This document shows, piece after piece, positions 1-64,000 of a DNA stretch of 64,000 bases. Source of the DNA: Granulicella sp. S156 (lineage in GTDB: Bacteria > Acidobacteriota > Terriglobia > Terriglobales > Acidobacteriaceae). How positions within the stretch are numbered: the stretch's first letter is position 1; each line of letters begins with the position of its first letter. The notes under the pieces were generated by a model. That model did no database searches. It worked only from the letters and a program-made list of their open reading frames with translations, and had not been told where the DNA came from. Position numbers and translations under genes: made by a program. The DNA lies in contig NZ_LMUH01000026.1 of NCBI RefSeq assembly GCF_009766105.1, positions 298,721 to 362,720 of the forward strand, written 5' to 3'.

Positions 1-145
1 AGAACTCGTAGAGGGAACCGGCACATCAACAGACTCCGAGGCGTAGTTGCGAGTACTAGCCATTAGACGATGCCGGTCATGAGCAAGTTCCTTCTGCTTC
101 TTGTGACTATTCCGCCCGCCCTCTGATAGGTAACTAAATCAACAC

Positions 146-212
146 AAATGGAACGTAGAGACTCAAACACAAAATGGAGCGCAGAAGCTAAATGGAGCGT
201 AGAGGCGCAAAC
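146..212. repeat. Three imperfect ~20-bp direct repeats
   Basis: Three imperfect copies built on AAATGGAGCGTAGAGGC lie at about 146-168, 171-189 and 190-212. The first and third copies both end in CAAAC. No coding frame in the first 295 bases looks real, so this stretch is read as non-coding. Its function is unknown. Confidence 0.5.
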
Positions 213-232
213 GGCCTCGAGTACAAGCCTCG

Positions 233-272
233 AAGGGGCGGCATATCTCGCTTGCACGATATGCCGCCCCTT
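233..272. terminator. Stem-loop next to the mtnA stop codon
   Basis: A 14-bp perfect stem (233-246 with 259-272) encloses a 12-base loop. It lies 24 bases beyond the mtnA stop codon. On the plus strand the stem runs into a T-rich tail (TTCTCTTTT), while the minus-strand tail is poor in T. It may end mtnA transcripts, or transcripts from the left edge, or both. Confidence 0.5.
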
Positions 273-295
273 CTCTTTTGCCGTTTTCCGGGTAA

Positions 296-1348
296 TTACT
301 TTGCCCCTTGTTGCGCCATCGCTTTGATCGATTCCCCAAAGGGTGCGCGCAACACGCCGCGTTCGGTGATGATGGCCGCGATGTACTTCGCTGGCGTTAC
401 GTCAAAGGCCGGGTTCTCGATGCCCACCCCATCCGGGGTCATCTGCTTGCCGTTGGAGTGCGTTACCTCGCGTGCGTCGCGCTGTTCGATGGGAATATCA
501 TCGCCGTGCGCCGTCGCGAGATCGATGGTGTTGAAAGGGGCGGCAACATAGAACGGAATGCCATGCTCCTTGGCGAGGATTGAGACGCCGTATGTGCCGA
601 TCTTGTTGGCGGTATCGCCGTTTGCTGCGATGCGGTCCGCCCCGACGATGACTGCCTGGACGCGGCCTTTGCCCATGAGGTACGCGCTCATGTTGTCGCA
701 TAAAACCGTGGTGGGGATGTTGTCCTTCATCAACTCCCACGCGGTGAGACGGGCGCCTTGCAGGAACGGGCGAGTCTCATCGGCGAGCACGTCGATCTTG
801 TGTCCGGCCTCGATGGCGCCGCGGATAACACCCAGCGCCGTTCCATAGCCGCAGGTTGCGAGCGCGCCGGCGTTGCAGTGCGTCAATACGGTGCCCTCTT
901 TCGGCAGAAGCGCGGCTCCATACGCTCCCATCTGCTTGCAGGCGGCGATATCTTCGTCGTACAGGCGTTGGCTCAGCGCGACAACAGCGGCTTTGATCTC
1001 CGGGATGGGGGTGTTCTTCGCGGCGAGTGCGTTGTAGAGATCGCGAACCTGCGCGATGCCCCAGAAGAGATTGACTGCCGTGGGGCGGGTCTTTGCGAGC
1101 GTCTCGCAGATGACGGCGACCTCTTCATTCAGCGCCGTCAGCGTCGTCGCGGTGCTGCGGTCGATTCCGATGGCGACGCCCATGGCGGCGGAGACGCCGA
1201 TGGCCGGTGCGCCGCGCACGATCATGTCGCGGATCACGGTGGCGACTTGCTTGTAGTCAGTGGCGAGAACGTAGGTCTCTTCGAGGGGAAGCTTGGTCTG
1301 GTCTAGGAAGTTGACGCCTTCAGGCGTCCATTCGAGGGTAGGAATCAT
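296..1348 (-). CDS. mtnA: S-methyl-5-thioribose-1-phosphate isomerase
   Basis: This 350-residue protein has the usual length of MtnA, a cytoplasmic enzyme that converts 5-methylthioribose-1-phosphate to 5-methylthioribulose-1-phosphate in methionine salvage. Seen in the sequence: the RGAPAIG segment near residues 43-50, the catalytic-cysteine segment [19 protein letters not shown] (middle of the protein), and [19 protein letters not shown] with the conserved Asp. The family is related to eIF2B-type regulatory subunits, but these motifs favour MtnA. Two further minus-strand genes lie upstream (a zinc-ribbon protein and a CPBP protease), separated by 163 and 77 bases. No other methionine-salvage gene is in the window. 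Confidence 0.95.
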
Positions 1349-1511
1349 GTCAATTCCAGTTTATCGCGGACAGGGCAGCAGGGAAGAATGTGTCAGAACT
1401 TATGCATCTTCGGGGCTGGCTCGATGCCGCTTTGAGGTTCTTGCGCAAGCCCTATGAGTATGCAATCACAACTCTGCCGGGACGGCATAGAGGTCGTCAG
1501 GCTGGCCGTAG

Positions 1512-1682
1512 TTACTGAATTGCCCGCTGGCTCGTCTTGGATTTTATAAAGGAAAAGAAGCGGTGCTGGCAGTCGGAACAGCGGTAAGGCTTGAACATAA
1601 AGAGTAGATGTTCGATGGGCTTCCTATGGGAGCGCACCGCCGACCTTGATCCGCAACGGGGGCACTTTCGCAAAACACTCAT
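1512..1682 (-). CDS. 56-residue double-CxxC zinc-ribbon protein
   Basis: This short frame fills most of an otherwise empty 411-base gap. The product begins MSVLRKCPRCGS and carries a second pair, RCSDCQHRF, about 28 residues later. Two CxxC knuckles at this spacing are expected to bind one zinc ion. A good Shine-Dalgarno GAGG lies 8 bases before the ATG. The C-terminus is basic. Small zinc ribbons of this kind occur as free-standing proteins or as remnants of larger nucleic-acid-binding proteins. I do not recognise a specific function. It lies between mtnA and a CPBP protease, all on the minus strand. Confidence 0.7.
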   Translation of the reverse strand: MSVLRKCPRCGSRSAVRSHRKPIEHLLFMFKPYRCSDCQHRFFSFIKSKTSQRAIQ

Positions 1683-1759
1683 GCGTGGCACCTCAAACTT
1701 GATGTACGGGATTGCTAGCCACAGTATAGGCCCTCGTGCGAGGCCTGTAATTGACGGGG

Positions 1760-2641
1760 CTATGAATTTAGCCGTTCGAGGTGGCGATAGCCCCCGCTGG
1801 CGAAGAAAGCCACAGCAAATACGGTCAGATTGTAGGTGGCGTGCATCAGTGTCGAGCAGGCCACAGAGTGCGTCCGAATGCGCACGTACGAAAGCACAAG
1901 GCTGACGAGGTAGAGCACTCCGACGAAACCCCAGGCGTGTGAAAGCTGTCCGGCGTGCAGCAAGGCAAAGGGGAGGCTGGAGAAGATAGCTGCGAAGATG
2001 ACCGCAGAGCGTGAGTGCCCTGCGCTGTTCTGCCAGCGCTGCAGACCGGCGGGTGTCCGCTCTAATGCCAGCCAGTCATAGGCCGTAGCGAGTGCAGGCA
2101 GTAGAAATCCGCGAAAGGCGATCTCTTCCGTCAGTGGCGCGATCAAGACGCCAAAGATAGTAATGAGCCATGCGCCATGGGGAGTGCGCATCAACGTGTC
2201 GATGGCGTTATCCGGTGGGGTGGGCAGGAAGCGCTCGCTGAACTGAGCCGCAAAACTCAAAGCAATGGCGCCGGGCACAACCCAGAACCAGCGCCGATGC
2301 GCCGCGAGCACGTTCCACTGAATACCCTGAAGAAATGAACGTGCCCAAAGCCGAGGGAACAGCCATACTGCGATAAGCAGCCCAAAGATGTAACCCAGCG
2401 CCTGCGCGAAGAGGTCCAGCCCCGGATGCTCTTTGGCTGCCTGAACGGTCGTGATGTGGGCGGCAGAGCCGACCAGCGCTGCAAAAAAAGATATCGAAAT
2501 GAAGAGCAGCAGGAAGAATAGAAGGGTATGGCCGAGGTGCGGAATCCGCTTCGCTGGCCCGTGGTCTTTTGCCGGGTCGGTGTCGTGCTGGATATCGAGG
2601 GCTTCGTTATGTACCGGATCGAGAATGGGAGAGTTGCTCAT
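1760..2641 (-). CDS. CPBP-family intramembrane metalloprotease
   Basis: This 293-residue polytopic membrane protein has about seven hydrophobic segments after a polar N-terminus of some 35 residues. The CPBP (Abi/CAAX-protease) signature is visible: EEIAFRG (EExxxR, motif 1), a FALLHAGQLSH segment (FxxxH, motif 2) and HATYN near the C-terminus (motif 3). The family comprises intramembrane proteases of the Rce1 type; in bacteria the substrates are mostly unknown, with roles proposed in peptide modification or bacteriocin immunity. Nothing nearby names a substrate. Confidence 0.85.
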   Translation of the reverse strand: MSNSPILDPVHNEALDIQHDTDPAKDHGPAKRIPHLGHTLLFFLLLFISISFFAALVGSAAHITTVQAAKEHPGLDLFAQALGYIFGLLIAVWLFPRLWARSFLQGIQWNVLAAHRRWFWVVPGAIALSFAAQFSERFLPTPPDNAIDTLMRTPHGAWLITIFGVLIAPLTEEIAFRGFLLPALATAYDWLALERTPAGLQRWQNSAGHSRSAVIFAAIFSSLPFALLHAGQLSHAWGFVGVLYLVSLVLSYVRIRTHSVACSTLMHATYNLTVFAVAFFASGGYRHLERLNS

Positions 2642-2706
2642 GGAAGACGGTGATTCTTGAATAGTACGTAGGCCGTGATACGGATGTTCAATCTAGAGAA
2701 AATTCT

Positions 2707-5859
<3,153 letters not shown>

Positions 5860-6081
5860 GGGAGATCAAATGCCGAATACGGCCAAAACTTTAGGATACA
5901 AGGTTCGGGCAGGAAAAGATTTTCAGCGTTGCAGGGGCATGTGTTCCCTGATGGTCAACAGAAACGCTAATTTTTCATCGTCGTAGGACAAAAGTTGCAT
6001 CAGAATGGTTTGTGGCGGAAAAAATCCGCACTGGGCCATTCTGGTTGATTTGGTTTCGATACGCTTTTGGAGGCGGGTGTT

Positions 6082-6249
6082 ATGGGTTCCCTGATGTTGG
6101 TGTGTGCGGTATTGGCGTCATTGGCGCTGGGGGTGCTCCTGGCGTATGGCATCTGCCAGGTGATGTTTCGTGTCTTCCGCGTCCATGCTGTAGCGGCAGC
6201 CAAGGAGCGTGTTTCGAACTCCCCGGTAAGGGTTGCAGTCGAAGGCTAA
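6082..6249 (+). CDS. 55-residue single-pass membrane protein
   Basis: The product begins MGSLMLVCAVLASLALG and has one hydrophobic helix (about residues 3-27) followed by a short basic, probably cytoplasmic tail. The ATG at 6082 was chosen because GGAGG lies 8 bases upstream; an in-frame TTG at 6067 would add five residues and overlap that site. It is divergent from uvrA. No family recognised. The good ribosome site and single clean transmembrane helix support a real gene, but its function is unknown. Confidence 0.55.
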   Translation: MGSLMLVCAVLASLALGVLLAYGICQVMFRVFRVHAVAAAKERVSNSPVRVAVEG

Positions 6250-6460
6250 GCCACGCCCTGTAAGTAGTAAAGTGTGTCGTCAATCCCTTATTTAATCTGT
6301 GATGGAAGGCCGAGCTTCTTAAAGCTCAGCTTTATTGTGGTTGTGCATGTCTGCGCGCGATATTCGCTCTACGTGCGCGTTCAGCGACCGCGCGGTGACA
6401 AAGCAAATGGGTTGATCGCCAGCGGATTTATGTCTTTTGCACCCCATCTAGAACAACAGT

Positions 6461-7399
6461 CTATTGTGGAACTGCTGCTGGGGTAGTCGACGTCCCGCTC
6501 TGTTTCTGCTGTTGCAACTGTTGCAGTTGCTGATAGATCTGCTCCGGTGTCTTAGGCGCGCTTGTCGTACTACCCGCGGGCGGTGGGTTGGGGGCATCGA
6601 CGATGCCGGAGGTGGGCGGCGTGGTCGATGGAGTTGGAACGGAATCCGTTGAAACAGAGTCCGTGACGGGTAGTGTCGCCGCAGTCGGCGAGGTGTTTGT
6701 AGCGCTGCCGTTCACATTATTCAGTGGCTGAGAAATGCTTTGGGGATTGCTACCCGGTTGCGCGTCTTGAGGTTGCGACGAGGCCTGAGTCGCTCCCGGT
6801 CTACCAAACCGTGATGGAAAATCGCCACGCTGCCGTGGTCCGGGGAAACCATCATGGTTCTCGCGCACTTCGGAGCCGTCGTCGAAGCCAGGAGCGTTCG
6901 GGTTTGGCGGGGTGGGACCGCCATTGCGGGGGGTAAGAATCAGCTCTGCCGGCGCGCTGTCAGCGGATTCGCGCAACAGCATGTTGCTTCCTGTTCCATC
7001 GAGCAGCGTTGCCAGAATGGTGGATGGCTCTGCGGGACCGTAGTTGCCGAAGACACGTTCATCGGTCACACCGCCGGTAATCTTCATTCCCGTGAGATTC
7101 CCAATCGCGCGAAGAATCTGGTTCAGGCTGGAGTTGTCCGCACGCACGTCAAGCAGGCCTGCAGCGTAGGTCACCGTCGCCCGATGAGCAGGCGTGCTGG
7201 GAGCGGATGGGGCCCCGACGGCTGCGATCGGCGCTGGTTGCGCATTGGGCGTAGGCAATGAGGTGGGTGAGGTCGCTGGGAGGGTGGAGGCGTGTGGGTC
7301 CACCGCCATCTGCGCGCTCATGCCGCCTGTGGCAAAACCGATGGCGGCCAACGCAAGCGTTGCCATCGGCCAAATCCGCGAGTTGGAAATTGCTGTCAT
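6461..7399 (-). CDS. Exported STN-domain-like protein with Pro/Gln tail
   Basis: This 312-residue protein has a signal-peptide-like N-terminus ending in SAQ (about residue 30). A Pro/Ala/Ser-rich linker follows, then a region at about 75-145 (VTYAAGLLDVRADNSSLNQILRAIGN is its start) resembling the secretin/TonB short N-terminal (STN) fold, in which a beta-strand pair and helix end in a ...LLDGTGSNMLL strand. The last 150 residues are low-complexity (Pro, Ser, Thr, Asn) and end in a Gln-rich stretch. STN domains normally sit at the periplasmic end of secretins or transducing TonB receptors; here there is no pore domain. Periplasmic or envelope location is inferred. Confidence 0.6.
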   Translation of the reverse strand: MTAISNSRIWPMATLALAAIGFATGGMSAQMAVDPHASTLPATSPTSLPTPNAQPAPIAAVGAPSAPSTPAHRATVTYAAGLLDVRADNSSLNQILRAIGNLTGMKITGGVTDERVFGNYGPAEPSTILATLLDGTGSNMLLRESADSAPAELILTPRNGGPTPPNPNAPGFDDGSEVRENHDGFPGPRQRGDFPSRFGRPGATQASSQPQDAQPGSNPQSISQPLNNVNGSATNTSPTAATLPVTDSVSTDSVPTPSTTPPTSGIVDAPNPPPAGSTTSAPKTPEQIYQQLQQLQQQKQSGTSTTPAAVPQ

Positions 7400-7588
7400 C
7401 TTTATGTTGGGACGTGCGGCCTTGCAGGAAGGTAGCCTTGCAGATCAAGAATACGCTGAGAGATCATTCGTTTGACAGCAGACTAGGAACATAAGCAAGG
7501 TTGGGCGACTGAGCGATTGGACTTGGGACGGCCACCTTCGTATGCTGTGCGGGGAGCGCCATTCAGACGATGGCGTTGCGAGGTCGAT

Positions 7589-8650
7589 TTGAAACGGATC
7601 GGAAACAGCATCGGAACCTTTGTTGGGTTGGATAGGAAGCGCGCGCTGCCGGTTGCGATTGCACTCGCCTTGCTGCCGGTCGTCGCAGTACCAGTTTGCG
7701 CCCAAACCTGCACTACTCAGGCGGCGCTACAACCCTCATTGCGCGACACGCTTGCAGGCGCCGCGCAGACGTTGGGGTCGGCGGTCAAGGCGGGCGATAC
7801 GGCTTCCCTCAAGGCGGCGACCATCGCGGAGGTTGCCAACAACTTCGCACCAACGGAGTACCTCGTCCGGACAACGAGTGCGAAGCTTATTGGCGACACC
7901 CTGAGCGTGACTCAGATCTATGCGCTCGATGCGACTGCGCGCAAGTCAGGTGATACGAGCGACGCTGACTTCAGTTGCCCGCTAAAAGGGACCACCTCCG
8001 AAACCGATTTCTCCATCGCCGCCCTGCCGCCCGGACGTTACGCGTTTGCGATGGTCGAAGCTGCTGGCGGTGAGCGTCCCTGGTTGTTGTCGTTTCTGTT
8101 ACAAGATGCGGGAGGGTGGAAGATGGCAGGGTTTTATCCTCATCCGCGTTCCGCTGCTGGACACGACGGCCTCTGGTACTGGGCCGCCGCGCGCGACCAC
8201 GTAAAGGCGAAGCAGCCTTGGCTGGCCTGGCTGTATTTCAGTCAGGCGGACGAGCTTCTGCGTCCAGCGAGCTTTGTCACCAGTACTCAGCTGGATAGAC
8301 TGCGTTCAGAACAGCGAACCGCCGCTCCTTCTGAATTCGCCGAATTTGCCGATGGTCCCAGCTCGCGCACACCGCTTGTTGTGAAAACAGCAGATGGTGC
8401 CGAACTCCGCTTCACCTCGATTGGCAGCGAGAGTGCCACTGACGATAAGAGTCTTCACCTGGTGCTGCACTATGCGGCGGACACTAGCGCCAATGGCGAG
8501 GTTCTCCGCGTTCGCAGTGAGTCCGCCGTCAAGAGCCTGATCGACGCGCATCCGGAACTACGACAGGGATACAGCGCTGTGCTTGTCTTCGGAGATATTC
8601 CGCAGCAGAATCCCTCTATTCTCTCTCTGGACATGGACAAGATCCCCTAA
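7589..8650 (+). CDS. Secreted protein of unknown function
   Basis: A conserved-looking exported protein of about 353 residues. The start is taken at the TTG at 7589 because GAGG precedes it and the resulting N-terminus (KRIGNSIGTFVGLDRKRALPVAI..., cleavage near VCAQ) is a normal signal peptide; a TTG at 7517 would add 24 unlikely residues. The mature part contains two cysteines (near TCTTQ and DFSCPL), a region resembling a beta-sandwich (SLSVTQIYALDAT, RYAFAMVEA) and an Ala/Trp-rich helical middle (WYWAAARDHVKAKQPWLAWLYF). I do not recognise a family. It is divergently transcribed from the STN-like gene, about 190 bases apart. Confidence 0.6.
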   Translation: MKRIGNSIGTFVGLDRKRALPVAIALALLPVVAVPVCAQTCTTQAALQPSLRDTLAGAAQTLGSAVKAGDTASLKAATIAEVANNFAPTEYLVRTTSAKLIGDTLSVTQIYALDATARKSGDTSDADFSCPLKGTTSETDFSIAALPPGRYAFAMVEAAGGERPWLLSFLLQDAGGWKMAGFYPHPRSAAGHDGLWYWAAARDHVKAKQPWLAWLYFSQADELLRPASFVTSTQLDRLRSEQRTAAPSEFAEFADGPSSRTPLVVKTADGAELRFTSIGSESATDDKSLHLVLHYAADTSANGEVLRVRSESAVKSLIDAHPELRQGYSAVLVFGDIPQQNPSILSLDMDKIP

Positions 8651-8722
8651 GCTGTAAGGGGGAATCGATTCGAAGGTACAGATTAGTGAAAGATCAAGAT
8701 TCAATTGCATTTGGAGACGATG

Positions 8723-9370
8723 ATGCCAAAAACACAGAAGTCGCTGGCCCAGGCAATCCGCGACCGGCGAGCTACCCCAAGTTTCGATGGCGAGCCGATC
8801 CCTGCCAGTGATCTGCGGCAGATTCTGGATGCAGGGCTGCACGCGCCCAGCGGGTACAACATGCAGCCGTGGCGTTTTATCGTGGTGCAGCACCCGGAAC
8901 AGCGCAAGCGGCTGCGCGCCGCAAGCTATAACCAGGCGAAGGTTGAAGAGGCATCGGCGGTCATCGTTGCCTGTGGTGACCGCGATAGCTGGCGCAAGGA
9001 TCTGGATGAGATGCTGCGTATGGGCCGTGCCGCAGGGATGCCGGAGAGCTATGCCGCGCAGGCTGCGACCAGCGTTCCCGCATTTATGTCGAGCTTTAGT
9101 GACGACCAGATGCGGGGCTGGCTGAACAAGCAGGTCATGATGGCTTTTACATCGATGCTGCTGATGGCCGAAGTGATGGGTTACGATACCGCGCCGATGG
9201 AAGGTTTTGAGCAGGCCAAAGTCTGTGAGACATTGAGGTTACCTATGAGCTACTGGGTTGTCGGACTACTGGCTATTGGACACCTCCGGGGAACGGATAA
9301 GTATGACGGCGGACGCTTCGATATGTCGCATACGGTCTTCGGCGAAGAGTACGGCAAGCCTCTCAAATAA
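8723..9370 (+). CDS. Nitroreductase-family FMN oxidoreductase
   Basis: A 215-residue protein with the fold markers of the NfsB/FRase I-type nitroreductase family: IRDRRATPSFDGEPIP near the N-terminus (FMN phosphate contacts), LHAPSGYNMQPWRFIVV (FMN site), and a C-terminal YWVVGLLAIGH segment. Such enzymes use FMN and NAD(P)H to reduce nitro compounds, quinones or enones in the cytoplasm; the physiological substrate cannot be read from the sequence. The second of two adjacent ATGs was chosen because GGAG is 6 bases upstream. It stands alone, followed 54 bases later by a hydrolase gene on the same strand. Confidence 0.88.
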   Translation: MPKTQKSLAQAIRDRRATPSFDGEPIPASDLRQILDAGLHAPSGYNMQPWRFIVVQHPEQRKRLRAASYNQAKVEEASAVIVACGDRDSWRKDLDEMLRMGRAAGMPESYAAQAATSVPAFMSSFSDDQMRGWLNKQVMMAFTSMLLMAEVMGYDTAPMEGFEQAKVCETLRLPMSYWVVGLLAIGHLRGTDKYDGGRFDMSHTVFGEEYGKPLK

Positions 9371-9424
9371 CAGCCCCCTAGTACAGTGAATAGCAGAACA
9401 TTGGTTGTGAAACGAGGATCTGCG

Positions 9425-10387
9425 ATGAGAACGCTGTTGCGTCTGCTGCTGGTGGTGATTGTGGTCGGCTTACTGGGCGGTCTCGCCTTTTACGAGCGGC
9501 CTCTCTGGGTTCTACGTCAGACCACGCATCTGAAGCTGTTTTTGGCACACGTCCACAGCAACTACGTCATGACTCCCGAGGGTCGTGTGCATTATTACGA
9601 GGCGGAGCCGGCAATCTCGGGTGGCGGAATTCCATTGGTGCTGGTGCACGGCCTTGGCGACAGTTCGGAGAGCTGGGCGCCGATGCTTATACGGCTCAAA
9701 AAAGCCGGTTTCCACGTGTATGCACCGGATCTCCTCGGCTATGGGCGGTCACCGAAGCCCGCCGATAGCGATTACTCCATTGCAACGCAGTCGAAGTTCG
9801 TTGCGGATTTCATCCAATCGCTCGGTTTACAGAAGACTGATATTGGCGGATGGTCGATGGGCGGCTGGGTTGTGCTGAAGGTTGCACTAGATCACCCGGA
9901 GACCGTGGACCGTGTGGTCCTGTACGACAGCGCAGGACTGTCTTATCAGCCGCAGGACATCGCAACGCTCTTTCATCCAGCCGATGGAGCCGCACTGCAG
10001 CGGCTCGCCGATCTACTGGAACCTCATGGAGGGACGGTGCCCCGGTTCGTAAGGCGGGATGCATTGAGAACCTTTGCGGCGAATCAGTGGGTTGTCGACC
10101 GCGGTATGCAATCCATGCTGTCCGGTAAAGATGTGCTGGATACGCGTCTCAATACGCTTAGCCAACCGCTGCTGATTGTGTGGGGTAGCGACGATGAGCT
10201 GTTGCCGTTGTCGGTGGGACGGAAGTTCCACGATCTCGATCCACGATCCGAACTGGATATCGTGGAGGGTTGCGGACATCTGGCTCCCAAGACGTGCCCC
10301 GCTAAAGTGGCATCGGCCACAGCGGATTTCCTGAAGTCTGATCCTGCTCCCTCAGGTGGCACGCGCACGCTCGCCCACATGCACTGA
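9425..10387 (+). CDS. Membrane-anchored alpha/beta hydrolase
   Basis: A 320-residue protein with an N-terminal hydrophobic helix (about residues 3-25, LLRLLLVVIVVGLLGGLAF) followed by an alpha/beta-hydrolase domain. Visible elements: oxyanion-loop VHGLGDSSESW, the nucleophile elbow GWSMGG (Ser), an acid-bearing strand VWGSDDELLPL, and the histidine in GCGHLA. The ATG at 9425 has AGGA 6 bases upstream; an in-frame GTG at 9386 has no such site. Substrate unknown; the helix suggests an inner-membrane anchor with the domain in the periplasm, or an uncleaved signal. Confidence 0.87.
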   Translation: MRTLLRLLLVVIVVGLLGGLAFYERPLWVLRQTTHLKLFLAHVHSNYVMTPEGRVHYYEAEPAISGGGIPLVLVHGLGDSSESWAPMLIRLKKAGFHVYAPDLLGYGRSPKPADSDYSIATQSKFVADFIQSLGLQKTDIGGWSMGGWVVLKVALDHPETVDRVVLYDSAGLSYQPQDIATLFHPADGAALQRLADLLEPHGGTVPRFVRRDALRTFAANQWVVDRGMQSMLSGKDVLDTRLNTLSQPLLIVWGSDDELLPLSVGRKFHDLDPRSELDIVEGCGHLAPKTCPAKVASATADFLKSDPAPSGGTRTLAHMH

Positions 10388-10388
10388 T

Positions 10389-11015
10389 TCAGGGAGTTGC
10401 TGCAGCCTCGGGATTCCACTGGAACGCGCCGGGCTGCGGCAATCCCATATGCTGCAGCACCCGGTGAACGTAGTTGCGCGCGATGTCCTCGACTGTCTGG
10501 GGATGGTTGTAGAACGCGGGAATCACTGGAAAGATTGTGGCTCCAGCTTCGGTTGCCGCAGCCATATTGCGGATATGGATGAGGTTCAGCGGCGTTTCCC
10601 GTACGCACAGCACCAGCGGACGCCGTTCTTTCAGGCAGACATCGGCAGCGCGTTCGATCAGGTTGCCAGCCAGGCCATGGGCGATGCCGGCAAGTGTTCC
10701 CATGGAGCAGGGGAGAACGATCATTCCATTGCTGGGATAGGAGCCGCTGGCGATCGGTGCGCCAATGTCTTCGTGCGCGAGCTGTACGATCTTCGCGGAG
10801 CTTCGGCCAAGGAGCTTTTCTGCCAGAGTGTTGCGTCCGTTGATGCCGGACTCCTCTGCCAGCACGCGCAGAGCACTGGAGGAGATGACCAGATGGACGC
10901 GTGTCACGCGTTCGTCTGCATCTAATGCGTGGAGCATCTCACGCGCGAAGAGGGAACCGCTTGCTCCGGTAATCGCCAGCGTCAGATTTCGGTTGCCTGG
11001 GTTTGCAAAAAGCAT
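10389..11015 (-). CDS. ubiX: Flavin prenyltransferase UbiX
   Basis: A 208-residue flavoprotein of the UbiX/Pad1 family, which links dimethylallyl phosphate to FMN to make prenylated FMN, the cofactor of UbiD-type decarboxylases. Seen: the N-terminal FMN-binding segment AITGASGSLFAREML, an SxxA/L region HLVISSSALRVL, the central IVLPCSMGTLAGIAHGLAGNLIERAADVCLKE block, and RETPLNLIHIRNM, which holds the conserved Arg and the prenyl site. UbiD is not in the window. The gene converges on the hydrolase gene, with their stop codons adjacent. Confidence 0.95.
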   Translation of the reverse strand: MLFANPGNRNLTLAITGASGSLFAREMLHALDADERVTRVHLVISSSALRVLAEESGINGRNTLAEKLLGRSSAKIVQLAHEDIGAPIASGSYPSNGMIVLPCSMGTLAGIAHGLAGNLIERAADVCLKERRPLVLCVRETPLNLIHIRNMAAATEAGATIFPVIPAFYNHPQTVEDIARNYVHRVLQHMGLPQPGAFQWNPEAAATP

Positions 11016-11167
11016 CGAAGTTGATTATCGCTCAAAGATTCGGCGCCTTTGTGCGCGACATTTTCCGGGAAGACGACGTTTAATGGAATAAGTAGTGGTG
11101 CGCTCCAGCAAAAACGGGGTGTTTCCGGAGTTATACGTGTACGGTAGCTACGCTCAGGGGGACATCG

Positions 11168-12235
11168 ATGAGAGCACAGGAAAGGCATTGGCGGCAGTCA
11201 GACGCCAGGGCATTTGGCCCAATGAGCGGCTGTGGCCAAATTGTAGCCTCAGTGTGTCTCCTTTTGCTTCTGAGCGTGTCCGCGAGGGCCTCGGTTGCGG
11301 TCCTGGTGGAGCAGCCCTATGGAGGGCTGTCCAGAATCAACCCGGCCGGTCATTCTGCTGTCTATCTGGATCATGTGTGCGCTGAGTCTCCCGTGAAACT
11401 GCGGGCCTGCCGTGAGGGCGAAGTGGGTGTGGTTATTAGCCGCTACGATGGCATCGACAAATACGATTGGCTCGCCATGCCTCTAGTCACTTACCTGTAC
11501 GCAGTGGATTCTCCCGACCAGATTCCCGAAACGATGGACCGTGCAGGGGAGATTCAGATACGGGATAGGTATCGCCGCGCACATCTCGAAGAGATTGCGC
11601 CCGACCTCCCTGATGGGAAAGCTCCTTCAGGGAACTGGTATGAGTTGGTGGGGTCGGCATATGACCGCACTATCTATGGCTTCAGTGTGAAGACAACTCC
11701 TGACCAGGACGCGGAGTTGATTGCAGTATTCAATGACCGCAAAAATGTCGAGCGCTACAACGGAGCGTTTATCAACTGCGCTGACTTTGCTCGCGTAACG
11801 ATCAATCGCTTCTATCCCCACGCGATTCGCCGCAATTTTATTGGTGACTTCGGCATTACATCCCCGAAGTCGGTGGCGCGTGGGCTGGCGCACTATGCCG
11901 CGAAACATCCGGAGGCTGGTCTTCAGGTGTTTGTGATTCCGCAGGTGAAGGGGGAGCTTCCGCGAAGCCATCCCATCGAAGGCGTGTCCGAGAGCCTGTT
12001 GAAGAAGTACGGTCTGCCGCTGGTAGTGCTTTCGCCAACGACAACGGCGGCGATCCTTGTCGCCTATATCAGTCATGATCGTTTCGCCATGCCGAAGGAT
12101 GCGCCCCAGCTGGACCTGCATGAGGCCGAGATTAAGAGCGTACAGGTCCCCACGCCGATCGCGCCTTCTGGAAGGGTCCCATTACCGCCAGCAAATGTGT
12201 CCGCTACGACTCCGTCGGGTGGTGTTCCAGAGTAG
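11168..12235 (+). CDS. Secreted papain-fold-like protein (permuted NlpC/LRAT type)
   Basis: A 355-residue protein with an N-terminal hydrophobic segment ending in SARASVA (about residue 44), so exported. A histidine-containing strand NPAGHSAVYLDHV (His62) precedes a cysteine-containing helix FINCADFARV (Cys204). His before Cys with an N-C-x-D/E-F sequence is the order seen in circularly permuted papain-like families (LRAT, YaeF/YiiX-type NlpC/P60, DUF4105-type). That assignment is inference from motif order only. An ATG at 11222 could be the true start, since it begins nearer the signal helix, but has no ribosome site. The C-terminus is Pro/Ser/Thr-rich. Confidence 0.6.
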   Translation: MRAQERHWRQSDARAFGPMSGCGQIVASVCLLLLLSVSARASVAVLVEQPYGGLSRINPAGHSAVYLDHVCAESPVKLRACREGEVGVVISRYDGIDKYDWLAMPLVTYLYAVDSPDQIPETMDRAGEIQIRDRYRRAHLEEIAPDLPDGKAPSGNWYELVGSAYDRTIYGFSVKTTPDQDAELIAVFNDRKNVERYNGAFINCADFARVTINRFYPHAIRRNFIGDFGITSPKSVARGLAHYAAKHPEAGLQVFVIPQVKGELPRSHPIEGVSESLLKKYGLPLVVLSPTTTAAILVAYISHDRFAMPKDAPQLDLHEAEIKSVQVPTPIAPSGRVPLPPANVSATTPSGGVPE

Positions 12236-12251
12236 CGGCGGCTGACTGCGG

Positions 12252-12845
12252 CTAAAGTGCGAAAGCAATGATGGTAGGCCCGCGAAGACCAGTTCTTTGT
12301 TCGGCTTCAGCGATTAGTTTCTCCTCCAGCGGACGCCATCTTTGATCCATTTCGGAGCGGAGAACTTCGCTTTCGGGCGCGCCTACGAAACATAGTTCAC
12401 AGACTCCGAGCCCGTTGTCCTCATTGCGTACGGGAGGGCCGAAGGTTCGACACTGCACCGGGCGGGAGGCATAGAGGTCGCAGGTTCCCGTGACGGGGTC
12501 GAGCACAGGGCAGGGCTCGTCATTGGCGAAGTCGTCAAAGGCGTCCTCGTGATGCGGCTGGGTGAAGAGGAGACCGGTAGCGGGGTCTCCGGGGAAGTCA
12601 CGGCTGAGTCTCTCCCGCGCTGCCGCAGCGCGCATTCGTATGCGATCGGCTGTGACCGTATCGGCGGCTGCCAGTCCCGCCCGCAGGGCTTCGGCGTCTA
12701 GCTGTGAGATGGGGAAGACGCCAACGCAGCACTGATGACAACCGGGCTTACAGGCGAGCCATGCGCCGGAGCGGGCTGTGGTGTCGGCGAGAGCCGCGTC
12801 GAGGATAGGGAAAAGTTCGTGAATGAGTGGCTGCCCCTTCTTCAT
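12252..12845 (-). CDS. YkgJ-family cysteine-cluster protein
   Basis: A 197-residue cytoplasmic protein with the cysteine pattern of the YkgJ/UPF0153 family: ACKPGCHQCC near residue 30, CPVLDPVTGTCDLYASRPVQCR in the middle, and CELCFVG later. Such clusters are predicted to bind zinc or an iron-sulfur centre; no activity is established for most members. Its start codon overlaps the stop codon of the upstream gene by four bases (ATGA), and it has no ribosome site of its own, so translational coupling is likely. Confidence 0.85.
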   Translation of the reverse strand: MKKGQPLIHELFPILDAALADTTARSGAWLACKPGCHQCCVGVFPISQLDAEALRAGLAAADTVTADRIRMRAAAARERLSRDFPGDPATGLLFTQPHHEDAFDDFANDEPCPVLDPVTGTCDLYASRPVQCRTFGPPVRNEDNGLGVCELCFVGAPESEVLRSEMDQRWRPLEEKLIAEAEQRTGLRGPTIIAFAL

Positions 12846-13909
12846 GGCTGGATTTCGCTGGTACGTCTAGCTGGAAGAACCCAGCGATTCCAGACGATCA
12901 GCCCTATGCAAGGTGCGACGAACGCTGTTAGTTCGCTAAAGATGCGAATCTCGACGACGACGCCGACGACCAACATCGCCAGCCCCCATAGCGGCAGCAG
13001 AATGGCAACGGAGCGCGCGAGCGCGTGGTCGCTGATCCAGTGATATCTGTGAATCAAGAGCGGCAGGGTAAAGCCAAAGAGCCCGAGAAGCAGGGGCCAC
13101 TGGAATGGGTTCAGCAGCGATTTGAGATTGTGCACAAGCTGGAAGTCGAAGAAGCCGCTGTGATGCCCCGGATCGAGAGGATTATGCAGGAAGAGATGGT
13201 GTAGCCAGAGACGGAGAGCGAACCACGCAATGGCTTGGAGCGCGACATGAGGAGCGATGCGGCGTAGCGCAGCGGAGCGCGACTCGCCGGGTTCTGTACG
13301 GAACCAGGTGTAGAGCACGAGAAAGATCGTGACGAAGCAAAAAGTCTCGCGGTTGAGCGTGCCGACGATAAAGATCGGCAGCAGCAGCCAGTAGCGGCGC
13401 GTGAAAACCAGCCAGACGCCGAGGCTGAAGAGCGCTAGAGAGGGCACGTCGTACGGCAGAGAGTAGGCCAGGCCATAGACGGCGACCAGGTTGAAGTACG
13501 CCATATAGATGGTCAGAAGGGAAGCCCATGAGGCAAACCTGCGGTCGCCTGTGATGTGAAGAAGACTGGCTCGTGCGGCGAGAATGGCGACGAACATCGC
13601 GAGGAAGGTCGCGATTAGAAGGACGACGGCATAGGGGTTGTGAAACTCCTTGGGCAGCGGAGACGAGAGTCGCAGCAGCAGCGGAGCGAGATGGCTGTTG
13701 CCTGCCGTACCGCCGAGTAGCCATGCCATCAGGGCTCGGGTCTGGTAGGGCAGCCGCTCGCCTCCGTGGGAGTAGAGCGTCAGGTTCAGAAACTGCGGGC
13801 TCCTCCAGAGGTAGAGCACGGTGAAGTGCCCGCAGGCCAGCAAAACAAATGCCAGCCAGCCCAGGCGAGCCCTGGAGCTGGGCGCGGAAGAGGAGGAGAG
13901 CGCGTCCAT
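12842..13909 (-). CDS. Polytopic membrane protein of unknown function
   Basis: A 355-residue protein with about nine to ten predicted transmembrane helices, beginning MDALSSSSAPSSRARLGWLA. Long aromatic-rich segments such as LTIYMAYFNLVAVYGLAYSLPYDVP and the layout resemble multi-pass lipid-linked-sugar glycosyltransferase-like or EpsG-like membrane proteins, but no catalytic DE/DD signature stands out in a first periplasmic loop. It overlaps the downstream YkgJ-type gene by four bases, suggesting a two-gene operon. Function not assigned. Confidence 0.75.
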   Translation of the reverse strand: MDALSSSSAPSSRARLGWLAFVLLACGHFTVLYLWRSPQFLNLTLYSHGGERLPYQTRALMAWLLGGTAGNSHLAPLLLRLSSPLPKEFHNPYAVVLLIATFLAMFVAILAARASLLHITGDRRFASWASLLTIYMAYFNLVAVYGLAYSLPYDVPSLALFSLGVWLVFTRRYWLLLPIFIVGTLNRETFCFVTIFLVLYTWFRTEPGESRSAALRRIAPHVALQAIAWFALRLWLHHLFLHNPLDPGHHSGFFDFQLVHNLKSLLNPFQWPLLLGLFGFTLPLLIHRYHWISDHALARSVAILLPLWGLAMLVVGVVVEIRIFSELTAFVAPCIGLIVWNRWVLPARRTSEIQP

Positions 13910-14203
13910 GCCGCCATCGTCTCATGATGCGGTATCGCAAGGAAGCGAAGATGTCGTTCTTAGAGGTGCAGACTGTTGGGAAGTGCAGTAAATCGTTGCG
14001 ATTGGCGGGAGGGTTTGTCCTTTACTTTAGCGCTATCGTGCGAATATCGGACGTTTAAAGTGTGAAATCTCTAAGGAAGTGAGTGGTTTATGGGCGCGGG
14101 TGGTGTTTGCCTAAGGCTTCTGCGATGGGCGATACTAGCGGGGCCGCTACAAGGAAATATTTCCCAACGACGGACAATTTCGTACGGAAGGTAACACCCA
14201 TTC

Positions 14204-15544
14204 ATGCCAACACCCGGCACCGCCAGCCCCCAAGCGGCGGATATTACACCTGCCAAAGGAAAATTAGGAATCATGATCCCCGGAATGGGAGCGGTTGCGA
14301 CCACTCTCATCGCCGGCGTGGAAGCGGTTCGACGGGGTTTTGCCAAGCCCATTGGATCGATGTCGCAGATGGGCACCATCCGTCTGGGCAAGCGAACGGA
14401 CGACAACACCCCGCTCATTAAAGACTGGGCCCCTATCGCGGACCTGAATGACATTGTCTTTACGGGCTGGGATATCTTCGGCGGCAATCTGTATGACGCT
14501 GCCAAGACAGCCAATGTGCTGGATCGCGACCAGCTCGAGAGCATGCGGCCTTTCCTCGAGTCCATCGAGCCGATGCCTGCGGTGTTCGATCAGCGCTGGG
14601 TAAAGCGCCTCAGTCCGAAGTTCCAGAAGGTCGGCAAGAACAAGTGCGACCTCGCGAACCAGATTCGCAACGACATCGCGGAGTTCAAGTCGAAGACCGA
14701 CCGCCAGGTGATGATCTGGTGCGGGTCTACCGAAATCTACATCGAGCCCAAGCCTGTGCACATGACGCTTGAAGCCTTCGAGAAGGGCCTCGTCGAGGAC
14801 GATCCAGATATCGCGCCGTCGATGCTCTATGCGTGGGCTTGCCTGAAGGAGGGTATTCCCTTCGCGAACGGCGCTCCCAATCTCACGGTCGACATTCCTG
14901 CCCTGCAGGAGCTGTCGAAGAAGATGAACGCGCCCATCTGCGGCAAGGACTTCAAGACCGGCCAGACATTTATCAAGACGGTGCTTGCACCGGCCTTCAA
15001 GACGCGTCAGCTTGGCGTCAGCGGCTGGTACTCGACCAACATCCTCGGCAACCGCGATGGCGAGGTTCTCGACGATCCGGACAACTTCAAGACCAAGGAA
15101 GTCTCCAAGCTCGGAGTTCTCGAGCACATCTTCCAGCCGGAGAAGAACCCTGACCTCTATGGCGATATCTTCCACAAGGTTCGCATCAACTATTACCCGC
15201 CACGTGGTGATAACAAAGAGGGTTGGGACAATATCGATATCTTCGGATGGCTTGGCTATCCGATGCAGATCAAGGTGGATTTCCTCTGCCGTGACTCGAT
15301 CCTTGCCGCTCCGCTGGCGCTCGATCTTTGCCTCTTCATGGATCTCGCGTCCCGCACCCCGGCGCTGCGTGGACTGGGCATTCAGGAGTGGTTGAGCTTC
15401 TACTTCAAGGATCCGGATACTGCGCCGGGTGTTTATCCTGAGCATGATTTGTTCATCCAGTCCATGAAGTTAAAGAACACGCTGCGGCACATCATGGGTG
15501 AGGATCTTATTACGCATCTTGGGTTGGAGTACTACGGGGAGTAG
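14204..15544 (+). CDS. Inositol-3-phosphate synthase
   Basis: This 446-residue enzyme isomerises glucose-6-phosphate to 1D-myo-inositol-3-phosphate using NAD. Visible features are the Rossmann start KLGIMIPGMGAVATTLIAGVEA, GWDIFGGNLYDAA, a catalytic-region FANGAPNLTVDIPAL, GKDFKTGQTFIKTVLAPAFKTR and NILGNRDGEVLDDP. Inositol supply fits phosphatidylinositol-type lipids or inositol-containing solutes. The ATG at 14204 has only a weak ribosome site (GGAAGG about 13 bases upstream). The 294 bases before it hold nothing I can name. A strong terminator follows. Confidence 0.95.
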   Translation: MPTPGTASPQAADITPAKGKLGIMIPGMGAVATTLIAGVEAVRRGFAKPIGSMSQMGTIRLGKRTDDNTPLIKDWAPIADLNDIVFTGWDIFGGNLYDAAKTANVLDRDQLESMRPFLESIEPMPAVFDQRWVKRLSPKFQKVGKNKCDLANQIRNDIAEFKSKTDRQVMIWCGSTEIYIEPKPVHMTLEAFEKGLVEDDPDIAPSMLYAWACLKEGIPFANGAPNLTVDIPALQELSKKMNAPICGKDFKTGQTFIKTVLAPAFKTRQLGVSGWYSTNILGNRDGEVLDDPDNFKTKEVSKLGVLEHIFQPEKNPDLYGDIFHKVRINYYPPRGDNKEGWDNIDIFGWLGYPMQIKVDFLCRDSILAAPLALDLCLFMDLASRTPALRGLGIQEWLSFYFKDPDTAPGVYPEHDLFIQSMKLKNTLRHIMGEDLITHLGLEYYGE

Positions 15545-15563
15545 TGCAGCTGCCAGAACCACG

Positions 15564-15597
15564 AAGGCCCTGCGTTGATTTACGCAGGGCCTTTTTT
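15564..15597 (+). terminator. Rho-independent terminator after inositol synthase
   Basis: A perfect 12-bp stem (15564-15575 with 15582-15593), a 6-base loop and a run of six T end the inositol synthase transcript 20 bases after its stop codon. Confidence 0.9.
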
Positions 15598-15614
15598 GCT
15601 GGTGTAAGAGGGCT

Positions 15615-15746
15615 GGGGTGGTGCTGGCGAAAAACGGGAGACAGCAGGTTCGCTCGCTGCGCTCGGAATGACAACCAGAAAAGCAAAGGCAAAGGCAGAA
15701 GCAGATTCCCTGCGGGAATGACAAGCCAGAAAGGCAAGCGCAAAAG
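15615..15746. repeat. Intergenic repeat family A, copy 1
   Basis: This contains the family A core CGAAAAACGGGAGACAGCAG, then TCGGAATGACAA, a purine-rich GCAAAGGCAAAGGC stretch and the small hairpin ATTCCCTGCGGGAAT followed by GACAA. Other copies are at about 18890, 27241, 32676 and 33732. It sits between the convergent inositol synthase and engB genes. Confidence 0.8.
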
Positions 15747-15770
15747 CTTATGGGCTCACGAGTGGCTTAC

Positions 15771-16385
15771 CTAGTCCTGGATCAGGTTGGTGATCTCTGG
15801 CCACAGAGCCTTTACGCCTGCTTCGGACTTTGAGGACACGGGGAGGATGCGATCGACACCGTGTGCCTTTTTCAGTGCGGTGAGCGATTTGGTTAGCTGA
15901 TTGCCGCCCAGTCGGTCGGACTTTGTGGCGACTACCAGGTAGGGGCGCTGCATCTGCTGCAGGGCGGTGATCAGCATGGTGTCGCTTTCCTGCGGAGGGA
16001 TGTTGGAGTCGACGAGGCAGATGCAGAGAGAGAGCTGTTCGCGCTCGTTCAGGTAGGGTTCGATGAACGTGGGCCATTCCGCGGAGATCGACTTCGAGAT
16101 CTTGGCGTAGCCGTAGCCGGGCAGGTCGGCGAAGATGAGCGAGGGGCGGGCGGCGGACTTCTGGGGGGTGCCCTCGTGCAGGGCGAAGAAGTTGATCGCG
16201 CGCGTGCGGCCGGGGGTGGAGGAGACCTTCGCTTCTTTGGAGCCGAGCAGCTTGTTGATGAGCGATGACTTGCCGACGTTGGAGCGGCCGAGGAAGGCGA
16301 CCTCAGGGGCGTCGCCGGTGCGGGTGCTGTCGGGGAAGTGGTCGGGGCTCATCGCGGAGAGAAGGAACTTCGGAACGAAATACAT
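15771..16385 (-). CDS. engB: Ribosome-biogenesis GTPase EngB/YsxC
   Basis: A 204-residue TRAFAC-class GTPase needed for large ribosomal subunit maturation. Motifs: G1 FLGRSNVGKSSLIN, G2/switch region TPGRTRAIN, G3 FADLPGYGYAK, G4 VATKSDRL and G5 VSSKSEAG. The ATG at 16385 was chosen because it gives the family's usual length; an in-frame extension upstream would add 29 residues (MLVPAIMPAQ...) running into a family B repeat. The ribosome site is weak in either case. Confidence 0.93.
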   Translation of the reverse strand: MYFVPKFLLSAMSPDHFPDSTRTGDAPEVAFLGRSNVGKSSLINKLLGSKEAKVSSTPGRTRAINFFALHEGTPQKSAARPSLIFADLPGYGYAKISKSISAEWPTFIEPYLNEREQLSLCICLVDSNIPPQESDTMLITALQQMQRPYLVVATKSDRLGGNQLTKSLTALKKAHGVDRILPVSSKSEAGVKALWPEITNLIQD

Positions 16386-16471
16386 AGGTTTGAGCTTACC
16401 TGTTTTAGGGGTTGTTTCGCAGGTTGGGGGACCGTGGTTGGTCTGTGCAGGCATTATCGCGGGTACCAGCA

Positions 16472-16585
16472 AAATACAGGGGTCTTGACGCGAAGCGCGA
16501 CACTAACCTTTTTGCCCCGCTTGTCAAAAACTGCAGGTCTCTCCACTATGGCGCAAACAGCGCGCGTTCGGTCGAGATGACAGGG
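16472..16585. repeat. Intergenic repeat family B, copy 1
   Basis: Carries the family B landmarks TCTTGACGCGAAGCGCG, CTGCAGGTCTCTCCACTATGG, CGCGCGTTCGGTCGAGATGACA. Copies 3 (31669-31788) and 4 (35903-36003) share the same order of blocks. It lies between the divergent engB and glgX genes, so it may overlap their promoters. Confidence 0.75.
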
Positions 16586-16712
16586 TATAGGGGAACTGGC
16601 CAGCGGAGCACCTTCCGGCTGGAAGGACGCATCTATGGAGGTGCAGTGCAGATATCATGTGCTACATTCATCAAACGGTTTATCGCCCTAACTTTAAATA
16701 AGATGAGGACAA

Positions 16713-18875
16713 ATGGAACGCACATTGTTGCCGGGAAAGCCCTATCCGCTGGGCGCGACGTCCAGCGCTCAGGGAACGAATTTTGCTCTGTACTCGGAGA
16801 ATGCTACCGCGGTAAAGGTCTGCTTCTTCGATGAGTCCGGCAAACAGGTTGACTGTATTGGTCTAAAGGAGCGAACTGCTTTCGTCTGGCATGGTTTGGT
16901 TCGCCACATCAAGCCTGGGCAGCGGTATGGCTTTCGCGTCGATGGACCCTGGGAGCCGGAGAAGGGGCTGCGCTTCAATTCCTCCAAACTGCTGGTCGAC
17001 CCCTATGCCAAGGCGATTGCGGGCGAGGTTGACTGGAAGGCGTCGATCTTTCCTTACGACGTAGCGTCTGGCGACGATCTGAAGAAGTGCGATCAGGACA
17101 GCGCGAAGGGCGTGCCGAAGAGCATCGTGATCGAGAGCACCTTCGACTGGGGGGATGACGCTCCTCCCGAGACGCCGATTGCCGACTCAATCATCTACGA
17201 GATGCACGTCCGGGGTTTTTCCAAGCTCAATCCCGATATCCCAGAGAACCTGCGGGGCACCTTTGCGGGGTTGGTGCATGACTCGAGCATTGCCTATCTG
17301 AAGAAGCTGGGGATTACTGCGGTCGAGCTGCTGCCCGTCCATCACTTCATCGATGAAGGGCACCTGGTCGATAAAGGGTTGCGAGATTACTGGGGCTACA
17401 ACACGCTGGGTTACTTTGCCCCGATGTCGCGCTACAGCTCCAGCGGCGACGATGGAGAGCAGGTCATCGAGTTCAAGCAGATGGTGAAGCGGCTGCACCA
17501 GGAGGGCATCGAAGTCATTCTCGATGTGGTCTACAACCACACCTGCGAGGGTAACGAGAAGGGACCGATGCTCTCGTTGAAGGGCGTCGACAACACGACG
17601 TACTACCGCACGATGCAGGACAATCCGCGCTTTTACATGGACTATACCGGCACGGGCAACACGCTCAACGCCTACCACCCGCAGGTGCTGAAGCTGATCA
17701 TGGACAGCCTGCGCTACTGGGTGACGGAGATGCACGTCGACGGCTTCCGCTTCGATCTTGCGTCCACTCTGGCGCGCGAGCTGCACGATGTGAACAAGCT
17801 GGGCGCGTTCTTCGATACGATCCACCAGGATCCGACGCTGGCCGATGTGAAGCTGATCGCCGAGCCGTGGGACGTTGGCGACGGCGGCTACCAGGTGGGC
17901 AACTTCCCGGTGTTGTGGGGCGAGTGGAACGGGAAGTATCGCGACACGGTACGGCGATTCTGGAAGGGCGACAGCGGGCAGCTATCCGAGTTCGCGTATC
18001 GGCTTACGGGTTCCAGCGATCTTTACCAAGGAGACGGACGTACGCCGGCGGCGTCGATCAACTTCATTACGGCGCACGATGGCTTCACGCTGTGCGATCT
18101 GGTCAGCTACAACGGGAAGCACAACGAAGCCAACGACGATGACAATAAAGACGGCGCGGATAATAACGACAGTTGGAACATGGGAGTAGAAGGGCCTACC
18201 GACGATGAGGCGATCAACAATCTTCGCGAGCGGCAGACACGAAATTTCCTGACGACCCTGATGTTCAGCCAGGGTGTGCCAATGATTGCGGGGGGCGATG
18301 AGTTTTCGCGCTCGCAGCGGGGTAATAACAACTGCTACTGCCAGGACAATGAACTGACGTGGTACGACTGGAAGCTCGATGAGCCGCGGAAGCGTCTGCT
18401 CGAGTTCACGGCAAAACTGATCGAGATACGCAAGGAACATCCCAATCTTCACCGGCGCAGATTCTTTCAGGATCGCAAGATACGAGGCTCGGTGGTGCGC
18501 GATGTCGCCTGGTATGGGACGGATGGGAATGAGCTTTCAGACGAGGTGTGGGGTGAGGGTTGGAACAAATCGCTCACGTTGATGCTCAACGGCAAGACGC
18601 TGGGTGTGATGGATGAGGATGGCCAGCAGGTGTACGACGACAGCTTTCTGATTATCGTCAATGCGTCGGATCAGGGAGTGGAGTACACGCTGCCTAAGGT
18701 GCCGGATGGGTTGCCGTGGCGGCAGGTGCTGGATACGGAGAATATCGACGATCCGTTCAGCGAGGCTGATGTGGAAGAGAAGATTATCGTTGGTGGGCGG
18801 GCGGTACGGGTCTATAGCGATTGTGGGAAGCCGGAACAGAGGACGGAGAAGCATAAGCCGGCGAAGACGTTGTAG
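16713..18875 (+). CDS. glgX: Glycogen debranching enzyme GlgX
   Basis: A 720-residue GH13 enzyme (isoamylase type) that hydrolyses alpha-1,6 branch linkages of glycogen or limit dextrins. An N-terminal CBM48-like domain begins LLPGKPYPLGATSSAQGTNF. The GH13 signatures follow: VYNHTCEGNE (region I), DGFRFDLAS with the nucleophile Asp (region II), LIAEPWDVG with the acid/base Glu (region III) and FITAHDGFTL (region IV). GAGGA lies just before the ATG. No other glycogen gene is in the window. Cytoplasmic. Confidence 0.96.
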   Translation: MERTLLPGKPYPLGATSSAQGTNFALYSENATAVKVCFFDESGKQVDCIGLKERTAFVWHGLVRHIKPGQRYGFRVDGPWEPEKGLRFNSSKLLVDPYAKAIAGEVDWKASIFPYDVASGDDLKKCDQDSAKGVPKSIVIESTFDWGDDAPPETPIADSIIYEMHVRGFSKLNPDIPENLRGTFAGLVHDSSIAYLKKLGITAVELLPVHHFIDEGHLVDKGLRDYWGYNTLGYFAPMSRYSSSGDDGEQVIEFKQMVKRLHQEGIEVILDVVYNHTCEGNEKGPMLSLKGVDNTTYYRTMQDNPRFYMDYTGTGNTLNAYHPQVLKLIMDSLRYWVTEMHVDGFRFDLASTLARELHDVNKLGAFFDTIHQDPTLADVKLIAEPWDVGDGGYQVGNFPVLWGEWNGKYRDTVRRFWKGDSGQLSEFAYRLTGSSDLYQGDGRTPAASINFITAHDGFTLCDLVSYNGKHNEANDDDNKDGADNNDSWNMGVEGPTDDEAINNLRERQTRNFLTTLMFSQGVPMIAGGDEFSRSQRGNNNCYCQDNELTWYDWKLDEPRKRLLEFTAKLIEIRKEHPNLHRRRFFQDRKIRGSVVRDVAWYGTDGNELSDEVWGEGWNKSLTLMLNGKTLGVMDEDGQQVYDDSFLIIVNASDQGVEYTLPKVPDGLPWRQVLDTENIDDPFSEADVEEKIIVGGRAVRVYSDCGKPEQRTEKHKPAKTL

Positions 18876-18889
18876 GGGATTCGCGTAAT

Positions 18890-19037
18890 GTTGTGGCGGA
18901 ACTAACGAAAAACGGGAGACAGCAGGTTCGCTCGCTGCGCTCGGAATGACAAACAGAAAAGCAACGGCAACGGCAAAAGCAAAAGCAAAAGCAAAAGCAG
19001 ATTCCCTTCGGGAATGACAACCAGAAAAGCAAAAGCC
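18890..19037. repeat. Intergenic repeat family A, copy 2
   Basis: Same blocks as copy 1: CGAAAAACGGGAGACAGCAG, CTCGGAATGACAA, then a simple-sequence run of AAAAGC/AACGGC units (18958-18998) and the hairpin ATTCCCTTCGGGAAT. It separates the convergent glgX and rfbG genes. Confidence 0.8.
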
Positions 19038-19064
19038 TCACATTAATTAGAGGTGAAGCCGGTT

Positions 19065-20153
19065 CTATCGAACCGGCTCTAGCTTCTCGTAGGCTGCGAT
19101 CTGGTTGAGGGTGAAGCGGTGCATGTCTTCGCCGGACTGCCAGGCCTTGTACCAGTCGACCAGCCAGTGCAGTGTGGTTTCGAGGCGCAGGCGGGGGTGC
19201 CAGGTTAGTTCGGCGCGGGCGCGGCTGGCGTCCAGCTTTAGGTAGCCGGCTTCGTGGACGCCGGGGTCTTCGTCGAGTACCCAGCTGGCTTTGCCGCCCC
19301 AGAACTGCGTCATACGTTCGACGATCCAGCCGACCTCCTGCGCGTCGTCGTCGGAGGGGCCGAAGTTGAAGGCGGTGGCGTAGCGAGGGTCGAGCGTCAG
19401 CAGATGTTCGGCGAGCAGGATGTAGCCGAGCAGCGGCTCCAGCACATGCTGCCAGGGACGAATCGAGTGTGGACGGCGGATGTGTACCGGCTCGCCGGCG
19501 AGGAAGCCGCGCACGAGATCGGGGATCAAGCGGTCGAGCGACCAGTCGCCGCCGCCAATAACATTGCCCGCACGGCCGGTGGCGAGGGCGCACTTGTGTT
19601 CGGCAAGCTTTGCGACAGGGAAGTAGCTCTGGCGATAGGCTGCCGAGACGATCTCGGCGCAGGCCTTGGAGCTGGAGTAGGGGTCGTAGCCGCCGAGGGG
19701 ATCGGTCTCGCGATAGCCCCAGAGCCACTCCTTGTTCTCGTAGCACTTATCGGTGGTCACGCTGACGACAGCGCGGACGCTGGGCGTGCGGCGCACGGCG
19801 TCAAGGACGCGTGCGGTGCCGATAACGTTGGTCTCGTAGGTGCCGATGGGGTCTTCGTAGCTGTAGCGCACGAGCGGCTGCGCAGCCAGGTGGAAGACGA
19901 CCTCAGGAGCGAAGTCGCGCAGAGCAGGTTCGAGTTTGGCCGAGTCGCGGATGTCGCCGCGGATGTCTTCGATGACGCTGCCGACCTTGGCCGCAGTGAA
20001 GAGGTTGGGTTCGGTGCAGGGGTCGAGTGCGTAGCCGCGAACGATGGCTCCCCTGGAGGCCAGCCAAAGCGCGAGCCAACCGCCTTTGAAGCCGGTGTGA
20101 CCGGTGAGGAAGACCCGCTTGCCCTGCCAGGAGAAGGAAGACGTTTCAGACAT
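19065..20153 (-). CDS. rfbG: CDP-glucose 4,6-dehydratase
   Basis: A 362-residue extended-SDR enzyme that converts CDP-D-glucose to CDP-4-keto-6-deoxy-D-glucose using bound NAD, the second step to CDP-3,6-dideoxyhexoses. Seen: cofactor motif FLTGHTGFKGGWLALWL, LAAQPLVRYSYEDP, TTDKCYENKEWLWGY, and the catalytic Tyr/Lys in YDPYSSSKACAE. The GHTGFKG form and the DKCYEN segment separate it from dTDP-glucose dehydratase (RmlB). It is followed upstream on the same strand by rfbF, whose product makes its substrate; 228 bases with a 26-bp palindrome lie between them. Confidence 0.94.
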   Translation of the reverse strand: MSETSSFSWQGKRVFLTGHTGFKGGWLALWLASRGAIVRGYALDPCTEPNLFTAAKVGSVIEDIRGDIRDSAKLEPALRDFAPEVVFHLAAQPLVRYSYEDPIGTYETNVIGTARVLDAVRRTPSVRAVVSVTTDKCYENKEWLWGYRETDPLGGYDPYSSSKACAEIVSAAYRQSYFPVAKLAEHKCALATGRAGNVIGGGDWSLDRLIPDLVRGFLAGEPVHIRRPHSIRPWQHVLEPLLGYILLAEHLLTLDPRYATAFNFGPSDDDAQEVGWIVERMTQFWGGKASWVLDEDPGVHEAGYLKLDASRARAELTWHPRLRLETTLHWLVDWYKAWQSGEDMHRFTLNQIAAYEKLEPVR

Positions 20154-20288
20154 GGATTCAGGATACTTGGTTCTCGCCAGAGGGAGAATCGTTTAGCTTG
20201 AAGAGGTTGCAAAAGCCTTGACGCAACGGTTCGCAAGGGAACGCGACGGCATTTGCATTTGAGAAACGCTTATTCGAAGGACTAGAGG

Positions 20289-20314
20289 TCTTGACCTGCG
20301 GCCGCAGGTCAAGA
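20289..20314. repeat. 26-bp perfect palindrome (family B fragment)
   Basis: A perfect palindrome centred on GCGGCCGC (20289-20314) whose arms read TCTTGACCTGC, followed by AGATGACAA. The arms match the ends of family B repeats (TCTTGACG... and ...GAGATGACAA), so this looks like a family B copy reduced to its two termini. It lies between rfbG and rfbF on the minus strand and could form a hairpin in their transcript. Confidence 0.65.
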
Positions 20315-20381
20315 TGACAAGGTAGAGGCGGGCTCAAAAAGAACTACACCACGTTCGCGGTGAACCCGCTCTAGGTCTGCA

Positions 20382-21152
20382 CTACCAGGTCTTCCAGGGG
20401 GCTTTGCCTTTGGTCCAGAGATCTTCCAGCTGGTGTTTGTCGCGTAGTGTGTCCATGGCCTGCCAGAAGCCGTGATGGAAGAAGGCGTGGACTTCGCCCT
20501 GGGCGACGAGTTTCTCGATGGGTTCGCGCTCGAACATCTGCGCGTCGTCGGTGACGGCGTCGATGGCTTTGGGTGAGAGTACGAAGAAGCCACCGTTGAT
20601 CCAGCCGCCTTCGTCCTGCGGCTTCTCCTGAAAGGAGTAGATCTGCGTGTCCTTGAGGCCCAGAGCGCCGAAGCGTGCTACCGGCTGCACGCTGGTGAGC
20701 GTGACCTGCCTGCCGTGTTTCTTGTGGAAGGCGATGGAGGCGGGGATATCCACATTGGCCACGCCGTCGCCGTAGGTCATGCAGAAGGCCTCTTCGCCTT
20801 CGAGGTACTTGGCGACGCGGCGCAGACGGCCGCCTGTGCCGGTGCTGTCGCCGGTGTCGACCAGCGTCACGCGCCAGGGCTCGGCGTCGGAGTTGTGCAC
20901 GATCATCTTGTTCTCCTTCATGTCGAAGGTGACGTCGGAGGTGTGCAGAAAGTAGTTCGCGAAGAACTCTTTGATGATGTAGCCCTTGTAGCCGCAGCAG
21001 ATGATGAAGTCGTTGATGCCTTGCTGCGAATAGATCTTGAGGATGTGCCAGAGGATGGGGCGGCCGCCGATTTCTACCATTGGCTTGGGGCGGAGGCTGG
21101 TCTCCTCCGAGATGCGTGTGCCGAGTCCGCCGGCGAGAATCACTGCTTTCAT
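20382..21152 (-). CDS. rfbF: Glucose-1-phosphate cytidylyltransferase
   Basis: A 256-residue nucleotidyltransferase that makes CDP-glucose from CTP and glucose-1-phosphate. Motifs: [18 protein letters not shown] at the N-terminus (nucleotide loop), [18 protein letters not shown], and the metal-binding [10 protein letters not shown]. The wording of the N-terminal loop and the [22 protein letters not shown] region are typical of RfbF/AscA rather than of RmlA or GalU. It pairs with rfbG downstream and rfbH at 23.1 kb. Confidence 0.95.
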
Positions 21153-21358
21153 GTGTTCGTGTCCTTATGAAGCTCTCTCCATGGTATCGCGCTGTAGGAG
21201 GAGCTTTGGTATCTATTGCTATGAGTGTGTTTTGTGGGGTTTCGGTTGTCAGTCGCGTTTGAATCGATCTATTGGAGGCAGTGGCTGCACGACAGAATTT
21301 ATTGTGGCTATTTCGTTTGGGTGAGGTTGTAATCTGTCGTTCTGATCAGGAGCAGAGC

Positions 21359-22888
21359 ATGTCAGTTACCGTAACGCGGCAGGACCCTCGGTACAAAGCA
21401 CTGATGAAAGGCCATAATCTTCGCTTCCCAGCCAATCCGGCGGAGGGGGTGGATCGCATTGTTCTATGCGAGTCGGCGGACGATGCAGCCATGTCGCTGC
21501 AAGCGATCGTCGCTTCCGGCTTGCGTCCGACGGTACGCTCGGGTGGCCATTGTTATGAGGACTTTGTCGCGAACAATCCAGGGGGTGCCATTCTCGATCT
21601 GTCCCTCCTGAACACCGTTGGGGCCGACTCCAGGACGGGCGAATACCTGATTGCTTCTGGAGCTTCGCTGGGCGAAGTTTACACAGAGCTATACAAGCGC
21701 TATGCGCTCACGCTGCCCGCGGGGTCGTGCGGTACGGTTGGCGCAGGCGGCCATATCTCCGGGGGTGGCTACGGCTTGCTATCACGGCTTTTCGGACTTT
21801 CCTGTGACTGGGTTACAGCGATCGACGTACTCACCGTCGATGCGAATGGCAAGGTGGTGGCACGACGTGTAGACCGGGCGAACGATCCCGGGCTCTTCCG
21901 CGCTTTGCGGGGCTCCGGTGGAGGCAGCTTCGGTATCGTCACCGCGTTCCGGTTTGCGAGCCTGCCAAAAGCTCCACTTGAAGTAGCAGAGGCCATGCTC
22001 GAGTTCCCCTTCGACAGCATGTCGGAGGAGCAGTTTGTCGCGCTGATGACAGCCTACGGCGACTACTGGGAGACGCGCGGCCGCGATCCCGATACCTGGG
22101 GATTGTTTGCCGTTTTCGAGGTAGGCGCGCGTAGTCGAGATAGACCGCTCGGCCTCTACGTGCAGTTCTGCCAGCCCGACGGCACGGCGAACGACCTCTC
22201 CGTACTCCACGAGTTCTTTGATCGGTTTCGCGCCTTCAGTCCCAGCATTACATCGCCGTCGCATCACGCTCCGGCCAAAACGCAGAAGTCTCCTGCTGGC
22301 ACAAAGAACCCACCTGCTCCCTATACCGTCAATGTTCGTCCGTGGTTCGAGGCGACGATTGCCATTGGAGGCGGCGGTGGTGGGGGCAGCCGGGGGAAGT
22401 ACAAATCTGCCTATATGAAACGTACCTTTACTCCAGCGGAGTCGAAGACCATCTACCGCTTCTTTTCAGGGAGTAGTAAGGCCGCGCAATCTTCCGTGAT
22501 CTCCATCGATTCCTACGGTGGCGCGATCAATCGACCGCAACTCGCGAGCGAAACCTCTATTGCGCAGCGCGGTTCCGTGATGAAACTGCAGTGGCAGTGC
22601 TACTGGCGCGATCCCGCAGAGGACGCCGAACATCTGCGCGAATTGGATGAGTTTTTTACGGCGATCTACACGGGCGAGCATGTCGAGGCACACCACCAGG
22701 GAACACCGTGGGGGGACCGGTATGAAGGTTGCTACATGAACTATCCCGATGCCGATATGCTGCGCTATCCGTTCTGGCCGCAACTGTTTTACGGTCAAGG
22801 CGAGTTGTATCCGTTTCTGCAACAGGTTAAGAACACCTATGACCCCAACAACATCTTCCACAGCGCGATGAGTATCAGGGCAAAGTAG
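21359..22888 (+). CDS. Berberine-bridge-type FAD oxidoreductase
   Basis: A 509-residue secreted-or-cytoplasmic flavoenzyme of the PCMH/VAO superfamily with a C-terminal BBE segment (YMNYPDADMLRYPFW ... YDPNNIFHSAMSI). His64 in RSGGHCYEDF and Cys124 in GSCGTVGAGGHISGGGYG match the positions that carry bicovalent FAD (8-alpha-histidyl and 6-S-cysteinyl) in BBE and gluco-oligosaccharide oxidases. Related enzymes oxidise sugars or alkaloid-like compounds with O2. The ATG at 21359 has GGAG 6 bases upstream. It lies between rfbF and rfbH but on the opposite strand to rfbF; a link to the sugar pathway is unproven. A Gly-rich loop (about residue 365) is a minor oddity. Confidence 0.85.
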   Translation: MSVTVTRQDPRYKALMKGHNLRFPANPAEGVDRIVLCESADDAAMSLQAIVASGLRPTVRSGGHCYEDFVANNPGGAILDLSLLNTVGADSRTGEYLIASGASLGEVYTELYKRYALTLPAGSCGTVGAGGHISGGGYGLLSRLFGLSCDWVTAIDVLTVDANGKVVARRVDRANDPGLFRALRGSGGGSFGIVTAFRFASLPKAPLEVAEAMLEFPFDSMSEEQFVALMTAYGDYWETRGRDPDTWGLFAVFEVGARSRDRPLGLYVQFCQPDGTANDLSVLHEFFDRFRAFSPSITSPSHHAPAKTQKSPAGTKNPPAPYTVNVRPWFEATIAIGGGGGGGSRGKYKSAYMKRTFTPAESKTIYRFFSGSSKAAQSSVISIDSYGGAINRPQLASETSIAQRGSVMKLQWQCYWRDPAEDAEHLRELDEFFTAIYTGEHVEAHHQGTPWGDRYEGCYMNYPDADMLRYPFWPQLFYGQGELYPFLQQVKNTYDPNNIFHSAMSIRAK

Positions 22889-22908
22889 AACAACGATACG
22901 GAAGAACA

Positions 22909-23038
22909 AGCAACAGCAAAAGCCTTAACGCAGAGGACGCGGAGGTTTCGCAAAGGTCGCAGAGGTGTCGTGGCGGCCTTTGCGTTTTCCTCTGCGCCCT
23001 CTGCGTTCGCTTTTTGGGCTGTCCGCCACGAATTTGCC
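22909..23038. repeat. Intergenic repeat family C, copy 1
   Basis: Long imperfect hairpin: AACGCAGAGGACGCGGAGG and TTTCGCAAAGGTCGCAGAGG on one side, GCGGCCTTTGCG and CCTCTGCGCCCTCTGCGTT on the other, followed by GGGCTGTCCGCCACGAATTT. Copy 3 (38076-38207) is nearly identical over its whole length including this flank. It lies between the FAD oxidoreductase and rfbH. Confidence 0.85.
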
Positions 23039-23118
23039 GCAACAAGATGCGTTTGCCTTGCTGAGAGAGGGCGTTTTGCTCTCCGTGGTATCTATGCTTT
23101 GTTATCCTTGATCTATAT

Positions 23119-24456
23119 ATGAGTGAGCGCTCCGAGCAGCTACGTCAACAGATTCTCCAACTTACTGCAGAGTTTCATGCAGAGGCCTTTGCCAAGCGTG
23201 ACTTTGTGCCGGGCAGCTCGGTGGTTCCGGTTTCAGGCAAGGTGATCGATGCAGCCGATATGAGCGCGGTGGTGGACTCCGCGCTTGATGGATGGTTCAC
23301 GACGGGCCGCTGGGCGAAGGACTTTGAGCGCAAGCTGGCGCGGTTCTTTGGGCTGCGTTCGGCGTCGCTGGTGAACTCGGGCTCGTCGGCCAACCTGGTG
23401 GCGCTGTCGGCATTAACTTCGCCGAAGCTCGGCGACCGGCAGTTGAAGCCGGGAGATGAAGTGATTACGGTTGCGGCGGGCTTCCCGACGACCGTGAACC
23501 CGATCTTTCAGAACCGGCTTGTGCCTGTGTTTATCGACGTGACGCTGCCGACGTACGAGATCGATGTGACGAAGCTTGAAGCTGCGCGGAGCGAGAAGAC
23601 CAAAGCGGTGATGGTCGCGCATACGCTGGGCAATGTGTTCGACCTGGGGGCCGTTACTGCCTTCTGCAAGAAGTACAACCTGTGGCTCATCGAAGACTGC
23701 TGCGATGCGCTGGGTTCGACCTACAACGGCCAGAAGGTGGGCACGTTCGGCGATATCGCGACGGTGAGCTTCTATCCTGCGCACCACATCACAATGGGTG
23801 AGGGTGGGGCTGTGCTGACCGATAAGCCCGCGTTGCAGGTGCTGATCGATAGCTTCCGCGACTGGGGCCGCGATTGCTGGTGCGAGCCGGGTGTGGATAA
23901 CACCTGCGGGAAGCGATTCGACTGGCAACTGGGCACGCTGCCCTGCGGTTACGACCACAAGTACACGTACTCGCATGTGGGCTACAACCTGAAGGCTACC
24001 GACATGCAGGCTGCGCTGGGTGTGAGCCAGATTGATAAGCTGCCGGAGTTCATTGAACGGCGCAAGGCGAACTTTGCGTATCTGAAAAACGTGTTGAAGC
24101 CGCTGGAGCAGTACCTGGTGCTGCCGGAGGCGACTCCCAAGAGCGACCCGAGCTGGTTTGGATTTCCTATCGGCGTGAAGGAAGATGCGCCGTTCAAACG
24201 CGATCAACTGACCAAGGCGCTCGAGGCTCAGAAGATCGGGACGCGTCTGCTGTTCGCCGGGAATCTGCTGCGGCAGCCTGCGTATGAAGGGTGGGAGTAT
24301 CGCGTGGTTGGCGAGATGACCAATACCGATTATGTGATGAACAATGTGTTCTGGATTGGGGTGTTTCCGGGGCTGACGAACGAGATGCTCGACTTTATCG
24401 CGAAGACGGCAATTGAGTTTGTGGAGCAGGTCAAGAGTGGGCTGGTTGTTGTTTAG
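23119..24456 (+). CDS. rfbH: CDP-6-deoxy-4-keto-glucose 3-dehydrase (E1)
   Basis: A 445-residue PLP enzyme of the aminotransferase fold that, instead of transaminating, removes the C3 hydroxyl of CDP-4-keto-6-deoxyglucose with help from an iron-sulfur centre. Two features make the call firm. The Schiff-base lysine is replaced: [14 protein letters not shown] has His at 222-223. The E1 cluster pattern C-X57-C-X1-C-X7-C is intact (Cys195, 253, 255, 263). The partner reductase (E3/DdhD) is not in the window. No Shine-Dalgarno sequence precedes the ATG; the upstream 100 bases include a family C repeat end. Confidence 0.96.
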
Positions 24457-24473
24457 TCGGCGAGACCGGTGAC

Positions 24474-24566
24474 AAATGCAAACGCGGAGTGCGCAGAGTA
24501 CGCGGAGTTGACGCAGAGTGTCTTTGCGCAAACTTAGCGGACTCTGCGCACTTTGCGTTTGCATTT
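24474..24566. repeat. Family C-type palindrome between convergent genes
   Basis: Inverted arms of 26 bases (24474-24499 and 24541-24566) differ at only two positions; between them lies GACGCAGAGTGTCTTTGCGC. It has the same GCAGAG/CTCTGCG vocabulary as family C but different arms. Lying between the convergent rfbH and epimerase genes and touching the latter's stop codon, it probably acts as a two-way terminator. Confidence 0.75.
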
Positions 24567-25612
24567 CAGGGTGCCGTATATCCGTGCCAGGCGGCGGTGC
24601 GGCGGAGGGCTTCGTTGAGTGGGATGGTGACGCTCAGGCCTAGCTCGTCATGGGCGCGGTCGATGCTGGGGACGTAGCTGTTCAGCGGTGCGGCGGGGTT
24701 GGGTGTGCCGTCGATCTGGATGGGCAGGCCGGGGCGCAGGGTGGTGGCGGTGAGGTGTGCGGCTTCGGCGATGGTGTGGCCTTTGTTGGAGCCTACGTTG
24801 TAGGCGCGGTTGGCTTGGCCGCGCACGAGCATTGTCCAGAGCCAGATGGCGAGGTCGGCCATGTAGAGCCAGGAGCGGCGGGGTGTGCCGTCGCCCTTGA
24901 TGTGGATGGGCTTGCCGGCGATGGCTGCGCCGAGGAAGTTGCCGATGGCGAAGTGCTGGTCGAGCGGCAGGTGCGGGCCTACGAAGGCGAAGCAGCGGGC
25001 GATGACAGGCTCGAGCGGTGTGCTATGCGCGTAGGCGATGCAGAGATGCTCGGCCATGCGCTTGGCTTCGTCGTAGGAGCTTTGCAGCAGTAGAGGATCG
25101 GGGGCGCCGGTATAGGTTTCTGGGGTGTGCTGCAGTGTTGTCGAGCGGCCGTAGACGGCTCCCGTGCTCGTATAGAGCAGGCGTGTGGCCCCGGTTTCGC
25201 GGGCGAAGAGCAGCACGCGGCGTGTGCCTTCGAGGATGGATTCGGCGAGTTCGTAGGCGGGACGATTGGCCTGCTGGCCGCCGGAGTCGGTGGCTGCGTG
25301 CAGGACGTGAGTGTGGGGTTCGGCAGGGAAGGTGAAGGTGCGGATTTCGCCTTCGAGCAGTGTGATGGCGGGGTCGTTTGCGATGTGCGGGGCTTTGTTC
25401 TGGAAGGAGGCTGCGCTACGTGTGAGGACCGTCGCGCGGATGTTTAAGGAGAGCTCGCGATTGGCGTAGAGCAGCGATTCGAGCAGCCAGTGGCCGAAGA
25501 AACCTGTGCCTCCGGTGACGAAGAGGCGTGCGCCTTTTAGCGCGACAAAGGATTCGTGCGCGTGCGTGAGGACGTGGACGAGGTCTTCGGCGGATAGTGG
25601 TTTCGATGCCAT
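24566..25612 (-). CDS. NAD-dependent epimerase/reductase (nucleotide-sugar)
   Basis: A 348-residue extended-SDR protein: cofactor loop FVTGGTGFFGHWLLESL near residue 30, LHAATDSGG, YTSTGAVYG, catalytic SSYDEAKRMAEHL (Tyr/Lys) and a C-terminal PRRSWLYMADLAIWLW substrate region. In 3,6-dideoxyhexose loci, a protein of this type reduces C4 of the CDP-3,6-dideoxy-4-keto sugar (abequose, paratose) or the aceto branch (YerF). Which of these applies cannot be read from the sequence. It converges on rfbH, which supplies the likely substrate. Confidence 0.82.
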   Translation of the reverse strand: MASKPLSAEDLVHVLTHAHESFVALKGARLFVTGGTGFFGHWLLESLLYANRELSLNIRATVLTRSAASFQNKAPHIANDPAITLLEGEIRTFTFPAEPHTHVLHAATDSGGQQANRPAYELAESILEGTRRVLLFARETGATRLLYTSTGAVYGRSTTLQHTPETYTGAPDPLLLQSSYDEAKRMAEHLCIAYAHSTPLEPVIARCFAFVGPHLPLDQHFAIGNFLGAAIAGKPIHIKGDGTPRRSWLYMADLAIWLWTMLVRGQANRAYNVGSNKGHTIAEAAHLTATTLRPGLPIQIDGTPNPAAPLNSYVPSIDRAHDELGLSVTIPLNEALRRTAAWHGYTAP

Positions 25613-25683
25613 CGCTTTCAGTATGCCTCTTTGGCGAGAACGTTTTTGTTGGTTATAGGTTTACGGTGAATTGCGGAATAGCT

Positions 25684-26124
25684 CTAAGGTCGCAGGGTAG
25701 CAATGCGGGGATCCGACAGGTAGATCGCGTCGCACAATGAAAACGTGATCCCACGAAGCTCGCCATTGAGAACTTGTTCGCGGGTAACGGCTTTCCCAGC
25801 TAATGAATTTTTCCCAACGGTGCGATCATTTGCATCAATCACCATGAATGATGGGCCGGTTTCGAGGCACCGATATGCGACGGCTATAGCCTGTCGGTCC
25901 TTGGCCGAGGTTTCGTCGCCCCATCGTCCGTAAATAAAGTCGAAATTTGCTTCTCGATGCGGATGGCCTTCTGTCCATTCAACGAAATACGCTGCAATGG
26001 GGAAGCCGTTTTGCCAGATATAGCCCCACACACGGGAAGTCATGTTGCCGCAACACTCGCATGGGCCGAATTGCCGTTGGCTATCGGGTGGTATTTCGAG
26101 CGAGAGCGCTGACGCTTGATTCAT
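25684..26124 (-). CDS. Hypothetical protein with CxCC motif
   Basis: A 146-residue protein with the cysteine motif FGPCECCGNMTSRVWGYIW near residue 20, followed by AAYFVEWTEGHPHREANFDFIYGRWGD. The CxCC could be half of a zinc site, but a second pair is not evident (one later cysteine at YRCLETG and one at SLCDAIY). The tone resembles immunity- or DUF-type cytosolic proteins. No family recognised. It sits 71 bases upstream of the epimerase gene on the same strand. Function unknown. Confidence 0.55.
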   Translation of the reverse strand: MNQASALSLEIPPDSQRQFGPCECCGNMTSRVWGYIWQNGFPIAAYFVEWTEGHPHREANFDFIYGRWGDETSAKDRQAIAVAYRCLETGPSFMVIDANDRTVGKNSLAGKAVTREQVLNGELRGITFSLCDAIYLSDPRIATLRP

Positions 26125-26341
26125 CGACTAGTGAATCTCCATTACTACGGGATGCGTTTGGTAACCTTCCTGCTATACAGCCATAACGATTAAGCTACTA
26201 CTCGCAAAGTTGACCGCTCTTGGCTTGTAGCAGCAACTGTGCCTGGATGGAGAAGTACGGTCGTTTGCTACCACAAACGATACCCCACCCTGCCGCGCAA
26301 AGAACGTGCGTCGAGGATGGGGCACCTGGCTTGGTGGTTCT

Positions 26342-26626
26342 TTATGCGCTGTGCTCCCGGAGGAGCTCGATGAAGGCGGTGTGGCCCTTTTGTGTGGCGA
26401 TGCTGAGTGGGGTATCGCCTTTGCCGTTGAGAGCGACAAGGTTTGCACCTTTTTCGATGAGAAGCTGGCCTAGAGGAACGGAGCCCTCTACTGCGGCGAG
26501 CATGAGGAGTGACCAGCCTTTGTGGTTGGCGAGGTTGGCGTCGAGCCCTTGATCGAGCGCGGTGCGGAGGGCGGGTTCGTCGCCGCGCTTGATCAGGGTT
26601 TGGGCACCACGATAGGAAAGGGACAT
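26342..26626 (-). CDS. Small ankyrin-repeat protein
   Basis: A 94-residue protein made of about two and a half ankyrin repeats: RGDEPALRTALDQGLDANLAN, KGWSLLMLAAVEGSVPLGQLLIEKGANL and KGDTPLSIATQKGHTAFIELL. There is no signal peptide, so it is probably cytosolic and binds another protein. Its start lies only two bases after the gmhA stop codon, so the two are likely co-transcribed and coupled. Confidence 0.85.
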   Translation of the reverse strand: MSLSYRGAQTLIKRGDEPALRTALDQGLDANLANHKGWSLLMLAAVEGSVPLGQLLIEKGANLVALNGKGDTPLSIATQKGHTAFIELLREHSA

Positions 26627-26628
26627 AG

Positions 26629-27240
26629 TTATTCTGCCAATTCTTGGGGCTTTTTGCCGAAGTCTGCGCCGAAGTAGTAGCGCTCCACCACCATACAGTA
26701 GATGTGCTCGAGCGCGAGGTGGGACTCCTGAATGTTCATCGTTACATCTGAGGGAATGATGACGTTGATGTCAGCCAGCTCGGCCATTGCACCGCCTTTA
26801 TTGCCGGTGTATGCGATGGTGAGGATGCCGAGTTTCTTGGCGAGTTTCAGGGCCTTGACGCAGTTTTTGGAGTTGCCGCTGGTGGAGATCGCGAGCAGCA
26901 CGTCGCCTTCGAGGCCTAGGGCTTCGACCTGGCGCTCGAAGACGTTGTCGTAGCTGTAGTCGTTGCCGATAGCGGTGAGGATGCTGGAGTCGGTGGTGAG
27001 AGCGACGGCGCGCAGTGCGGGGCGGTCGACGGTGAGACGGGAGACGAACTCGGCGACTAGATGCTGCGAGTCCGCCGCGGAGCCACCGTTGCCGCAGACC
27101 ATCAGCTTCTTGCCGGCCTTCATGGCTGCGGCGGTGAGGTGACCGGCTTCGACGACGGCTGTGTGGATGGCTTCGTCGTTCAGGACCTTGGTCATGGTTT
27201 CGATGGACTGGGCGAGTTGCTTGCGAACGAGGTCTTGCAT
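26629..27240 (-). CDS. gmhA: Sedoheptulose-7-phosphate isomerase-type SIS protein
   Basis: A 203-residue SIS-domain protein of the GmhA type, which converts sedoheptulose-7-phosphate to D-glycero-D-manno-heptose-7-phosphate for lipopolysaccharide or other heptose glycans. Seen: KLMVCGNGGSAADSQHLVAEF (sugar-phosphate loop), the ISTSGNSKN phosphate-binding loop and ESHLALEHIYCMVVE near the C-terminus (His/Glu catalytic region). HldE and GmhB are absent from the window. A strong ribosome site AGGAG precedes the ATG, next to a family A repeat. Confidence 0.9.
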   Translation of the reverse strand: MQDLVRKQLAQSIETMTKVLNDEAIHTAVVEAGHLTAAAMKAGKKLMVCGNGGSAADSQHLVAEFVSRLTVDRPALRAVALTTDSSILTAIGNDYSYDNVFERQVEALGLEGDVLLAISTSGNSKNCVKALKLAKKLGILTIAYTGNKGGAMAELADINVIIPSDVTMNIQESHLALEHIYCMVVERYYFGADFGKKPQELAE

Positions 27241-27352
27241 GGGACTCCTGTGGTGGTGCGAACGAGAAACGGGAGGAAGCAGGTTCCTCGCTTCGCTCGG
27301 AATGACAACTAGAAAAGCAAAGGCAATGACAACAGCAAAGGCAAAGGCTAGG
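27241..27352. repeat. Intergenic repeat family A, copy 3 (with ribosome site)
   Basis: On the minus strand this repeat ends in GGGAG...CAGGAGTCCC directly before the gmhA start codon. The core AGAAACGGGAGGAAGCAGG and CGGAATGACAACTAGAAAAGC match copies 1, 2, 4 and 5. It fills the space between the glycosyltransferase stop codon and the gmhA start. Confidence 0.8.
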
Positions 27353-28385
27353 ACATCGAAGGATTAGATGCTGTTGTGGTGGTGAGGGGGTTGCCGGAGC
27401 TGATGCCGTTGAGGGTGACGGGGCTGGGTTTCGGGTAGCCAAAGCCTGAATCGAAGTTCAGGCGTTCGAGCTCTACGGCGTAGGGGCGGTGCTGCAGTTG
27501 TGTGTAGATGGCTCCGACGTACTCGCCCATGATGCCGAGGAAGACTAGCATCAGCGACTGGATGAAGAAGAGTCCGATGATCATGGGAGCGACGCCGACA
27601 GTGAAGGTCGACCAGAAGAGGAGCTTGGCGAGCAGGTATCCGAAGGCGATGACGAAGCTGAGTCCTGCACCGAGGAAGCCGGCAAAGGTAGCCAGGCGCA
27701 GAGGCACCTTGGAGTGGTTGATGATGCCCAGCATGCCGATGTCGTAGAGCGTGTACCAGTTGTTTTTGGTAATGCCGAACTTGCGGGCGGGTTGGTCGTA
27801 GAGCAGCTTGACGGTGGGCAGGCCGATCTCGGCGATCATGCCGCGGAAGTAGGGATAGGGATCGTCGAAGGAACGTACGAGTTCGACAACCTTGCGGTCG
27901 TAGAGGCCGAAGCCGGTGTAGTTCTGGATGGTCTCGATGGAGCTGAGACGCTCGGCGAGTTTGTAGTACTGCTTGCGCAGCCAGAACATCAGCGAGTTTT
28001 CCTCGCTGGTGCGCTTGATGCCGAGTACGCAGTAGGCGCCGTTCTCCCACTCGCGGATCATGTCGGCGATCATCGGCGGCGGATCCTGCAGGTCGGCGAC
28101 GATGGAGATCACGCAGTCTCCTCGGGACTGAAAGAGCGCGTGGATGGGCGAACGGATGTGGCCGAAGTTGCGCGAGTTGACGATGATTTTGACGTTGGGG
28201 TCATCGGCGGCGATCATCTTCAGGATCGCGACGGTGTTGTCGCGCGACGAGTTGTCGATGAAGAGGTGCTCGTACTCGTACTTGCCGATGCCGACCATGA
28301 CCTCTCGAACCTGGTTGTAGACGTTGAGGACGTTTTCCTCTTCGTTGTAGCAGGGCGTCATGATGGTGATTTTCTTTTGGCTCAC
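27348..28385 (-). CDS. GtrB-like family 2 glycosyltransferase
   Basis: A 345-residue GT2 enzyme, probably moving a sugar from a nucleotide donor to polyprenyl phosphate at the inner membrane. It starts SQKKITIMTPCYNEEENV, carries the DXD-like VADLQDPP, and has two C-terminal transmembrane helices (about residues 235-300), the DPM1/GtrB layout. The GTG at 28385 was chosen because AGGAG lies 10 bases upstream and the glycosyltransferase domain begins here; the open frame runs further upstream but without homology. It is adjacent to a GtrA-like gene, its usual partner. Confidence 0.9.
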   Translation of the reverse strand: MSQKKITIMTPCYNEEENVLNVYNQVREVMVGIGKYEYEHLFIDNSSRDNTVAILKMIAADDPNVKIIVNSRNFGHIRSPIHALFQSRGDCVISIVADLQDPPPMIADMIREWENGAYCVLGIKRTSEENSLMFWLRKQYYKLAERLSSIETIQNYTGFGLYDRKVVELVRSFDDPYPYFRGMIAEIGLPTVKLLYDQPARKFGITKNNWYTLYDIGMLGIINHSKVPLRLATFAGFLGAGLSFVIAFGYLLAKLLFWSTFTVGVAPMIIGLFFIQSLMLVFLGIMGEYVGAIYTQLQHRPYAVELERLNFDSGFGYPKPSPVTLNGISSGNPLTTTTASNPSMS

Positions 28386-28456
28386 TGCGAGAGGACTCCT
28401 GGAAAGGTGGGTCAAGTTTATCTGATGCAGAAAGGAACGCCCGCGCTGGCTGCCCT

Positions 28457-29074
28457 CTAAACCGTGGGTTTGACCTTGAAGGTCACATTCTTGTGGCCGA
28501 TGAAGCTGTAGATGGTGGAGAAGCCCATGACGACCGCGATCGCGATATAGCCAGCCATCGCCTTGCCCGTGGCAACGTGCTGCAGCAATGCCAGAGGCTT
28601 GCCGCTGAGATGGTTTTCGACGGTCGCCAAGAAGACGTGGAGCGAGACGGCGCGGCGATGGATGACTGACTGCAAGAGTCGGGTGATCGCAGCCAGTGCA
28701 ATCAGGCCGGGAATCATGCTGGTGCCGTAGACGGCAAAGCACTTGAGCCACTCTCTGAGGTAGTTGCCCTGCGTGCGGAAGACGAAGAACTTGTATCCGA
28801 AGTATGCGACGGTGATGTTGAACGGGGTCGAAATGATCGAGGCGAGTACGGTCTTCAAAGAAAGAAGCTGCTCGGGACGAATGGTGTTCAGCAGGGTCAG
28901 CGCTATGACGGAGGTGCAGTACCCGAAGAGTGTGTTGAATACTCCAACGCAGAGATAGCGAACGAACTGTCCGCCGGGAAAGAGGCTGGCAAAACCACGC
29001 TTCTGCGGGATGGCGTCCTCCGGAATCCCGACGACGGGCAAGTGTTCGTGCGACTGCGTGGTTTCGGGCGGCAT
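28457..29074 (-). CDS. GtrA-family membrane protein
   Basis: A 205-residue protein with four predicted transmembrane helices, starting with the typical GtrA segment FVRYLCVGVFNTLFGYCTSV and YFGYKFFVFRTQG. GtrA-like proteins are thought to flip undecaprenyl-phosphate-linked sugars across the inner membrane. A central polar insertion of about 40 residues (SVIHRRAVSLHVFLATVENH...) is longer than usual. It lies 71 bases upstream of the GtrB-like gene, with AGGAG before its ATG. Confidence 0.87.
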   Translation of the reverse strand: MPPETTQSHEHLPVVGIPEDAIPQKRGFASLFPGGQFVRYLCVGVFNTLFGYCTSVIALTLLNTIRPEQLLSLKTVLASIISTPFNITVAYFGYKFFVFRTQGNYLREWLKCFAVYGTSMIPGLIALAAITRLLQSVIHRRAVSLHVFLATVENHLSGKPLALLQHVATGKAMAGYIAIAVVMGFSTIYSFIGHKNVTFKVKPTV

Positions 29075-29114
29075 GGGGAGCTCCTAGGTTTTGGGGGCCT
29101 GCCCCGGGGACGAG

Positions 29115-29966
29115 TTACAGGACGCTGCGGCCGCCGTCGACGATGAGATTCTGGCCGGTCATGTAGGAGCTGGCGTCGGAACAGAGGAAGAGGATTGCGC
29201 CCTGGTACTCGTCCTTATGCGCCATGCGGCCCATGGGGATGAGTTGGTGGAGCTTGGCTGTGAACTCGTCGGGCTGGCCGGCAAAGACGCCGCCGGGTGA
29301 GATCGCGTTGACGCGAATGTTGTGCGCGGTCCAGTAGGTGGAGAGATAGCGTGTGAGGCCGATCAGCGCGGTCTTTACGACCGAGTATGTGACCGGCTTT
29401 ACGGGCTGCTGATCTTCGGGGAGGCCTTCTTTGCGGTAGAGGCGCTGATCCGGGGCGATGACGCCGAGATCGCTGGCGACGTTGAGAATGACGCCGGCGT
29501 TGCGCTTTACCATCTCCTGTCCGAAGATGCGCGAGCAGAGGAAGGCGCCGGTGAGGCCGACCGCGATGTCGTCGTTCCAAACTTGAAGCGGGAAGTTTTC
29601 CAGGCGTGACCACTGTTTGGGTGCGCCGTTTGGATCGGCTTCGACCTTCGGGTTGTTGGCAGCGTTATTGATGAGGATATCGATGCGGCCGAACTTGGCG
29701 AGGATGGCGTCGCGAGCCTGTTCCAGGGAGCTTTCTGCGGTGATGTCCGCGGCCAGGCCGAGGCACTCGGGGCCATGGGCCAGGGTGAGCTGCTCGGCGC
29801 GCAGCCCCGGATTTGCAACGGCGAGGTCAAGCAGGACTACGTGGGCCCCTGCGGCGGCGAGGATCGCTCCGTGGTGATAGCCCAGGAGGCCCGCTCCGCC
29901 GGTGACGATGGCGACGCGGCCGGTGAGATCGAAGAGGGCTTGTGCGCGGTTGGGTTCGGTAGACAT
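29115..29966 (-). CDS. SDR-family oxidoreductase 1
   Basis: A 283-residue classical short-chain dehydrogenase: TGxxxGxG variant VAIVTGGAGLLGYHHG near residue 18, INNAANNPKVE, SDLGVIAPDQRLY (catalytic Ser region), YSVVKTALIG (Tyr/Lys) and a C-terminal NLIVDGGRSVL. It has an extended segment between the Ser and Tyr strands (YRKEGLPEDQQPVKPVTY). It resembles SDR 3 (31818-32675) more than SDR 2, which suggests duplication. The substrate is presumably a nucleotide- or phosphate-sugar, inferred only from the locus. Confidence 0.85.
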   Translation of the reverse strand: MSTEPNRAQALFDLTGRVAIVTGGAGLLGYHHGAILAAAGAHVVLLDLAVANPGLRAEQLTLAHGPECLGLAADITAESSLEQARDAILAKFGRIDILINNAANNPKVEADPNGAPKQWSRLENFPLQVWNDDIAVGLTGAFLCSRIFGQEMVKRNAGVILNVASDLGVIAPDQRLYRKEGLPEDQQPVKPVTYSVVKTALIGLTRYLSTYWTAHNIRVNAISPGGVFAGQPDEFTAKLHQLIPMGRMAHKDEYQGAILFLCSDASSYMTGQNLIVDGGRSVL

Positions 29967-29999
29967 AGTAATGTTCCTAGTATCGCAGAGGGCGTAACC

Positions 30000-30533
30000 A
30001 TGAAGCGATTCAGGATTATCGGTGCTGTTCTTTGGATGTCACTTACGTTCTGCGGTCGGTTTGTCGTTGCTCAGCAGCAGGTGACAGCAACCCCAGAACA
30101 AGTCGAGTCTTTGAAGCACTTTCTCGACCACTATATAGCGGATGGAAGTACCGAGACGAAGAGCGAACAGCAACCGTATCGGTATGCTTTCGTTCACTTA
30201 AGTGGGGACGGTAGATTGCAGGCCATAGCTTACCTAACAGGGCACGAGTGGTGTGGAAGTGGTGGCTGTACGACATTAGTAGTTATGCAAAAGGCGCTCA
30301 GCTATGTGGTTGTTGGAGATATCTCTATCTCTCAGCTACCGATCCGCATCCTGCCAACAAAAACTAACGGATGGCGTGATCTTGGTGTAGAGGTATGGGG
30401 CGGTGGCATTTTGAATCCCTACGAAGCGAGACTGCCGTTCAATGGTCGTCGATACGCGAGCAACCCAACGGTTGTCCCGGCTCAGCGTCTTCATAAGGAA
30501 TTTGGCGAGATCCTCATTCCGAAAGAGCAGTGA
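30000..30533 (+). CDS. Exported protein of unknown function
   Basis: A 177-residue protein with a signal peptide (KRFRIIGAVLWMSLTFCGRFVVAQQ). The mature part carries two cysteines in HEWCGSGGCTTLVVM and ends GEILIPKEQ. The ATG at 30000 was chosen because AGAGGG precedes it and it gives a proper signal sequence. It is the only plus-strand gene inside a minus-strand run of about 13 kb and is followed by a large palindromic element, so it looks like a later insertion. No family recognised. Confidence 0.6.
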   Translation: MKRFRIIGAVLWMSLTFCGRFVVAQQQVTATPEQVESLKHFLDHYIADGSTETKSEQQPYRYAFVHLSGDGRLQAIAYLTGHEWCGSGGCTTLVVMQKALSYVVVGDISISQLPIRILPTKTNGWRDLGVEVWGGGILNPYEARLPFNGRRYASNPTVVPAQRLHKEFGEILIPKEQ

Positions 30534-30590
30534 GTGTCAGAAACTATCCAGAAAGTCGCGGTTGTACCTGTCTTCAACTGTTGACGCAGG

Positions 30591-30753
30591 TTGTTTTTCG
30601 TCGTCATCCTGAAGCAGAGCTGAAGGCCCCCCGTATTGGCAGCACCACAAAGGCAAAGCGCGATACAAAGAATGCTTGTGGAGCGTTTTGCGTCCGTGCC
30701 ACAGCCAATGCGGGGGTCCTTCGCCTACGGCTCAGGATGACGACGAAAAACAA
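30591..30753. repeat. 163-bp palindromic element with 22-bp perfect inverted ends
   Basis: The ends 30591-30612 and 30732-30753 are perfect inverted copies (outer bases TTGTTTTTCG, inner TCATCCTGA). The inside continues the hairpin imperfectly: AGGCCCCCCGTATTGGC opposes GCCAATGCGGGGGTCCT. The whole element could fold into one long stem. It lies downstream of the plus-strand exported protein and upstream of the SDR 2 stop codon. It resembles a non-autonomous mobile element or REP-type sequence; no transposase is near. Confidence 0.8.
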
Positions 30754-30786
30754 ACAACGCAGCCGCAAGTTTTTGAACAGGTTCTT

Positions 30787-31566
30787 TTAGAGGCTGCGGG
30801 TTTGGCCGCCGTCCATGACGTAGCAGGATCCGGTAGCGAAGGCTGCCTGCGGGGAGCAGAGGTAAACCGCCAGCGAGGCTATCTCTTCCGGCGTGCCGAA
30901 GCGCTGTTGTGGGACTTCGGTTTGCAGCATGGCTTCGACGGATTCGCGGCGGTTGTTCAGATGGCGTTCCCAGGAGCCGCCGGGGAAGAAGATGTTGCCG
31001 GGGGCGATGGTGTTGACCCGGACCTTCTTCGATCCAAGCTGGCGGGCAAGGTTCTTGGAGTAGTTCACCAGCGCGGCCTTGGCGGCAGAGTAGGGCAGAG
31101 GAGCGGGGGTGGTTTCGATGGCGACGATGGAGGAGATGTAGAGAATGGAGCCGCCGTTGGGGTTGGACAGCAGGTCCGGGAGAACGGCCTGCGTCAGGCG
31201 CACCGAGGCGAAGAAGTTCATCTCGAAGAGCCGCTCCCACTCTTCGTCGGGCTGGTCCCATCCCGGCTTTCCGCTGCCGGTGCCGAGGTTGGCGATGAGG
31301 TGGTCGATGCGGCCGAAGTGGTGGACGGTGCGCTCCAATGCGCGGGAGATTGTGGCGGCATCGGCGAAGTCGCCGCGAATGGCGAGGATGCGGTCCTGGT
31401 TGATGGGGGTGGTGAGCTCGAGGTGCGTGCGGCGCAGTGAGGTTTCGTCGCGCCCCGTGAGCACGACACGCGCGCCCTCGTCGAGCAGTGCTGCAACGAT
31501 GGCACGGCCGATTCCCCGTGAGGAGCCGGCGACGAAGACGACCTGGTTGTCGAGACGAAGGTCCAT
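30787..31566 (-). CDS. SDR-family oxidoreductase 2
   Basis: A 259-residue classical SDR with VFVAGSSRGIGRAIVAALL (NAD(P) loop), IANLGTG (NAG-type motif), LYISSIVAIE (Ser), YSAAKAALVNYSK (Tyr/Lys) and a C-terminal TGSCYVMDGGQTRSL. The presence of an Arg after the first Gly-rich loop (GRDET) suggests NADP preference, but this is a guess. The minus-strand ATG has no Shine-Dalgarno sequence; TACACT lies six bases upstream. Located between SDR 1 and SDR 3, with a family B repeat upstream. Confidence 0.85.
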   Translation of the reverse strand: MDLRLDNQVVFVAGSSRGIGRAIVAALLDEGARVVLTGRDETSLRRTHLELTTPINQDRILAIRGDFADAATISRALERTVHHFGRIDHLIANLGTGSGKPGWDQPDEEWERLFEMNFFASVRLTQAVLPDLLSNPNGGSILYISSIVAIETTPAPLPYSAAKAALVNYSKNLARQLGSKKVRVNTIAPGNIFFPGGSWERHLNNRRESVEAMLQTEVPQQRFGTPEEIASLAVYLCSPQAAFATGSCYVMDGGQTRSL

Positions 31567-31668
31567 GCGGGTAGTGTAGACGCTAGACGTGGGATAGAGA
31601 TTTCACGTTCGCTAAACACATCCTCGGGTATCTAGACCGGTAAGGCTATAGCGCCGTGAGCGATAGTG

Positions 31669-31788
31669 CCAGCAGGAGCAAACTGCAGGTCTTGACGCAA
31701 AGCGCGCCACAAACAGTTGCATCGCGCTCTGCAACCTGCAGGTCTCTCCGCTACGGCGCAAAAGCGCGCCTTCGGTCGAGATGACAAA
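31669..31788. repeat. Intergenic repeat family B, copy 3
   Basis: Blocks CTGCAGGTCTTGACGCAAAG, CGCGCCACAAACAGTTGCAT, GCAACCTGCAGGTCTCTCCG, CGCGCCTTCGGTCGAGATGA. The CTGCAGGTC arms form an internal inverted arrangement. Best-preserved member of the family in this window. Confidence 0.8.
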
Positions 31789-31817
31789 TTTGAGGTGGGT
31801 CTAGCGAAGCGAGAGCT

Positions 31818-32675
31818 CTAAACGGCGGTCCAGCCGCCGTCGATGTTGAGGTTCTGTCCGGTGACGTAGGTGCTGGCATCGGAGGCGAGGAAGAGCAGGG
31901 CGCCGCAGAGTTCAATCGGACGGCCGATGCGATTGAGCACGGTGTAGCCCTTGAGGCGCTGCACGAAGGGTGAGTCTTCAGCGACGGAGTTCTGTCCTTC
32001 GGTGTCTTCGGTGTTCGAGAAGGGGCCGGGGGAGATGCAGTTGGCGCGGACGCCCTCGCGTCCCCAGAAGCTGGCTGTGTAGCGCGTGAAGGCGGCAAGC
32101 GCGGCCTTTGATGCAGAGTAGCCCGGCGGGTTGAGCGAGGTGGTGCCCTCGTAAAGCTGCGGGCGCGGTGCTACCGAGGCGTACATGGTCGCGATATTGA
32201 TGATGGAGCCGCGGTGCTGCTCCTTCATCTTGATGCCGAGCCGCTGGGTGGTCTGCACGGCCCAGTAGACGCCGCCCTGCAGATTGCGCTGCCATTGGTC
32301 GAACGTCGAGTTTTCGAGTGAGCCCTCGGGGACGTTGAACCCGGTTGCCGAGCCCAGTTCGTGGGCGTTGTTGATGAGGATGTCGATGGTCTTTTCTTCG
32401 GCGGCGATCTTGTCGCAGAGCTCGTTCAGTGCGGCGACGTCGTACATATCGATCTGCGCGACGGAGATCTTGTCCGCACCAAACTGATTGGCCCAGGTCT
32501 TCGCTTCGCTCTGGAGGCGTTCGCTGCGGCCTAACGCGACTACTCGTGCTCCGTTAGCTAGTAGAGCGAGAGCGAAGGTGCGGCCGAGGAAGCCGGAGGC
32601 GCCGGTGAGGACGGCGGTTTTGCCTTCGAGGTTGAAGAGGGCGTTGAGCTTGAGGTCGGCGGCGGTGATGGGCAT
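31818..32675 (-). CDS. SDR-family oxidoreductase 3
   Basis: A 285-residue SDR beginning MPITAADLKLNALFNLEGK with the cofactor loop AVLTGASGFLGRTFALALL, INNAHELGSATG, INIATMYASVAPRPQLYEG (Ser region), YSASKAALAAFTRY (Tyr/Lys) and C-terminal NLNIDGGWTAV. The ATG at 32675 is preceded by a strong CAGGAGTCACC site; sequence upstream of it belongs to repeat family A. It has the same long Ser-to-Tyr insert and GQNL-DGG ending as SDR 1, so the two are probably paralogues with related sugar substrates. Confidence 0.87.
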   Translation of the reverse strand: MPITAADLKLNALFNLEGKTAVLTGASGFLGRTFALALLANGARVVALGRSERLQSEAKTWANQFGADKISVAQIDMYDVAALNELCDKIAAEEKTIDILINNAHELGSATGFNVPEGSLENSTFDQWQRNLQGGVYWAVQTTQRLGIKMKEQHRGSIINIATMYASVAPRPQLYEGTTSLNPPGYSASKAALAAFTRYTASFWGREGVRANCISPGPFSNTEDTEGQNSVAEDSPFVQRLKGYTVLNRIGRPIELCGALLFLASDASTYVTGQNLNIDGGWTAV

Positions 32676-32871
32676 GGTGACTCCTGGGCGGGTGCTGACG
32701 AAAAACGGGAGACGGCAGGTTCCTCCCCTTCGGCTACGCTCAGGGTCGGAATGACAACCAGAAAAGCAAGAACAAAAGCAGAAGCAGATTCCCTGCGGGA
32801 ATGACAACTAGAAAGACAAAGGCGAAGACAACAGCAAAGGCAACAGCAAAGGCAACAGCAAAGGCAGAAAC
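32676..32871. repeat. Intergenic repeat family A, copy 4 (with ribosome site)
   Basis: The longest copy. On the plus strand it begins GTGACTCCTGGGCGGGTGCTG right after the SDR 3 start codon, so that the minus strand gives that gene its AGGAG site. Then follow AAAAACGGGAG, TCGGAATGACAACCAG, ATTCCCTGCGGGAAT and five GGCAACAGCAAA-type units running to the stop codon of the sugar isomerase. Confidence 0.85.
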
Positions 32872-32873
32872 GA

Positions 32874-33731
32874 TTACCAGTATTTTTTGACGAAGGCTAG
32901 TTGATCCTTGATGAAGTTGACCTCGTCGTTGTCTGCGCCGCGGGCTACCTGGAGGGTTACGCCACCTTTATAGTCGATGCTACGAATCGCTTGGAACACA
33001 TCGTCGAAGTTGGCCGAACCGGTGCCGAGGAGGCGTGTTTCTACACCGCCCTCAGGTTTCTTGTAACGGTCCTTGATGTGGACCGAACCGATGCGGTCTC
33101 CGTAGGCGGCGAACTCTTCGGTGGCGATGTAGCCCAGGCCGGAGCTGTTGCCCGAGTCCCAGTTGACCTTGAGCATTGGGTGTTGGATGCGGCTCAGGAA
33201 GTCGGCGAATTCGGTGGGGTTGAAGTCGGCCTCGAGATGGAGTTCCACGCCGTTCTTTTCGGCGACTGGAAGGGCGCGCTTGAGAATCTCGATGACGGTG
33301 TTCTTTTCGTACTCGCCGTTGATCTTGGAGTTGTCGACAAAGGGCAGAACGATGCGCGTGGCGCCGATACGTTTGGCGATAGGGATGAGGTCATGCAGGT
33401 GGCGTTCACGGCGTTCGCGCTCAGCGGGAGAGCAGCGGATGAGTGGCACGTCCATGAACCAGTCGCCGCAGAGGGCTGGGGTGGCGATGTTGTGTTCGTG
33501 CTTGAGAGCGTCGAACTCGGCCAGTCCGGCTTCCGAAAAGATGGGGTTCGCGATACGGCCGGTGGAGTCCTTGCCTTCGCCGTAGGCATCGTGGATCCAC
33601 TCGATGTAGTCCAGCCCGGCTGCTTTGGCGCGGGGGAACTCTTCGCGCCAGGCGGCGCGGGGGAAGGATTGAAAGCGGCCGTCTTCCGGGGGGGAGAGGC
33701 GGCCCTGCATGATGCCGTAGGTGTGGGACAT
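32874..33731 (-). CDS. Sugar phosphate isomerase/epimerase (TIM barrel)
   Basis: A 285-residue AP-endonuclease-2-type TIM-barrel protein. The start ATG at 33731 has an AGGAGTCCC site; the text upstream is a repeat. Landmarks: YGIMQGRLSPPEDGRFQSFP (N-terminal strand), YIEWIHDAYGEGKDSTGR, RIVLPFVDN, LHLEADFNP (metal Glu/Asp region), VNWDSGNSSG, GSVHIKDRYKKPEGG and VARG. Metal ligands Glu, Asp, His, Glu are expected in these strands. The family includes xylose-isomerase-like and hydroxypyruvate-isomerase-like enzymes; the substrate is probably a sugar or ulosonic-acid precursor, inferred from neighbours. Confidence 0.87.
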   Translation of the reverse strand: MSHTYGIMQGRLSPPEDGRFQSFPRAAWREEFPRAKAAGLDYIEWIHDAYGEGKDSTGRIANPIFSEAGLAEFDALKHEHNIATPALCGDWFMDVPLIRCSPAERERRERHLHDLIPIAKRIGATRIVLPFVDNSKINGEYEKNTVIEILKRALPVAEKNGVELHLEADFNPTEFADFLSRIQHPMLKVNWDSGNSSGLGYIATEEFAAYGDRIGSVHIKDRYKKPEGGVETRLLGTGSANFDDVFQAIRSIDYKGGVTLQVARGADNDEVNFIKDQLAFVKKYW

Positions 33732-33871
33732 GGGACTCCTGGGGCGGGCTAGCGAAAAACGGGAGACAGCAGGTTCCTCGACTGCGCCTCGGAATGACAA
33801 CCAGAAAAGCAAAGACAAAAGCAGAAGCAGATTCCCTGCGGGAATGACAACCAGAAAGGCAAAGGCAGAGG
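33732..33871. repeat. Intergenic repeat family A, copy 5 (with ribosome site)
   Basis: Begins GGACTCCTGGGGCGGGCTAG adjoining the start codon of the sugar isomerase (its complement is the AGGAGTCC ribosome site), then CGAAAAACGGGAGACAGCAG, CTCGGAATGACAACCAG, ATTCCCTGCGGGAAT. Lies between the isomerase and the thiamine-diphosphate enzyme. Confidence 0.85.
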
Positions 33872-33908
33872 CTGAGCCGAGGGCACGCTGCGTCTACAGA
33901 GGCAAAAA

Positions 33909-35738
33909 CTATTCGGGTAGCGGCTTCACGATCATGTTGGCGAGGAACTCTTCGCGCGGGAGGAACGGGAAGAGATCTTCCAGAGGCTTCGAGACGAAGC
34001 TGCCGTCGGGCTTCTGGTAGCTCTGCAGGCGAGGCGCGCGGACTTCATCGGGCAAGACGTTCACGTCGCAGAGCACAGGGCCCTTCATGTCGAGGACCTT
34101 GCGGACTTCGGCGCGGAGATCGGTCTGGTCTTTGATGACGTGTGTTCCGAGGCCGTAGCTTGCGCCCACCTTCGAGAGGTCTGGAATCGTGAGGCCGGTG
34201 TTTTTGTCGGCGCCGATATTGGGCTTGCCGAAGTAGGCGGTCTGCGAGGCGCGGATGGAGCTGTAGCCGTCGTTGTTCAGGACGAAGAACTTGATTGGAA
34301 GCTGGAGGCGATGGATGGTCTCGAGCTCCTGGATGTTGAACATGAAGCCACCGTCGCCATCTACCGCGATGACCTCGCGGCCTGGGTTGGCGATGGAGAC
34401 CGCGATGGCCATTGGAATGGCATAGCCCATCGAGCCGAGCCCTGCGGTGTGATACAGGCGCTGCGAGTGCAGTGTAGGACAGGCAAGCAGGTAGATCTCG
34501 ATGCCGGAGCCGCTATTGCCTACGACGAGACGGTCGTTGGGACTGGCTTCGGTTCCGAGCACCTCGGCGAGGTTGAAGATGGAGACGAGGCCCTCGGGCT
34601 TGCGGTGATCGTCGGTGACGACGGGGTAGCGGGTCTTCCAGTCGGCGCAGCGAGCCAGCCAGGCGTCGATATTGCGCGGCTTGAGCTTGTCCTTGTGCTT
34701 GAGCAGTTCGGTGAGAAAGGCCTTGGCATCGGCGCATACAGGTTGTTGCAGATAGGGATGCAGCTTGCCGAGTTCGGCGGCATCGATGTCGACGGCGATC
34801 TTGTGTGCTTCGCGGGCGAGGTTGTGCGGGGCATAGCCGGTGATGGCAAAGTCCAGGCGCACGCCGATGGCCAGCAGGAAGTCGGAGTTCTGGAGCGCGA
34901 AGTTGGCGCCGCGAGCCGCGACCGAACCCGGGCGGCCTACATAGGTAGCGTCGTCGGAGGGCACGAGGTCCGCAGCGCACCAGGTGGCGACGGTGGGCAC
35001 GCCAAGATACTTGCGAAGCTCTTCGAACTCCTTCTCGGCGCGAGCGAGGCGAATGCCGTTGCCGGCGAAGAGCAGGGGACGCTCGCAGGCGTTGAAGGCC
35101 TCAATGGCGCGGGCGACCTCGGCGGGAACATTGGATGTTCCGTGAATGAAATCCGCATGGGCGAACTCATTGGGGTCGAAGCTGCGCAGGGTGGTTTCGT
35201 CGATGGGTGAGGCCTGTACATCGAGAGGGATATCGATCCAGACAGGGCCGGGGCGGCCGTTCATGGCGAGATAGACAGCCTTCTCGAGGTGATAGCGAAT
35301 GTCTTTGGGTTCGAGGATGGTCTCGGCGTACTTAGTGATCGGCCCCACGATGGAGCAGATGTCGACCTCCTGCACACCAAGCTGGCGCATGCCGAGCGGC
35401 TTGCCGGTGACGGCGTCGAACATACGGTCGGGACGCTTGACCTGGCCGGAGATGAAGAGTGTCGGGGTGGAGTCGAGCCACGCACCGGCAACGCCAGTGA
35501 CGGCGTTGGTGCCTCCGGGGCCGGTCGTGACCATGCAGACGCCGAGGCCGTTGGAAGCCTTTGCATAGCCTTCGGCGCAGATGGCAGAGGCCTGTTCATG
35601 CGAGTTGCAGATCGAGGTGATGCGGGATTCCGCGCCCAGCGACTGGTTGAGGTGCATGGCGCCGCCGCCGGTGACGAGAAAGACATTGGTAATGCCGAGA
35701 TCCGCGACGAACTTCAGAACATAATCGGAGAGCTTCAT
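33909..35738 (-). CDS. Thiamine-diphosphate enzyme, YerE/acetolactate-synthase-like
   Basis: A 609-residue enzyme with the three-domain acetohydroxyacid-synthase layout. Glu48 in SHEQASAICAEGYA is the catalytic ThDP glutamate; GPGGTNAVTGVAGAW follows. The ThDP/Mg site is VDGDGGFMFN (460-468) to LNND (487-490). It ends in an unusual tail after residue 575 (PLEDLFPFLPREEFLANMIV). The amino-acid biosynthetic enzyme would normally sit beside ilvN or ilvC; here the neighbours are sugar genes. YerE, which adds an acetyl group from pyruvate to a CDP-3,6-dideoxy-4-keto-hexose in yersiniose synthesis, is of this family. The assignment as YerE-like is inference from family plus rfbFGH nearby. Confidence 0.8.
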   Translation of the reverse strand: MKLSDYVLKFVADLGITNVFLVTGGGAMHLNQSLGAESRITSICNSHEQASAICAEGYAKASNGLGVCMVTTGPGGTNAVTGVAGAWLDSTPTLFISGQVKRPDRMFDAVTGKPLGMRQLGVQEVDICSIVGPITKYAETILEPKDIRYHLEKAVYLAMNGRPGPVWIDIPLDVQASPIDETTLRSFDPNEFAHADFIHGTSNVPAEVARAIEAFNACERPLLFAGNGIRLARAEKEFEELRKYLGVPTVATWCAADLVPSDDATYVGRPGSVAARGANFALQNSDFLLAIGVRLDFAITGYAPHNLAREAHKIAVDIDAAELGKLHPYLQQPVCADAKAFLTELLKHKDKLKPRNIDAWLARCADWKTRYPVVTDDHRKPEGLVSIFNLAEVLGTEASPNDRLVVGNSGSGIEIYLLACPTLHSQRLYHTAGLGSMGYAIPMAIAVSIANPGREVIAVDGDGGFMFNIQELETIHRLQLPIKFFVLNNDGYSSIRASQTAYFGKPNIGADKNTGLTIPDLSKVGASYGLGTHVIKDQTDLRAEVRKVLDMKGPVLCDVNVLPDEVRAPRLQSYQKPDGSFVSKPLEDLFPFLPREEFLANMIVKPLPE

Positions 35739-35744
35739 TGGTAT

Positions 35745-35918
35745 CTATCGTAAACCGTTGATGGGTTGAACTTTCAAACGTTGCGATCGCATAACTAACG
35801 GACGATCAAATCGGAATGTGCTGAAGGTGCCAAGAGCGAGCAGATCGCGATCACCGGTTATGAAACATGTCCCTTTGGCTTCTTCGGTAATATAAGCATC
35901 CGCGAAATACAGGGGTTT
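35745..35918 (-). pseudogene. Remnant of a PIN-domain (VapC-type) toxin gene
   Basis: A 58-codon open stretch with no start ends at TAG 35745-35747 and is blocked upstream by TAG at 35919-35921, inside a family B repeat. It reads ADAYITEEAKG, then CFITGDRDLLALGTF. The ITGDxDLLxLG segment is the C-terminal acidic motif of PIN-domain ribonucleases of toxin-antitoxin type. The N-terminal two-thirds, with the first catalytic Asp, are gone. The repeat starts exactly where the homology ends, so repeat insertion probably truncated it. No antitoxin gene is nearby. Confidence 0.65.
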
Positions 35919-36003
35919 CTAGACGCAAAGCGCGCCACAAACATTTGCATCACGCTCTGCATCAAGGGGTTTCTCCGCTCCCGTTGGTCGGTCGAAATGA
36001 CAG
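35903..36003. repeat. Intergenic repeat family B, copy 4
   Basis: Blocks TACAGGGGTTTCTAGACGC, AAAGCGCGCCACAAACATTT, GCATCACGCTCTGCATCAAG, GGGTTTCTCCGCTCC and GGTCGAAATGACAGG. The pair AGGGGTTTCT...AAGGGGTTTCTCC replaces the CTGCAGGTC arms of copy 3. It borders the PIN-domain remnant. Confidence 0.75.
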
Positions 36004-36052
36004 GCTTTAGGGATAGGTTAGTAAGTGTAACTGTAGCTTGCTCCCCTTCAAA

Positions 36053-36604
36053 CTACTCTGGCGGCCGGATCAGGAAGACGTCACGAGCGCGCAGGTTGCG
36101 GGCCGCGAGGATAGCGTCGGAGAACGAGCGGACGGCACCCTGGCCGCCGGGTTGCGTTGAGACGAAGCCATGTTCTGCGACATGGGCGCGAACCTCTTCC
36201 GCGGCATTCGATGGGCAGGCGCAGAGGCCGGCGATCTCCATGGCGAAGAGGTCGTTGACGTCATCGCCGAAGAAGCAGGTGCGCTCCAGGGGGATGTCGA
36301 ACTTCGCGGAGAACTCGCGCAGGGCGGTGGCCTTATCGCGGGTGCCCTTCAGGACGAAAGGAATGTGCATCTTCTTGGCGTAGAGATCGACCAGAGGCGA
36401 CGGTTCGCCGGAGATCAGCGCCATCCTGATGCCCAGACGACGCAGCAGGGAGACACCCATGATGTCGGCGAAGGAGAAGCTCTTGGACTCTTCGCCGGAT
36501 GGGGACCAGGTGAGGGTGCCGTCGGTGAGGACGCCGTCGACATCAAAGGCGATGGCCTGCAGCGTCTGCAGGCCATCGGTGAGTTGTTGGGGGGAAAGAG
36601 ACAT
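36053..36604 (-). CDS. KdsC-type HAD phosphatase
   Basis: A 183-residue C0-type HAD phosphatase without a cap domain, the KdsC class that dephosphorylates KDO-8-phosphate or N-acylneuraminate-9-phosphate. Motifs: AFDVDGVLTDGTL (nucleophile Asp), ALISGEPS (motif II Ser), KGTRDKATAL (motif III Lys) and FFGDDVNDL (motif IV). Its start lies three bases after the stop codon of the NeuB-like gene (TAAgcgATG), so the two are coupled. With that synthase it probably performs condensation then dephosphorylation of one ulosonic acid. Confidence 0.9.
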   Translation of the reverse strand: MSLSPQQLTDGLQTLQAIAFDVDGVLTDGTLTWSPSGEESKSFSFADIMGVSLLRRLGIRMALISGEPSPLVDLYAKKMHIPFVLKGTRDKATALREFSAKFDIPLERTCFFGDDVNDLFAMEIAGLCACPSNAAEEVRAHVAEHGFVSTQPGGQGAVRSFSDAILAARNLRARDVFLIRPPE

Positions 36605-36607
36605 CGC

Positions 36608-37483
36608 TTAGACTGCAGCTCCGACGCGACGCAGCTTCTTCATGACGGGAATCTCTTCCTCGTAGACGCGCTTGATGCCGTCGCCGTAGGACTGCTCGCA
36701 GAGACGGATGTCGCGCACCAGCCGGGAGATGCCGTTAGGTTCGAGCGAGGCGGCCTGGTCGGAGCCCCACATGGCGCGGTCCATGGTGATGTGGCGCTCC
36801 ACGCAGCTGGCGCCGAGCGCGGCAGCTGCGATTGACGTTGGGATGCCGGTTTCATGGCCGGAGTAGCCGACGGGAACGCCGTAGCGCTCGATCATGTTCG
36901 GGATGGCGCGCAGGTTGAGCTGCTCGTACTTGGCGGGATAGGTCGAGGTGGTGTGCATGAGAATCAGATTCTCTTTGCCCAGCACGCTGACGGCGTGGTC
37001 GATCTCGGCATAGGTGCTCATGCCGGTGGAGGCGATGACGGGCTTGCCGGTCTTGCGGATGTGCTTGAGGAGGTTGTCATCGGTCAGCGAGGCCGAGGCT
37101 ACCTTGTAGACCGGGGTATCGAACTGCTCGATGAAGTCGACGGAGGGTTCGTCCCACGGAGAGACAAACCAGTCGATTTTGACCTGTTTGCAGAAGTCCG
37201 AGATCTCTTCGTAGTCTTCCTGACCGAATTCGAGGCCACGCTTGAGGTCGCCGTTGGTTTCGCCGAAGGGATTGGGGCGGGGGGTTGCGAGTTCCTTCTC
37301 GGTGTAAACGATCTCGACGGTGCGCTTCTGGAACTTGACTGCATCGCAACCAGCGGCGACGGCGACCGAGATGAGACGTTTCGCGAGGTCGATGTCGCCG
37401 TTGTGATTGATGCCGATCTCGGCGATGACATAGCAGGGTTGACCGGTTCCAAGCTGCTTATTTCCGATTTTTACGGTGCTCAT
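36608..37483 (-). CDS. NeuB-like sialic-acid-type synthase without SAF domain
   Basis: A 291-residue TIM-barrel enzyme of the N-acylneuraminate synthase family, which joins phosphoenolpyruvate to a 2-N-acyl or related aldose (or its phosphate). Seen: IAEIGINHNGDIDLAKRLI, DAVKFQKRTVE, FVSPWDEPSVDF, PVYKVASASLTD, VIASTGMST, HTTSTYPA, GYSGHETG and CVERHITMD. Typical NeuB/LegI/PseI proteins have about 340-350 residues and end in a SAF (antifreeze-like) domain; here the protein stops right after the barrel. No CMP-transferase is in the window. GGAG lies 5 bases before the ATG. Confidence 0.88.
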   Translation of the reverse strand: MSTVKIGNKQLGTGQPCYVIAEIGINHNGDIDLAKRLISVAVAAGCDAVKFQKRTVEIVYTEKELATPRPNPFGETNGDLKRGLEFGQEDYEEISDFCKQVKIDWFVSPWDEPSVDFIEQFDTPVYKVASASLTDDNLLKHIRKTGKPVIASTGMSTYAEIDHAVSVLGKENLILMHTTSTYPAKYEQLNLRAIPNMIERYGVPVGYSGHETGIPTSIAAAALGASCVERHITMDRAMWGSDQAASLEPNGISRLVRDIRLCEQSYGDGIKRVYEEEIPVMKKLRRVGAAV

Positions 37484-37624
37484 TCATGCTCCAGGGGTAC
37501 CCCAGTATCAGGGGCGGGTTAAAGGCCAAAAAGTGTCTGAGGAACTGCTTGCATTCTTACAGGAACACACAGAGGGCGTCCAGACGGCGAAAACATTGAA
37601 ATTTAGATGCATGGTTTGGGGTGA

Positions 37625-37987
37625 TTAGTCACCCCTGAGCCCGATCCATTCTTCTCTTGGTGGCGCAAAGATGTCGAAGATAACCGTATCTTCTATGGCT
37701 TCGGCCGTGTGGGGGAGATTGCCGGGGATGACAAGCACATCGCCGGCGCGGACAATCCTTTCTTCAGCTGAACCTTCTTCGCCGAGGGAAAAACGCATCG
37801 CTCCTACGGCTAAATAAGAGATCTGCTCGTTAGGATGCGTGTGACGGGGTCCCGTGCTGCCTTTCTTAAGTTCAAGACGGGCCAACATGGCCTGTGAGCC
37901 TGTGACAAATTGACGTGTAAGCAGGGAATCGAGCCGTTCTACAGGTAATTCGGTCCAGGAGGTGTGATGGGCGGCGGAGATGGACAT
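37625..37987 (-). CDS. Cupin-domain protein
   Basis: A 120-residue single-cupin protein. Cupin motif 1 is GPRHTHPNEQISYLAVGAMRF (His-x-His-x4-Gln/Glu pattern) and motif 2 is VLVIPGNLPHTAEA, providing the usual metal ligands. Small cupins of this kind are either metal-dependent enzymes or sugar-binding regulators; the function is not readable. It is the most upstream minus-strand gene of the polysaccharide run, 141 bases before the NeuB-like gene. No strong ribosome site is seen. Confidence 0.88.
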   Translation of the reverse strand: MSISAAHHTSWTELPVERLDSLLTRQFVTGSQAMLARLELKKGSTGPRHTHPNEQISYLAVGAMRFSLGEEGSAEERIVRAGDVLVIPGNLPHTAEAIEDTVIFDIFAPPREEWIGLRGD

Positions 37988-38075
37988 AAGAGTAAGACTA
38001 AAGGACTGAAGGGTTTTGGGGGTAAAGGCTCAGGGCAAATGCACCTAAATTTCAGCCAGGACACACGAAGAACAC

Positions 38076-38207
38076 GCAACAGCAAAAGCTTTAACGCGGA
38101 GGACGCCGAGGTTTCGCAAAGGTCGCAGAGGGTGTCGTGGCGGCCTTTGCGTTTTTCCTCTGCGCCCTCTGCGTTAAGGCTTTTGGGCTGTCCGCCACGA
38201 ATTTGCT
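38076..38207. repeat. Intergenic repeat family C, copy 3
   Basis: Near-identical to copy 1 (22909-23038): AACAGCAAAAGC, TTTAACGCGGAGGACGCCGA, GGTTTCGCAAAGGTCGCAGA, GCGGCCTTTGCGTTTTTCCT, CTGCGCCCTCTGCGTTAA, GGGCTGTCCGCCACGAATTT. It occupies the middle of the 439-base gap between the cupin and amtB. The rest of that gap (38208-38426) holds no recognisable gene. Confidence 0.85.
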
Positions 38208-38426
38208 GAGAAAGAAGATGCCTTTGTCCTGGGTAAAGGATTCCGCCTGGGGAGGTGAACGGCGACATGATGTAAAGTAAACGGAACTGGTAAAAAGCAT
38301 GTCGTCTCCCGGGCCCAAACAGGTCGTGGAGAACGTGTATCCGATGGCCGCGCCGATGGAGGATATAGATGCATACGGGTTTCCTCCACAGGTGTTCTCT
38401 TGATTTGCGAAAAGGGTGATCGTTCC

Positions 38427-39863
38427 ATGTGTTGGGTGGCAAAACTGTATTTGAAAAGCAGAATGAAAGCTCTGTGTGCACTGGCGGTTGTAGTTTTCGG
38501 GCTTATGGTTGCAGGGGTTGCTGTGGCACAGACCCCGGTAACAGCAGATCGCATTGCGGCGCTGGAGAAGACGGCTTCCGACAATGCGAAGGCGATTGCG
38601 GCGGCTCAAAGCGCAGGCGACAACGCCTGGATGCTGACCAGCGCTGCACTGGTACTCATGATGAGCGGCCCAGGCCTGGCGCTGTTCTACGGCGGGCTGG
38701 TACGCAAAAAGAACATCCTCGGAACGATGATGCAGACTTTCGCGATGATGGCTGTGATTACCGTGCTTTGGGCGCTAGTGATCTACTCACTGGCGTTTGG
38801 CACAGGTAACGCCTTTATCGGCGGTCTGCACAATGTCTTTCTCCATGGCGTCGGTACGGCACCGATCAATGACTATGCGCCGACGATTCCGGGCCAGACG
38901 TTTATGGTCTACCAATTGATGTTCGCGATCATCACGCCGGCGCTGATTACCGGGGCGTTCGCCGAACGCATGAAGTTTTCCGCGATGCTGGTGTTCATGG
39001 TGCTGTGGGCATTTATTGTTTACAGCCCGATGGCGCATATGGTCTGGGGTGTCGGCGGGTTCCTGAGCGCTGCCAGCGGTAAGTTCCCCTGCCTGGACTT
39101 TGCGGGTGGCACGGTGGTACATCTGACCTCCGGCGTGAGCGCGTTGGTGACAGCGATATACCTCGGAAAGCGGCTGGGCTATCCGAAGAAGGCGATGCCT
39201 CCGCATTCTGTCGTACTGAGTTTTGTCGGGGCTTGTCTGCTGTGGGTGGGTTGGTTCGGCTTCAATGCCGGATCGGCGCTGGCTGCGAGCGGTCTGGCGA
39301 CATCGGCTTTTGTGGCGACGCACTTTGCCGCCGCGGCTGCGGCAATCGGATGGTTGGCGGCTGAGTGGATTCGCAGCGGCAAGCCTTCGGCCCTGGGTGG
39401 CATCTCCGGCGCGGTTGCCGGGTTGGTTGCCATTACCCCGGCGTCAGGTTTCGTGACCCCTATGAGCGCCCTCTGGATTGGCCTGATTGCCGGCGTGTTC
39501 TGCTTCTTTATGGTGATCAAGGTCAAGAACATCTTTGGCTACGACGACTCGCTCGATGCTTTCGGCGTTCACGGAGCGGGCGGGACGCTGGGAGCCGTTC
39601 TGACGGGTTTGTTTGCCAATTCGGTGATCAATCCGATCTTTGGCTCGGGCAAAGCGACCGGATTTTTTGAGGGTAATCATCGCCAGGTGGTGAACCAATT
39701 GGTGGGTGTTGTCATCGCATGGACGATTTCCATCGTTGGTACGCTGATAATTCTGTTTGTAGTTGATAAGCTGATGGGTCTGCGCGTGAGCGAAGACGAA
39801 GAACGCGAAGGTTTGGATCTCTCGCAGCATGGCGAAGAGGGCTATGACTGGGAAGCAGCTTAA
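38427..39863 (+). CDS. amtB: Ammonium transporter
   Basis: A 478-residue Amt/MEP/Rh channel that conducts ammonium into the cell across the inner membrane. Eleven transmembrane helices follow a signal sequence (KALCALAVVVFGLMVAGVAVAQ) and a short coiled region (RIAALEKTASDNAKAIAAAQ). The pore histidines lie in GGTVVHLTSGVSAL and FGVHGAGGTLGAVLTG. The ATG at 38427 is preceded by AAGGGTGATC; an alternative ATG at 38463 starts right at the signal helix but lacks a ribosome site. glnK follows 35 bases later, the classical amtB-glnK pair. Confidence 0.95.
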   Translation: MCWVAKLYLKSRMKALCALAVVVFGLMVAGVAVAQTPVTADRIAALEKTASDNAKAIAAAQSAGDNAWMLTSAALVLMMSGPGLALFYGGLVRKKNILGTMMQTFAMMAVITVLWALVIYSLAFGTGNAFIGGLHNVFLHGVGTAPINDYAPTIPGQTFMVYQLMFAIITPALITGAFAERMKFSAMLVFMVLWAFIVYSPMAHMVWGVGGFLSAASGKFPCLDFAGGTVVHLTSGVSALVTAIYLGKRLGYPKKAMPPHSVVLSFVGACLLWVGWFGFNAGSALAASGLATSAFVATHFAAAAAAIGWLAAEWIRSGKPSALGGISGAVAGLVAITPASGFVTPMSALWIGLIAGVFCFFMVIKVKNIFGYDDSLDAFGVHGAGGTLGAVLTGLFANSVINPIFGSGKATGFFEGNHRQVVNQLVGVVIAWTISIVGTLIILFVVDKLMGLRVSEDEEREGLDLSQHGEEGYDWEAA

Positions 39864-39898
39864 TTGCAGGAAACAGGAATAGGAAAAGCGAGAAGGAT

Positions 39899-40237
39899 AT
39901 GCAGAAGATTGAGGCGGTTATTCAGCCTTCAAAGCTGGATGCAGTAAAAGATGCGCTGGTTGAGCTGGGGGTTTCGGGGATCACAATCTTCGAAGCACGT
40001 GGTCACGGGCGGCAAAAGGGGCACACGGAGTTCTATCGCGGTCGGGAGTACGCGGTTGATCTACTGCCCAAGGTGAAGCTCGAACTCGTCGTGACGGACG
40101 ATATCGCGGAGAAGGCGATTCAGGCCATTATCACAGCGGCCCGAACAGGACGCATTGGAGATGGCAAGATCTTTGTTTCGAAGATCGACGAAGCGATTCG
40201 GATACGCAACGACGAACGTGGGGAGATTGCGCTCTAG
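39899..40237 (+). CDS. glnK: PII nitrogen-regulatory protein
   Basis: A 112-residue PII protein with the complete T-loop KGHTEFYRGREYAVDLLPK; Tyr51 is the uridylylation site. The C-terminal signature TGRIGDGKIFV is the B-loop ATP/2-oxoglutarate region. PII blocks AmtB when nitrogen is plentiful and reports 2-oxoglutarate and energy state to other targets. Placement between amtB and glnD gives a complete ammonium-sensing module. Confidence 0.96.
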   Translation: MQKIEAVIQPSKLDAVKDALVELGVSGITIFEARGHGRQKGHTEFYRGREYAVDLLPKVKLELVVTDDIAEKAIQAIITAARTGRIGDGKIFVSKIDEAIRIRNDERGEIAL

Positions 40238-40265
40238 CCGGCGCGTCGAGTTTGTAGTGACAAGG

Positions 40266-40403
40266 GCCGGAAAGACATGGCTTAGCCATGCTGTATAGGA
40301 CGCTTCAACTCTCTTCCGCTGTTGCGACGCGAATGTGTCGTGAGAGCGGGTGAGGAAACAAAGGAGTCGCTTTACGGCATGGCTGAAGCTATGTCGTTCC
40401 GGC
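40266..40403. repeat. 138-bp element with ~30-bp inverted ends
   Basis: The ends GCCGGAAAGACATGGC... (40266-40295) and ...GAAGCTATGTCGTTCCGGC (40373-40403) are imperfect inverted copies of about 30 bases; each arm also contains its own small palindrome (ATGGCTTAGCCAT and CATGGCTGAAGCTATG). About 77 bases lie between them. It fills the glnK-glnD gap, so transcripts across it would carry two stacked hairpins. Confidence 0.75.
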
Positions 40404-40440
40404 CTACGCCATTTTTGGATACAGGCAGTGTGGGAAGGGA

Positions 40441-43056
40441 TTGGCAGAAAGAAAATTGAATAGCTTGGGGGTGAGGGCGACGATCGACGAAACTATGCGC
40501 GCGGAGTATGAGAGGCGGCTGGGGCAGATTCGCCGCGACTTCGAGATTGGCGGCAACGGTCTTTCCTTAGCCTCGTCTCGTTCTGAATTGGTGGATGAAC
40601 TCATTGGCCGTCTGTGGGCCGTTGAGCTGGTTGCAGAGCCCAAGCTTGCGAAGGGGATCACTCTTGCGGCCATCGGCGGATATGGTCGAGCGCAGTTGTT
40701 TCCTTATTCGGATATCGATCTGCTGTTCTGTGCGGAAAAGGGAGAAGCTGTCCGCGCTAAGGATGCCATCCGGCGCGTGTCGCAGGCGTTGTGGGATTGC
40801 GGCATGCGCGTCTCTCCGATGACGCGAACACTGGCAGAGTGCGAGCGCTTTGCTCCGGAGAATGCAGAATTTGGCCTGTCTTTGCTGGATCGAAGGTTCC
40901 TCACTGGAGATACCGCGATCTTCGCCAAGCTGGATGACAAGATTCGCAACAAGATGATGGCGCGCGATGCGAAGGCGATTCGTGCAGAGGTGGCCTCGCT
41001 TACTCGCGAACGCCACGCCAAGTATGGCGATACGCTCTTTCATTTGGAGCCGAATATCAAGGACTGCCCCGGCGGTTTGCGCGACGCGAATGTCTGCGGC
41101 TGGCTGCGGATGTTGCAGGATCCTTTGTCTACCACCGTTAGCGAAGGCAGCGAGTTCGAAGATGCGTTGGCCTTCCTGGCCGCTGCGCGATGTTTTTTGC
41201 ACTACCGGCATGAGCGTGACGACAACACACTCGACTGGCTGGCGCAGGATGCGGCGGCAGAGCTGCGCATCGGACTGGGACGGCGAGTTGGGGCTGGAAG
41301 CGGAAAGGTCGACGCAGCCTACTGGATGCGGGCCTATTTCCGTTATGCGCGGATTGTCGAGCGGCGATTGGATCGCGAGCTGGAAGTCAACGGACTGGTG
41401 CAGGACAGCGAACTTCGTCGCGTGAAACTCGCGCCGACCTCTGGCTTCCGACTGAAAGATGGGCGTATTGTGCTCGATCCCGCAGGTGCTGTCGATCCGG
41501 CAGCGGAGCCGGATGCCGTATTGGCTGCGTTTGCGGCTATGGCGAAGACCGGGGCTGCACTCTCCGCCGAGAGCGAAGAACGGATCGCGGCTGCTCTTCC
41601 ACGGCTGTCCTCGCATCTGGAGGAAGGGCCGGCGCTGTGGAGCAAGCTGTCCGCGATTCTTACCGGAGAACGTGCGGGAAAAGCATTGCGGGCTATGCAT
41701 GCGCTTGGTCTGCTGGAGTTGATTCTCCCCGAGTTTCACGGCATCGACGCCCTGGTGATTCGAGACGCTTACCATCGCTACACGGTGGACGAGCACACCT
41801 TTGTGGTGATCGATACGCTGCATGGGCTTGGCGCCGACCCGGGGCCGGATGCGCCGGAGTGGCGCATCAAGTTCCGGTCGATGGTGCGCGAACTCCAAAA
41901 TCCAGGGCTGCTTTATCTGGCGGCGTTACTCCATGACACAGGCAAGGGCCGTGCCGGTGAGAATCATGCTATTGAGAGCGCCCGGATGGCAACGGGTGTG
42001 CTGGCCAGACTGGAGATGGATGCGTACGATACGTCGCTGGTGATGCGGCTTATTGAGATGCATCTTGAGATGTCCGCTGCGCTGCGACGGGACATCTTCG
42101 ACGCGGAGACGGTGCGGGCGTTTGCGGGCAAGGTGCAGACGCACGAGTTGCTGCGTATGTTGACGCTGTTTACCTACTCAGACATCCAGGCCGTGCATCC
42201 TGACGCGCTTACGCCATGGAAGGCGGAGAACCTCTGGCGACTGTCGATGAATGCGGCTAATCAGCTGGACCGCAATGTCGATGAAGAGCGCGTCAACATT
42301 CGTGGCCGGGACGAACGCATTGCGCGCGTGCTGGCGTTGCTGCCGAAACGCGAGGCTGAGGTGGAGCAGTTCCTGGAGGGCTTCCCTGAGCGCTATCTGA
42401 AGACACGTTCTCCTGAGGAGATTCGGCGCCATTTCGAGATGACGACGCACTTTGAGGAAGAGCCGTTCCAAGTCTCCTGCAGCTACGGTACGACGATGAG
42501 CGAGATCGCTCTGGTCACGCGCGACCGGCCGAGATTGTTTGCGGGCATGGCTGCTGCGTTGGCTGCCTGGGGAATGAACGTCGTTACGGCCGATGGATTT
42601 GCCAATGAGGCGGGTGTCGTCGTCGACAGTTTCCGGTTTACCGATACGTTTCGCACGCTTGAACTGAATGTGAGTGAGCGGGAACGATTTGTGGAAAGTG
42701 TTCGGGAGCTGGTAGCGGGGCGTGCGTCTGTAGAAAAGATGCTGAGCGGGCGCCGGAGAGCACGCCGTCGCGCTCCACGCATTACGGTGGAAACGAAGAT
42801 TGACTTCGACGAAACGGCCTCGAGCCATAGCACGCTGCTGCAGATCATCGCCCAGGATGTTCCGGGATTGCTGCGCGCCGTCAGCCTTACCTTGAGCACA
42901 TTAGGGCACAACGTCGAAGTGGCCCTGGTCGATACCGAGGGCGAGACGGCAATCGACGTGTTTTACCTTACGCATGGGGGCGAACGGTTGAACCCGGAGC
43001 AGGAGCGAGATCTTCAGGCCGCGCTGCTGGAGGCGATCGATGAGAATGCGAGTTAG
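40441..43056 (+). CDS. glnD: PII uridylyltransferase / uridylyl-removing enzyme
   Basis: An 871-residue bifunctional nitrogen sensor that uridylylates PII at low glutamine and deuridylylates it at high glutamine. Domains in order: nucleotidyltransferase (GGYGRAQLFPYSDIDLLF, about 78-95), a PII-UT linker with helical bundle, an HD hydrolase (YTVDEHTFVVIDTLHGLG, LHDTGKGRAGENHAIESA; about 440-520), and two C-terminal ACT domains (ALVTRDRPRLFAGMAAAL and IIAQDVPGLLRAVSLTLSTLG). The start is uncertain: TTG 40441, TTG 40456 and ATG 40495 are all in frame, none with a good ribosome site. Confidence 0.95.
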   Translation: MAERKLNSLGVRATIDETMRAEYERRLGQIRRDFEIGGNGLSLASSRSELVDELIGRLWAVELVAEPKLAKGITLAAIGGYGRAQLFPYSDIDLLFCAEKGEAVRAKDAIRRVSQALWDCGMRVSPMTRTLAECERFAPENAEFGLSLLDRRFLTGDTAIFAKLDDKIRNKMMARDAKAIRAEVASLTRERHAKYGDTLFHLEPNIKDCPGGLRDANVCGWLRMLQDPLSTTVSEGSEFEDALAFLAAARCFLHYRHERDDNTLDWLAQDAAAELRIGLGRRVGAGSGKVDAAYWMRAYFRYARIVERRLDRELEVNGLVQDSELRRVKLAPTSGFRLKDGRIVLDPAGAVDPAAEPDAVLAAFAAMAKTGAALSAESEERIAAALPRLSSHLEEGPALWSKLSAILTGERAGKALRAMHALGLLELILPEFHGIDALVIRDAYHRYTVDEHTFVVIDTLHGLGADPGPDAPEWRIKFRSMVRELQNPGLLYLAALLHDTGKGRAGENHAIESARMATGVLARLEMDAYDTSLVMRLIEMHLEMSAALRRDIFDAETVRAFAGKVQTHELLRMLTLFTYSDIQAVHPDALTPWKAENLWRLSMNAANQLDRNVDEERVNIRGRDERIARVLALLPKREAEVEQFLEGFPERYLKTRSPEEIRRHFEMTTHFEEEPFQVSCSYGTTMSEIALVTRDRPRLFAGMAAALAAWGMNVVTADGFANEAGVVVDSFRFTDTFRTLELNVSERERFVESVRELVAGRASVEKMLSGRRRARRRAPRITVETKIDFDETASSHSTLLQIIAQDVPGLLRAVSLTLSTLGHNVEVALVDTEGETAIDVFYLTHGGERLNPEQERDLQAALLEAIDENAS

Positions 43057-43192
43057 TTCGCCAAGCGTAGATTGATCGACTAGAAGGATGAAAAGGCAGG
43101 TTTGTTATCAGACATTGCCAGCCCTTTGACGCACAGTTGCACGCACGATATGACAAGGCGAACAAAATAGATGCGATGCCGACGGCAACGTA

Positions 43193-43223
43193 TTGAAATA
43201 ATTTAGCATCGCATCGTTATACT
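43193..43223 (+). promoter_or_regulatory. Promoter before nuoB, leaderless geometry
   Basis: TTGAAA (43193-43198) and TATACT (43218-43223) are separated by 19 bases. Only 7 bases separate TATACT from the ATG at 43231, and there is no Shine-Dalgarno sequence. Transcription would start at or next to the start codon. Inference. Confidence 0.45.
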
Positions 43224-43230
43224 GAATTTT

Positions 43231-43848
43231 ATGAGTATAGATCCTAATCAGACCTCGACCAGCGGGCGGCCTACAGAGGTTCCGCAGCGTAACGACCGGT
43301 ACATCTTTGGCACGCTTGATAGTTTTGGCAAGAACCGGGACAAGGTTGAGGAGGTCAGCTGGGGCGATGCGCAGCCCGAGGGTGTGGTTCTGGCGTCGCT
43401 GGATGCCGCGATCAACTGGGTTCGTAAGAACTCGGTGTGGCCTATGACATTCGGTCTGGCCTGCTGTGCTATCGAGATGATGTCGATGGGCGGGTCACGC
43501 TACGATATCGCACGTTTCGGAGCGGAGGTGTTTCGTCCGTCTCCTCGGCAGAGCGACCTCATGATTATTGCGGGTCGTGTGTCGCAAAAGATGGCGCCGG
43601 TGATTCGTCGGCTTTACGAGCAGATGCCGGAGCCGAAGTGGGTGATTTCGATGGGAGCTTGCGCAACGTCGGGCGGTGTTTTCAATAACTATGCTCTGTT
43701 GCAAGGCGTTAATCAGGTAATTCCGGTGGATGTATATGTTCCTGGGTGCCCTCCGCGGCCGGAACAGTTGTTGTATGCCATTACGCTGCTGCAGGAAAAG
43801 ATTCAGGCCAGCCGCGGAACAGTAAGGCAGACATTGAATTTGTCGTAA
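43231..43848 (+). CDS. nuoB: NADH-quinone oxidoreductase subunit B
   Basis: A 205-residue NuoB, the complex I subunit that holds cluster N2, the last Fe-S centre before quinone. The four ligands are visible: the Cys-Cys pair in [11 protein letters not shown], Cys in MGACATSGG and Cys in [11 protein letters not shown]. The N-terminal 35 residues are extended and polar. It stands alone; no nuoA, C or D gene is adjacent, so it is a split member of a nuo set elsewhere or an extra copy. Confidence 0.95.
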
Positions 43849-44002
43849 CGGAAGCAAGGGTTGGTTTACTTAGCTTGGCGTTGAGGCAGGGGAACGGATT
43901 GTCGTAACTTTTATGAGGTTCGCAGACCGTTCTAGCGCTAATTGCCGATGAGTTTGCTCATTGGTAAATGGCTAAATTGATGCAGTGAAAAGAATTTTCT
44001 TG

Positions 44003-44030
44003 TAGACATAGAGAACATCTGCGTTACACT
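44003..44030 (+). promoter_or_regulatory. Promoter candidate upstream of OmpA-like gene 1
   Basis: TAGACA (44003-44008) and TACACT (44025-44030) with a 16-base spacer lie 96 bases before the ATG of the first OmpA/Ig gene. A similar block, ACTAGAGATTGTAAGC...GTACACTTTC, recurs at about 47991-48025 in the gap before gene 3. Confidence 0.4.
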
Positions 44031-44126
44031 TTTCAGGAATCCCATAGGTAAGCGGACCACGGCTCCAAGCCTAAGTCCGCAGCGGTAGAACTTGTAAGCA
44101 CGTTTCATTCAGTGGAGGATTGTCGA

Positions 44127-45833
44127 ATGTCTTATCGCCCGTTTCGCAGTATCGGCCGGTGCCTGCTGGCAGCCAGTGCGGTCAGCTTTGGAATAGTGAG
44201 CCTGAGCGCGCAGACCGCGCCCAGCACAACCGCCCCCAGTGGGCCGAATCCTTCGCGCGTTGACATATTCGTGGGGTACTCGTACTTCGGAGCTCACGGC
44301 GAGGTGAAGCCGTTTGACCTTCCGTACTCGTCAATCAACGTAGGTGAAGCTGCTTCTGCCGCTTACTACTTCAATAAATATGTTGGTGGCGAGGCCGTTA
44401 TCATTAGCCACCATGGCACTGGAAACGGTGGAGAGGCTAACGACGGATTTGATTCCGTGTCGTTTGGTCCTGTCTTCCGCGCTCCGATGCAGAATTTCAC
44501 GCTCTTCGCGCATGGTCTCGTGGGCTTGGGCCGTCTTGTTGGACCCAACAACGACAATCCTGCTCTTTTTGAGCATGAGCCCTGGACATACGGCCCGGCC
44601 CTGACGGTCGGCGGTGGTATGGACTATGACACCCCGTTCTTCCATCACCACCTCGGCATCCGCCTGTTTGAGGCGGACTTCCGTTACGTTCATGCCGACT
44701 TCGGCCCTGTCGCTACGACCGTTACTCCCCCCTACACCACTGTTCCTCCTGTTTATGGAACACCCTGGCTGGGTGGCCGTGCGAACCTGAACGGTGTTGA
44801 TCTCAGCACCGGTATCCTGTGGCACATCGGCAGTGTTCTCCCGCCGCCGGCTGTTACCTATGCATGCGCTGTGACGGCTCCGACCGGCACGATCTACCCT
44901 GGCGACGTAGTTACGGTTACCGGAACGGCGACCAACCTGTCCCCGAAGGGCAACACGAACTACACCTGGAACTCGGATGGAGGTCCTGTATCCGGAACCT
45001 CGAACGTAGCGAGCATCGACACCAAGTCGCTTGCGCCCGGCAACTATACGGTGAAGGGCAAGATTTCGCAGGGCAACAAGATCTACCAGAATGCTGAGTG
45101 CTCGGCGCAGTTCACGGTGACACCGTTTGCTCCTCCGACAGTCGGCTGCTCGGCGAACCCCTCAACAGTGAACCCGGGTGATCCTTCGACGATTACGGCT
45201 AGCGGCGTAAGCCCGCAAAACCGTCCTCTGACCTACAGCTATAGCGCTACGGCTGGTTCGATCAGCGGCAACACCTCGACGGCTACCCTGACAACGACCG
45301 GCGTTGCTCCTGGCACGATTAGTGTGACTTGCAACGTGGTTGACGACAAGGGTCAGACTGCTTCGCAGCAGACAACAGTTACGGTTACGGCGCCTGCGCC
45401 GCCACCGGCTGTCACGACGACCAGCCTCTGCACCATCGCATTCGATCGCGATGTGCGTCGCCCGACACGCGTGGACAATGAAGCCAAGGCTTGCCTTGAC
45501 GACATCGCCCTCAGCGCGCAGCGCGATCCTCAGTCCAAGCTTGCTGTTATCGGCAACGCTCCGGCAGAAGAGAAGCAGGCTGAGCATAAGGCTGCTGAAC
45601 GCGCGGTCAACGAGAAGGCTTACCTGGTAACCGAGAAGGGTGTGGATGCTTCGCGCATCACGGTCTACACCGGCACGGCAGGCAACAAGACCTCCGCGAC
45701 GACCATCATCCCGGTAGGTGCGACGCTGGATACGACTGGACTCACCCCCGTGGATGAGGCAGCCGTCAAGGTTCAGCCTCGTACCCCACTCGGAGCCAAA
45801 CGGCACCACCACAAGAAGGCATCCGCTCAGTAA
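44127..45833 (+). CDS. OmpA-like outer-membrane protein with Ig-like domains, copy 1
   Basis: A 568-residue exported protein. After the signal peptide (SYRPFRSIGRCLLAASAVSFG..., cleavage near LSAQ) comes a beta-barrel-like domain (about 35-230; VDIFVGYSYFGAHGEVKPF, aromatic-rich alternating strands), then two Ig-like domains (about 240-330 and 335-425; the second begins VGCSANPSTVNPGDPSTITA), then an OmpA-type C-terminal domain (FDRDVRRPTRVDNEAKACLD ... ERAVNEKAYLVTEKGVDASRI). The TDxxG part of the canonical peptidoglycan site is missing. Tail RHHHKK. GGAGGA lies 7 bases before the ATG. First of three tandem paralogues. Confidence 0.85.
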   Translation: MSYRPFRSIGRCLLAASAVSFGIVSLSAQTAPSTTAPSGPNPSRVDIFVGYSYFGAHGEVKPFDLPYSSINVGEAASAAYYFNKYVGGEAVIISHHGTGNGGEANDGFDSVSFGPVFRAPMQNFTLFAHGLVGLGRLVGPNNDNPALFEHEPWTYGPALTVGGGMDYDTPFFHHHLGIRLFEADFRYVHADFGPVATTVTPPYTTVPPVYGTPWLGGRANLNGVDLSTGILWHIGSVLPPPAVTYACAVTAPTGTIYPGDVVTVTGTATNLSPKGNTNYTWNSDGGPVSGTSNVASIDTKSLAPGNYTVKGKISQGNKIYQNAECSAQFTVTPFAPPTVGCSANPSTVNPGDPSTITASGVSPQNRPLTYSYSATAGSISGNTSTATLTTTGVAPGTISVTCNVVDDKGQTASQQTTVTVTAPAPPPAVTTTSLCTIAFDRDVRRPTRVDNEAKACLDDIALSAQRDPQSKLAVIGNAPAEEKQAEHKAAERAVNEKAYLVTEKGVDASRITVYTGTAGNKTSATTIIPVGATLDTTGLTPVDEAAVKVQPRTPLGAKRHHHKKASAQ

Positions 45834-45858
45834 GTAATAAGCGGAAGCTGACACAACA

Positions 45859-45894
45859 ACGGCTGGCTGGGGATATCCCCAGCCAGCCGTTTTT
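45859..45894 (+). terminator. Terminator after OmpA-like gene 1
   Basis: A perfect 16-base inverted repeat (45859-45874 with 45875-45890, core GGCTGGCTGGGG/CCCCAGCCAGCC) and TTTT. The same GGCTGGC stem follows genes 2 and 3. Confidence 0.9.
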
Positions 45895-46114
45895 AATGTA
45901 GCTAGTCCGATTTGGATCACACCGGAGCAGTCCATCTCAGCGAGCAGCTTCATCCGAATCCACCTAAAGCACCGCCTGCCCACGGAAAATCTAGCTATTT
46001 TGCCAACGGGATAGGCATCTTGTGGCGATCGTCCGTGAATCATACGAGGTAAGCGATACATCGTGTAGCCGCTTACCTAACTTTCATCTTCAACTTGTAG
46101 GGGGCCCCTTTCCC

Positions 46115-47806
46115 ATGTTCAATCAATCGTTACGCAGTATCAGCCGATGCCTGTTGGTTGCCAGTATGGCCAGCCTAGGTGTGGCAAACCTCAAGGCGCA
46201 AAGCGCGCCCAACGTAGCCACTCCTCCAGCGGCGGTGAATTTTCCGCGCTACGACATATTCCTGGGCTACTCATACTTCAATGCCCATGCCCAGCTACAG
46301 CCGTTCAATATTCCCTACGACTCGATTACCGTAGGCGGTATTGCGTCGGGCGCCCTGTTCTTCACCAGGCATCTAGGTGTGGAGGTTTCGTTTGTCGATC
46401 ATAATGGCACGAAAAACAACGGCAGCGATAACGATGGTTTTAACTCGGCGATGGCGGGTCTTATCTATCGTTTCCCGGTGGGGAACTTCACGCCCTTTGT
46501 GCATGCATTGGGTGGCGAAGGACGTATCGTCGGCCCAAACAACGATTCTCCTGCGCTGTTTGAGCACGAGCCCGCGACATGGGGGGCAACAATGGCGGCT
46601 GGCGGCGGTCTGGACTACAACACGCCTCTTTGGGGTCACCGTATTAGCTTTCGCCTGATTCAGGCGGATTTCCGTTATGCCCATGCGGACTTTGGAACGC
46701 CGTATGCGGGAGGCGTTCCTGTTTATGGCCCCCCCTTCCTGGGTGGTAACACCGACCTTAAGGGTATCGATCTCAGTGCCGGTATTGTCCTGCATCCTGG
46801 GGAGAAGCGATGGGCGGAACCTGTCACCTACGCTTGTTCGGTCACGGCTCCAACCGGCACGATCTATCCCGGGGATGTTGTTACGATCAGCGGAACCCCC
46901 AGCGGTCTGAACCCGAAGAGGACCACGAACTATACCTGGGCAGCGGAGGGCATTCCTGTCTCCGGTACCTCGAATGTGGTGAGCGTGGATACAAAGTCAC
47001 TCGCCCCTGGCAACTACACGGTACACGGCCATGTAGCACAAGGAGCCAAGCCTCTTGAGATCGCCGACTGCACGGCGCAGTTTACGGTCAGCCCATTCGC
47101 ACCTCCCACTGTTAGCTGCTCGGCGAATCCCTCGACGGTGAACCCGGGCGATCCCTCTACGATTACGGCCACTGGTGTAAGCCCGCAGAACCGTCCTCTG
47201 ACCTACAGCTATAGCACTACAGCTGGCACGATCAGCGGCAATACATCAACGGCGCAGTTGTCGACAAGTGGAGCTGCCGCTGGCGCAACGATTACTGTGA
47301 GCTGCGATGTGGTCGACGATAAGGGACAGACTGCTTCGTCAACGGCGACCGTCATGGTAGCCGCGCCACCCCCGCCCCCGCAAGTTACAGCGAGCAGCCT
47401 CTGCACCATCGCATTCGATCGCGATGTGCGTCGCCCGACGCGTGTGGACAATGAAGCCAAGGCTTGCCTTGACGACATCGCCCTCAGCGCCCAGCGAGAT
47501 TCTCAGGCTAAGCTGGCTGTCGTTGGCAGCGCTGCAGCCGACGAGAAGATGGCCGATCACAAAGCTGCAGAACGTGCAGTGAATGAGAAGGCCTACCTGG
47601 TAACCGAGAAGGGTGTGGATGCCTCGCGCATCACGGTGTACACCGCCGCGGCCGGCACCAAGAGCGCGGCGACAACCATCATCCCGGCTGGTGCGACCTT
47701 CGATACGACTGGACTCACCCCTGTGGATGAGACAGCCGTCAAGGTCCAGCCTCGTACGCCGCTCGGAGCCCCGAGGCATCACCACAAAACAGCGGCTACC
47801 AACTAA
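46115..47806 (+). CDS. OmpA-like outer-membrane protein with Ig-like domains, copy 2
   Basis: A 563-residue paralogue of copies 1 and 3 with the same order: signal peptide (FNQSLRSISRCLLVASMASLG, cleavage near LKAQ), beta-barrel-like domain starting YDIFLGYSYFNAHAQLQPF, two Ig-like domains (the second again VSCSANPSTVNPGDPSTITA) and an OmpA-type end FDRDVRRPTRVDNEAKACLD. The second Ig and OmpA parts are nearly identical to copy 1, while the barrel is closer to copy 3. The ATG at 46115 begins the signal peptide; the ribosome site (GGGG) is weak. Tail RHHHKTA. Confidence 0.85.
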   Translation: MFNQSLRSISRCLLVASMASLGVANLKAQSAPNVATPPAAVNFPRYDIFLGYSYFNAHAQLQPFNIPYDSITVGGIASGALFFTRHLGVEVSFVDHNGTKNNGSDNDGFNSAMAGLIYRFPVGNFTPFVHALGGEGRIVGPNNDSPALFEHEPATWGATMAAGGGLDYNTPLWGHRISFRLIQADFRYAHADFGTPYAGGVPVYGPPFLGGNTDLKGIDLSAGIVLHPGEKRWAEPVTYACSVTAPTGTIYPGDVVTISGTPSGLNPKRTTNYTWAAEGIPVSGTSNVVSVDTKSLAPGNYTVHGHVAQGAKPLEIADCTAQFTVSPFAPPTVSCSANPSTVNPGDPSTITATGVSPQNRPLTYSYSTTAGTISGNTSTAQLSTSGAAAGATITVSCDVVDDKGQTASSTATVMVAAPPPPPQVTASSLCTIAFDRDVRRPTRVDNEAKACLDDIALSAQRDSQAKLAVVGSAAADEKMADHKAAERAVNEKAYLVTEKGVDASRITVYTAAAGTKSAATTIIPAGATFDTTGLTPVDETAVKVQPRTPLGAPRHHHKTAATN

Positions 47807-47826
47807 TAGGCGGAAGCTGACATAAG

Positions 47827-47860
47827 AACGGCTGGCTGAGAGATTCTCAGCCAGCCGTTT
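47827..47860 (+). terminator. Terminator after OmpA-like gene 2
   Basis: A 14-bp stem (47827-47840 with 47846-47859, core GGCTGGCTGAG/CTCAGCCAGCC) with a 5-base loop, followed by TTTCTTTT. Homologous to the terminator after gene 1. Confidence 0.88.
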
Positions 47861-48372
47861 CTTTTGGCGAGTGCTTATTTTGAATGGCGGACTCACCTTT
47901 GAGTCCGCACCTCAACGTGCAGCTTATCGCTGGGCAAGACGAGGTGTATTGTTGTGGGTAATAAGAAGCTGATCACCCTTAAGCATTTTTACTAGAGATT
48001 GTAAGCAACGGGAGTACACTTTCGTGGAATACCCTTTATCCGTGGCTTTTTGATTCGAATACTTTTCAATCAAATGGAGAATTCCAGCAGATGGTGTTCT
48101 TTGAATGTAAACTTATTGTAATCAATGGCTTGCAGGTGCAAGGAAATACGGTCATAATACTCCAGGGCCTTTGCTCAAGGCTTTCCTCGAAGGAATAGCT
48201 CTTAGTAAAGCTGAACTATGCAATACGCGAAATTACGCGTAGGGCCAAATTTCGGCGGATATGCCAGGTATCTGGGCGCGAAGTTTTGCGAATCAACAAA
48301 GTACACAAGTTTCGCAGACTATAATCCGCTGGACCTATTATTTTGTTTCTGACTGTGGGGAGGCTACGTCTT
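47861..48372. other. AT-rich non-coding gap before OmpA-like gene 3
   Basis: About 510 bases, visibly richer in A and T than the flanks. They hold a TACACTTTC block near 48013-48021 like that upstream of gene 1, and a perfect TATAAT at 48320-48325 about 47 bases before the gene 3 start. A 35-codon frame from ATG 48091 to TAG 48198 (MVFFECKLIVINGLQV...) has no ribosome site and is not called. I see no repeat-family copy here. Confidence 0.5.
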
Positions 48373-50052
48373 ATGTCTTATCATTCGTTCCGCAATATTG
48401 GCCGATGCCTGCTGGTTGCCGGTATGGCTAGCGTTGGAGTAGCAGGTCTAAATGCACAAAGTGCGGCCAAAGTAGCTGCTCCCGTTTCGGAGGATAACCT
48501 TCCGAGCTATAACATCTTCCTGGGATACTCGTATTTCAATTCCCATGCCCAGCTACAGCCGTTCAATATCCCCTATGCGTCGATTACGACAGGCGGAACC
48601 GTAGCCGGCTCCTTGTTTTTTACCAGGCATCTAGGTGTTGAAGTTTCGTTTGTCGATCACAATGGCACGGCAGACAATGGCAGCGATAACGATGGTTTCA
48701 ACTCCATATCGGCAGGCGGCATTTATCGCTTCCCGATTTCGAATTTCACGCCCTTTGCGCATGTATTGTTTGGCGGGGCACGTATCGTGGGGCCGAACAA
48801 CGATGCTCCAGCGTTGTTTGAGCACGAGCCCCCGACGTGGGGTCCAGCCCTCACGGCTGGCGGCGGCCTGGACTACAACACAGGGCTTTGGGGACACCGT
48901 GTCAGCTTTCGCCTGATTCAGGTGGATTTTCGTTACGCCCATGCAGACTTTGGCACGCCCTATGCGGGAGGTATTCCCGTTTATGGAACTCCCTGGCTGG
49001 GGGGAAATACCGACCTTAAGGGGATCGATCTAAGTGCCGGCATTGTGCTGCATCCGGGCCACAAGCAGTGGACTGAACCTGTCAGCTACGCCTGCTCTGT
49101 GACGGTGCCGACCGGCACGATCTATCCTGGGGATATTGTTACGATCAGCGGAACTCCCGCCGGGTTGAACCCCAAGAAGGCTGCGAGCTATACCTGGGCA
49201 GCGGAGGGCATTCCTGTCTCCGGCACCTCGGATGTAGTGAGTGTGAACACGAAGTCACTCGCGCCTGGTAGCTACACGGTACATGGCCACGTAGCGCAGG
49301 GATCCAGGCCTTATGAGGTCGCCGACTGCTCGACGCAGTTTACTGTGGCCGCCTTCCAGCCGCCGACAGTGAGCTGCTCGGCAAATCCATCGACGGTCAA
49401 TCCTGGCGACCCATCGACGATTACGGCTAGCGGTGTAAGCCCGCAGAACCGTCCTCTGACCTACAGCTACAGCGCCACGGCCGGTACGATCAGCGGCAAT
49501 ACGTCAACAACTACAATGTCGACGAGTGGAGCTGCCCCCGGTTCAACGATTACTGTAAGTTGCGATGTGGTCGACGACAGATCCCAGACTGCTTCGTCAA
49601 CGGCGGCTGTCCTGGTATCCGCTCCTCCGCCACCCCCGCCAGCCGCTAAGGCGAGCAGCCTCTGCACAATCGGATTCGATCGTGATCCGAAGCGCCCGAC
49701 ACGCGTGGACAATGAAGCCAAGGCTTGCCTTGATGACATTGCCCTCAGTGCCCAACGCGATTCGCAAGCCAAGTTGGCGATTATCGGCAACGCTACGGAT
49801 GGCGAAGTAACGGCCGACCACAAAGCTGCAGAACGTGCCGTGAATGCGAAGGACTACCTGGTGAGCGAAAAGGGGCTGAATCCCGCGCGTATCGCGGTTT
49901 ACACCGGTACGGCCGATGCCAGGAACGCAACCACGACCATCATCCCGGAGGGAGCCATCTTTGATACCGCCGGACTTAGCCCTGTGGATGAGGCTGCTGT
50001 CAGGCCGACTCCAAGACAACCGCTGCCAACCGGGAGACGCCGTCGCAAGTAA
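48373..50052 (+). CDS. OmpA-like outer-membrane protein with Ig-like domains, copy 3
   Basis: A 559-residue third paralogue: signal peptide (SYHSFRNIGRCLLVAGMASVG, cleavage near LNAQ), beta-barrel-like domain YNIFLGYSYFNSHAQLQPF, two Ig-like domains and an OmpA-type C-terminus that has diverged (FDRDPKRPTRVDNEAKACLD, AKDYLVSEKGLNPARI) and ends GRRRRK instead of the His-rich tail. GGGGAGG lies 9 bases before the ATG. All three presumably span from outer membrane to the periplasmic side of the envelope; surface or structural roles are inferred. Confidence 0.85.
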   Translation: MSYHSFRNIGRCLLVAGMASVGVAGLNAQSAAKVAAPVSEDNLPSYNIFLGYSYFNSHAQLQPFNIPYASITTGGTVAGSLFFTRHLGVEVSFVDHNGTADNGSDNDGFNSISAGGIYRFPISNFTPFAHVLFGGARIVGPNNDAPALFEHEPPTWGPALTAGGGLDYNTGLWGHRVSFRLIQVDFRYAHADFGTPYAGGIPVYGTPWLGGNTDLKGIDLSAGIVLHPGHKQWTEPVSYACSVTVPTGTIYPGDIVTISGTPAGLNPKKAASYTWAAEGIPVSGTSDVVSVNTKSLAPGSYTVHGHVAQGSRPYEVADCSTQFTVAAFQPPTVSCSANPSTVNPGDPSTITASGVSPQNRPLTYSYSATAGTISGNTSTTTMSTSGAAPGSTITVSCDVVDDRSQTASSTAAVLVSAPPPPPPAAKASSLCTIGFDRDPKRPTRVDNEAKACLDDIALSAQRDSQAKLAIIGNATDGEVTADHKAAERAVNAKDYLVSEKGLNPARIAVYTGTADARNATTTIIPEGAIFDTAGLSPVDEAAVRPTPRQPLPTGRRRRK

Positions 50053-50085
50053 GGCAGTCGACAAGGAATATAGAAGCCTATCAAC

Positions 50086-50123
50086 CACGGCTGGCTGGGA
50101 ATCTCCCGCCAGCCGTGTCTTTT
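50086..50123 (+). terminator. Terminator after OmpA-like gene 3
   Basis: Stem 50086-50100 with 50104-50117 (core CACGGCTGGC/GCCAGCCGTG, one bulged base) and tail TCTTTT. Third member of the homologous terminator set. Confidence 0.85.
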
Positions 50124-50263
50124 GCCCGCGACTCTGACGAAGGCAGCTTTGGTGCAGGTATCTCTTTTGAGGCAAGGTTCAGGGGGGAAGTGCTTTAAGG
50201 AGGGTGCAATTCGTGGCAGAACGGGTTAACTTTAATAGATAAGCAAGAGGTCACAAGAAAAGA

Positions 50264-52342
50264 ATGATTTGGCGTATGTTACGCAAGCTTGGTATGTCGG
50301 TTTTATTTTGTGCAATTGTGCCGACCGCGATGCACGCGGTGACTTGGTTTCCTTTGGGTCCCTATGGTGGCGATGCCCGTTCTTTTGCGGCGGATCCTGG
50401 TAACTCCAAGCACCTCTATATGGGGACGGCCATCGGTTGGCTGTATGAATCCAATGATGGTGGCTCGACGTGGGCACGGTTGTCGCGCATCGACAAGCGC
50501 GACGATCTGGTGCTCCGCCACATCCTGATTGATCCCAGGAACCCGAAGCACATGGTTGTCGGGGCGTACGCGGTCGGCAGCCCCGACGGCGGGGTATACA
50601 TCAGTGATGACGCGGGCAGGAACTGGTATGCACAGGCTGAGATGCGCCGGCAGTCAGTCCGTTCGATGGCTCAATCCTTGTCTAACCCGGATGAGCTGGT
50701 TGCGGGCACTCTTAAAGGTATCTATCGCAGCATGGACGACGGCAAACACTGGCAGCTCATCAGCCCGGAGGGAAGCAAGGAGATTCACGAGGTTGAATCC
50801 CTGGCCATTGATCCCGTCGATCCTAAGATTATTTATGCGGGGACGTGGCACCTGCCCTGGAAGACCGTAGACGGTGGCGAGAAGTGGGACCCCATCAAAC
50901 AGGGTCTCATCGACGATTCGGATGTATTTTCGATCATCATCGATCCGGCGAAGCCTTCCATTGTCTATGCAAGTGCTTGCTCGGGTATCTACAAGAGCGT
51001 GGATGCCGCGGCGCAGTTCAAAAAGATACAGGGTATTCCGTCTACCGCGCGCAGGACGCGCAGGCTGCTGCAAGACCCTGTCCATCCCGAGACGGTTTAT
51101 GCAGGCACCACGGAGGGACTCTATCGCACGCAGGATGGCGGTAAGACCTTTATACGGATGACCGGGCCGGAAATTATTGTGAACGATGTCTACGTCGATC
51201 CGAAGAACCCGGATCACGTTCTGCTCGCGACCGATCGGGGTGGGGTTCTGCGCAGCGAGGACACGGGCTTCAGCTTCCAGGCCTCGAATACAGGTTTTTC
51301 GGCGCAGCAGGTAACGGCTTTTGCATCGGACTCTCAGAACCATGCCACTATCTATGCGGGAGTGGCGAATGCCAAAGAGTCCGGAGGCGTGTTTCGGAGC
51401 GTCGACGGAGGAGTGCGATGGGAGCAGCAGAGTTCCGGTCTCGGCGGCCGTGATGTCTTCAGCCTGGCGTCGACGCCTACGGGGACGCTGCTTGCAGGAA
51501 CGGAGCACGGTATTTTTCGTCTCGGTGAATCAGGCTGGTCTGATTCTGGCGCTCTACCTCCTGCTACGCCCCCAGCGAGTGCGCCTAAAAAGTCAAAGCC
51601 TGGAGCCAAGCCGAAGGCCGGAGTCAGGCTTAAAGCGACGCCTGTATCGTATGTTTTCCAACAGGGGACAGAAACAGCCAAGAAGAAACCAGGAGCCGGA
51701 TCGAAGCGGCGGCCCGCTGCACCGCCACCGATATTTTCGAACCTTGGTGCGGCCGTCTATTCGCTCGTTGCGGATGGCGGTACGGTGTATGCAGCTACCT
51801 CAGAGGGCCTGCTCCGCGGAGACAATGACGGGCACTTTTGGACTCCTGTGAGCTCCTTCTCTATGTCCGATCCGCATTTTGTCGCGGCAGATAAGACTAC
51901 AGTGATGGTCGCCGGACTAAAGCGCATTGATCTGTCGCTGGACGCGGGGACTACATGGAACACGGTCAATCTTCCGGAGGATTTGAAGCAGGTTGCAGCT
52001 ATCGCGGTAGATGAGCAGGACAATTTGTGGGTTGGCGGACACCCAGGCGTATTTCGTTCCACGGATCACGGGCAATCGTGGACGATGCTGCCCAATCTCT
52101 TCGTGACGGATGTGGACGGCATCTTCTTCGATGCGGCGGGCCATCGCGTATTGGTGGCATCCGCAAGTTCTACGATTACGTTTGCGGTGAGTTTGCCGGA
52201 CTACAAGGTGAGCTACTGGGAAACGGGCTGGAATCTGCGGTTTGTCCGGTCTATTGGCAACCACCTGATCGGCGCAACCATGTTTGACGGGATGGTTATC
52301 CAGCCGGAGATGGTTGTCTCCCCAATTTCGGCGGCAAAGTGA
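50264..52342 (+). CDS. Exported BNR/Ycf48-like beta-propeller protein
   Basis: A 692-residue protein with a signal peptide (RKLGMSVLFCAIVPTAMHAV) followed by many BNR/sialidase-type repeats with the motif S-x-D-x-G-x-T/S-W: ESNDGGSTWARL, ISDDAGRNWYAQ, KSVDAAAQFKK, RTQDGGKTFIRM, RSVDGGVRWEQ, LSLDAGTTWNTV and RSTDHGQSWTML. This is the fold of Ycf48-like and VPS10-type propellers. A Lys/Pro/Ala-rich linker of about 80 residues near 430-510 splits it into two propellers. It is probably periplasmic or surface-located; the partner is unknown. mqnE follows 43 bases later. Confidence 0.8.
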   Translation: MIWRMLRKLGMSVLFCAIVPTAMHAVTWFPLGPYGGDARSFAADPGNSKHLYMGTAIGWLYESNDGGSTWARLSRIDKRDDLVLRHILIDPRNPKHMVVGAYAVGSPDGGVYISDDAGRNWYAQAEMRRQSVRSMAQSLSNPDELVAGTLKGIYRSMDDGKHWQLISPEGSKEIHEVESLAIDPVDPKIIYAGTWHLPWKTVDGGEKWDPIKQGLIDDSDVFSIIIDPAKPSIVYASACSGIYKSVDAAAQFKKIQGIPSTARRTRRLLQDPVHPETVYAGTTEGLYRTQDGGKTFIRMTGPEIIVNDVYVDPKNPDHVLLATDRGGVLRSEDTGFSFQASNTGFSAQQVTAFASDSQNHATIYAGVANAKESGGVFRSVDGGVRWEQQSSGLGGRDVFSLASTPTGTLLAGTEHGIFRLGESGWSDSGALPPATPPASAPKKSKPGAKPKAGVRLKATPVSYVFQQGTETAKKKPGAGSKRRPAAPPPIFSNLGAAVYSLVADGGTVYAATSEGLLRGDNDGHFWTPVSSFSMSDPHFVAADKTTVMVAGLKRIDLSLDAGTTWNTVNLPEDLKQVAAIAVDEQDNLWVGGHPGVFRSTDHGQSWTMLPNLFVTDVDGIFFDAAGHRVLVASASSTITFAVSLPDYKVSYWETGWNLRFVRSIGNHLIGATMFDGMVIQPEMVVSPISAAK

Positions 52343-52385
52343 GAATGCGATTCACAAGAGCCTCGGAGGTCTAGAATATAAAGTG

Positions 52386-53537
52386 ATGAACTCCGAGGCT
52401 ATCAACAAGCGTCCACGGCACTCCTTTCAAACCGACGATCCGCAACTGGAGCCGATTGCGGACAAGGTTCAGCGCGGTGAGCGATTGAGCTTTGACGATG
52501 GTGTTGCGCTCTATCGGAGCGGTGACATCCTGGCCGTTGGCTGGATGGCCAATCTCGTCCGCGAACGGCTGCATGGCGATCTCGCATACTTCAATGTGAA
52601 TCGCCATATCAACCCCACGAACGTGTGTGTTGCCTCCTGCCGGTTGTGTGCCTTCGGCCGCAAGAAAGGCGCAGCCGATACGTATACGATGGCGCTCGAG
52701 GAAGCCTGGGAGACTGCCGGCAAGGGGTTGACCGAGGCCGTCACGGAGTTCCATATCGTGGGTGGTTTGCACCCTGATCTTCCGTTTGAATATTTCATGG
52801 ATCTGGTGCGCGGACTAAAAGATCGCTATCCGCAGGTCCACATCAAAGCCTTCACAATGGTCGAGATCGCATTTCTTGCCAAACGCGGCAAGATGACGAT
52901 CGAAGAGGCGCTGGAGCGCATGAAGGCTGCGGGTGTGGATTCGTGCCCGGGCGGCGGTGCAGAGATCTTTGCGGACCGCGTGCGACACATCATCTGCGAC
53001 CATAAGATCGATGGCGGCGAATGGCTGGACACGGCGCGGCTCACGCATAAGGCTGGGCTGCGGTCGAACGCCACAATGCTCTATGGGCACATTGAGAACG
53101 ATGAAGATCGCGTCGATCATCTGCTGAAACTGCGTGCCGTGCAGGATGAGACCGGCGGCTTCCAGACATTCATTCCTCTGAGCTTTCATCCGGAAAATAC
53201 AGCGTTGGGGCACCTTCCGAAGTCGAGCGGCATGACGGACATTAAGCAGATTGCTGTGAGCCGTCTGCTGCTGGATAACTTTGCGCACATCAAGAGCTAC
53301 TGGCAGATGGTGACGCCGAAGATGGCGCAGATTTCACTGCGTTTTGGTGCGGATGATATCGATGGCACGGTGATTGAAGAGAAGATCTACCACGATGCCG
53401 GAGCGAAGACGCCACAGGGACTGCGCCGTCAGGATCTTGTGCGGCTCATCGTCGAAGCTGGCCGGGTGCCGTTTGAGCGCGACACGATGTATCGTGCCGT
53501 GACGCGCACTGAGGACAGTTTTACGGTCGCAGTCTGA
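52386..53537 (+). CDS. mqnE: Aminofutalosine synthase
   Basis: A 383-residue radical-SAM enzyme that joins a purine-derived enol ether to the adenosyl radical to make aminofutalosine in the futalosine route to menaquinone. The [4Fe-4S] motif is NVCVASCRLCAFGRKKG (CxxxCxxC). Also FHIVGGLHPDLPFEYF, SCPGGGAEIFADRVR, ATMLYGHIE and FIPLSFHPENTALGH, all typical of MqnE rather than MqnC. GTG 52383 or ATG 52386 start it, without a near ribosome site; a GGAGG 16 bases upstream is too far. Other mqn genes are not in the window. Confidence 0.96.
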   Translation: MNSEAINKRPRHSFQTDDPQLEPIADKVQRGERLSFDDGVALYRSGDILAVGWMANLVRERLHGDLAYFNVNRHINPTNVCVASCRLCAFGRKKGAADTYTMALEEAWETAGKGLTEAVTEFHIVGGLHPDLPFEYFMDLVRGLKDRYPQVHIKAFTMVEIAFLAKRGKMTIEEALERMKAAGVDSCPGGGAEIFADRVRHIICDHKIDGGEWLDTARLTHKAGLRSNATMLYGHIENDEDRVDHLLKLRAVQDETGGFQTFIPLSFHPENTALGHLPKSSGMTDIKQIAVSRLLLDNFAHIKSYWQMVTPKMAQISLRFGADDIDGTVIEEKIYHDAGAKTPQGLRRQDLVRLIVEAGRVPFERDTMYRAVTRTEDSFTVAV

Positions 53538-53563
53538 TCTAAATCGTCTTGGCGAGGCGCACG

Positions 53564-54739
53564 GTGGAACTTGTCGAGGATACGACTCGCGGCGCAGGCA
53601 GCAAAACTCCTACTCGATGGAGTGCTGTCATCTTTGCGATCAAAGTCCGGGGGCTACGCGCGCAACGCTGGGTGCATGACCTTGATCGCACGGCCCGCAG
53701 TTGGCCGATCGAAAGACATCCCAAAAACGAATGGAAGCTTCGATACGAGTTGCGTTCGCGTCTGTGGTCCGATGTGGACAAACGGGAGCGCGAGTTTGAA
53801 CTTGGCAAGGTGGAGAATCTGCGTCGCGCTTGTTCTCGCCTGAACGGCATCGTTATTGATGCAGGCGGTACTTTCAGTTTCTGGCGACAGATCGGCAGAG
53901 CGAGTAGGCAACGTGGCTTTGTTGTAGGCCGGATGTTGCAGCAGGGATGTGTCGTTCCAGCCGTAGGTGGCGGGCTGTGCCAACTTTCCAACGCGCTCTA
54001 TGGCCTCGCGCTGAAGAGTGGGTGTGAGATCGTTGAGCGCCATGCGCACTCCATAAAAATGCCCGACGCGCCGGCGCACGATGCGACAGTGGCCTGGAAC
54101 TATGTCGACCTCCGTTTTCGTGTGCAGGAACAAACGCGAATCAAAGCCTGGATGAGTGGAGAAGAACTGATCGTAGAGTGGCAGACCGGTGGTTCGAGTG
54201 TGTTTCCGTCGCCAGGATACGTAAGGTTGGAACAGATCGTAGAGCCACGTGCGCTACAGGAATTACAAAGCTGTGCGAGTTGCGGTGTCACAGATTGCTT
54301 CCGCCACGAAGCACCGCGGGCTGCGGCGGAGTATAGAGAGCGTACGGCCTATCTGGTAGATTCCGACTTGCCGGAGTTTGAGGAATATGTTCAACGTGTT
54401 CGCAGGCCGGGCGACGTGTTGGTGTCGAAAGACATAGCGCGATCGCATTCGGCGGAGCGCATGGCGGTGAAGTTCGCACAGTCTCTGCGTCTTGATGTGA
54501 CGCATCTCTGCGTGAGTCAAAGTCTGCTGCCCTGGCTGTGGCGTATGGGTGCGATGGGTGGCCGCACGTTCGATGTATTCATGACATCCCCACCTACACG
54601 GGTACCGGAGGCTGTGTCAGACCCGTGGCTGGTTCGCGATGAGGAAGAGGCGTTGACGTTTGCTCGCCGCTTAATCTTTCAGGTAGAGACGGGTGCTGTT
54701 TCAGCTATCCAGATGCAACCCGAGACGATAGGCGCGTGA
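53564..54739 (+). CDS. VanW-family protein
   Basis: A 391-residue protein with a VanW domain in its first half: GGTFSFWRQIGRASRQRGFVVGR, then VPAVGGGLCQLSNALYGLALKSGCEIVERHAHS. A C-terminal part carries SCASCGVTDCFRH, a four-cysteine/histidine cluster likely to bind metal. GTG 53564 was chosen, with GAGG six bases upstream; TTG 53549 is also in frame. VanW was named from vancomycin-resistance loci, but its biochemical role is unknown. It follows mqnE by 26 bases and overlaps the acetyltransferase gene by four (GTGA). Confidence 0.83.
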   Translation: MELVEDTTRGAGSKTPTRWSAVIFAIKVRGLRAQRWVHDLDRTARSWPIERHPKNEWKLRYELRSRLWSDVDKREREFELGKVENLRRACSRLNGIVIDAGGTFSFWRQIGRASRQRGFVVGRMLQQGCVVPAVGGGLCQLSNALYGLALKSGCEIVERHAHSIKMPDAPAHDATVAWNYVDLRFRVQEQTRIKAWMSGEELIVEWQTGGSSVFPSPGYVRLEQIVEPRALQELQSCASCGVTDCFRHEAPRAAAEYRERTAYLVDSDLPEFEEYVQRVRRPGDVLVSKDIARSHSAERMAVKFAQSLRLDVTHLCVSQSLLPWLWRMGAMGGRTFDVFMTSPPTRVPEAVSDPWLVRDEEEALTFARRLIFQVETGAVSAIQMQPETIGA

Positions 54740-55200
54740 ACGACTACATGTTGCGAGGGTATCGCAAGACTGATCTCGATGCGCTGGTTCGGCTCGACGA
54801 TATATGCTTTGCGCCGCAGTTTCGGTTTACGCGTGCCATGATGCGGCGCTTTGCCGAGGATGAGAAGGCGCGCGTTGTGATCGTGGAACAGGATGAAGAA
54901 TTTGTGGGTTTCTGCATCGCGCATGTAGAGCCAGAGAATGCCGGATATGTTGTGACACTCGATGTCGATCCAGCGCATTGGAGAAACGGTATTGCAAGCC
55001 GGCTGATGCGGCGCGTGGAGGAGGAATGCCACGTCGCCGGATGTGTGTCGATGGCATTGCATGTGTTTACAGGGAACACGGCTGCCATTCGTTTTTACGA
55101 ACGAAGCGGGTATGTGAACGCCGGTGCCGTAGAGGATTTCTACGGCACCGGCGTTCATGCACTGGCGTATTTCAAATCGCTGCTATCTATTACGAGATAA
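54736..55200 (+). CDS. GNAT-family N-acetyltransferase
   Basis: A 154-residue GNAT protein of the RimI-like type. The acetyl-CoA loop is DVDPAHWRNGIASRLMRRVEEE (R/Q-x-x-G-x-A/G pattern) and the C-terminal segment is LHVFTGNTAAIRFYERSGYV. The GTG start overlaps the vanW-like stop codon by four bases; an in-frame ATG at 54748 is an alternative. The substrate cannot be predicted, as both ribosomal-protein and small-molecule acetylation occur in this class. Confidence 0.87.
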   Translation: MNDYMLRGYRKTDLDALVRLDDICFAPQFRFTRAMMRRFAEDEKARVVIVEQDEEFVGFCIAHVEPENAGYVVTLDVDPAHWRNGIASRLMRRVEEECHVAGCVSMALHVFTGNTAAIRFYERSGYVNAGAVEDFYGTGVHALAYFKSLLSITR

Positions 55201-55206
55201 CACGAC

Positions 55207-57501
55207 CTAGAATTTAAAGCGATAGCGGAACTCTCCATAGATCTGCCGCGGGTCGTTATAGTGAAATCCGCCGAAGGTAAGGCTGTTATCGAGCAGCACT
55301 CGCGTGTTGCCGACGTTTAGCATGTTCACAGAGACCGTGTACTTCTGGCCAAAGTCTTTTCCCAGTGCAAGGTCTGCCGTTGTATGTGACGGCAGATAAG
55401 GGCCGGTGTGCGGAGAGGGCGCTTGCTGGTCGCCGTTCGAGAAACCAGAACCGTAGTACACATTGAACGAACCGAAGATGCGATACGGCAGGTTGCCATT
55501 GAAGCCAACGTTGAGCGTGTTGCGTTGATCGTGGTCGAGCGCTGAGTAACCTGGCGCGACATAGCAAGGATCTCCTGGAGCTTGCGACGCGCCGACGCAG
55601 GTTAGGCCACCGGTGATGCCGCCAATCTGCTGGGCGATTTGATTCGAGTACGAGAGGTGGGCCTGCCCAAAGCGCCATAGGTGCGGAGAACGTATCGTCA
55701 ATTCCCACGCCTGAATCAATGCACCCTGCACGGTGATCGGGATAAAGACGCTCGACTCGCCGATATTGTTGTGATCTAGGAAGTTCTTTGCCTGGGTCTG
55801 GAAGGTGTCGGCATCCAACACCCAGCCGCGGAAGGGAATCTGCACGCCGAACTGGTGTTCTTCATTGCGCTCTCCCTTGAGTGGAACATAGCCGTCCTGG
55901 TTGCTCAGGGCGTAGTTCAGCAAAGGGCCACTGATACTAGTCAGCGGTGGCGGCTGGTAGAAGTGTCCATAGAAGCCACGGAAGACCCAGTTGAGCTTTG
56001 GAATCTGCACGGCGATACCGAGGCGCGGATAGATTGCGTTCTCGGTGATGGTCCCTTGAAAGTGTGTCTGACGCTCGCCTGCGATCAACGTTAGCCAGGA
56101 GGTTGGTTTGTAGTTGTCTTCAAGGTAGGCTTCTTGAACGCCGGCAAGAATTACAGGATTTACCGGCGGGAAGTTGGGGTAGGTGCCATCGTTGATGGTC
56201 AGCCCGAATAGATCGTTCTCGTGCTGCGCATAGCCATAGATGCCCGCCGAGATTGAATTTTTTGCGATCACTGTTGAGATCGATGCCTGTCCTCCGGCGT
56301 AGAGTCCGGTCTCATTGACGGTTGTTGCAACCGGCATATCGTTGGGGCTCGACTGATAGTTGACGCTGTTGTAGTGAAAGAACGGCGATACCTGCGATAG
56401 AGTCGTTGCACTGAATGTATGCAGCCAGGTAAAGGCAGCATAGCTATCCGTCTCGTGCTCTCCGTCGTTCAGCTGGCTTGAGTTGTAGAAGGAGCTCTCC
56501 CAGTCATTGGGATCGGGGTCCTTCGGAATCTGGTAGTAGTCAGTCCGCAGTTGAGTGGTCAACCGCAGTTGGTTGGCTGAATCGTGGTTGTAGACCAGAG
56601 ACGCAAACCCGCCGTATCCGTTTTCTGCATCGTGCACGGGCTGTGAGACAGCGGGTTGCAGTCCGTAGTCGCTGCGATTGCCGTTGAGGCTCGCATACCA
56701 GGCGAACCTCTCCGTATGGTCACCCAGGCTGATCTGATCGTTTGTCTGGAAGAAGTTGCCCGCCGTTATCACAAGCTCGCCGTCACGATTGCGCTCGAAG
56801 CCACTGCGCGGCACTACGTTGAACATGCCATAGGTGCGGTCACCAAGGTCAGCACTATAGCTGCCGCGGTCTACTTCCAGGGTGTCGATATCTTTTGGAT
56901 CGATCTGCGGTCCGATGTTGCTGGCGATGTTTGTATTTGGAATGAAGACACCATCGATCAGCCAACTGAGTTCATGGCCGCCGCGCATGTGCAGCATGTC
57001 GTGTGTCATGTAGGTGCCAGGAACGAAGTCGGTAATCATCGCCAGGCTATTGGTGCGGTCGGCCCCTGGGGTTCTGGCAATGTCGATACGGTCGATCTGC
57101 GTCTCAGGTGTCACCGAATCGATGTTCGTAGCGTTCTCCGTGCCCTGCACCGTGACGGACTGGTTGACTGTCTCTAGCGTCAACTGAAAGTGAAGCGCAA
57201 TGGTGGACTGGCTATTGACCGTAACTGTTTGTTGAAAGTCAGAGAATCCCGCATCGCTGATCGTGACGACATAGTCGCCGAGGGGAACTGCAGCTATCTC
57301 AAAGGCTCCATCGCGATTCGATACCGCGGAGAAAGTGAGATAGGAGTGTGCCGCGCGAAGCGTAATCTTTGCCCCACCGATTGGCCTGTGTTGTGGATCA
57401 TGCACTACTCCACGCACCTGCCCAAACTCATTGGCGCGCGCCTGCGCTGTGCCCATCAAGACCACTACGAACAAGAAAAACAACCATGCGACTCTGCGCA
57501 T
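55207..57501 (-). CDS. TonB-dependent receptor, cassette copy A
   Basis: A 764-residue outer-membrane receptor. After a signal peptide (RRVAWLFFLFVVVLMGTAQARA) comes a carboxypeptidase-regulatory-like domain (GQVRGVVHDPQHRPIGGAKI), then a plug domain with MLHMRGGHELSWLIDGVFIP, then the 22-strand barrel, ending YGEFRYRFKF with terminal Phe. GAGGAGG lies five bases before the ATG. It is smaller than typical Oar-type receptors and is the plug-containing, siderophore-receptor-like kind. Upstream on the same strand, 94 bases away, is a Cys/His-rich exported protein; the same pair recurs at 58-61 kb. Substrate unknown; a metal complex is inferred. Confidence 0.93.
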   Translation of the reverse strand: MRRVAWLFFLFVVVLMGTAQARANEFGQVRGVVHDPQHRPIGGAKITLRAAHSYLTFSAVSNRDGAFEIAAVPLGDYVVTISDAGFSDFQQTVTVNSQSTIALHFQLTLETVNQSVTVQGTENATNIDSVTPETQIDRIDIARTPGADRTNSLAMITDFVPGTYMTHDMLHMRGGHELSWLIDGVFIPNTNIASNIGPQIDPKDIDTLEVDRGSYSADLGDRTYGMFNVVPRSGFERNRDGELVITAGNFFQTNDQISLGDHTERFAWYASLNGNRSDYGLQPAVSQPVHDAENGYGGFASLVYNHDSANQLRLTTQLRTDYYQIPKDPDPNDWESSFYNSSQLNDGEHETDSYAAFTWLHTFSATTLSQVSPFFHYNSVNYQSSPNDMPVATTVNETGLYAGGQASISTVIAKNSISAGIYGYAQHENDLFGLTINDGTYPNFPPVNPVILAGVQEAYLEDNYKPTSWLTLIAGERQTHFQGTITENAIYPRLGIAVQIPKLNWVFRGFYGHFYQPPPLTSISGPLLNYALSNQDGYVPLKGERNEEHQFGVQIPFRGWVLDADTFQTQAKNFLDHNNIGESSVFIPITVQGALIQAWELTIRSPHLWRFGQAHLSYSNQIAQQIGGITGGLTCVGASQAPGDPCYVAPGYSALDHDQRNTLNVGFNGNLPYRIFGSFNVYYGSGFSNGDQQAPSPHTGPYLPSHTTADLALGKDFGQKYTVSVNMLNVGNTRVLLDNSLTFGGFHYNDPRQIYGEFRYRFKF

Positions 57502-57595
57502 ATAGACCTCCTCGCCACAACTGCGACGAAAGCAAAGGCCGATTGCGGAGCTTTAAAACTGTTCGCAACCAGCAGCTAAAAAATTACGTTTGCTC

Positions 57596-57961
57596 TTAGA
57601 GGAAAACCGAAGGAGGGCCGCGTTTTTGATGGGAGCGATCGCGTGAGATGCGACGCTCGGTTTCGGCGCGCTGGGTAACTGTGAAGGTCGAGATGTTCGC
57701 GAGAACGGCCAGCGATGGCGCAGCAACAGCCATGAACGTGCCTGTCGGTGCAGTCATGGCGGGCCGCGGAAATTCCGGGCAGCGTGCGCTGAATGCTGGT
57801 GCGTCCGACGGCTGGCCCGCGTCCATCATGCAATGGTGCGCGCCGTTGCGGCGGCAGCAGGCAGGGAGGTGCGCCTCGATGTTCTGTCCAATTGCAAGCA
57901 GCGGTACAACGGTTGGAAGACCAAAGACAGCCAGCAGCAATAATGTAAGAACGCGACGCAT
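57596..57961 (-). CDS. Small Cys/His-rich exported protein, copy A
   Basis: A 121-residue protein with a signal sequence (RRVLTLLLLAVFGLPTVVPLLA) and the block HLPACCRRNGAHHCMM (residues 31-46): two Cys, two His, one Cys and two Met in 12 positions, a pattern suited to a soft metal such as Cu(I). A second hydrophobic stretch (about 75-95) and a basic tail (RISRDRSHQKRGPP) follow. The ATG at 57961 has no ribosome site but a TAAACT box 8 bases upstream. The first 46 residues are almost identical to copy B. No family name recognised; proteobacterial DUF2946 proteins near copper receptors are a functional analogy only. Confidence 0.75.
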   Translation of the reverse strand: MRRVLTLLLLAVFGLPTVVPLLAIGQNIEAHLPACCRRNGAHHCMMDAGQPSDAPAFSARCPEFPRPAMTAPTGTFMAVAAPSLAVLANISTFTVTQRAETERRISRDRSHQKRGPPSVFL

Positions 57962-57969
57962 GTGCGAGG

Positions 57970-58004
57970 AGTTTAGCAGGAATGACTCTGCTATCCGCAG
58001 ATCT
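57970..58004 (-). promoter_or_regulatory. Promoter/operator of small Cys/His gene, copy A
   Basis: On the minus strand, TAAACT (57975-57970) ends 8 bases before the ATG, and further upstream lies AGATCTGCGGAT (58004-57993), nearly palindromic. The whole block, including ATTCCTGCTA, is conserved at the copy B gene. It suggests a shared regulator and a leaderless transcript. Confidence 0.45.
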
Positions 58005-58061
58005 GTATCCGATTTGCGGTGCCCAAACTTAGTACGGCTTGTCCTAAAGAAGTGCATCGAA

Positions 58062-60917
58062 TTAGAAGCTCAATCGAGCGCCAAGTTGAATGCTTCTTGG
58101 ATCGCCTACTGCCGTTGCCTGACCAAAGGTTGAGTTCGGTGCGTTGGGATAGCTGCCGTTGCCAAATGTACCGTTCGGAATCATGTCGTTGCGATGGTTG
58201 AGTGCGTTGAAGGCTTCGGCCATGCCTTCCAGCTTGACTCGCTCTGTCAGCGAAAATGTGCGGCTAAGGCGCGAGTTCAGGCTGAAGAAGTCAAACCCGG
58301 TACCAGAGTTTCGGCCGATGACCGCTCCCGGGAGAGCCTCTGTGCAAGGGTTCAAGCCGCCATTGGCTGTCAGGCTGAAGCCTGATGCGCATGGTCTTTG
58401 TGCGGTCGCCTGTTTTGTGTTTGCACCCGTGGTGATGTTGAAAGGCAGTCGCGAGTAGTACTGCAGAACTCCTCCGAGCCTCCATCCGTGCGTCAGATGA
58501 TCGACCCAGCCGTTGGCGGGCTTGATAGAGGAGGTAAGGCTTGCATCGAAGACAACGCGATGACGCTGGTCGTCGTCGGAACGACTCTGGTCTTCACGCA
58601 GGTTGAAGTTATTGATTGGAGCACTGAAGAAGAATTCGCTGATGTTATCGATGGCCTTGGAGTAGGTGTAAGAGAGTCGAGCAGAGCCCCATGGTAATGG
58701 ACGTTGCTGCAATGAAACTTCCAGGGCGTCGAAGTAGGAGTCGAAGGCCGAACTGTAGGGCTTGATGTTGCCACGGGTGGGATCAGGTCGCGTTCCATCG
58801 AGATTGATGTTGGTGTTGATCGACCCGATGAGATGCTCTCCTCGCACATGTTGGTAGTTGATCCCAAGGGTGTTGGTCTTTGAGAGCTGCTGCTCAATTT
58901 CCAGACTCGCTTGCTGGGAGTAAGGGTTCTGAATATTGGGGTTCATCGTGGAGAAGTTTTCTACGGCCCCTGCTGGTGGGGCGATAGCCACATTAGGGAA
59001 TGTGGGAGCTCCGGCTTGTCCAGGTGAGAAGGTGTAACTCAGCAGCGCTGCCTGGGCCGGGTCGATGGTATTGTGCGCCGAGAGAAGTGCATTGGCGAGT
59101 GGACGCAGCGGAATGCGGTCGTAGAAGAGACCGTAGCTGCCACGCACCACGGTTCCTCGATTCGCATAGGGTGACCATGAGAAGCCGATGCGGGGCGAGA
59201 CATTATCGGTATCGGTGTTGATAGTGTGTAGAAATTCGAGGTCGTACCGCACTCCGATATTCAGCGTGAAAGACTGCGAGACCTTCCACTCATCCTGCGC
59301 ATAGAACCCTATGCTGGGATTATTCTGCTGCACGATTGGTGTTCCGAAGTTTTGGGTATAGCCCTGCGAGTTATAGGTGCCATTGAGGAAGGTGGAGAGG
59401 GATGAGAACGAGTAAGAGCCGCGCAACGACTGGGGAAACGTGATCGTGTCGTCGTTGTAGAGGAAGTCTGTGCCCACCTTGAAGGTGTGTGCTCCACGCT
59501 CCATAACGAGGTTGTCGACTACCTCGCCCAGATAGTTTAGACGAGCCGTCGGTGAGGAGGTGGATCGCCCAAAGGTTGCCACACCGGAGATGCTGACAAC
59601 GGGGCCGATCTGATCGTTCGGAGGGGCATTCAGACTGTCATAGATGAACTGGCCACGCGTCTCATTGAAGGTTCGCGGTGACAGCGTGGCAATATTGCTG
59701 AGGGCCACGGTGTGGTTGGTGTCGAATACAGAGGTTCCATTGCTAACTGCGTTGAGGCTGCCTGTGCCCCGCGCGTTGAGGCTGTTGAGTTGGTAGTAGC
59801 TGTATCGCACGCTGAACTGATCGTTGCGGCTGAAGCTGTGATCGGCGCGAAGGAAGGCTGTGTCCGTATGCAATGTGGTGGGATAGAGGGTGGTGGGACC
59901 TGTTCCAACCGTGAGCAACGGGGCCTGATACCCGACAGCCTTCAACTTTGAATTGATCGTGGCTGCGTTCGCCGGGGTGATGGTGATGATGCCATCGGTT
60001 CGCAGACGCTCCTCTTCAAAGTTGCCGAAGAGGAAGGTGCGATCTTTCTGGAGAGGTCCTGACAGGCTTGCACCGTACTGTCCTTGAGTAATTGGCAGGT
60101 TGCTGCCAGAGAGAGCGTTGTCCGCGTTCAGCCGTTGATTGCGGAGAAAGCCATAGGCGGTTCCATGGAGTTGGTTGGTTCCGCTCTTTGTGGCGATGTT
60201 GAAGTAACCACCGAGGGCGCGTCCGAACTCCGCCTGTCCTCCCGATGTCACGACCTGGAACTCACGCACTACGTCCATGCTGAAGACATTTCCAGCTACG
60301 TCAGCAGCATCGTCGTTGTCCGAAAGGCCATCGACAACGAAGCTATTGGAGAAGTTGCGCTGGCTGTTGATGGAATACCCCTGGCCTACGACCTCGGATG
60401 TCTCTGCTAACGTCTGTGTGCTCGCGGTGTTGGTGGGAGAGACGCCCGGCAGAAGAAGTGAAAGATCCAGATAGTTGCGTCCTTCAAACGGCAGATTGGC
60501 AACTTCATTCTGCGAGATGGTTGCAGCGATTTGGCTGCGGCTTGTTTCAAGGACGGGAGACACGGCGTTTACGGTGACGGCTTGTGTAGCGCCAGCGGTG
60601 AGAGTGATGGGAAGATTGAAGTCCGCGCCGATTGTTAGAGTGAGGGAGATTCCGGCATCCGAGAATCCGTCATGATGGATCGTCACTTGATATTGGCCGA
60701 CCTGCAGATAAGGAAATCGGAAGCGTCCTGCAGCGTCGGTTTCTGTTTTGCTCTCGACATTTGTAACCGTTGCTCGTGCCGTTACGGTCGTGTCGCGAAG
60801 AATGGCTCCGGTGGGATCGGTGACACGTCCGGAGAGCGAGGCGTTGTTGATGGTCTCCTGCGCAGTAAGGCAGGGCACTACAAGGGACAGCAGAAAGATT
60901 GATAAAAGGCGATACAC
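58062..60917 (-). CDS. TonB-dependent receptor (Oar-like), cassette copy B
   Basis: A 951-residue Oar-type outer-membrane receptor: signal peptide (YRLLSIFLLSLVVPCLTAQ), carboxypeptidase-regulatory-like domain (NASLSGRVTDPTGAILRDTTV), plug region (LPFEGRNYLDLSLLLPGVSP, FVVDGLSDNDDAADVAGNVF) and barrel, ending LGARLSF. The GTG at 60917 has GGAGG six bases upstream; an in-frame ATG at 60947 would add ten unlikely residues. The barrel segment RNQRLNADNALSG and FATKSGTNQLHG are typical of acidobacterial Oar receptors. It is unlike copy A in size, so the two cassettes share the small partner rather than the receptor type. Confidence 0.94.
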   Translation of the reverse strand: MYRLLSIFLLSLVVPCLTAQETINNASLSGRVTDPTGAILRDTTVTARATVTNVESKTETDAAGRFRFPYLQVGQYQVTIHHDGFSDAGISLTLTIGADFNLPITLTAGATQAVTVNAVSPVLETSRSQIAATISQNEVANLPFEGRNYLDLSLLLPGVSPTNTASTQTLAETSEVVGQGYSINSQRNFSNSFVVDGLSDNDDAADVAGNVFSMDVVREFQVVTSGGQAEFGRALGGYFNIATKSGTNQLHGTAYGFLRNQRLNADNALSGSNLPITQGQYGASLSGPLQKDRTFLFGNFEEERLRTDGIITITPANAATINSKLKAVGYQAPLLTVGTGPTTLYPTTLHTDTAFLRADHSFSRNDQFSVRYSYYQLNSLNARGTGSLNAVSNGTSVFDTNHTVALSNIATLSPRTFNETRGQFIYDSLNAPPNDQIGPVVSISGVATFGRSTSSPTARLNYLGEVVDNLVMERGAHTFKVGTDFLYNDDTITFPQSLRGSYSFSSLSTFLNGTYNSQGYTQNFGTPIVQQNNPSIGFYAQDEWKVSQSFTLNIGVRYDLEFLHTINTDTDNVSPRIGFSWSPYANRGTVVRGSYGLFYDRIPLRPLANALLSAHNTIDPAQAALLSYTFSPGQAGAPTFPNVAIAPPAGAVENFSTMNPNIQNPYSQQASLEIEQQLSKTNTLGINYQHVRGEHLIGSINTNINLDGTRPDPTRGNIKPYSSAFDSYFDALEVSLQQRPLPWGSARLSYTYSKAIDNISEFFFSAPINNFNLREDQSRSDDDQRHRVVFDASLTSSIKPANGWVDHLTHGWRLGGVLQYYSRLPFNITTGANTKQATAQRPCASGFSLTANGGLNPCTEALPGAVIGRNSGTGFDFFSLNSRLSRTFSLTERVKLEGMAEAFNALNHRNDMIPNGTFGNGSYPNAPNSTFGQATAVGDPRSIQLGARLSF

Positions 60918-60994
60918 GTACGTCCTCCAGGGGACAGCAAAGCACACGACAAGACGTGGCTGCGGAAGTTCTTCTTGGGGATGGAAAGGAAGAG

Positions 60995-61363
60995 CTAGGA
61001 GAGACGAACGGCAGGAGGGCCACGTTTGTGGCGAGAGCGCTCGCGCGAGATGCGGCGCTGGGTTTCGGCGCGCTGGGGAGCGGCGAGGATTGAGATGTCA
61101 GTGAAAGCCAGCAGCGAAGGTGTCGCAATCGCTGCGAACGTGCCTGCAGGCGCGGTCATGGTGGGCCGTGGAAAGTTAGGGCAGCGGGCGCTGAACGCAG
61201 GAGTGTTCGACTGCTGGTCCGTGTTCATCATGCAATGGTGCGCGCCGTTGCGGCGGCAGCACGCAGGCAGATGCGCGTCGATGTCCTGCCCCATTGCAAG
61301 CAGCGGTGCGACGGTCGGAAGACCGAAGACAGCCAGCAGCAGCAATGCAAGAATGCGACGCAT
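60995..61363 (-). CDS. Small Cys/His-rich exported protein, copy B
   Basis: A 122-residue paralogue of the protein at 57.6-58.0 kb, with the same signal sequence plan (RRILALLLLAVFGLPTVAPLLA) and the identical block HLPACCRRNGAHHCMM at residues 31-46. The rest differs more (SARCPNFPRPTMTAPAGTFA is still close) and the basic end RISRERSRHKRGPP is kept. It lies 78 bases upstream of its receptor gene and 41 bases downstream of the GT39-like stop codon. Like copy A, the ATG has no ribosome site and a TACACT box 8 bases upstream. Confidence 0.75.
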   Translation of the reverse strand: MRRILALLLLAVFGLPTVAPLLAMGQDIDAHLPACCRRNGAHHCMMNTDQQSNTPAFSARCPNFPRPTMTAPAGTFAAIATPSLLAFTDISILAAPQRAETQRRISRERSRHKRGPPAVRLS

Positions 61364-61371
61364 GTGCGACG

Positions 61372-61406
61372 AGTGTAGCAGGAATGGTGGAGCGATCTGC
61401 AGATCA
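61372..61406 (-). promoter_or_regulatory. Promoter/operator of small Cys/His gene, copy B
   Basis: TACACT (61377-61372 on the minus strand) ends 8 bases before the ATG. A perfect 12-base palindrome GATCTGCAGATC lies at 61395-61406, overlapping the stop codon of the upstream GT39-like gene. Copy A has the same site with one arm changed (ATCCGCAGATCT on plus). Confidence 0.5.
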
Positions 61407-63059
61407 GTGTCCGATTTGCGGCGCGCTAGTTGCAATCTGAGGTAGCTGCAGCAGGGCCTCATAGCTGCGCGAAAACCTAATAACGGCGGCCCATTCGCCG
61501 TCGCGATTGTCCTGCCAGACGATCTTGCCGCCGAGGATAGACGCTATCTCTGTAGGCGCTAAATCGCGCTCGGTGGCGAATTCGTGTCCGCGCCGAGAGT
61601 CCGGATGTTGGAGTAGATAGCTGCGAAGGCCGGGTGTCGTATACCGCGTGGTTATCACAAGAGCGGTGTCGAAGAGCTCAGGTTCCTGCTTGGCTTTCAG
61701 GACTTCGACAGCTGTGAAGTTTTCAATGGGCGCGACCTTGATTGAGCGTTGTGCATAGCCAAGGTCGGGACGTGAGAGTTCTGCTGCTGCGGGCCATGCG
61801 GTGAGGACGCGGGCATCGGGGAAGTGTTGGGTTATGTAATCGATGGCTTCCTGATGGACAACGATCATGTCGCGGTAGGTGAGGCTGTCTTCCGGAGCAT
61901 AGGACGTCGGTGGACTGAACCAGAGCGCTGCAAAAAACGATACTCCGGTGAGAGCGACAAGCCAGGGCCAGCGGCGTGTGCGAGCGCGCCAGATAGCAAC
62001 GCAGGTGAACAGTATCAGCGGATAGATGGGCAGCAGATAGCGCGTGAGAAGCGCTCCCCCAAGTATGGAGAAGGCTAGCCAGTTGGCAGCCACTAGAACT
62101 GCGATTGTACGGAGTGTTTCTGATGGTAGTGGCTGTGCTCCCTTTGCAGAGCGCCGTGGAAGAAACAGGCAGGCGAGCGTGAGGACGATTGCGACCCATA
62201 TATTGCGCTGCCAAACCAGGTGCAGAAAGCGGTAGTACAGCGAGATAAAGATATGCGCTGCGCTGAGGTTCGCGGTCGCGTTGTAGCGCAGGTACTCGGG
62301 ATTGCCGAAGGTGAAGCCTGTGCGGTGATGATGGTACCCGTACCACGCGAGCAGTGGCAGAAGCGGCAGCGAAAGTGTGATGAGCCAGGTTGCGTGAATG
62401 CGTCGTGCGATGAGGGAATGACGGTCGCGGATCAGCAGCACAAGGTGCATCGCAGCCAGAGCGGCGGGTTCGACGATGGTCGTCTCTTTGGAGAGTGCTG
62501 CAAGCGAGAAGAGCAAGGCAATCCATAGTTGCGTGCGCTTTACATGGCTATCTATTGCAGCGGTCGATTGTGTTGTTGTGAAGTACAGGGCGAAGGCCCA
62601 AAGCGTGAACGCTGCGGCGAAGATGTCGGCGTGTGCTAGCGTGCTCTGAACAAACCAGATCGGGTAGGTCGCTGTGAGAAGCGTTACCGCGATTGCTGCG
62701 GCTGGGCTAACGAGGCGCTGCGTCATCCGGAACACGGCCAGCAATGCGGCGGCGGAGAAGACGCAGACCATGAGGCGTGTTGCCAGGATGCGATAGCCGG
62801 TAATGTGCCAGAGCGTGCCGAGGACGATGTTCGGCAGTGGCGGATGAGCGTTGGTGAATTCGGGGATCAGGGTGAAGCGGTGGTAGAAGTCGAGGGCGGC
62901 TGGGATGTAATAGCCGCCCTCATCCCAGAAGTAGGGAAGGCGCAGGAGTGTGGTGTGTGCCAGTGCGATCGCGATGAAGAAGATCGCGAAGAGCATACGT
63001 CCAGGCAGGGACGCCAGTTTAGCGGCGGCCCTGCGGAGAGCTTGCGGAAGAGAGTCCAC
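61404..63059 (-). CDS. GT39-like membrane glycosyltransferase
   Basis: A 551-residue polytopic protein of the dolichyl-phosphate-mannose/ArnT (GT39/GT83) superfamily, with about ten membrane helices. The first periplasmic loop carries the catalytic acidic pair YFWDEGGYY. The family uses polyprenyl-phosphate sugars as donors on the outer face of the inner membrane. The N-terminal 25 residues are basic and polar (LPQALRRAAAKLASLPGR). The acceptor (lipid A, protein or glycan) cannot be read. The DUF3467 gene lies just upstream. Confidence 0.85.
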   Translation of the reverse strand: MDSLPQALRRAAAKLASLPGRMLFAIFFIAIALAHTTLLRLPYFWDEGGYYIPAALDFYHRFTLIPEFTNAHPPLPNIVLGTLWHITGYRILATRLMVCVFSAAALLAVFRMTQRLVSPAAAIAVTLLTATYPIWFVQSTLAHADIFAAAFTLWAFALYFTTTQSTAAIDSHVKRTQLWIALLFSLAALSKETTIVEPAALAAMHLVLLIRDRHSLIARRIHATWLITLSLPLLPLLAWYGYHHHRTGFTFGNPEYLRYNATANLSAAHIFISLYYRFLHLVWQRNIWVAIVLTLACLFLPRRSAKGAQPLPSETLRTIAVLVAANWLAFSILGGALLTRYLLPIYPLILFTCVAIWRARTRRWPWLVALTGVSFFAALWFSPPTSYAPEDSLTYRDMIVVHQEAIDYITQHFPDARVLTAWPAAAELSRPDLGYAQRSIKVAPIENFTAVEVLKAKQEPELFDTALVITTRYTTPGLRSYLLQHPDSRRGHEFATERDLAPTEIASILGGKIVWQDNRDGEWAAVIRFSRSYEALLQLPQIATSAPQIGH

Positions 63060-63062
63060 TGT

Positions 63063-63404
63063 TTAGTGGACGGGACCGTTGCCAGGGACGAAACGCGGGC
63101 CGCCCGGCTGGTTTCCCGATTGGGTGCTGTCCAGCGAGATGGTGCCGAAGGTTTGCTCGTACTGTGCGAGGTTGTGGGTCAACAAATTGTTGAGCGCCTT
63201 GGCCTGTTGCGGACTAAGATAAATCCCCTGAAAGTTGTCGATGCCCACCTGCTCGGCAGTTTGCTGCTCGAGCGTGCCAAAGACCAGGAAGAAGTCCCAG
63301 ATGGAGAGGCGGACCTGGACGCTGTTGGCATAGGAGTCGCGGTAGTCGGCTGACTTGGTCAGGGTGATTTTGGTGTTGTCGGGTTGGGTAATGGTCTGGC
63401 TCAT
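63063..63404 (-). CDS. DUF3467 protein
   Basis: A 113-residue protein of the DUF3467 family: an N-terminal segment with DNTKITLTKSADYRDSYANSV, then SVQVRLSIWDFFLVFG and YLSPQQAKALNNLLTHNLAQYEQTFG. The domain is widespread in acidobacteria and other phyla, but its role is unknown. The ATG at 63404 was chosen because AGGA lies 5 bases upstream; an ATG at 63410 overlaps that site. It is directly upstream (3 bases) of the GT39-like gene. Confidence 0.87.
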   Translation of the reverse strand: MSQTITQPDNTKITLTKSADYRDSYANSVQVRLSIWDFFLVFGTLEQQTAEQVGIDNFQGIYLSPQQAKALNNLLTHNLAQYEQTFGTISLDSTQSGNQPGGPRFVPGNGPVH

Positions 63405-63474
63405 CGTCATCCTGAAGTCGGGCTTTGTTGGAAAGTGCCGTAACGGGGGTGTTTCCCGGGGGCGTTATGGATTT

Positions 63475-63556
63475 TGGTGCGGGAGGAGGGACTCGAACCC
63501 TCACGCCGAAGCACAGGCTTCTAAGACCTGCGTGTCTGCCATTTCACCACTCCCGC
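63475..63556 (-). tRNA. tRNA-Leu (anticodon UAG)
   Basis: The minus strand folds as a tRNA: acceptor GCGGGAG/CTCCCGC, D-arm TGGTGAAATGGCAGAC, anticodon loop CTTAGAA with UAG (reads CUA), a long variable arm (TGCTTCGGCG) typical of class II tRNAs, T-arm GAGGGTTCGAGTCCCTC, and an encoded CCA at 63475-63477. The class II arm and loop identify Leu. Confidence 0.95.
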
Positions 63557-63781
63557 AGTGGAGTTAAGGGTAACGGGAATATAGAGGAGATGCAATCGGA
63601 TGAGCAAAATGAACCTTTTACCCAATATTTGCGTTTTTCCTATAGGGGCGGTCGCGGAGGGCGCCTTTTACGTCTCAAGGAGTGGAGATCTGTGGGAAAT
63701 CTGGTGTTTGGGAGACAGATTTGCGACCGACGAGGATGATAGTGCATCCTATTCATGAAAGTTGATAGAGGAACACTCAAG

Positions 63782-64000
63782 ATGCCAAGCGAATTTGTTA
63801 GCGTGATCAAGCCGTCGGAAGTCAGGGTTGGGGAGGACAAGGGCCGTTCTTACCCTGTTTTGCCCGTTCGGGACACCGTTCTGTTTCCCCATGCGGTTCT
63901 GCCCCTGACTGTAGGGCGTGAGAGTTCCATTCAGTTGATCCAGTCCCTGGGCGAGGAAAAGACCATCCTTGTGGTGGCTCAGAAGGATGCCCGGCAGGAC
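63782..64000 (+). CDS. lon: Lon protease, N-terminal fragment (cut by window end)
   Basis: The first 73 codons of an ATP-dependent serine protease, continuing past the window. After a variable start (MPSEFVSVIKPSEVRVGEDK) the Lon substrate-binding domain begins: YPVLPVRDTVLFPHAVLPLT, VGRESSIQLIQSL, ILVVAQKDARQD. GAGG lies 10 bases before the ATG at 63782; an in-frame ATG at 63755 has no ribosome site. Lon degrades misfolded and regulatory proteins. The AAA+ and protease domains lie outside the window. Confidence 0.93.
   Translation, partial: MPSEFVSVIKPSEVRVGEDKGRSYPVLPVRDTVLFPHAVLPLTVGRESSIQLIQSLGEEKTILVVAQKDARQD

Follow-up and report, generated by a model that had tools for sequence, protein, structure and literature searches.

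The three tandem genes at positions 44127–50052 of the window, the whole 64,000-nucleotide stretch of DNA analysed here, probably arose as a conserved, syntenic gene expanded in tandem in this lineage, with a single unequal crossover producing a chimeric middle copy. Copy 1 (44127..45833, 568 aa), copy 2 (46115..47806, 563 aa) and copy 3 (48373..50052, 559 aa) are, by ORF and translation, intact genes on the forward strand, at the place given in the earlier note, with 61–77% mutual protein identity, and dN/dS between the copies is 0.17–0.23. All three share one architecture. Copy 1 is a-type and copy 3 is b-type, while copy 2 is b-type from the barrel to the second Ig-like domain (Ig2) and a-type in its C-terminal part. 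The conserved neighbours, also on the forward strand, are a gene upstream that we take from its sequence to be nuoB (43231..43848) and one downstream that presumably encodes a YCF48/sortilin-like beta-propeller (50264..52342). A consensus promoter scan gave 2 sites compared to 3.6 expected, and therefore no promoter is claimed. A literature search for Granulicella OmpA outer-membrane proteins returned no match.

The mosaic of copy 2 is real. Copy 2 is b-type from the putative signal peptide through the barrel and Ig1 to Ig2, in agreement with the grouping of the barrels of copies 2 and 3 proposed in the earlier note, and copy 1 is its closest match only over the C-terminal domain, tail and 3′ flank. 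The same note had described copies 1 and 2 as nearly identical in their Ig and OmpA parts. This fails for the Ig domains, where copy 2 sides with copy 3 (57 vs 25 sites for Ig1, 36 vs 26 for Ig2 plus linker), and is too strong for the C-terminal part, which does group copy 1 with copy 2 (72 vs 24) but at a DNA identity of 84.6%. The maximum chi-square for a single breakpoint was 72.9, a value reached in 0/5000 permutations (largest 28.3), and third codon positions alone gave a p of 0.0004 (5000 permutations). The chi-square break falls at alignment codon 431/432 (residue 416 of copy 2 occupies column 431), between diagnostic sites at codon 429, which is b-like, and codon 440, which is a-like. 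This places the inferred breakpoint at about 47355–47385 on the forward strand, positions derived manually from the alignment, within the Pro-rich linker of copy 2 that joins Ig2 to the OmpA-like domain. Among the diagnostic sites, 5/30 in the C-terminal part of copy 2 are b-like and 27/134 in the upstream part are a-like.

Trees of the separate segments bear out the mosaic pattern, as the 5′ and 3′ segments give conflicting trees and each rejects the other's grouping in the AU test. Protein trees used 31 of 36 rows, leaving out the near-duplicates Talb2, Bin63, SH60, G004_a and G004_b, and at most 12 rows entered the DNA trees and the site counts. In the 5′ protein tree, copies 2 and 3 grouped together (100/99) with the b-type gene of sister genome G003 (G003_b) next, and the AU test rejected a pairing of copies 1 and 2 (p 5.5e-5). 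In the 3′ protein tree, copy 2 grouped with copy 1 and G003_a (97/91) and copy 3 with G003_b (99/96), and the pairing of copies 2 and 3 was rejected (p 0.009). Copies 1 and 2 as sisters is not the best tree for the 3′ segment (AU p 0.21 for DNA and 0.084 for protein), and the 12-row 3′ DNA tree placed copy 2 at the base of the b clade (84/86). Because copy 3 and G003_b fall outside the remaining a-types in the 3′ protein tree (90/83, not starred), dating of the first duplication depends on the 5′ segment.

Copy number in related genomes, a comparison that the earlier note had suggested, showed an a-type gene in 26/28 genomes of the genus, with one copy in 23, two adjacent copies in 2 (G003 and G004) and three here; G024 carries just a paralogue of ~41% identity, and G019 (54% complete) has no copy. 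The sister genomes G003 and G004 carry an a–b array, and the present genome carries a–(b5′/a3′)–b. The gene order in the genus is glnD–nuoB–gene–YCF48, with nuoB upstream at 20/20 genus loci (L048–L067) and the YCF48-like gene downstream at 19/20 of them, the contig of L064 ending before it. The match positions listed for 90 genomes of the family, a draw in which 68/90 had a match at 1e-60 and which lies apart from G003 and G004, showed no tandem array besides the present one. The contig of G004 (L049) matches L038, titled Granulicella mallensis X5P3. The 5′ tree, built without the paralogues of ~40% identity seen elsewhere in the genus, gave no support for these as the source of copies 2 and 3, as the b-types adjoin the a-type of the same clade.

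We infer that in the common ancestor of G003, G004 and the present genome the gene would have been duplicated to give a–b, together with the terminator behind it and at least some of the DNA upstream. One unequal homologous crossover between two such arrays, within the linker after Ig2, may later have produced the third copy and its mosaic in a single step, the product carrying b-type surface and spacer parts with an a-type wall-facing domain. The order a–(b5′/a3′)–b, the single breakpoint, the similar synonymous divergence of the two halves (pS 0.44 [0.375–0.50] between copies 2 and 3 in the 5′ segment; 0.39 [0.29–0.49] between copies 1 and 2 in the 3′ segment) and the presence of b-type DNA in front of copy 2 as well as copy 3 would all be expected from a single unequal crossover between two a–b arrays. 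Against the G003 b-upstream DNA, the upstream DNA of copy 2 scored 77.5 and that of copy 3 scored 55.5 (null maximum 46 each), compared to 34 and 29.5 against the G003 a-upstream DNA, values reached by 32 and 90 of 200 in the null; the match between the two upstream regions themselves was weak (42, 6/200). The 3′ flank of copy 2 scored 93 with that of copy 1, the best of the flanks compared, and 48 with that of copy 3. The 3′ flank of copy 3 matches that of the second copy in G003 and G004, and the DNA downstream of copy 3 scored 152 against G003 b-downstream DNA (null maximum 38).

The earlier note had read the mosaic as gene conversion. While the mosaic stands, conversion is not needed, as one unequal crossover accounts for the order, breakpoint, pS and upstream DNA. 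Conversion would have proceeded by duplication of the whole b gene into copies 2 and 3, followed by replacement of the 3′ end of copy 2 with sequence from copy 1, and we regard it as a serious though clearly less probable explanation. It would likewise leave a single 3′ tract in which the C-terminal domain is a-type, and both the few b-like sites within the tract of copy 2 and the spacer between copies 2 and 3, which as a whole is closer to G003 b-downstream DNA (75) than to the G003 a–b spacer (63), are in its favour. However, it requires two events, and it leaves the ages of the two halves free to differ, yet their pS ranges overlap. It also predicts b-downstream DNA after the tract, whereas past the hairpin no significant match was seen (17–18, 93–151/500 shuffles). 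The first 90 nt past the hairpin matched neither b-downstream DNA (18, 93/500) nor the a–b spacer (17, 175/500), while the longer spacer past the hairpin matched the G003 a–b spacer under looser gap costs (135, 0/300 shuffles, maximum 126). Past their hairpins, the spacers between copies 1 and 2 and between copies 2 and 3 are barely alike (27, 1/500; 55, 35/300). As evidence for crossover versus conversion, the DNA after copy 2 is mixed.

An explanation without recombination, in which uneven rates would make the C-terminal domain of copy 3 and the barrel of copy 1 look distant, is very improbable. The end branch of copy 3 in the 3′ protein tree is indeed long (0.34), but the one sharp breakpoint, found at third codon positions too, and the tree conflict with AU rejection on either side led us to judge a rate artefact unlikely, and the C-terminal tail and 3′ flank of copy 3 are common to G003_b. 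The least probable explanation of all is a contingency or antigenic-variation array with the extra copies as alternative surface loops: although recombining tandem outer-membrane paralogues are typical of such systems in pathogens, and loop 4 is only 36–43% alike between copy 1 and the others with an insertion in copy 1, the differences are otherwise not loop-focused overall (strands vs loops 51 vs 53% for copies 1 and 2, 50 vs 54% for 1 and 3, and 80 vs 87% for 2 and 3, with loops defined from the model and sidedness assumed), loop 3 is 82–88% alike in all three copies, all three are intact, and the array occurs in the present genome, G003 and G004 alone among the genomes searched.

A GGCTGGC hairpin follows each copy, as claimed before, and starts no more than 35 nt past each stop. 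The hairpins lie on the forward strand at 45859..45890 (copy 1, with a 14–15 bp stem and a T-rich tail), 47828..47858 (copy 2) and 50086..50117 (copy 3); a consensus terminator scan, which gave 9 terminator-like sites compared to 6.1 expected, listed only that of copy 1. Across the 6.44-Mb genome, the exact pattern GGCTGGC...GCCAGCC is present 6 times, with 3 occurrences in the array. Downstream of 32/36 related genes, single-copy ones included, there is a hairpin of 11 bp or more, in a count made without a shuffle control; G014, G016, G018 and SH60 have no long stem within 110 nt past the gene, and palsa421 and bog226 have a hairpin with another core. These hairpins in relatives support the proposal that the terminator belongs to the duplication unit, and a dispersed repeat was rejected on the two counts.

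Domain limits in copy 1 were taken from its AlphaFold2 model (mean pLDDT 74.3, pTM 0.39) and secondary structure, giving a barrel at aa 45–234, Ig/PKD-like domains at 244–331 and 338–420, and an OmpA-like domain at 432–530, followed by a His/Lys tail. The N-terminus is hydrophobic and ends in A-Q, with a low-confidence model helix at 4–28, and the three proteins have a probable Sec signal peptide as judged from sequence. The barrel is predicted to have eight strands, and in VIA-align the model aligned with the OmpW, NspA and OmpA barrels at Z 15–16; for the barrel family PF13505, copy 3 was under the cut-off and copies 1 and 2 were not listed. PF22352 was matched by copy 1 (30.3 bits, cut-off 27), with copies 2 (21.1 bits) and 3 (14.4 bits) under the cut-off. 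An Ig/PKD-like profile matched 14/15 aligned sequences at E<=0.01, and VIA-align found Ig-like folds for aa 242–423 of copy 1. Foldseek with the whole copy 1 model gave chiefly Ig-type and similar chains, and VIA-align was used as a second look. An NCBIfam search gave no match over a cut-off. In the layout that we infer, the barrel would lie in the outer membrane, the two Ig/PKD-like domains would form a periplasmic spacer and the C-terminal domain would reach the cell wall. The proteins are most likely outer-membrane anchors of uncertain wall affinity. The host is a soil acidobacterium, and such an anchor is an ordinary type of gene product.

The C-terminal domain has an OmpA-like fold in the AlphaFold2 model, judged by its strand–helix order. 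Profile matches were weak, with E 0.027 and 0.19 against OprF/OmpA profiles and 26.9 bits against PF00691 for the copy 1 domain alone (cut-off 27.2). Searched as full proteins, copy 3 reached 24.7 bits against the same cut-off and copies 1 and 2 were not listed at E<=1, and a PF00691 search of the genome itself gave 3 matches, 0 of them at the array locus. Asp271 of Acinetobacter baumannii OmpA has a role in the diaminopimelate (DAP) site according to PMC10385648. Copies 1 and 2 have no Asp at the corresponding position, while in copy 3, which reads GNATDGE at this motif, the Asp is shifted by one; the absence of TDxxG noted earlier thus applies to copies 1 and 2 but not quite to copy 3. Among 36 related sequences, an Asp is found at +3 in 7, at +4 in 3 and in neither form in 26. 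The DAP-site Arg (Arg286) is kept in 36/36 (34 by script, two read by eye), and PMC11369160 states that mDAP binding by PapS requires the Arg at this site. With the Arg kept but the canonical Asp missing, copies 1 and 2 probably bind the wall more weakly or in another way. Most members also carry a conserved block, RPTRVDNEAKACLDD, with a second Cys nearby. Our tentative and rather doubtful extension is that the Acidobacteriaceae OmpA-fold wall domain, in which the Asp is absent from most of the sequences read while the Arg and a RPTRVDNEAKACLDD-like two-Cys block are kept, has a different wall ligand or binding mode. If so, Asp-less a-type and displaced-Asp b-type domains on one barrel type would be natural chimeras to compare.

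Copy 2 is a hybrid of copies 1 and 3, most simply explained by one misaligned crossover. The locus offers a clean case of tandem array growth together with a domain-swapped gene, with two-copy arrays surviving in sister genomes. The C-terminal domain, a conserved OmpA-fold variant lacking the usual ligand Asp, would allow the ligand rule of this very common wall-binding domain to be tested. As array growth it is a neat yet ordinary bacterial example, and neither the array nor the domain overturns known facts. The two-copy arrays of G003 (L048) and G004 (L049) share the locus, neighbours and hairpins, with copy 1 88–89% identical, but lack the chimeric middle copy. Compared with OmpA/OprF-type proteins, the predicted barrel aligns with OmpW (Z 16.4, rmsd 3.1, 166 aligned) and with the OmpA barrel (Z 15.7, rmsd 2.2, 133 aligned), and the C-terminal domain with that of A. 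baumannii OmpA (3td3; Z 11.3, rmsd 3.2, 100 aligned, 21% identity). The proteins here differ in having two Ig/PKD-like domains between barrel and wall domain, in the absent (copies 1 and 2) or displaced (copy 3) DAP-site Asp, and in the RPTRVDNEAKACLDD block with its second Cys. Helicobacter hop/bab and Anaplasma msp2 are likewise tandem outer-membrane paralogue families with recombination and neighbouring mosaic paralogues, whereas the present array would reflect one old event, without overall loop-focused diversity.

The three outer-membrane protein genes lie head to tail on the forward strand of contig C19 in the 6.44 Mb source genome (G000) and are all intact: copy 1 at 44127-45833 (568 aa), copy 2 at 46115-47806 (563 aa) and copy 3 at 48373-50052 (559 aa). 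Whole-genome searches gave protein identities of 77% for copies 2 and 3, 68% for copies 1 and 2, and 61% for copies 1 and 3. The upstream neighbour, which we take to be nuoB, is found in 20/20 genus loci examined, and a presumably YCF48-like gene lies on the downstream side in 19; in the remaining locus, the contig stops short of it. With copy 1 as query, matches were obtained in 27/28 genus genomes, with none in G019 (54% complete). The gene occurs at ~64% identity or more in 26/28 (split between two contigs in G013), and G024 holds only a ~41% paralogue. The comparison of copy number proposed in the earlier note showed three adjacent copies in G000, two in G003 and G004, and one in the other 23. 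Many genus genomes carry an additional paralogue elsewhere (about 39-47%); the copy 1 search of the genus listed no such ~40% paralogue for G000, G003 and G004, the three genomes with tandem copies instead. Among 90 family genomes, 68 had a match at 1e-60, and no tandem array besides that of G000 was among the places listed. At phylum scale, the C-terminal domain profile matched 110/297 genomes at E ≤ 0.001, most strongly within the same family. Two Granulicella-labelled MAGs have an extra family copy, about 48% identical to copy 1 (L039:5205-6833 and L044:6087-7706), between glnD and nuoB, with nuoB separating it from the usual copy; in one of them, bog_404, the usual copy (L044:8831-10497) reads as two overlapping open frames, probably a frameshift or assembly error.

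That copy 2 is a mosaic, as the sequence had first suggested, is borne out by site patterns, a single breakpoint and conflicting segment trees. Among the three copies, sites shared by copies 2 and 3 outnumber those shared by copies 1 and 2 in the barrel (151 vs 43), Ig1 (57 vs 25) and Ig2 plus linker (36 vs 26), and the relation is reversed in the C-terminal part (24 vs 72). A single breakpoint was placed at alignment codon 431/432, with a maximum chi-square of 72.9 reached in 0/5000 permutations (p 0.0004 with third positions only). At sites fixed in both a-type copies (such as copy 1) and b-type copies (such as copy 3), copy 2 is b at 57/70 in the barrel and a at 24/30 in the C-terminal part. 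In 31-row protein trees, the 5′ segment joins copies 2 and 3 (100/99) with the second copy of the two-copy G003 array next, and the 3′ segment places copy 2 with copy 1 and the first G003 copy (97/91) and copy 3 with the second (99/96). The AU test on these trees rejected the swapped groupings in the 5′ (p 5.5e-5) and 3′ (p 0.009) segments. A DNA tree of the 3′ segment with 12 rows disagrees, as copy 2 branches basally in the b clade (84/86); there, copies 2 and 3 together are rejected (p 0.00014) and copies 1 and 2 together are not (p 0.21). Thus, the segments conflict as a mosaic predicts, but the Ig parts of copy 2 go with copy 3 instead of with copy 1, where the earlier note had put them.

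In the 5′ protein tree, a single clade (100/99) unites the a and b copies of G000 and G003, which would date the a/b duplication to their common ancestor. In the 3′ protein tree, copy 3 and the second G003 copy fall outside the other a-types (90/83, unstarred support), perhaps due to longer branches. The a and b upstream DNA is partly alike (copy 1 vs second G003 copy, 57, reached in 0/200), and no likeness is left between the upstream DNA of copy 1 and that of copies 2 and 3 (59/200 and 169/200). We favour, with moderate confidence, a single unequal crossover between two a-b arrays as the origin of the present array. In a misaligned pairing, the b gene of one array would lie opposite the a gene of the other, and an exchange within the linker would yield a-(b5′/a3′)-b. 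Such an event predicts the observed array order, a single breakpoint, halves of equal age, b-type DNA ahead of copies 2 and 3, and, following copy 2, a-type DNA. The data bear out or are compatible with the first four of these predictions. Between copies 2 and 3, synonymous differences 5′ of the break amount to 0.438 (0.375-0.501); between copies 1 and 2, those 3′ of it amount to 0.387 (0.290-0.489). The upstream DNA of copies 2 and 3 resembles the b-upstream and not the a-upstream DNA of G003, though the two stretches are only weakly alike (6/200).

Evidence on the fifth prediction is mixed. The 3′ flank of copy 2 matches that of copy 1 (93) more closely than that of copy 3 (48), and the part of the copy 2-copy 3 spacer that lies past the hairpin aligns under loose gap costs with the a-b spacer of G003 (135, reached in 0/300), both in its favour. 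Against it, the whole copy 2-copy 3 spacer scores 75 with G003 b-downstream DNA vs 63 with the a-b spacer, and its first 90 nt past the hairpin match neither. The copy 1-copy 2 and copy 2-copy 3 spacers compared past their hairpins gave borderline or non-significant values (27, 1/500; 55, 35/300). Because of this mixture, above all the 75 vs 63, gene conversion in place of the crossover, though on the unlikely side, keeps a real share of probability. The locus is a real and fairly well explained case of ordinary tandem expansion in which the middle gene is domain-swapped. The spacer between the G004 copies (L049:7635-8517) is about 200 bases longer than that of G003, with an extra inverted repeat seen by eye, possibly a small palindromic element.

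Hairpins with stems of 13-15 bp follow copy 1 (45859-45890), copy 2 (47828-47858) and copy 3 (50086-50117); the consensus scan listed only the first as terminator-like. Of 36 related genes, 32 (a count with no shuffle control) have a stem of 11 bp or longer, with no more than one mismatch, in the 110 nt that follow the stop, and by eye most of these stems share a related GGC core. Single-copy genes are included, so the hairpin is probably an old component of the unit, duplicated along with it, in agreement with the earlier proposal that the duplication takes in the terminator.

Copy 1 was modelled by AlphaFold2 from an alignment of 15 sequences (mean pLDDT 74.3, pTM 0.39). The model opens with a helix at the N-terminus, followed by a barrel of eight strands (45-234), a pair of beta-sandwich domains (244-331 and 338-420) and a strand-helix-strand-helix-strand-strand domain (432-528). 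In a second structural comparison, the barrel matched OmpW (Z 16.4, rmsd 3.1, 166 aligned) and the OmpA barrel (Z 15.7, rmsd 2.2, 133 aligned), and residues 242-423 gave matches of Ig/PKD type. Pfam supports this architecture weakly, with PKD above cut-off in copy 1 only and OmpA below cut-off in all three copies. Short proteins of G016, G017 and G018 (L086, L087, L088) match only the barrel part (48-49% to copy 1), as if family barrels occurred also without Ig and wall domains. A 278-aa open frame at L089 (G000:C23:642261-642683, minus strand) is hit by the C-terminal domain profile (E 7e-18); its likeness to copies 1 and 2 is weak and confined to their C-terminal part. A dN/dS of 0.17-0.23 between copies indicates purifying selection on all of them against each other, and barrel differences show no overall concentration in loops. 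Judged from the fold, the proteins probably serve as outer-membrane anchors of OmpA type, with the Ig domains as spacer.

The C-terminal domain of copy 1, a putative wall binder, is OmpA-like in fold and matched the A. baumannii OmpA-like domain (Z 11.3, rmsd 3.2, 100 aligned). In a profile alignment to A. baumannii OmpA, copies 1 and 2 lack the diaminopimelate-site Asp, as expected from the TDxxG motif reported missing, and in copy 3 it is displaced by one residue (GNATDGE). Among 36 sequences, related and not independent, the Asp has standard spacing in 7, is displaced in 3 and is absent in 26; the partner Arg is kept in all 36, of which 34 were read by script and the other two by eye. A block that reads RPTRVDNEAKACLDD in most members lies inside a stretch bounded by two Cys (C435 and C456), both invariant across the 15-row alignment. 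Of the loose ends at the locus, the missing Asp is the most interesting. Both Asp and Arg contact diaminopimelate in A. baumannii OmpA (PMC10385648), and replacing the Arg abolished mDAP binding by the OmpA-like domain of PapS (PMC11369160).
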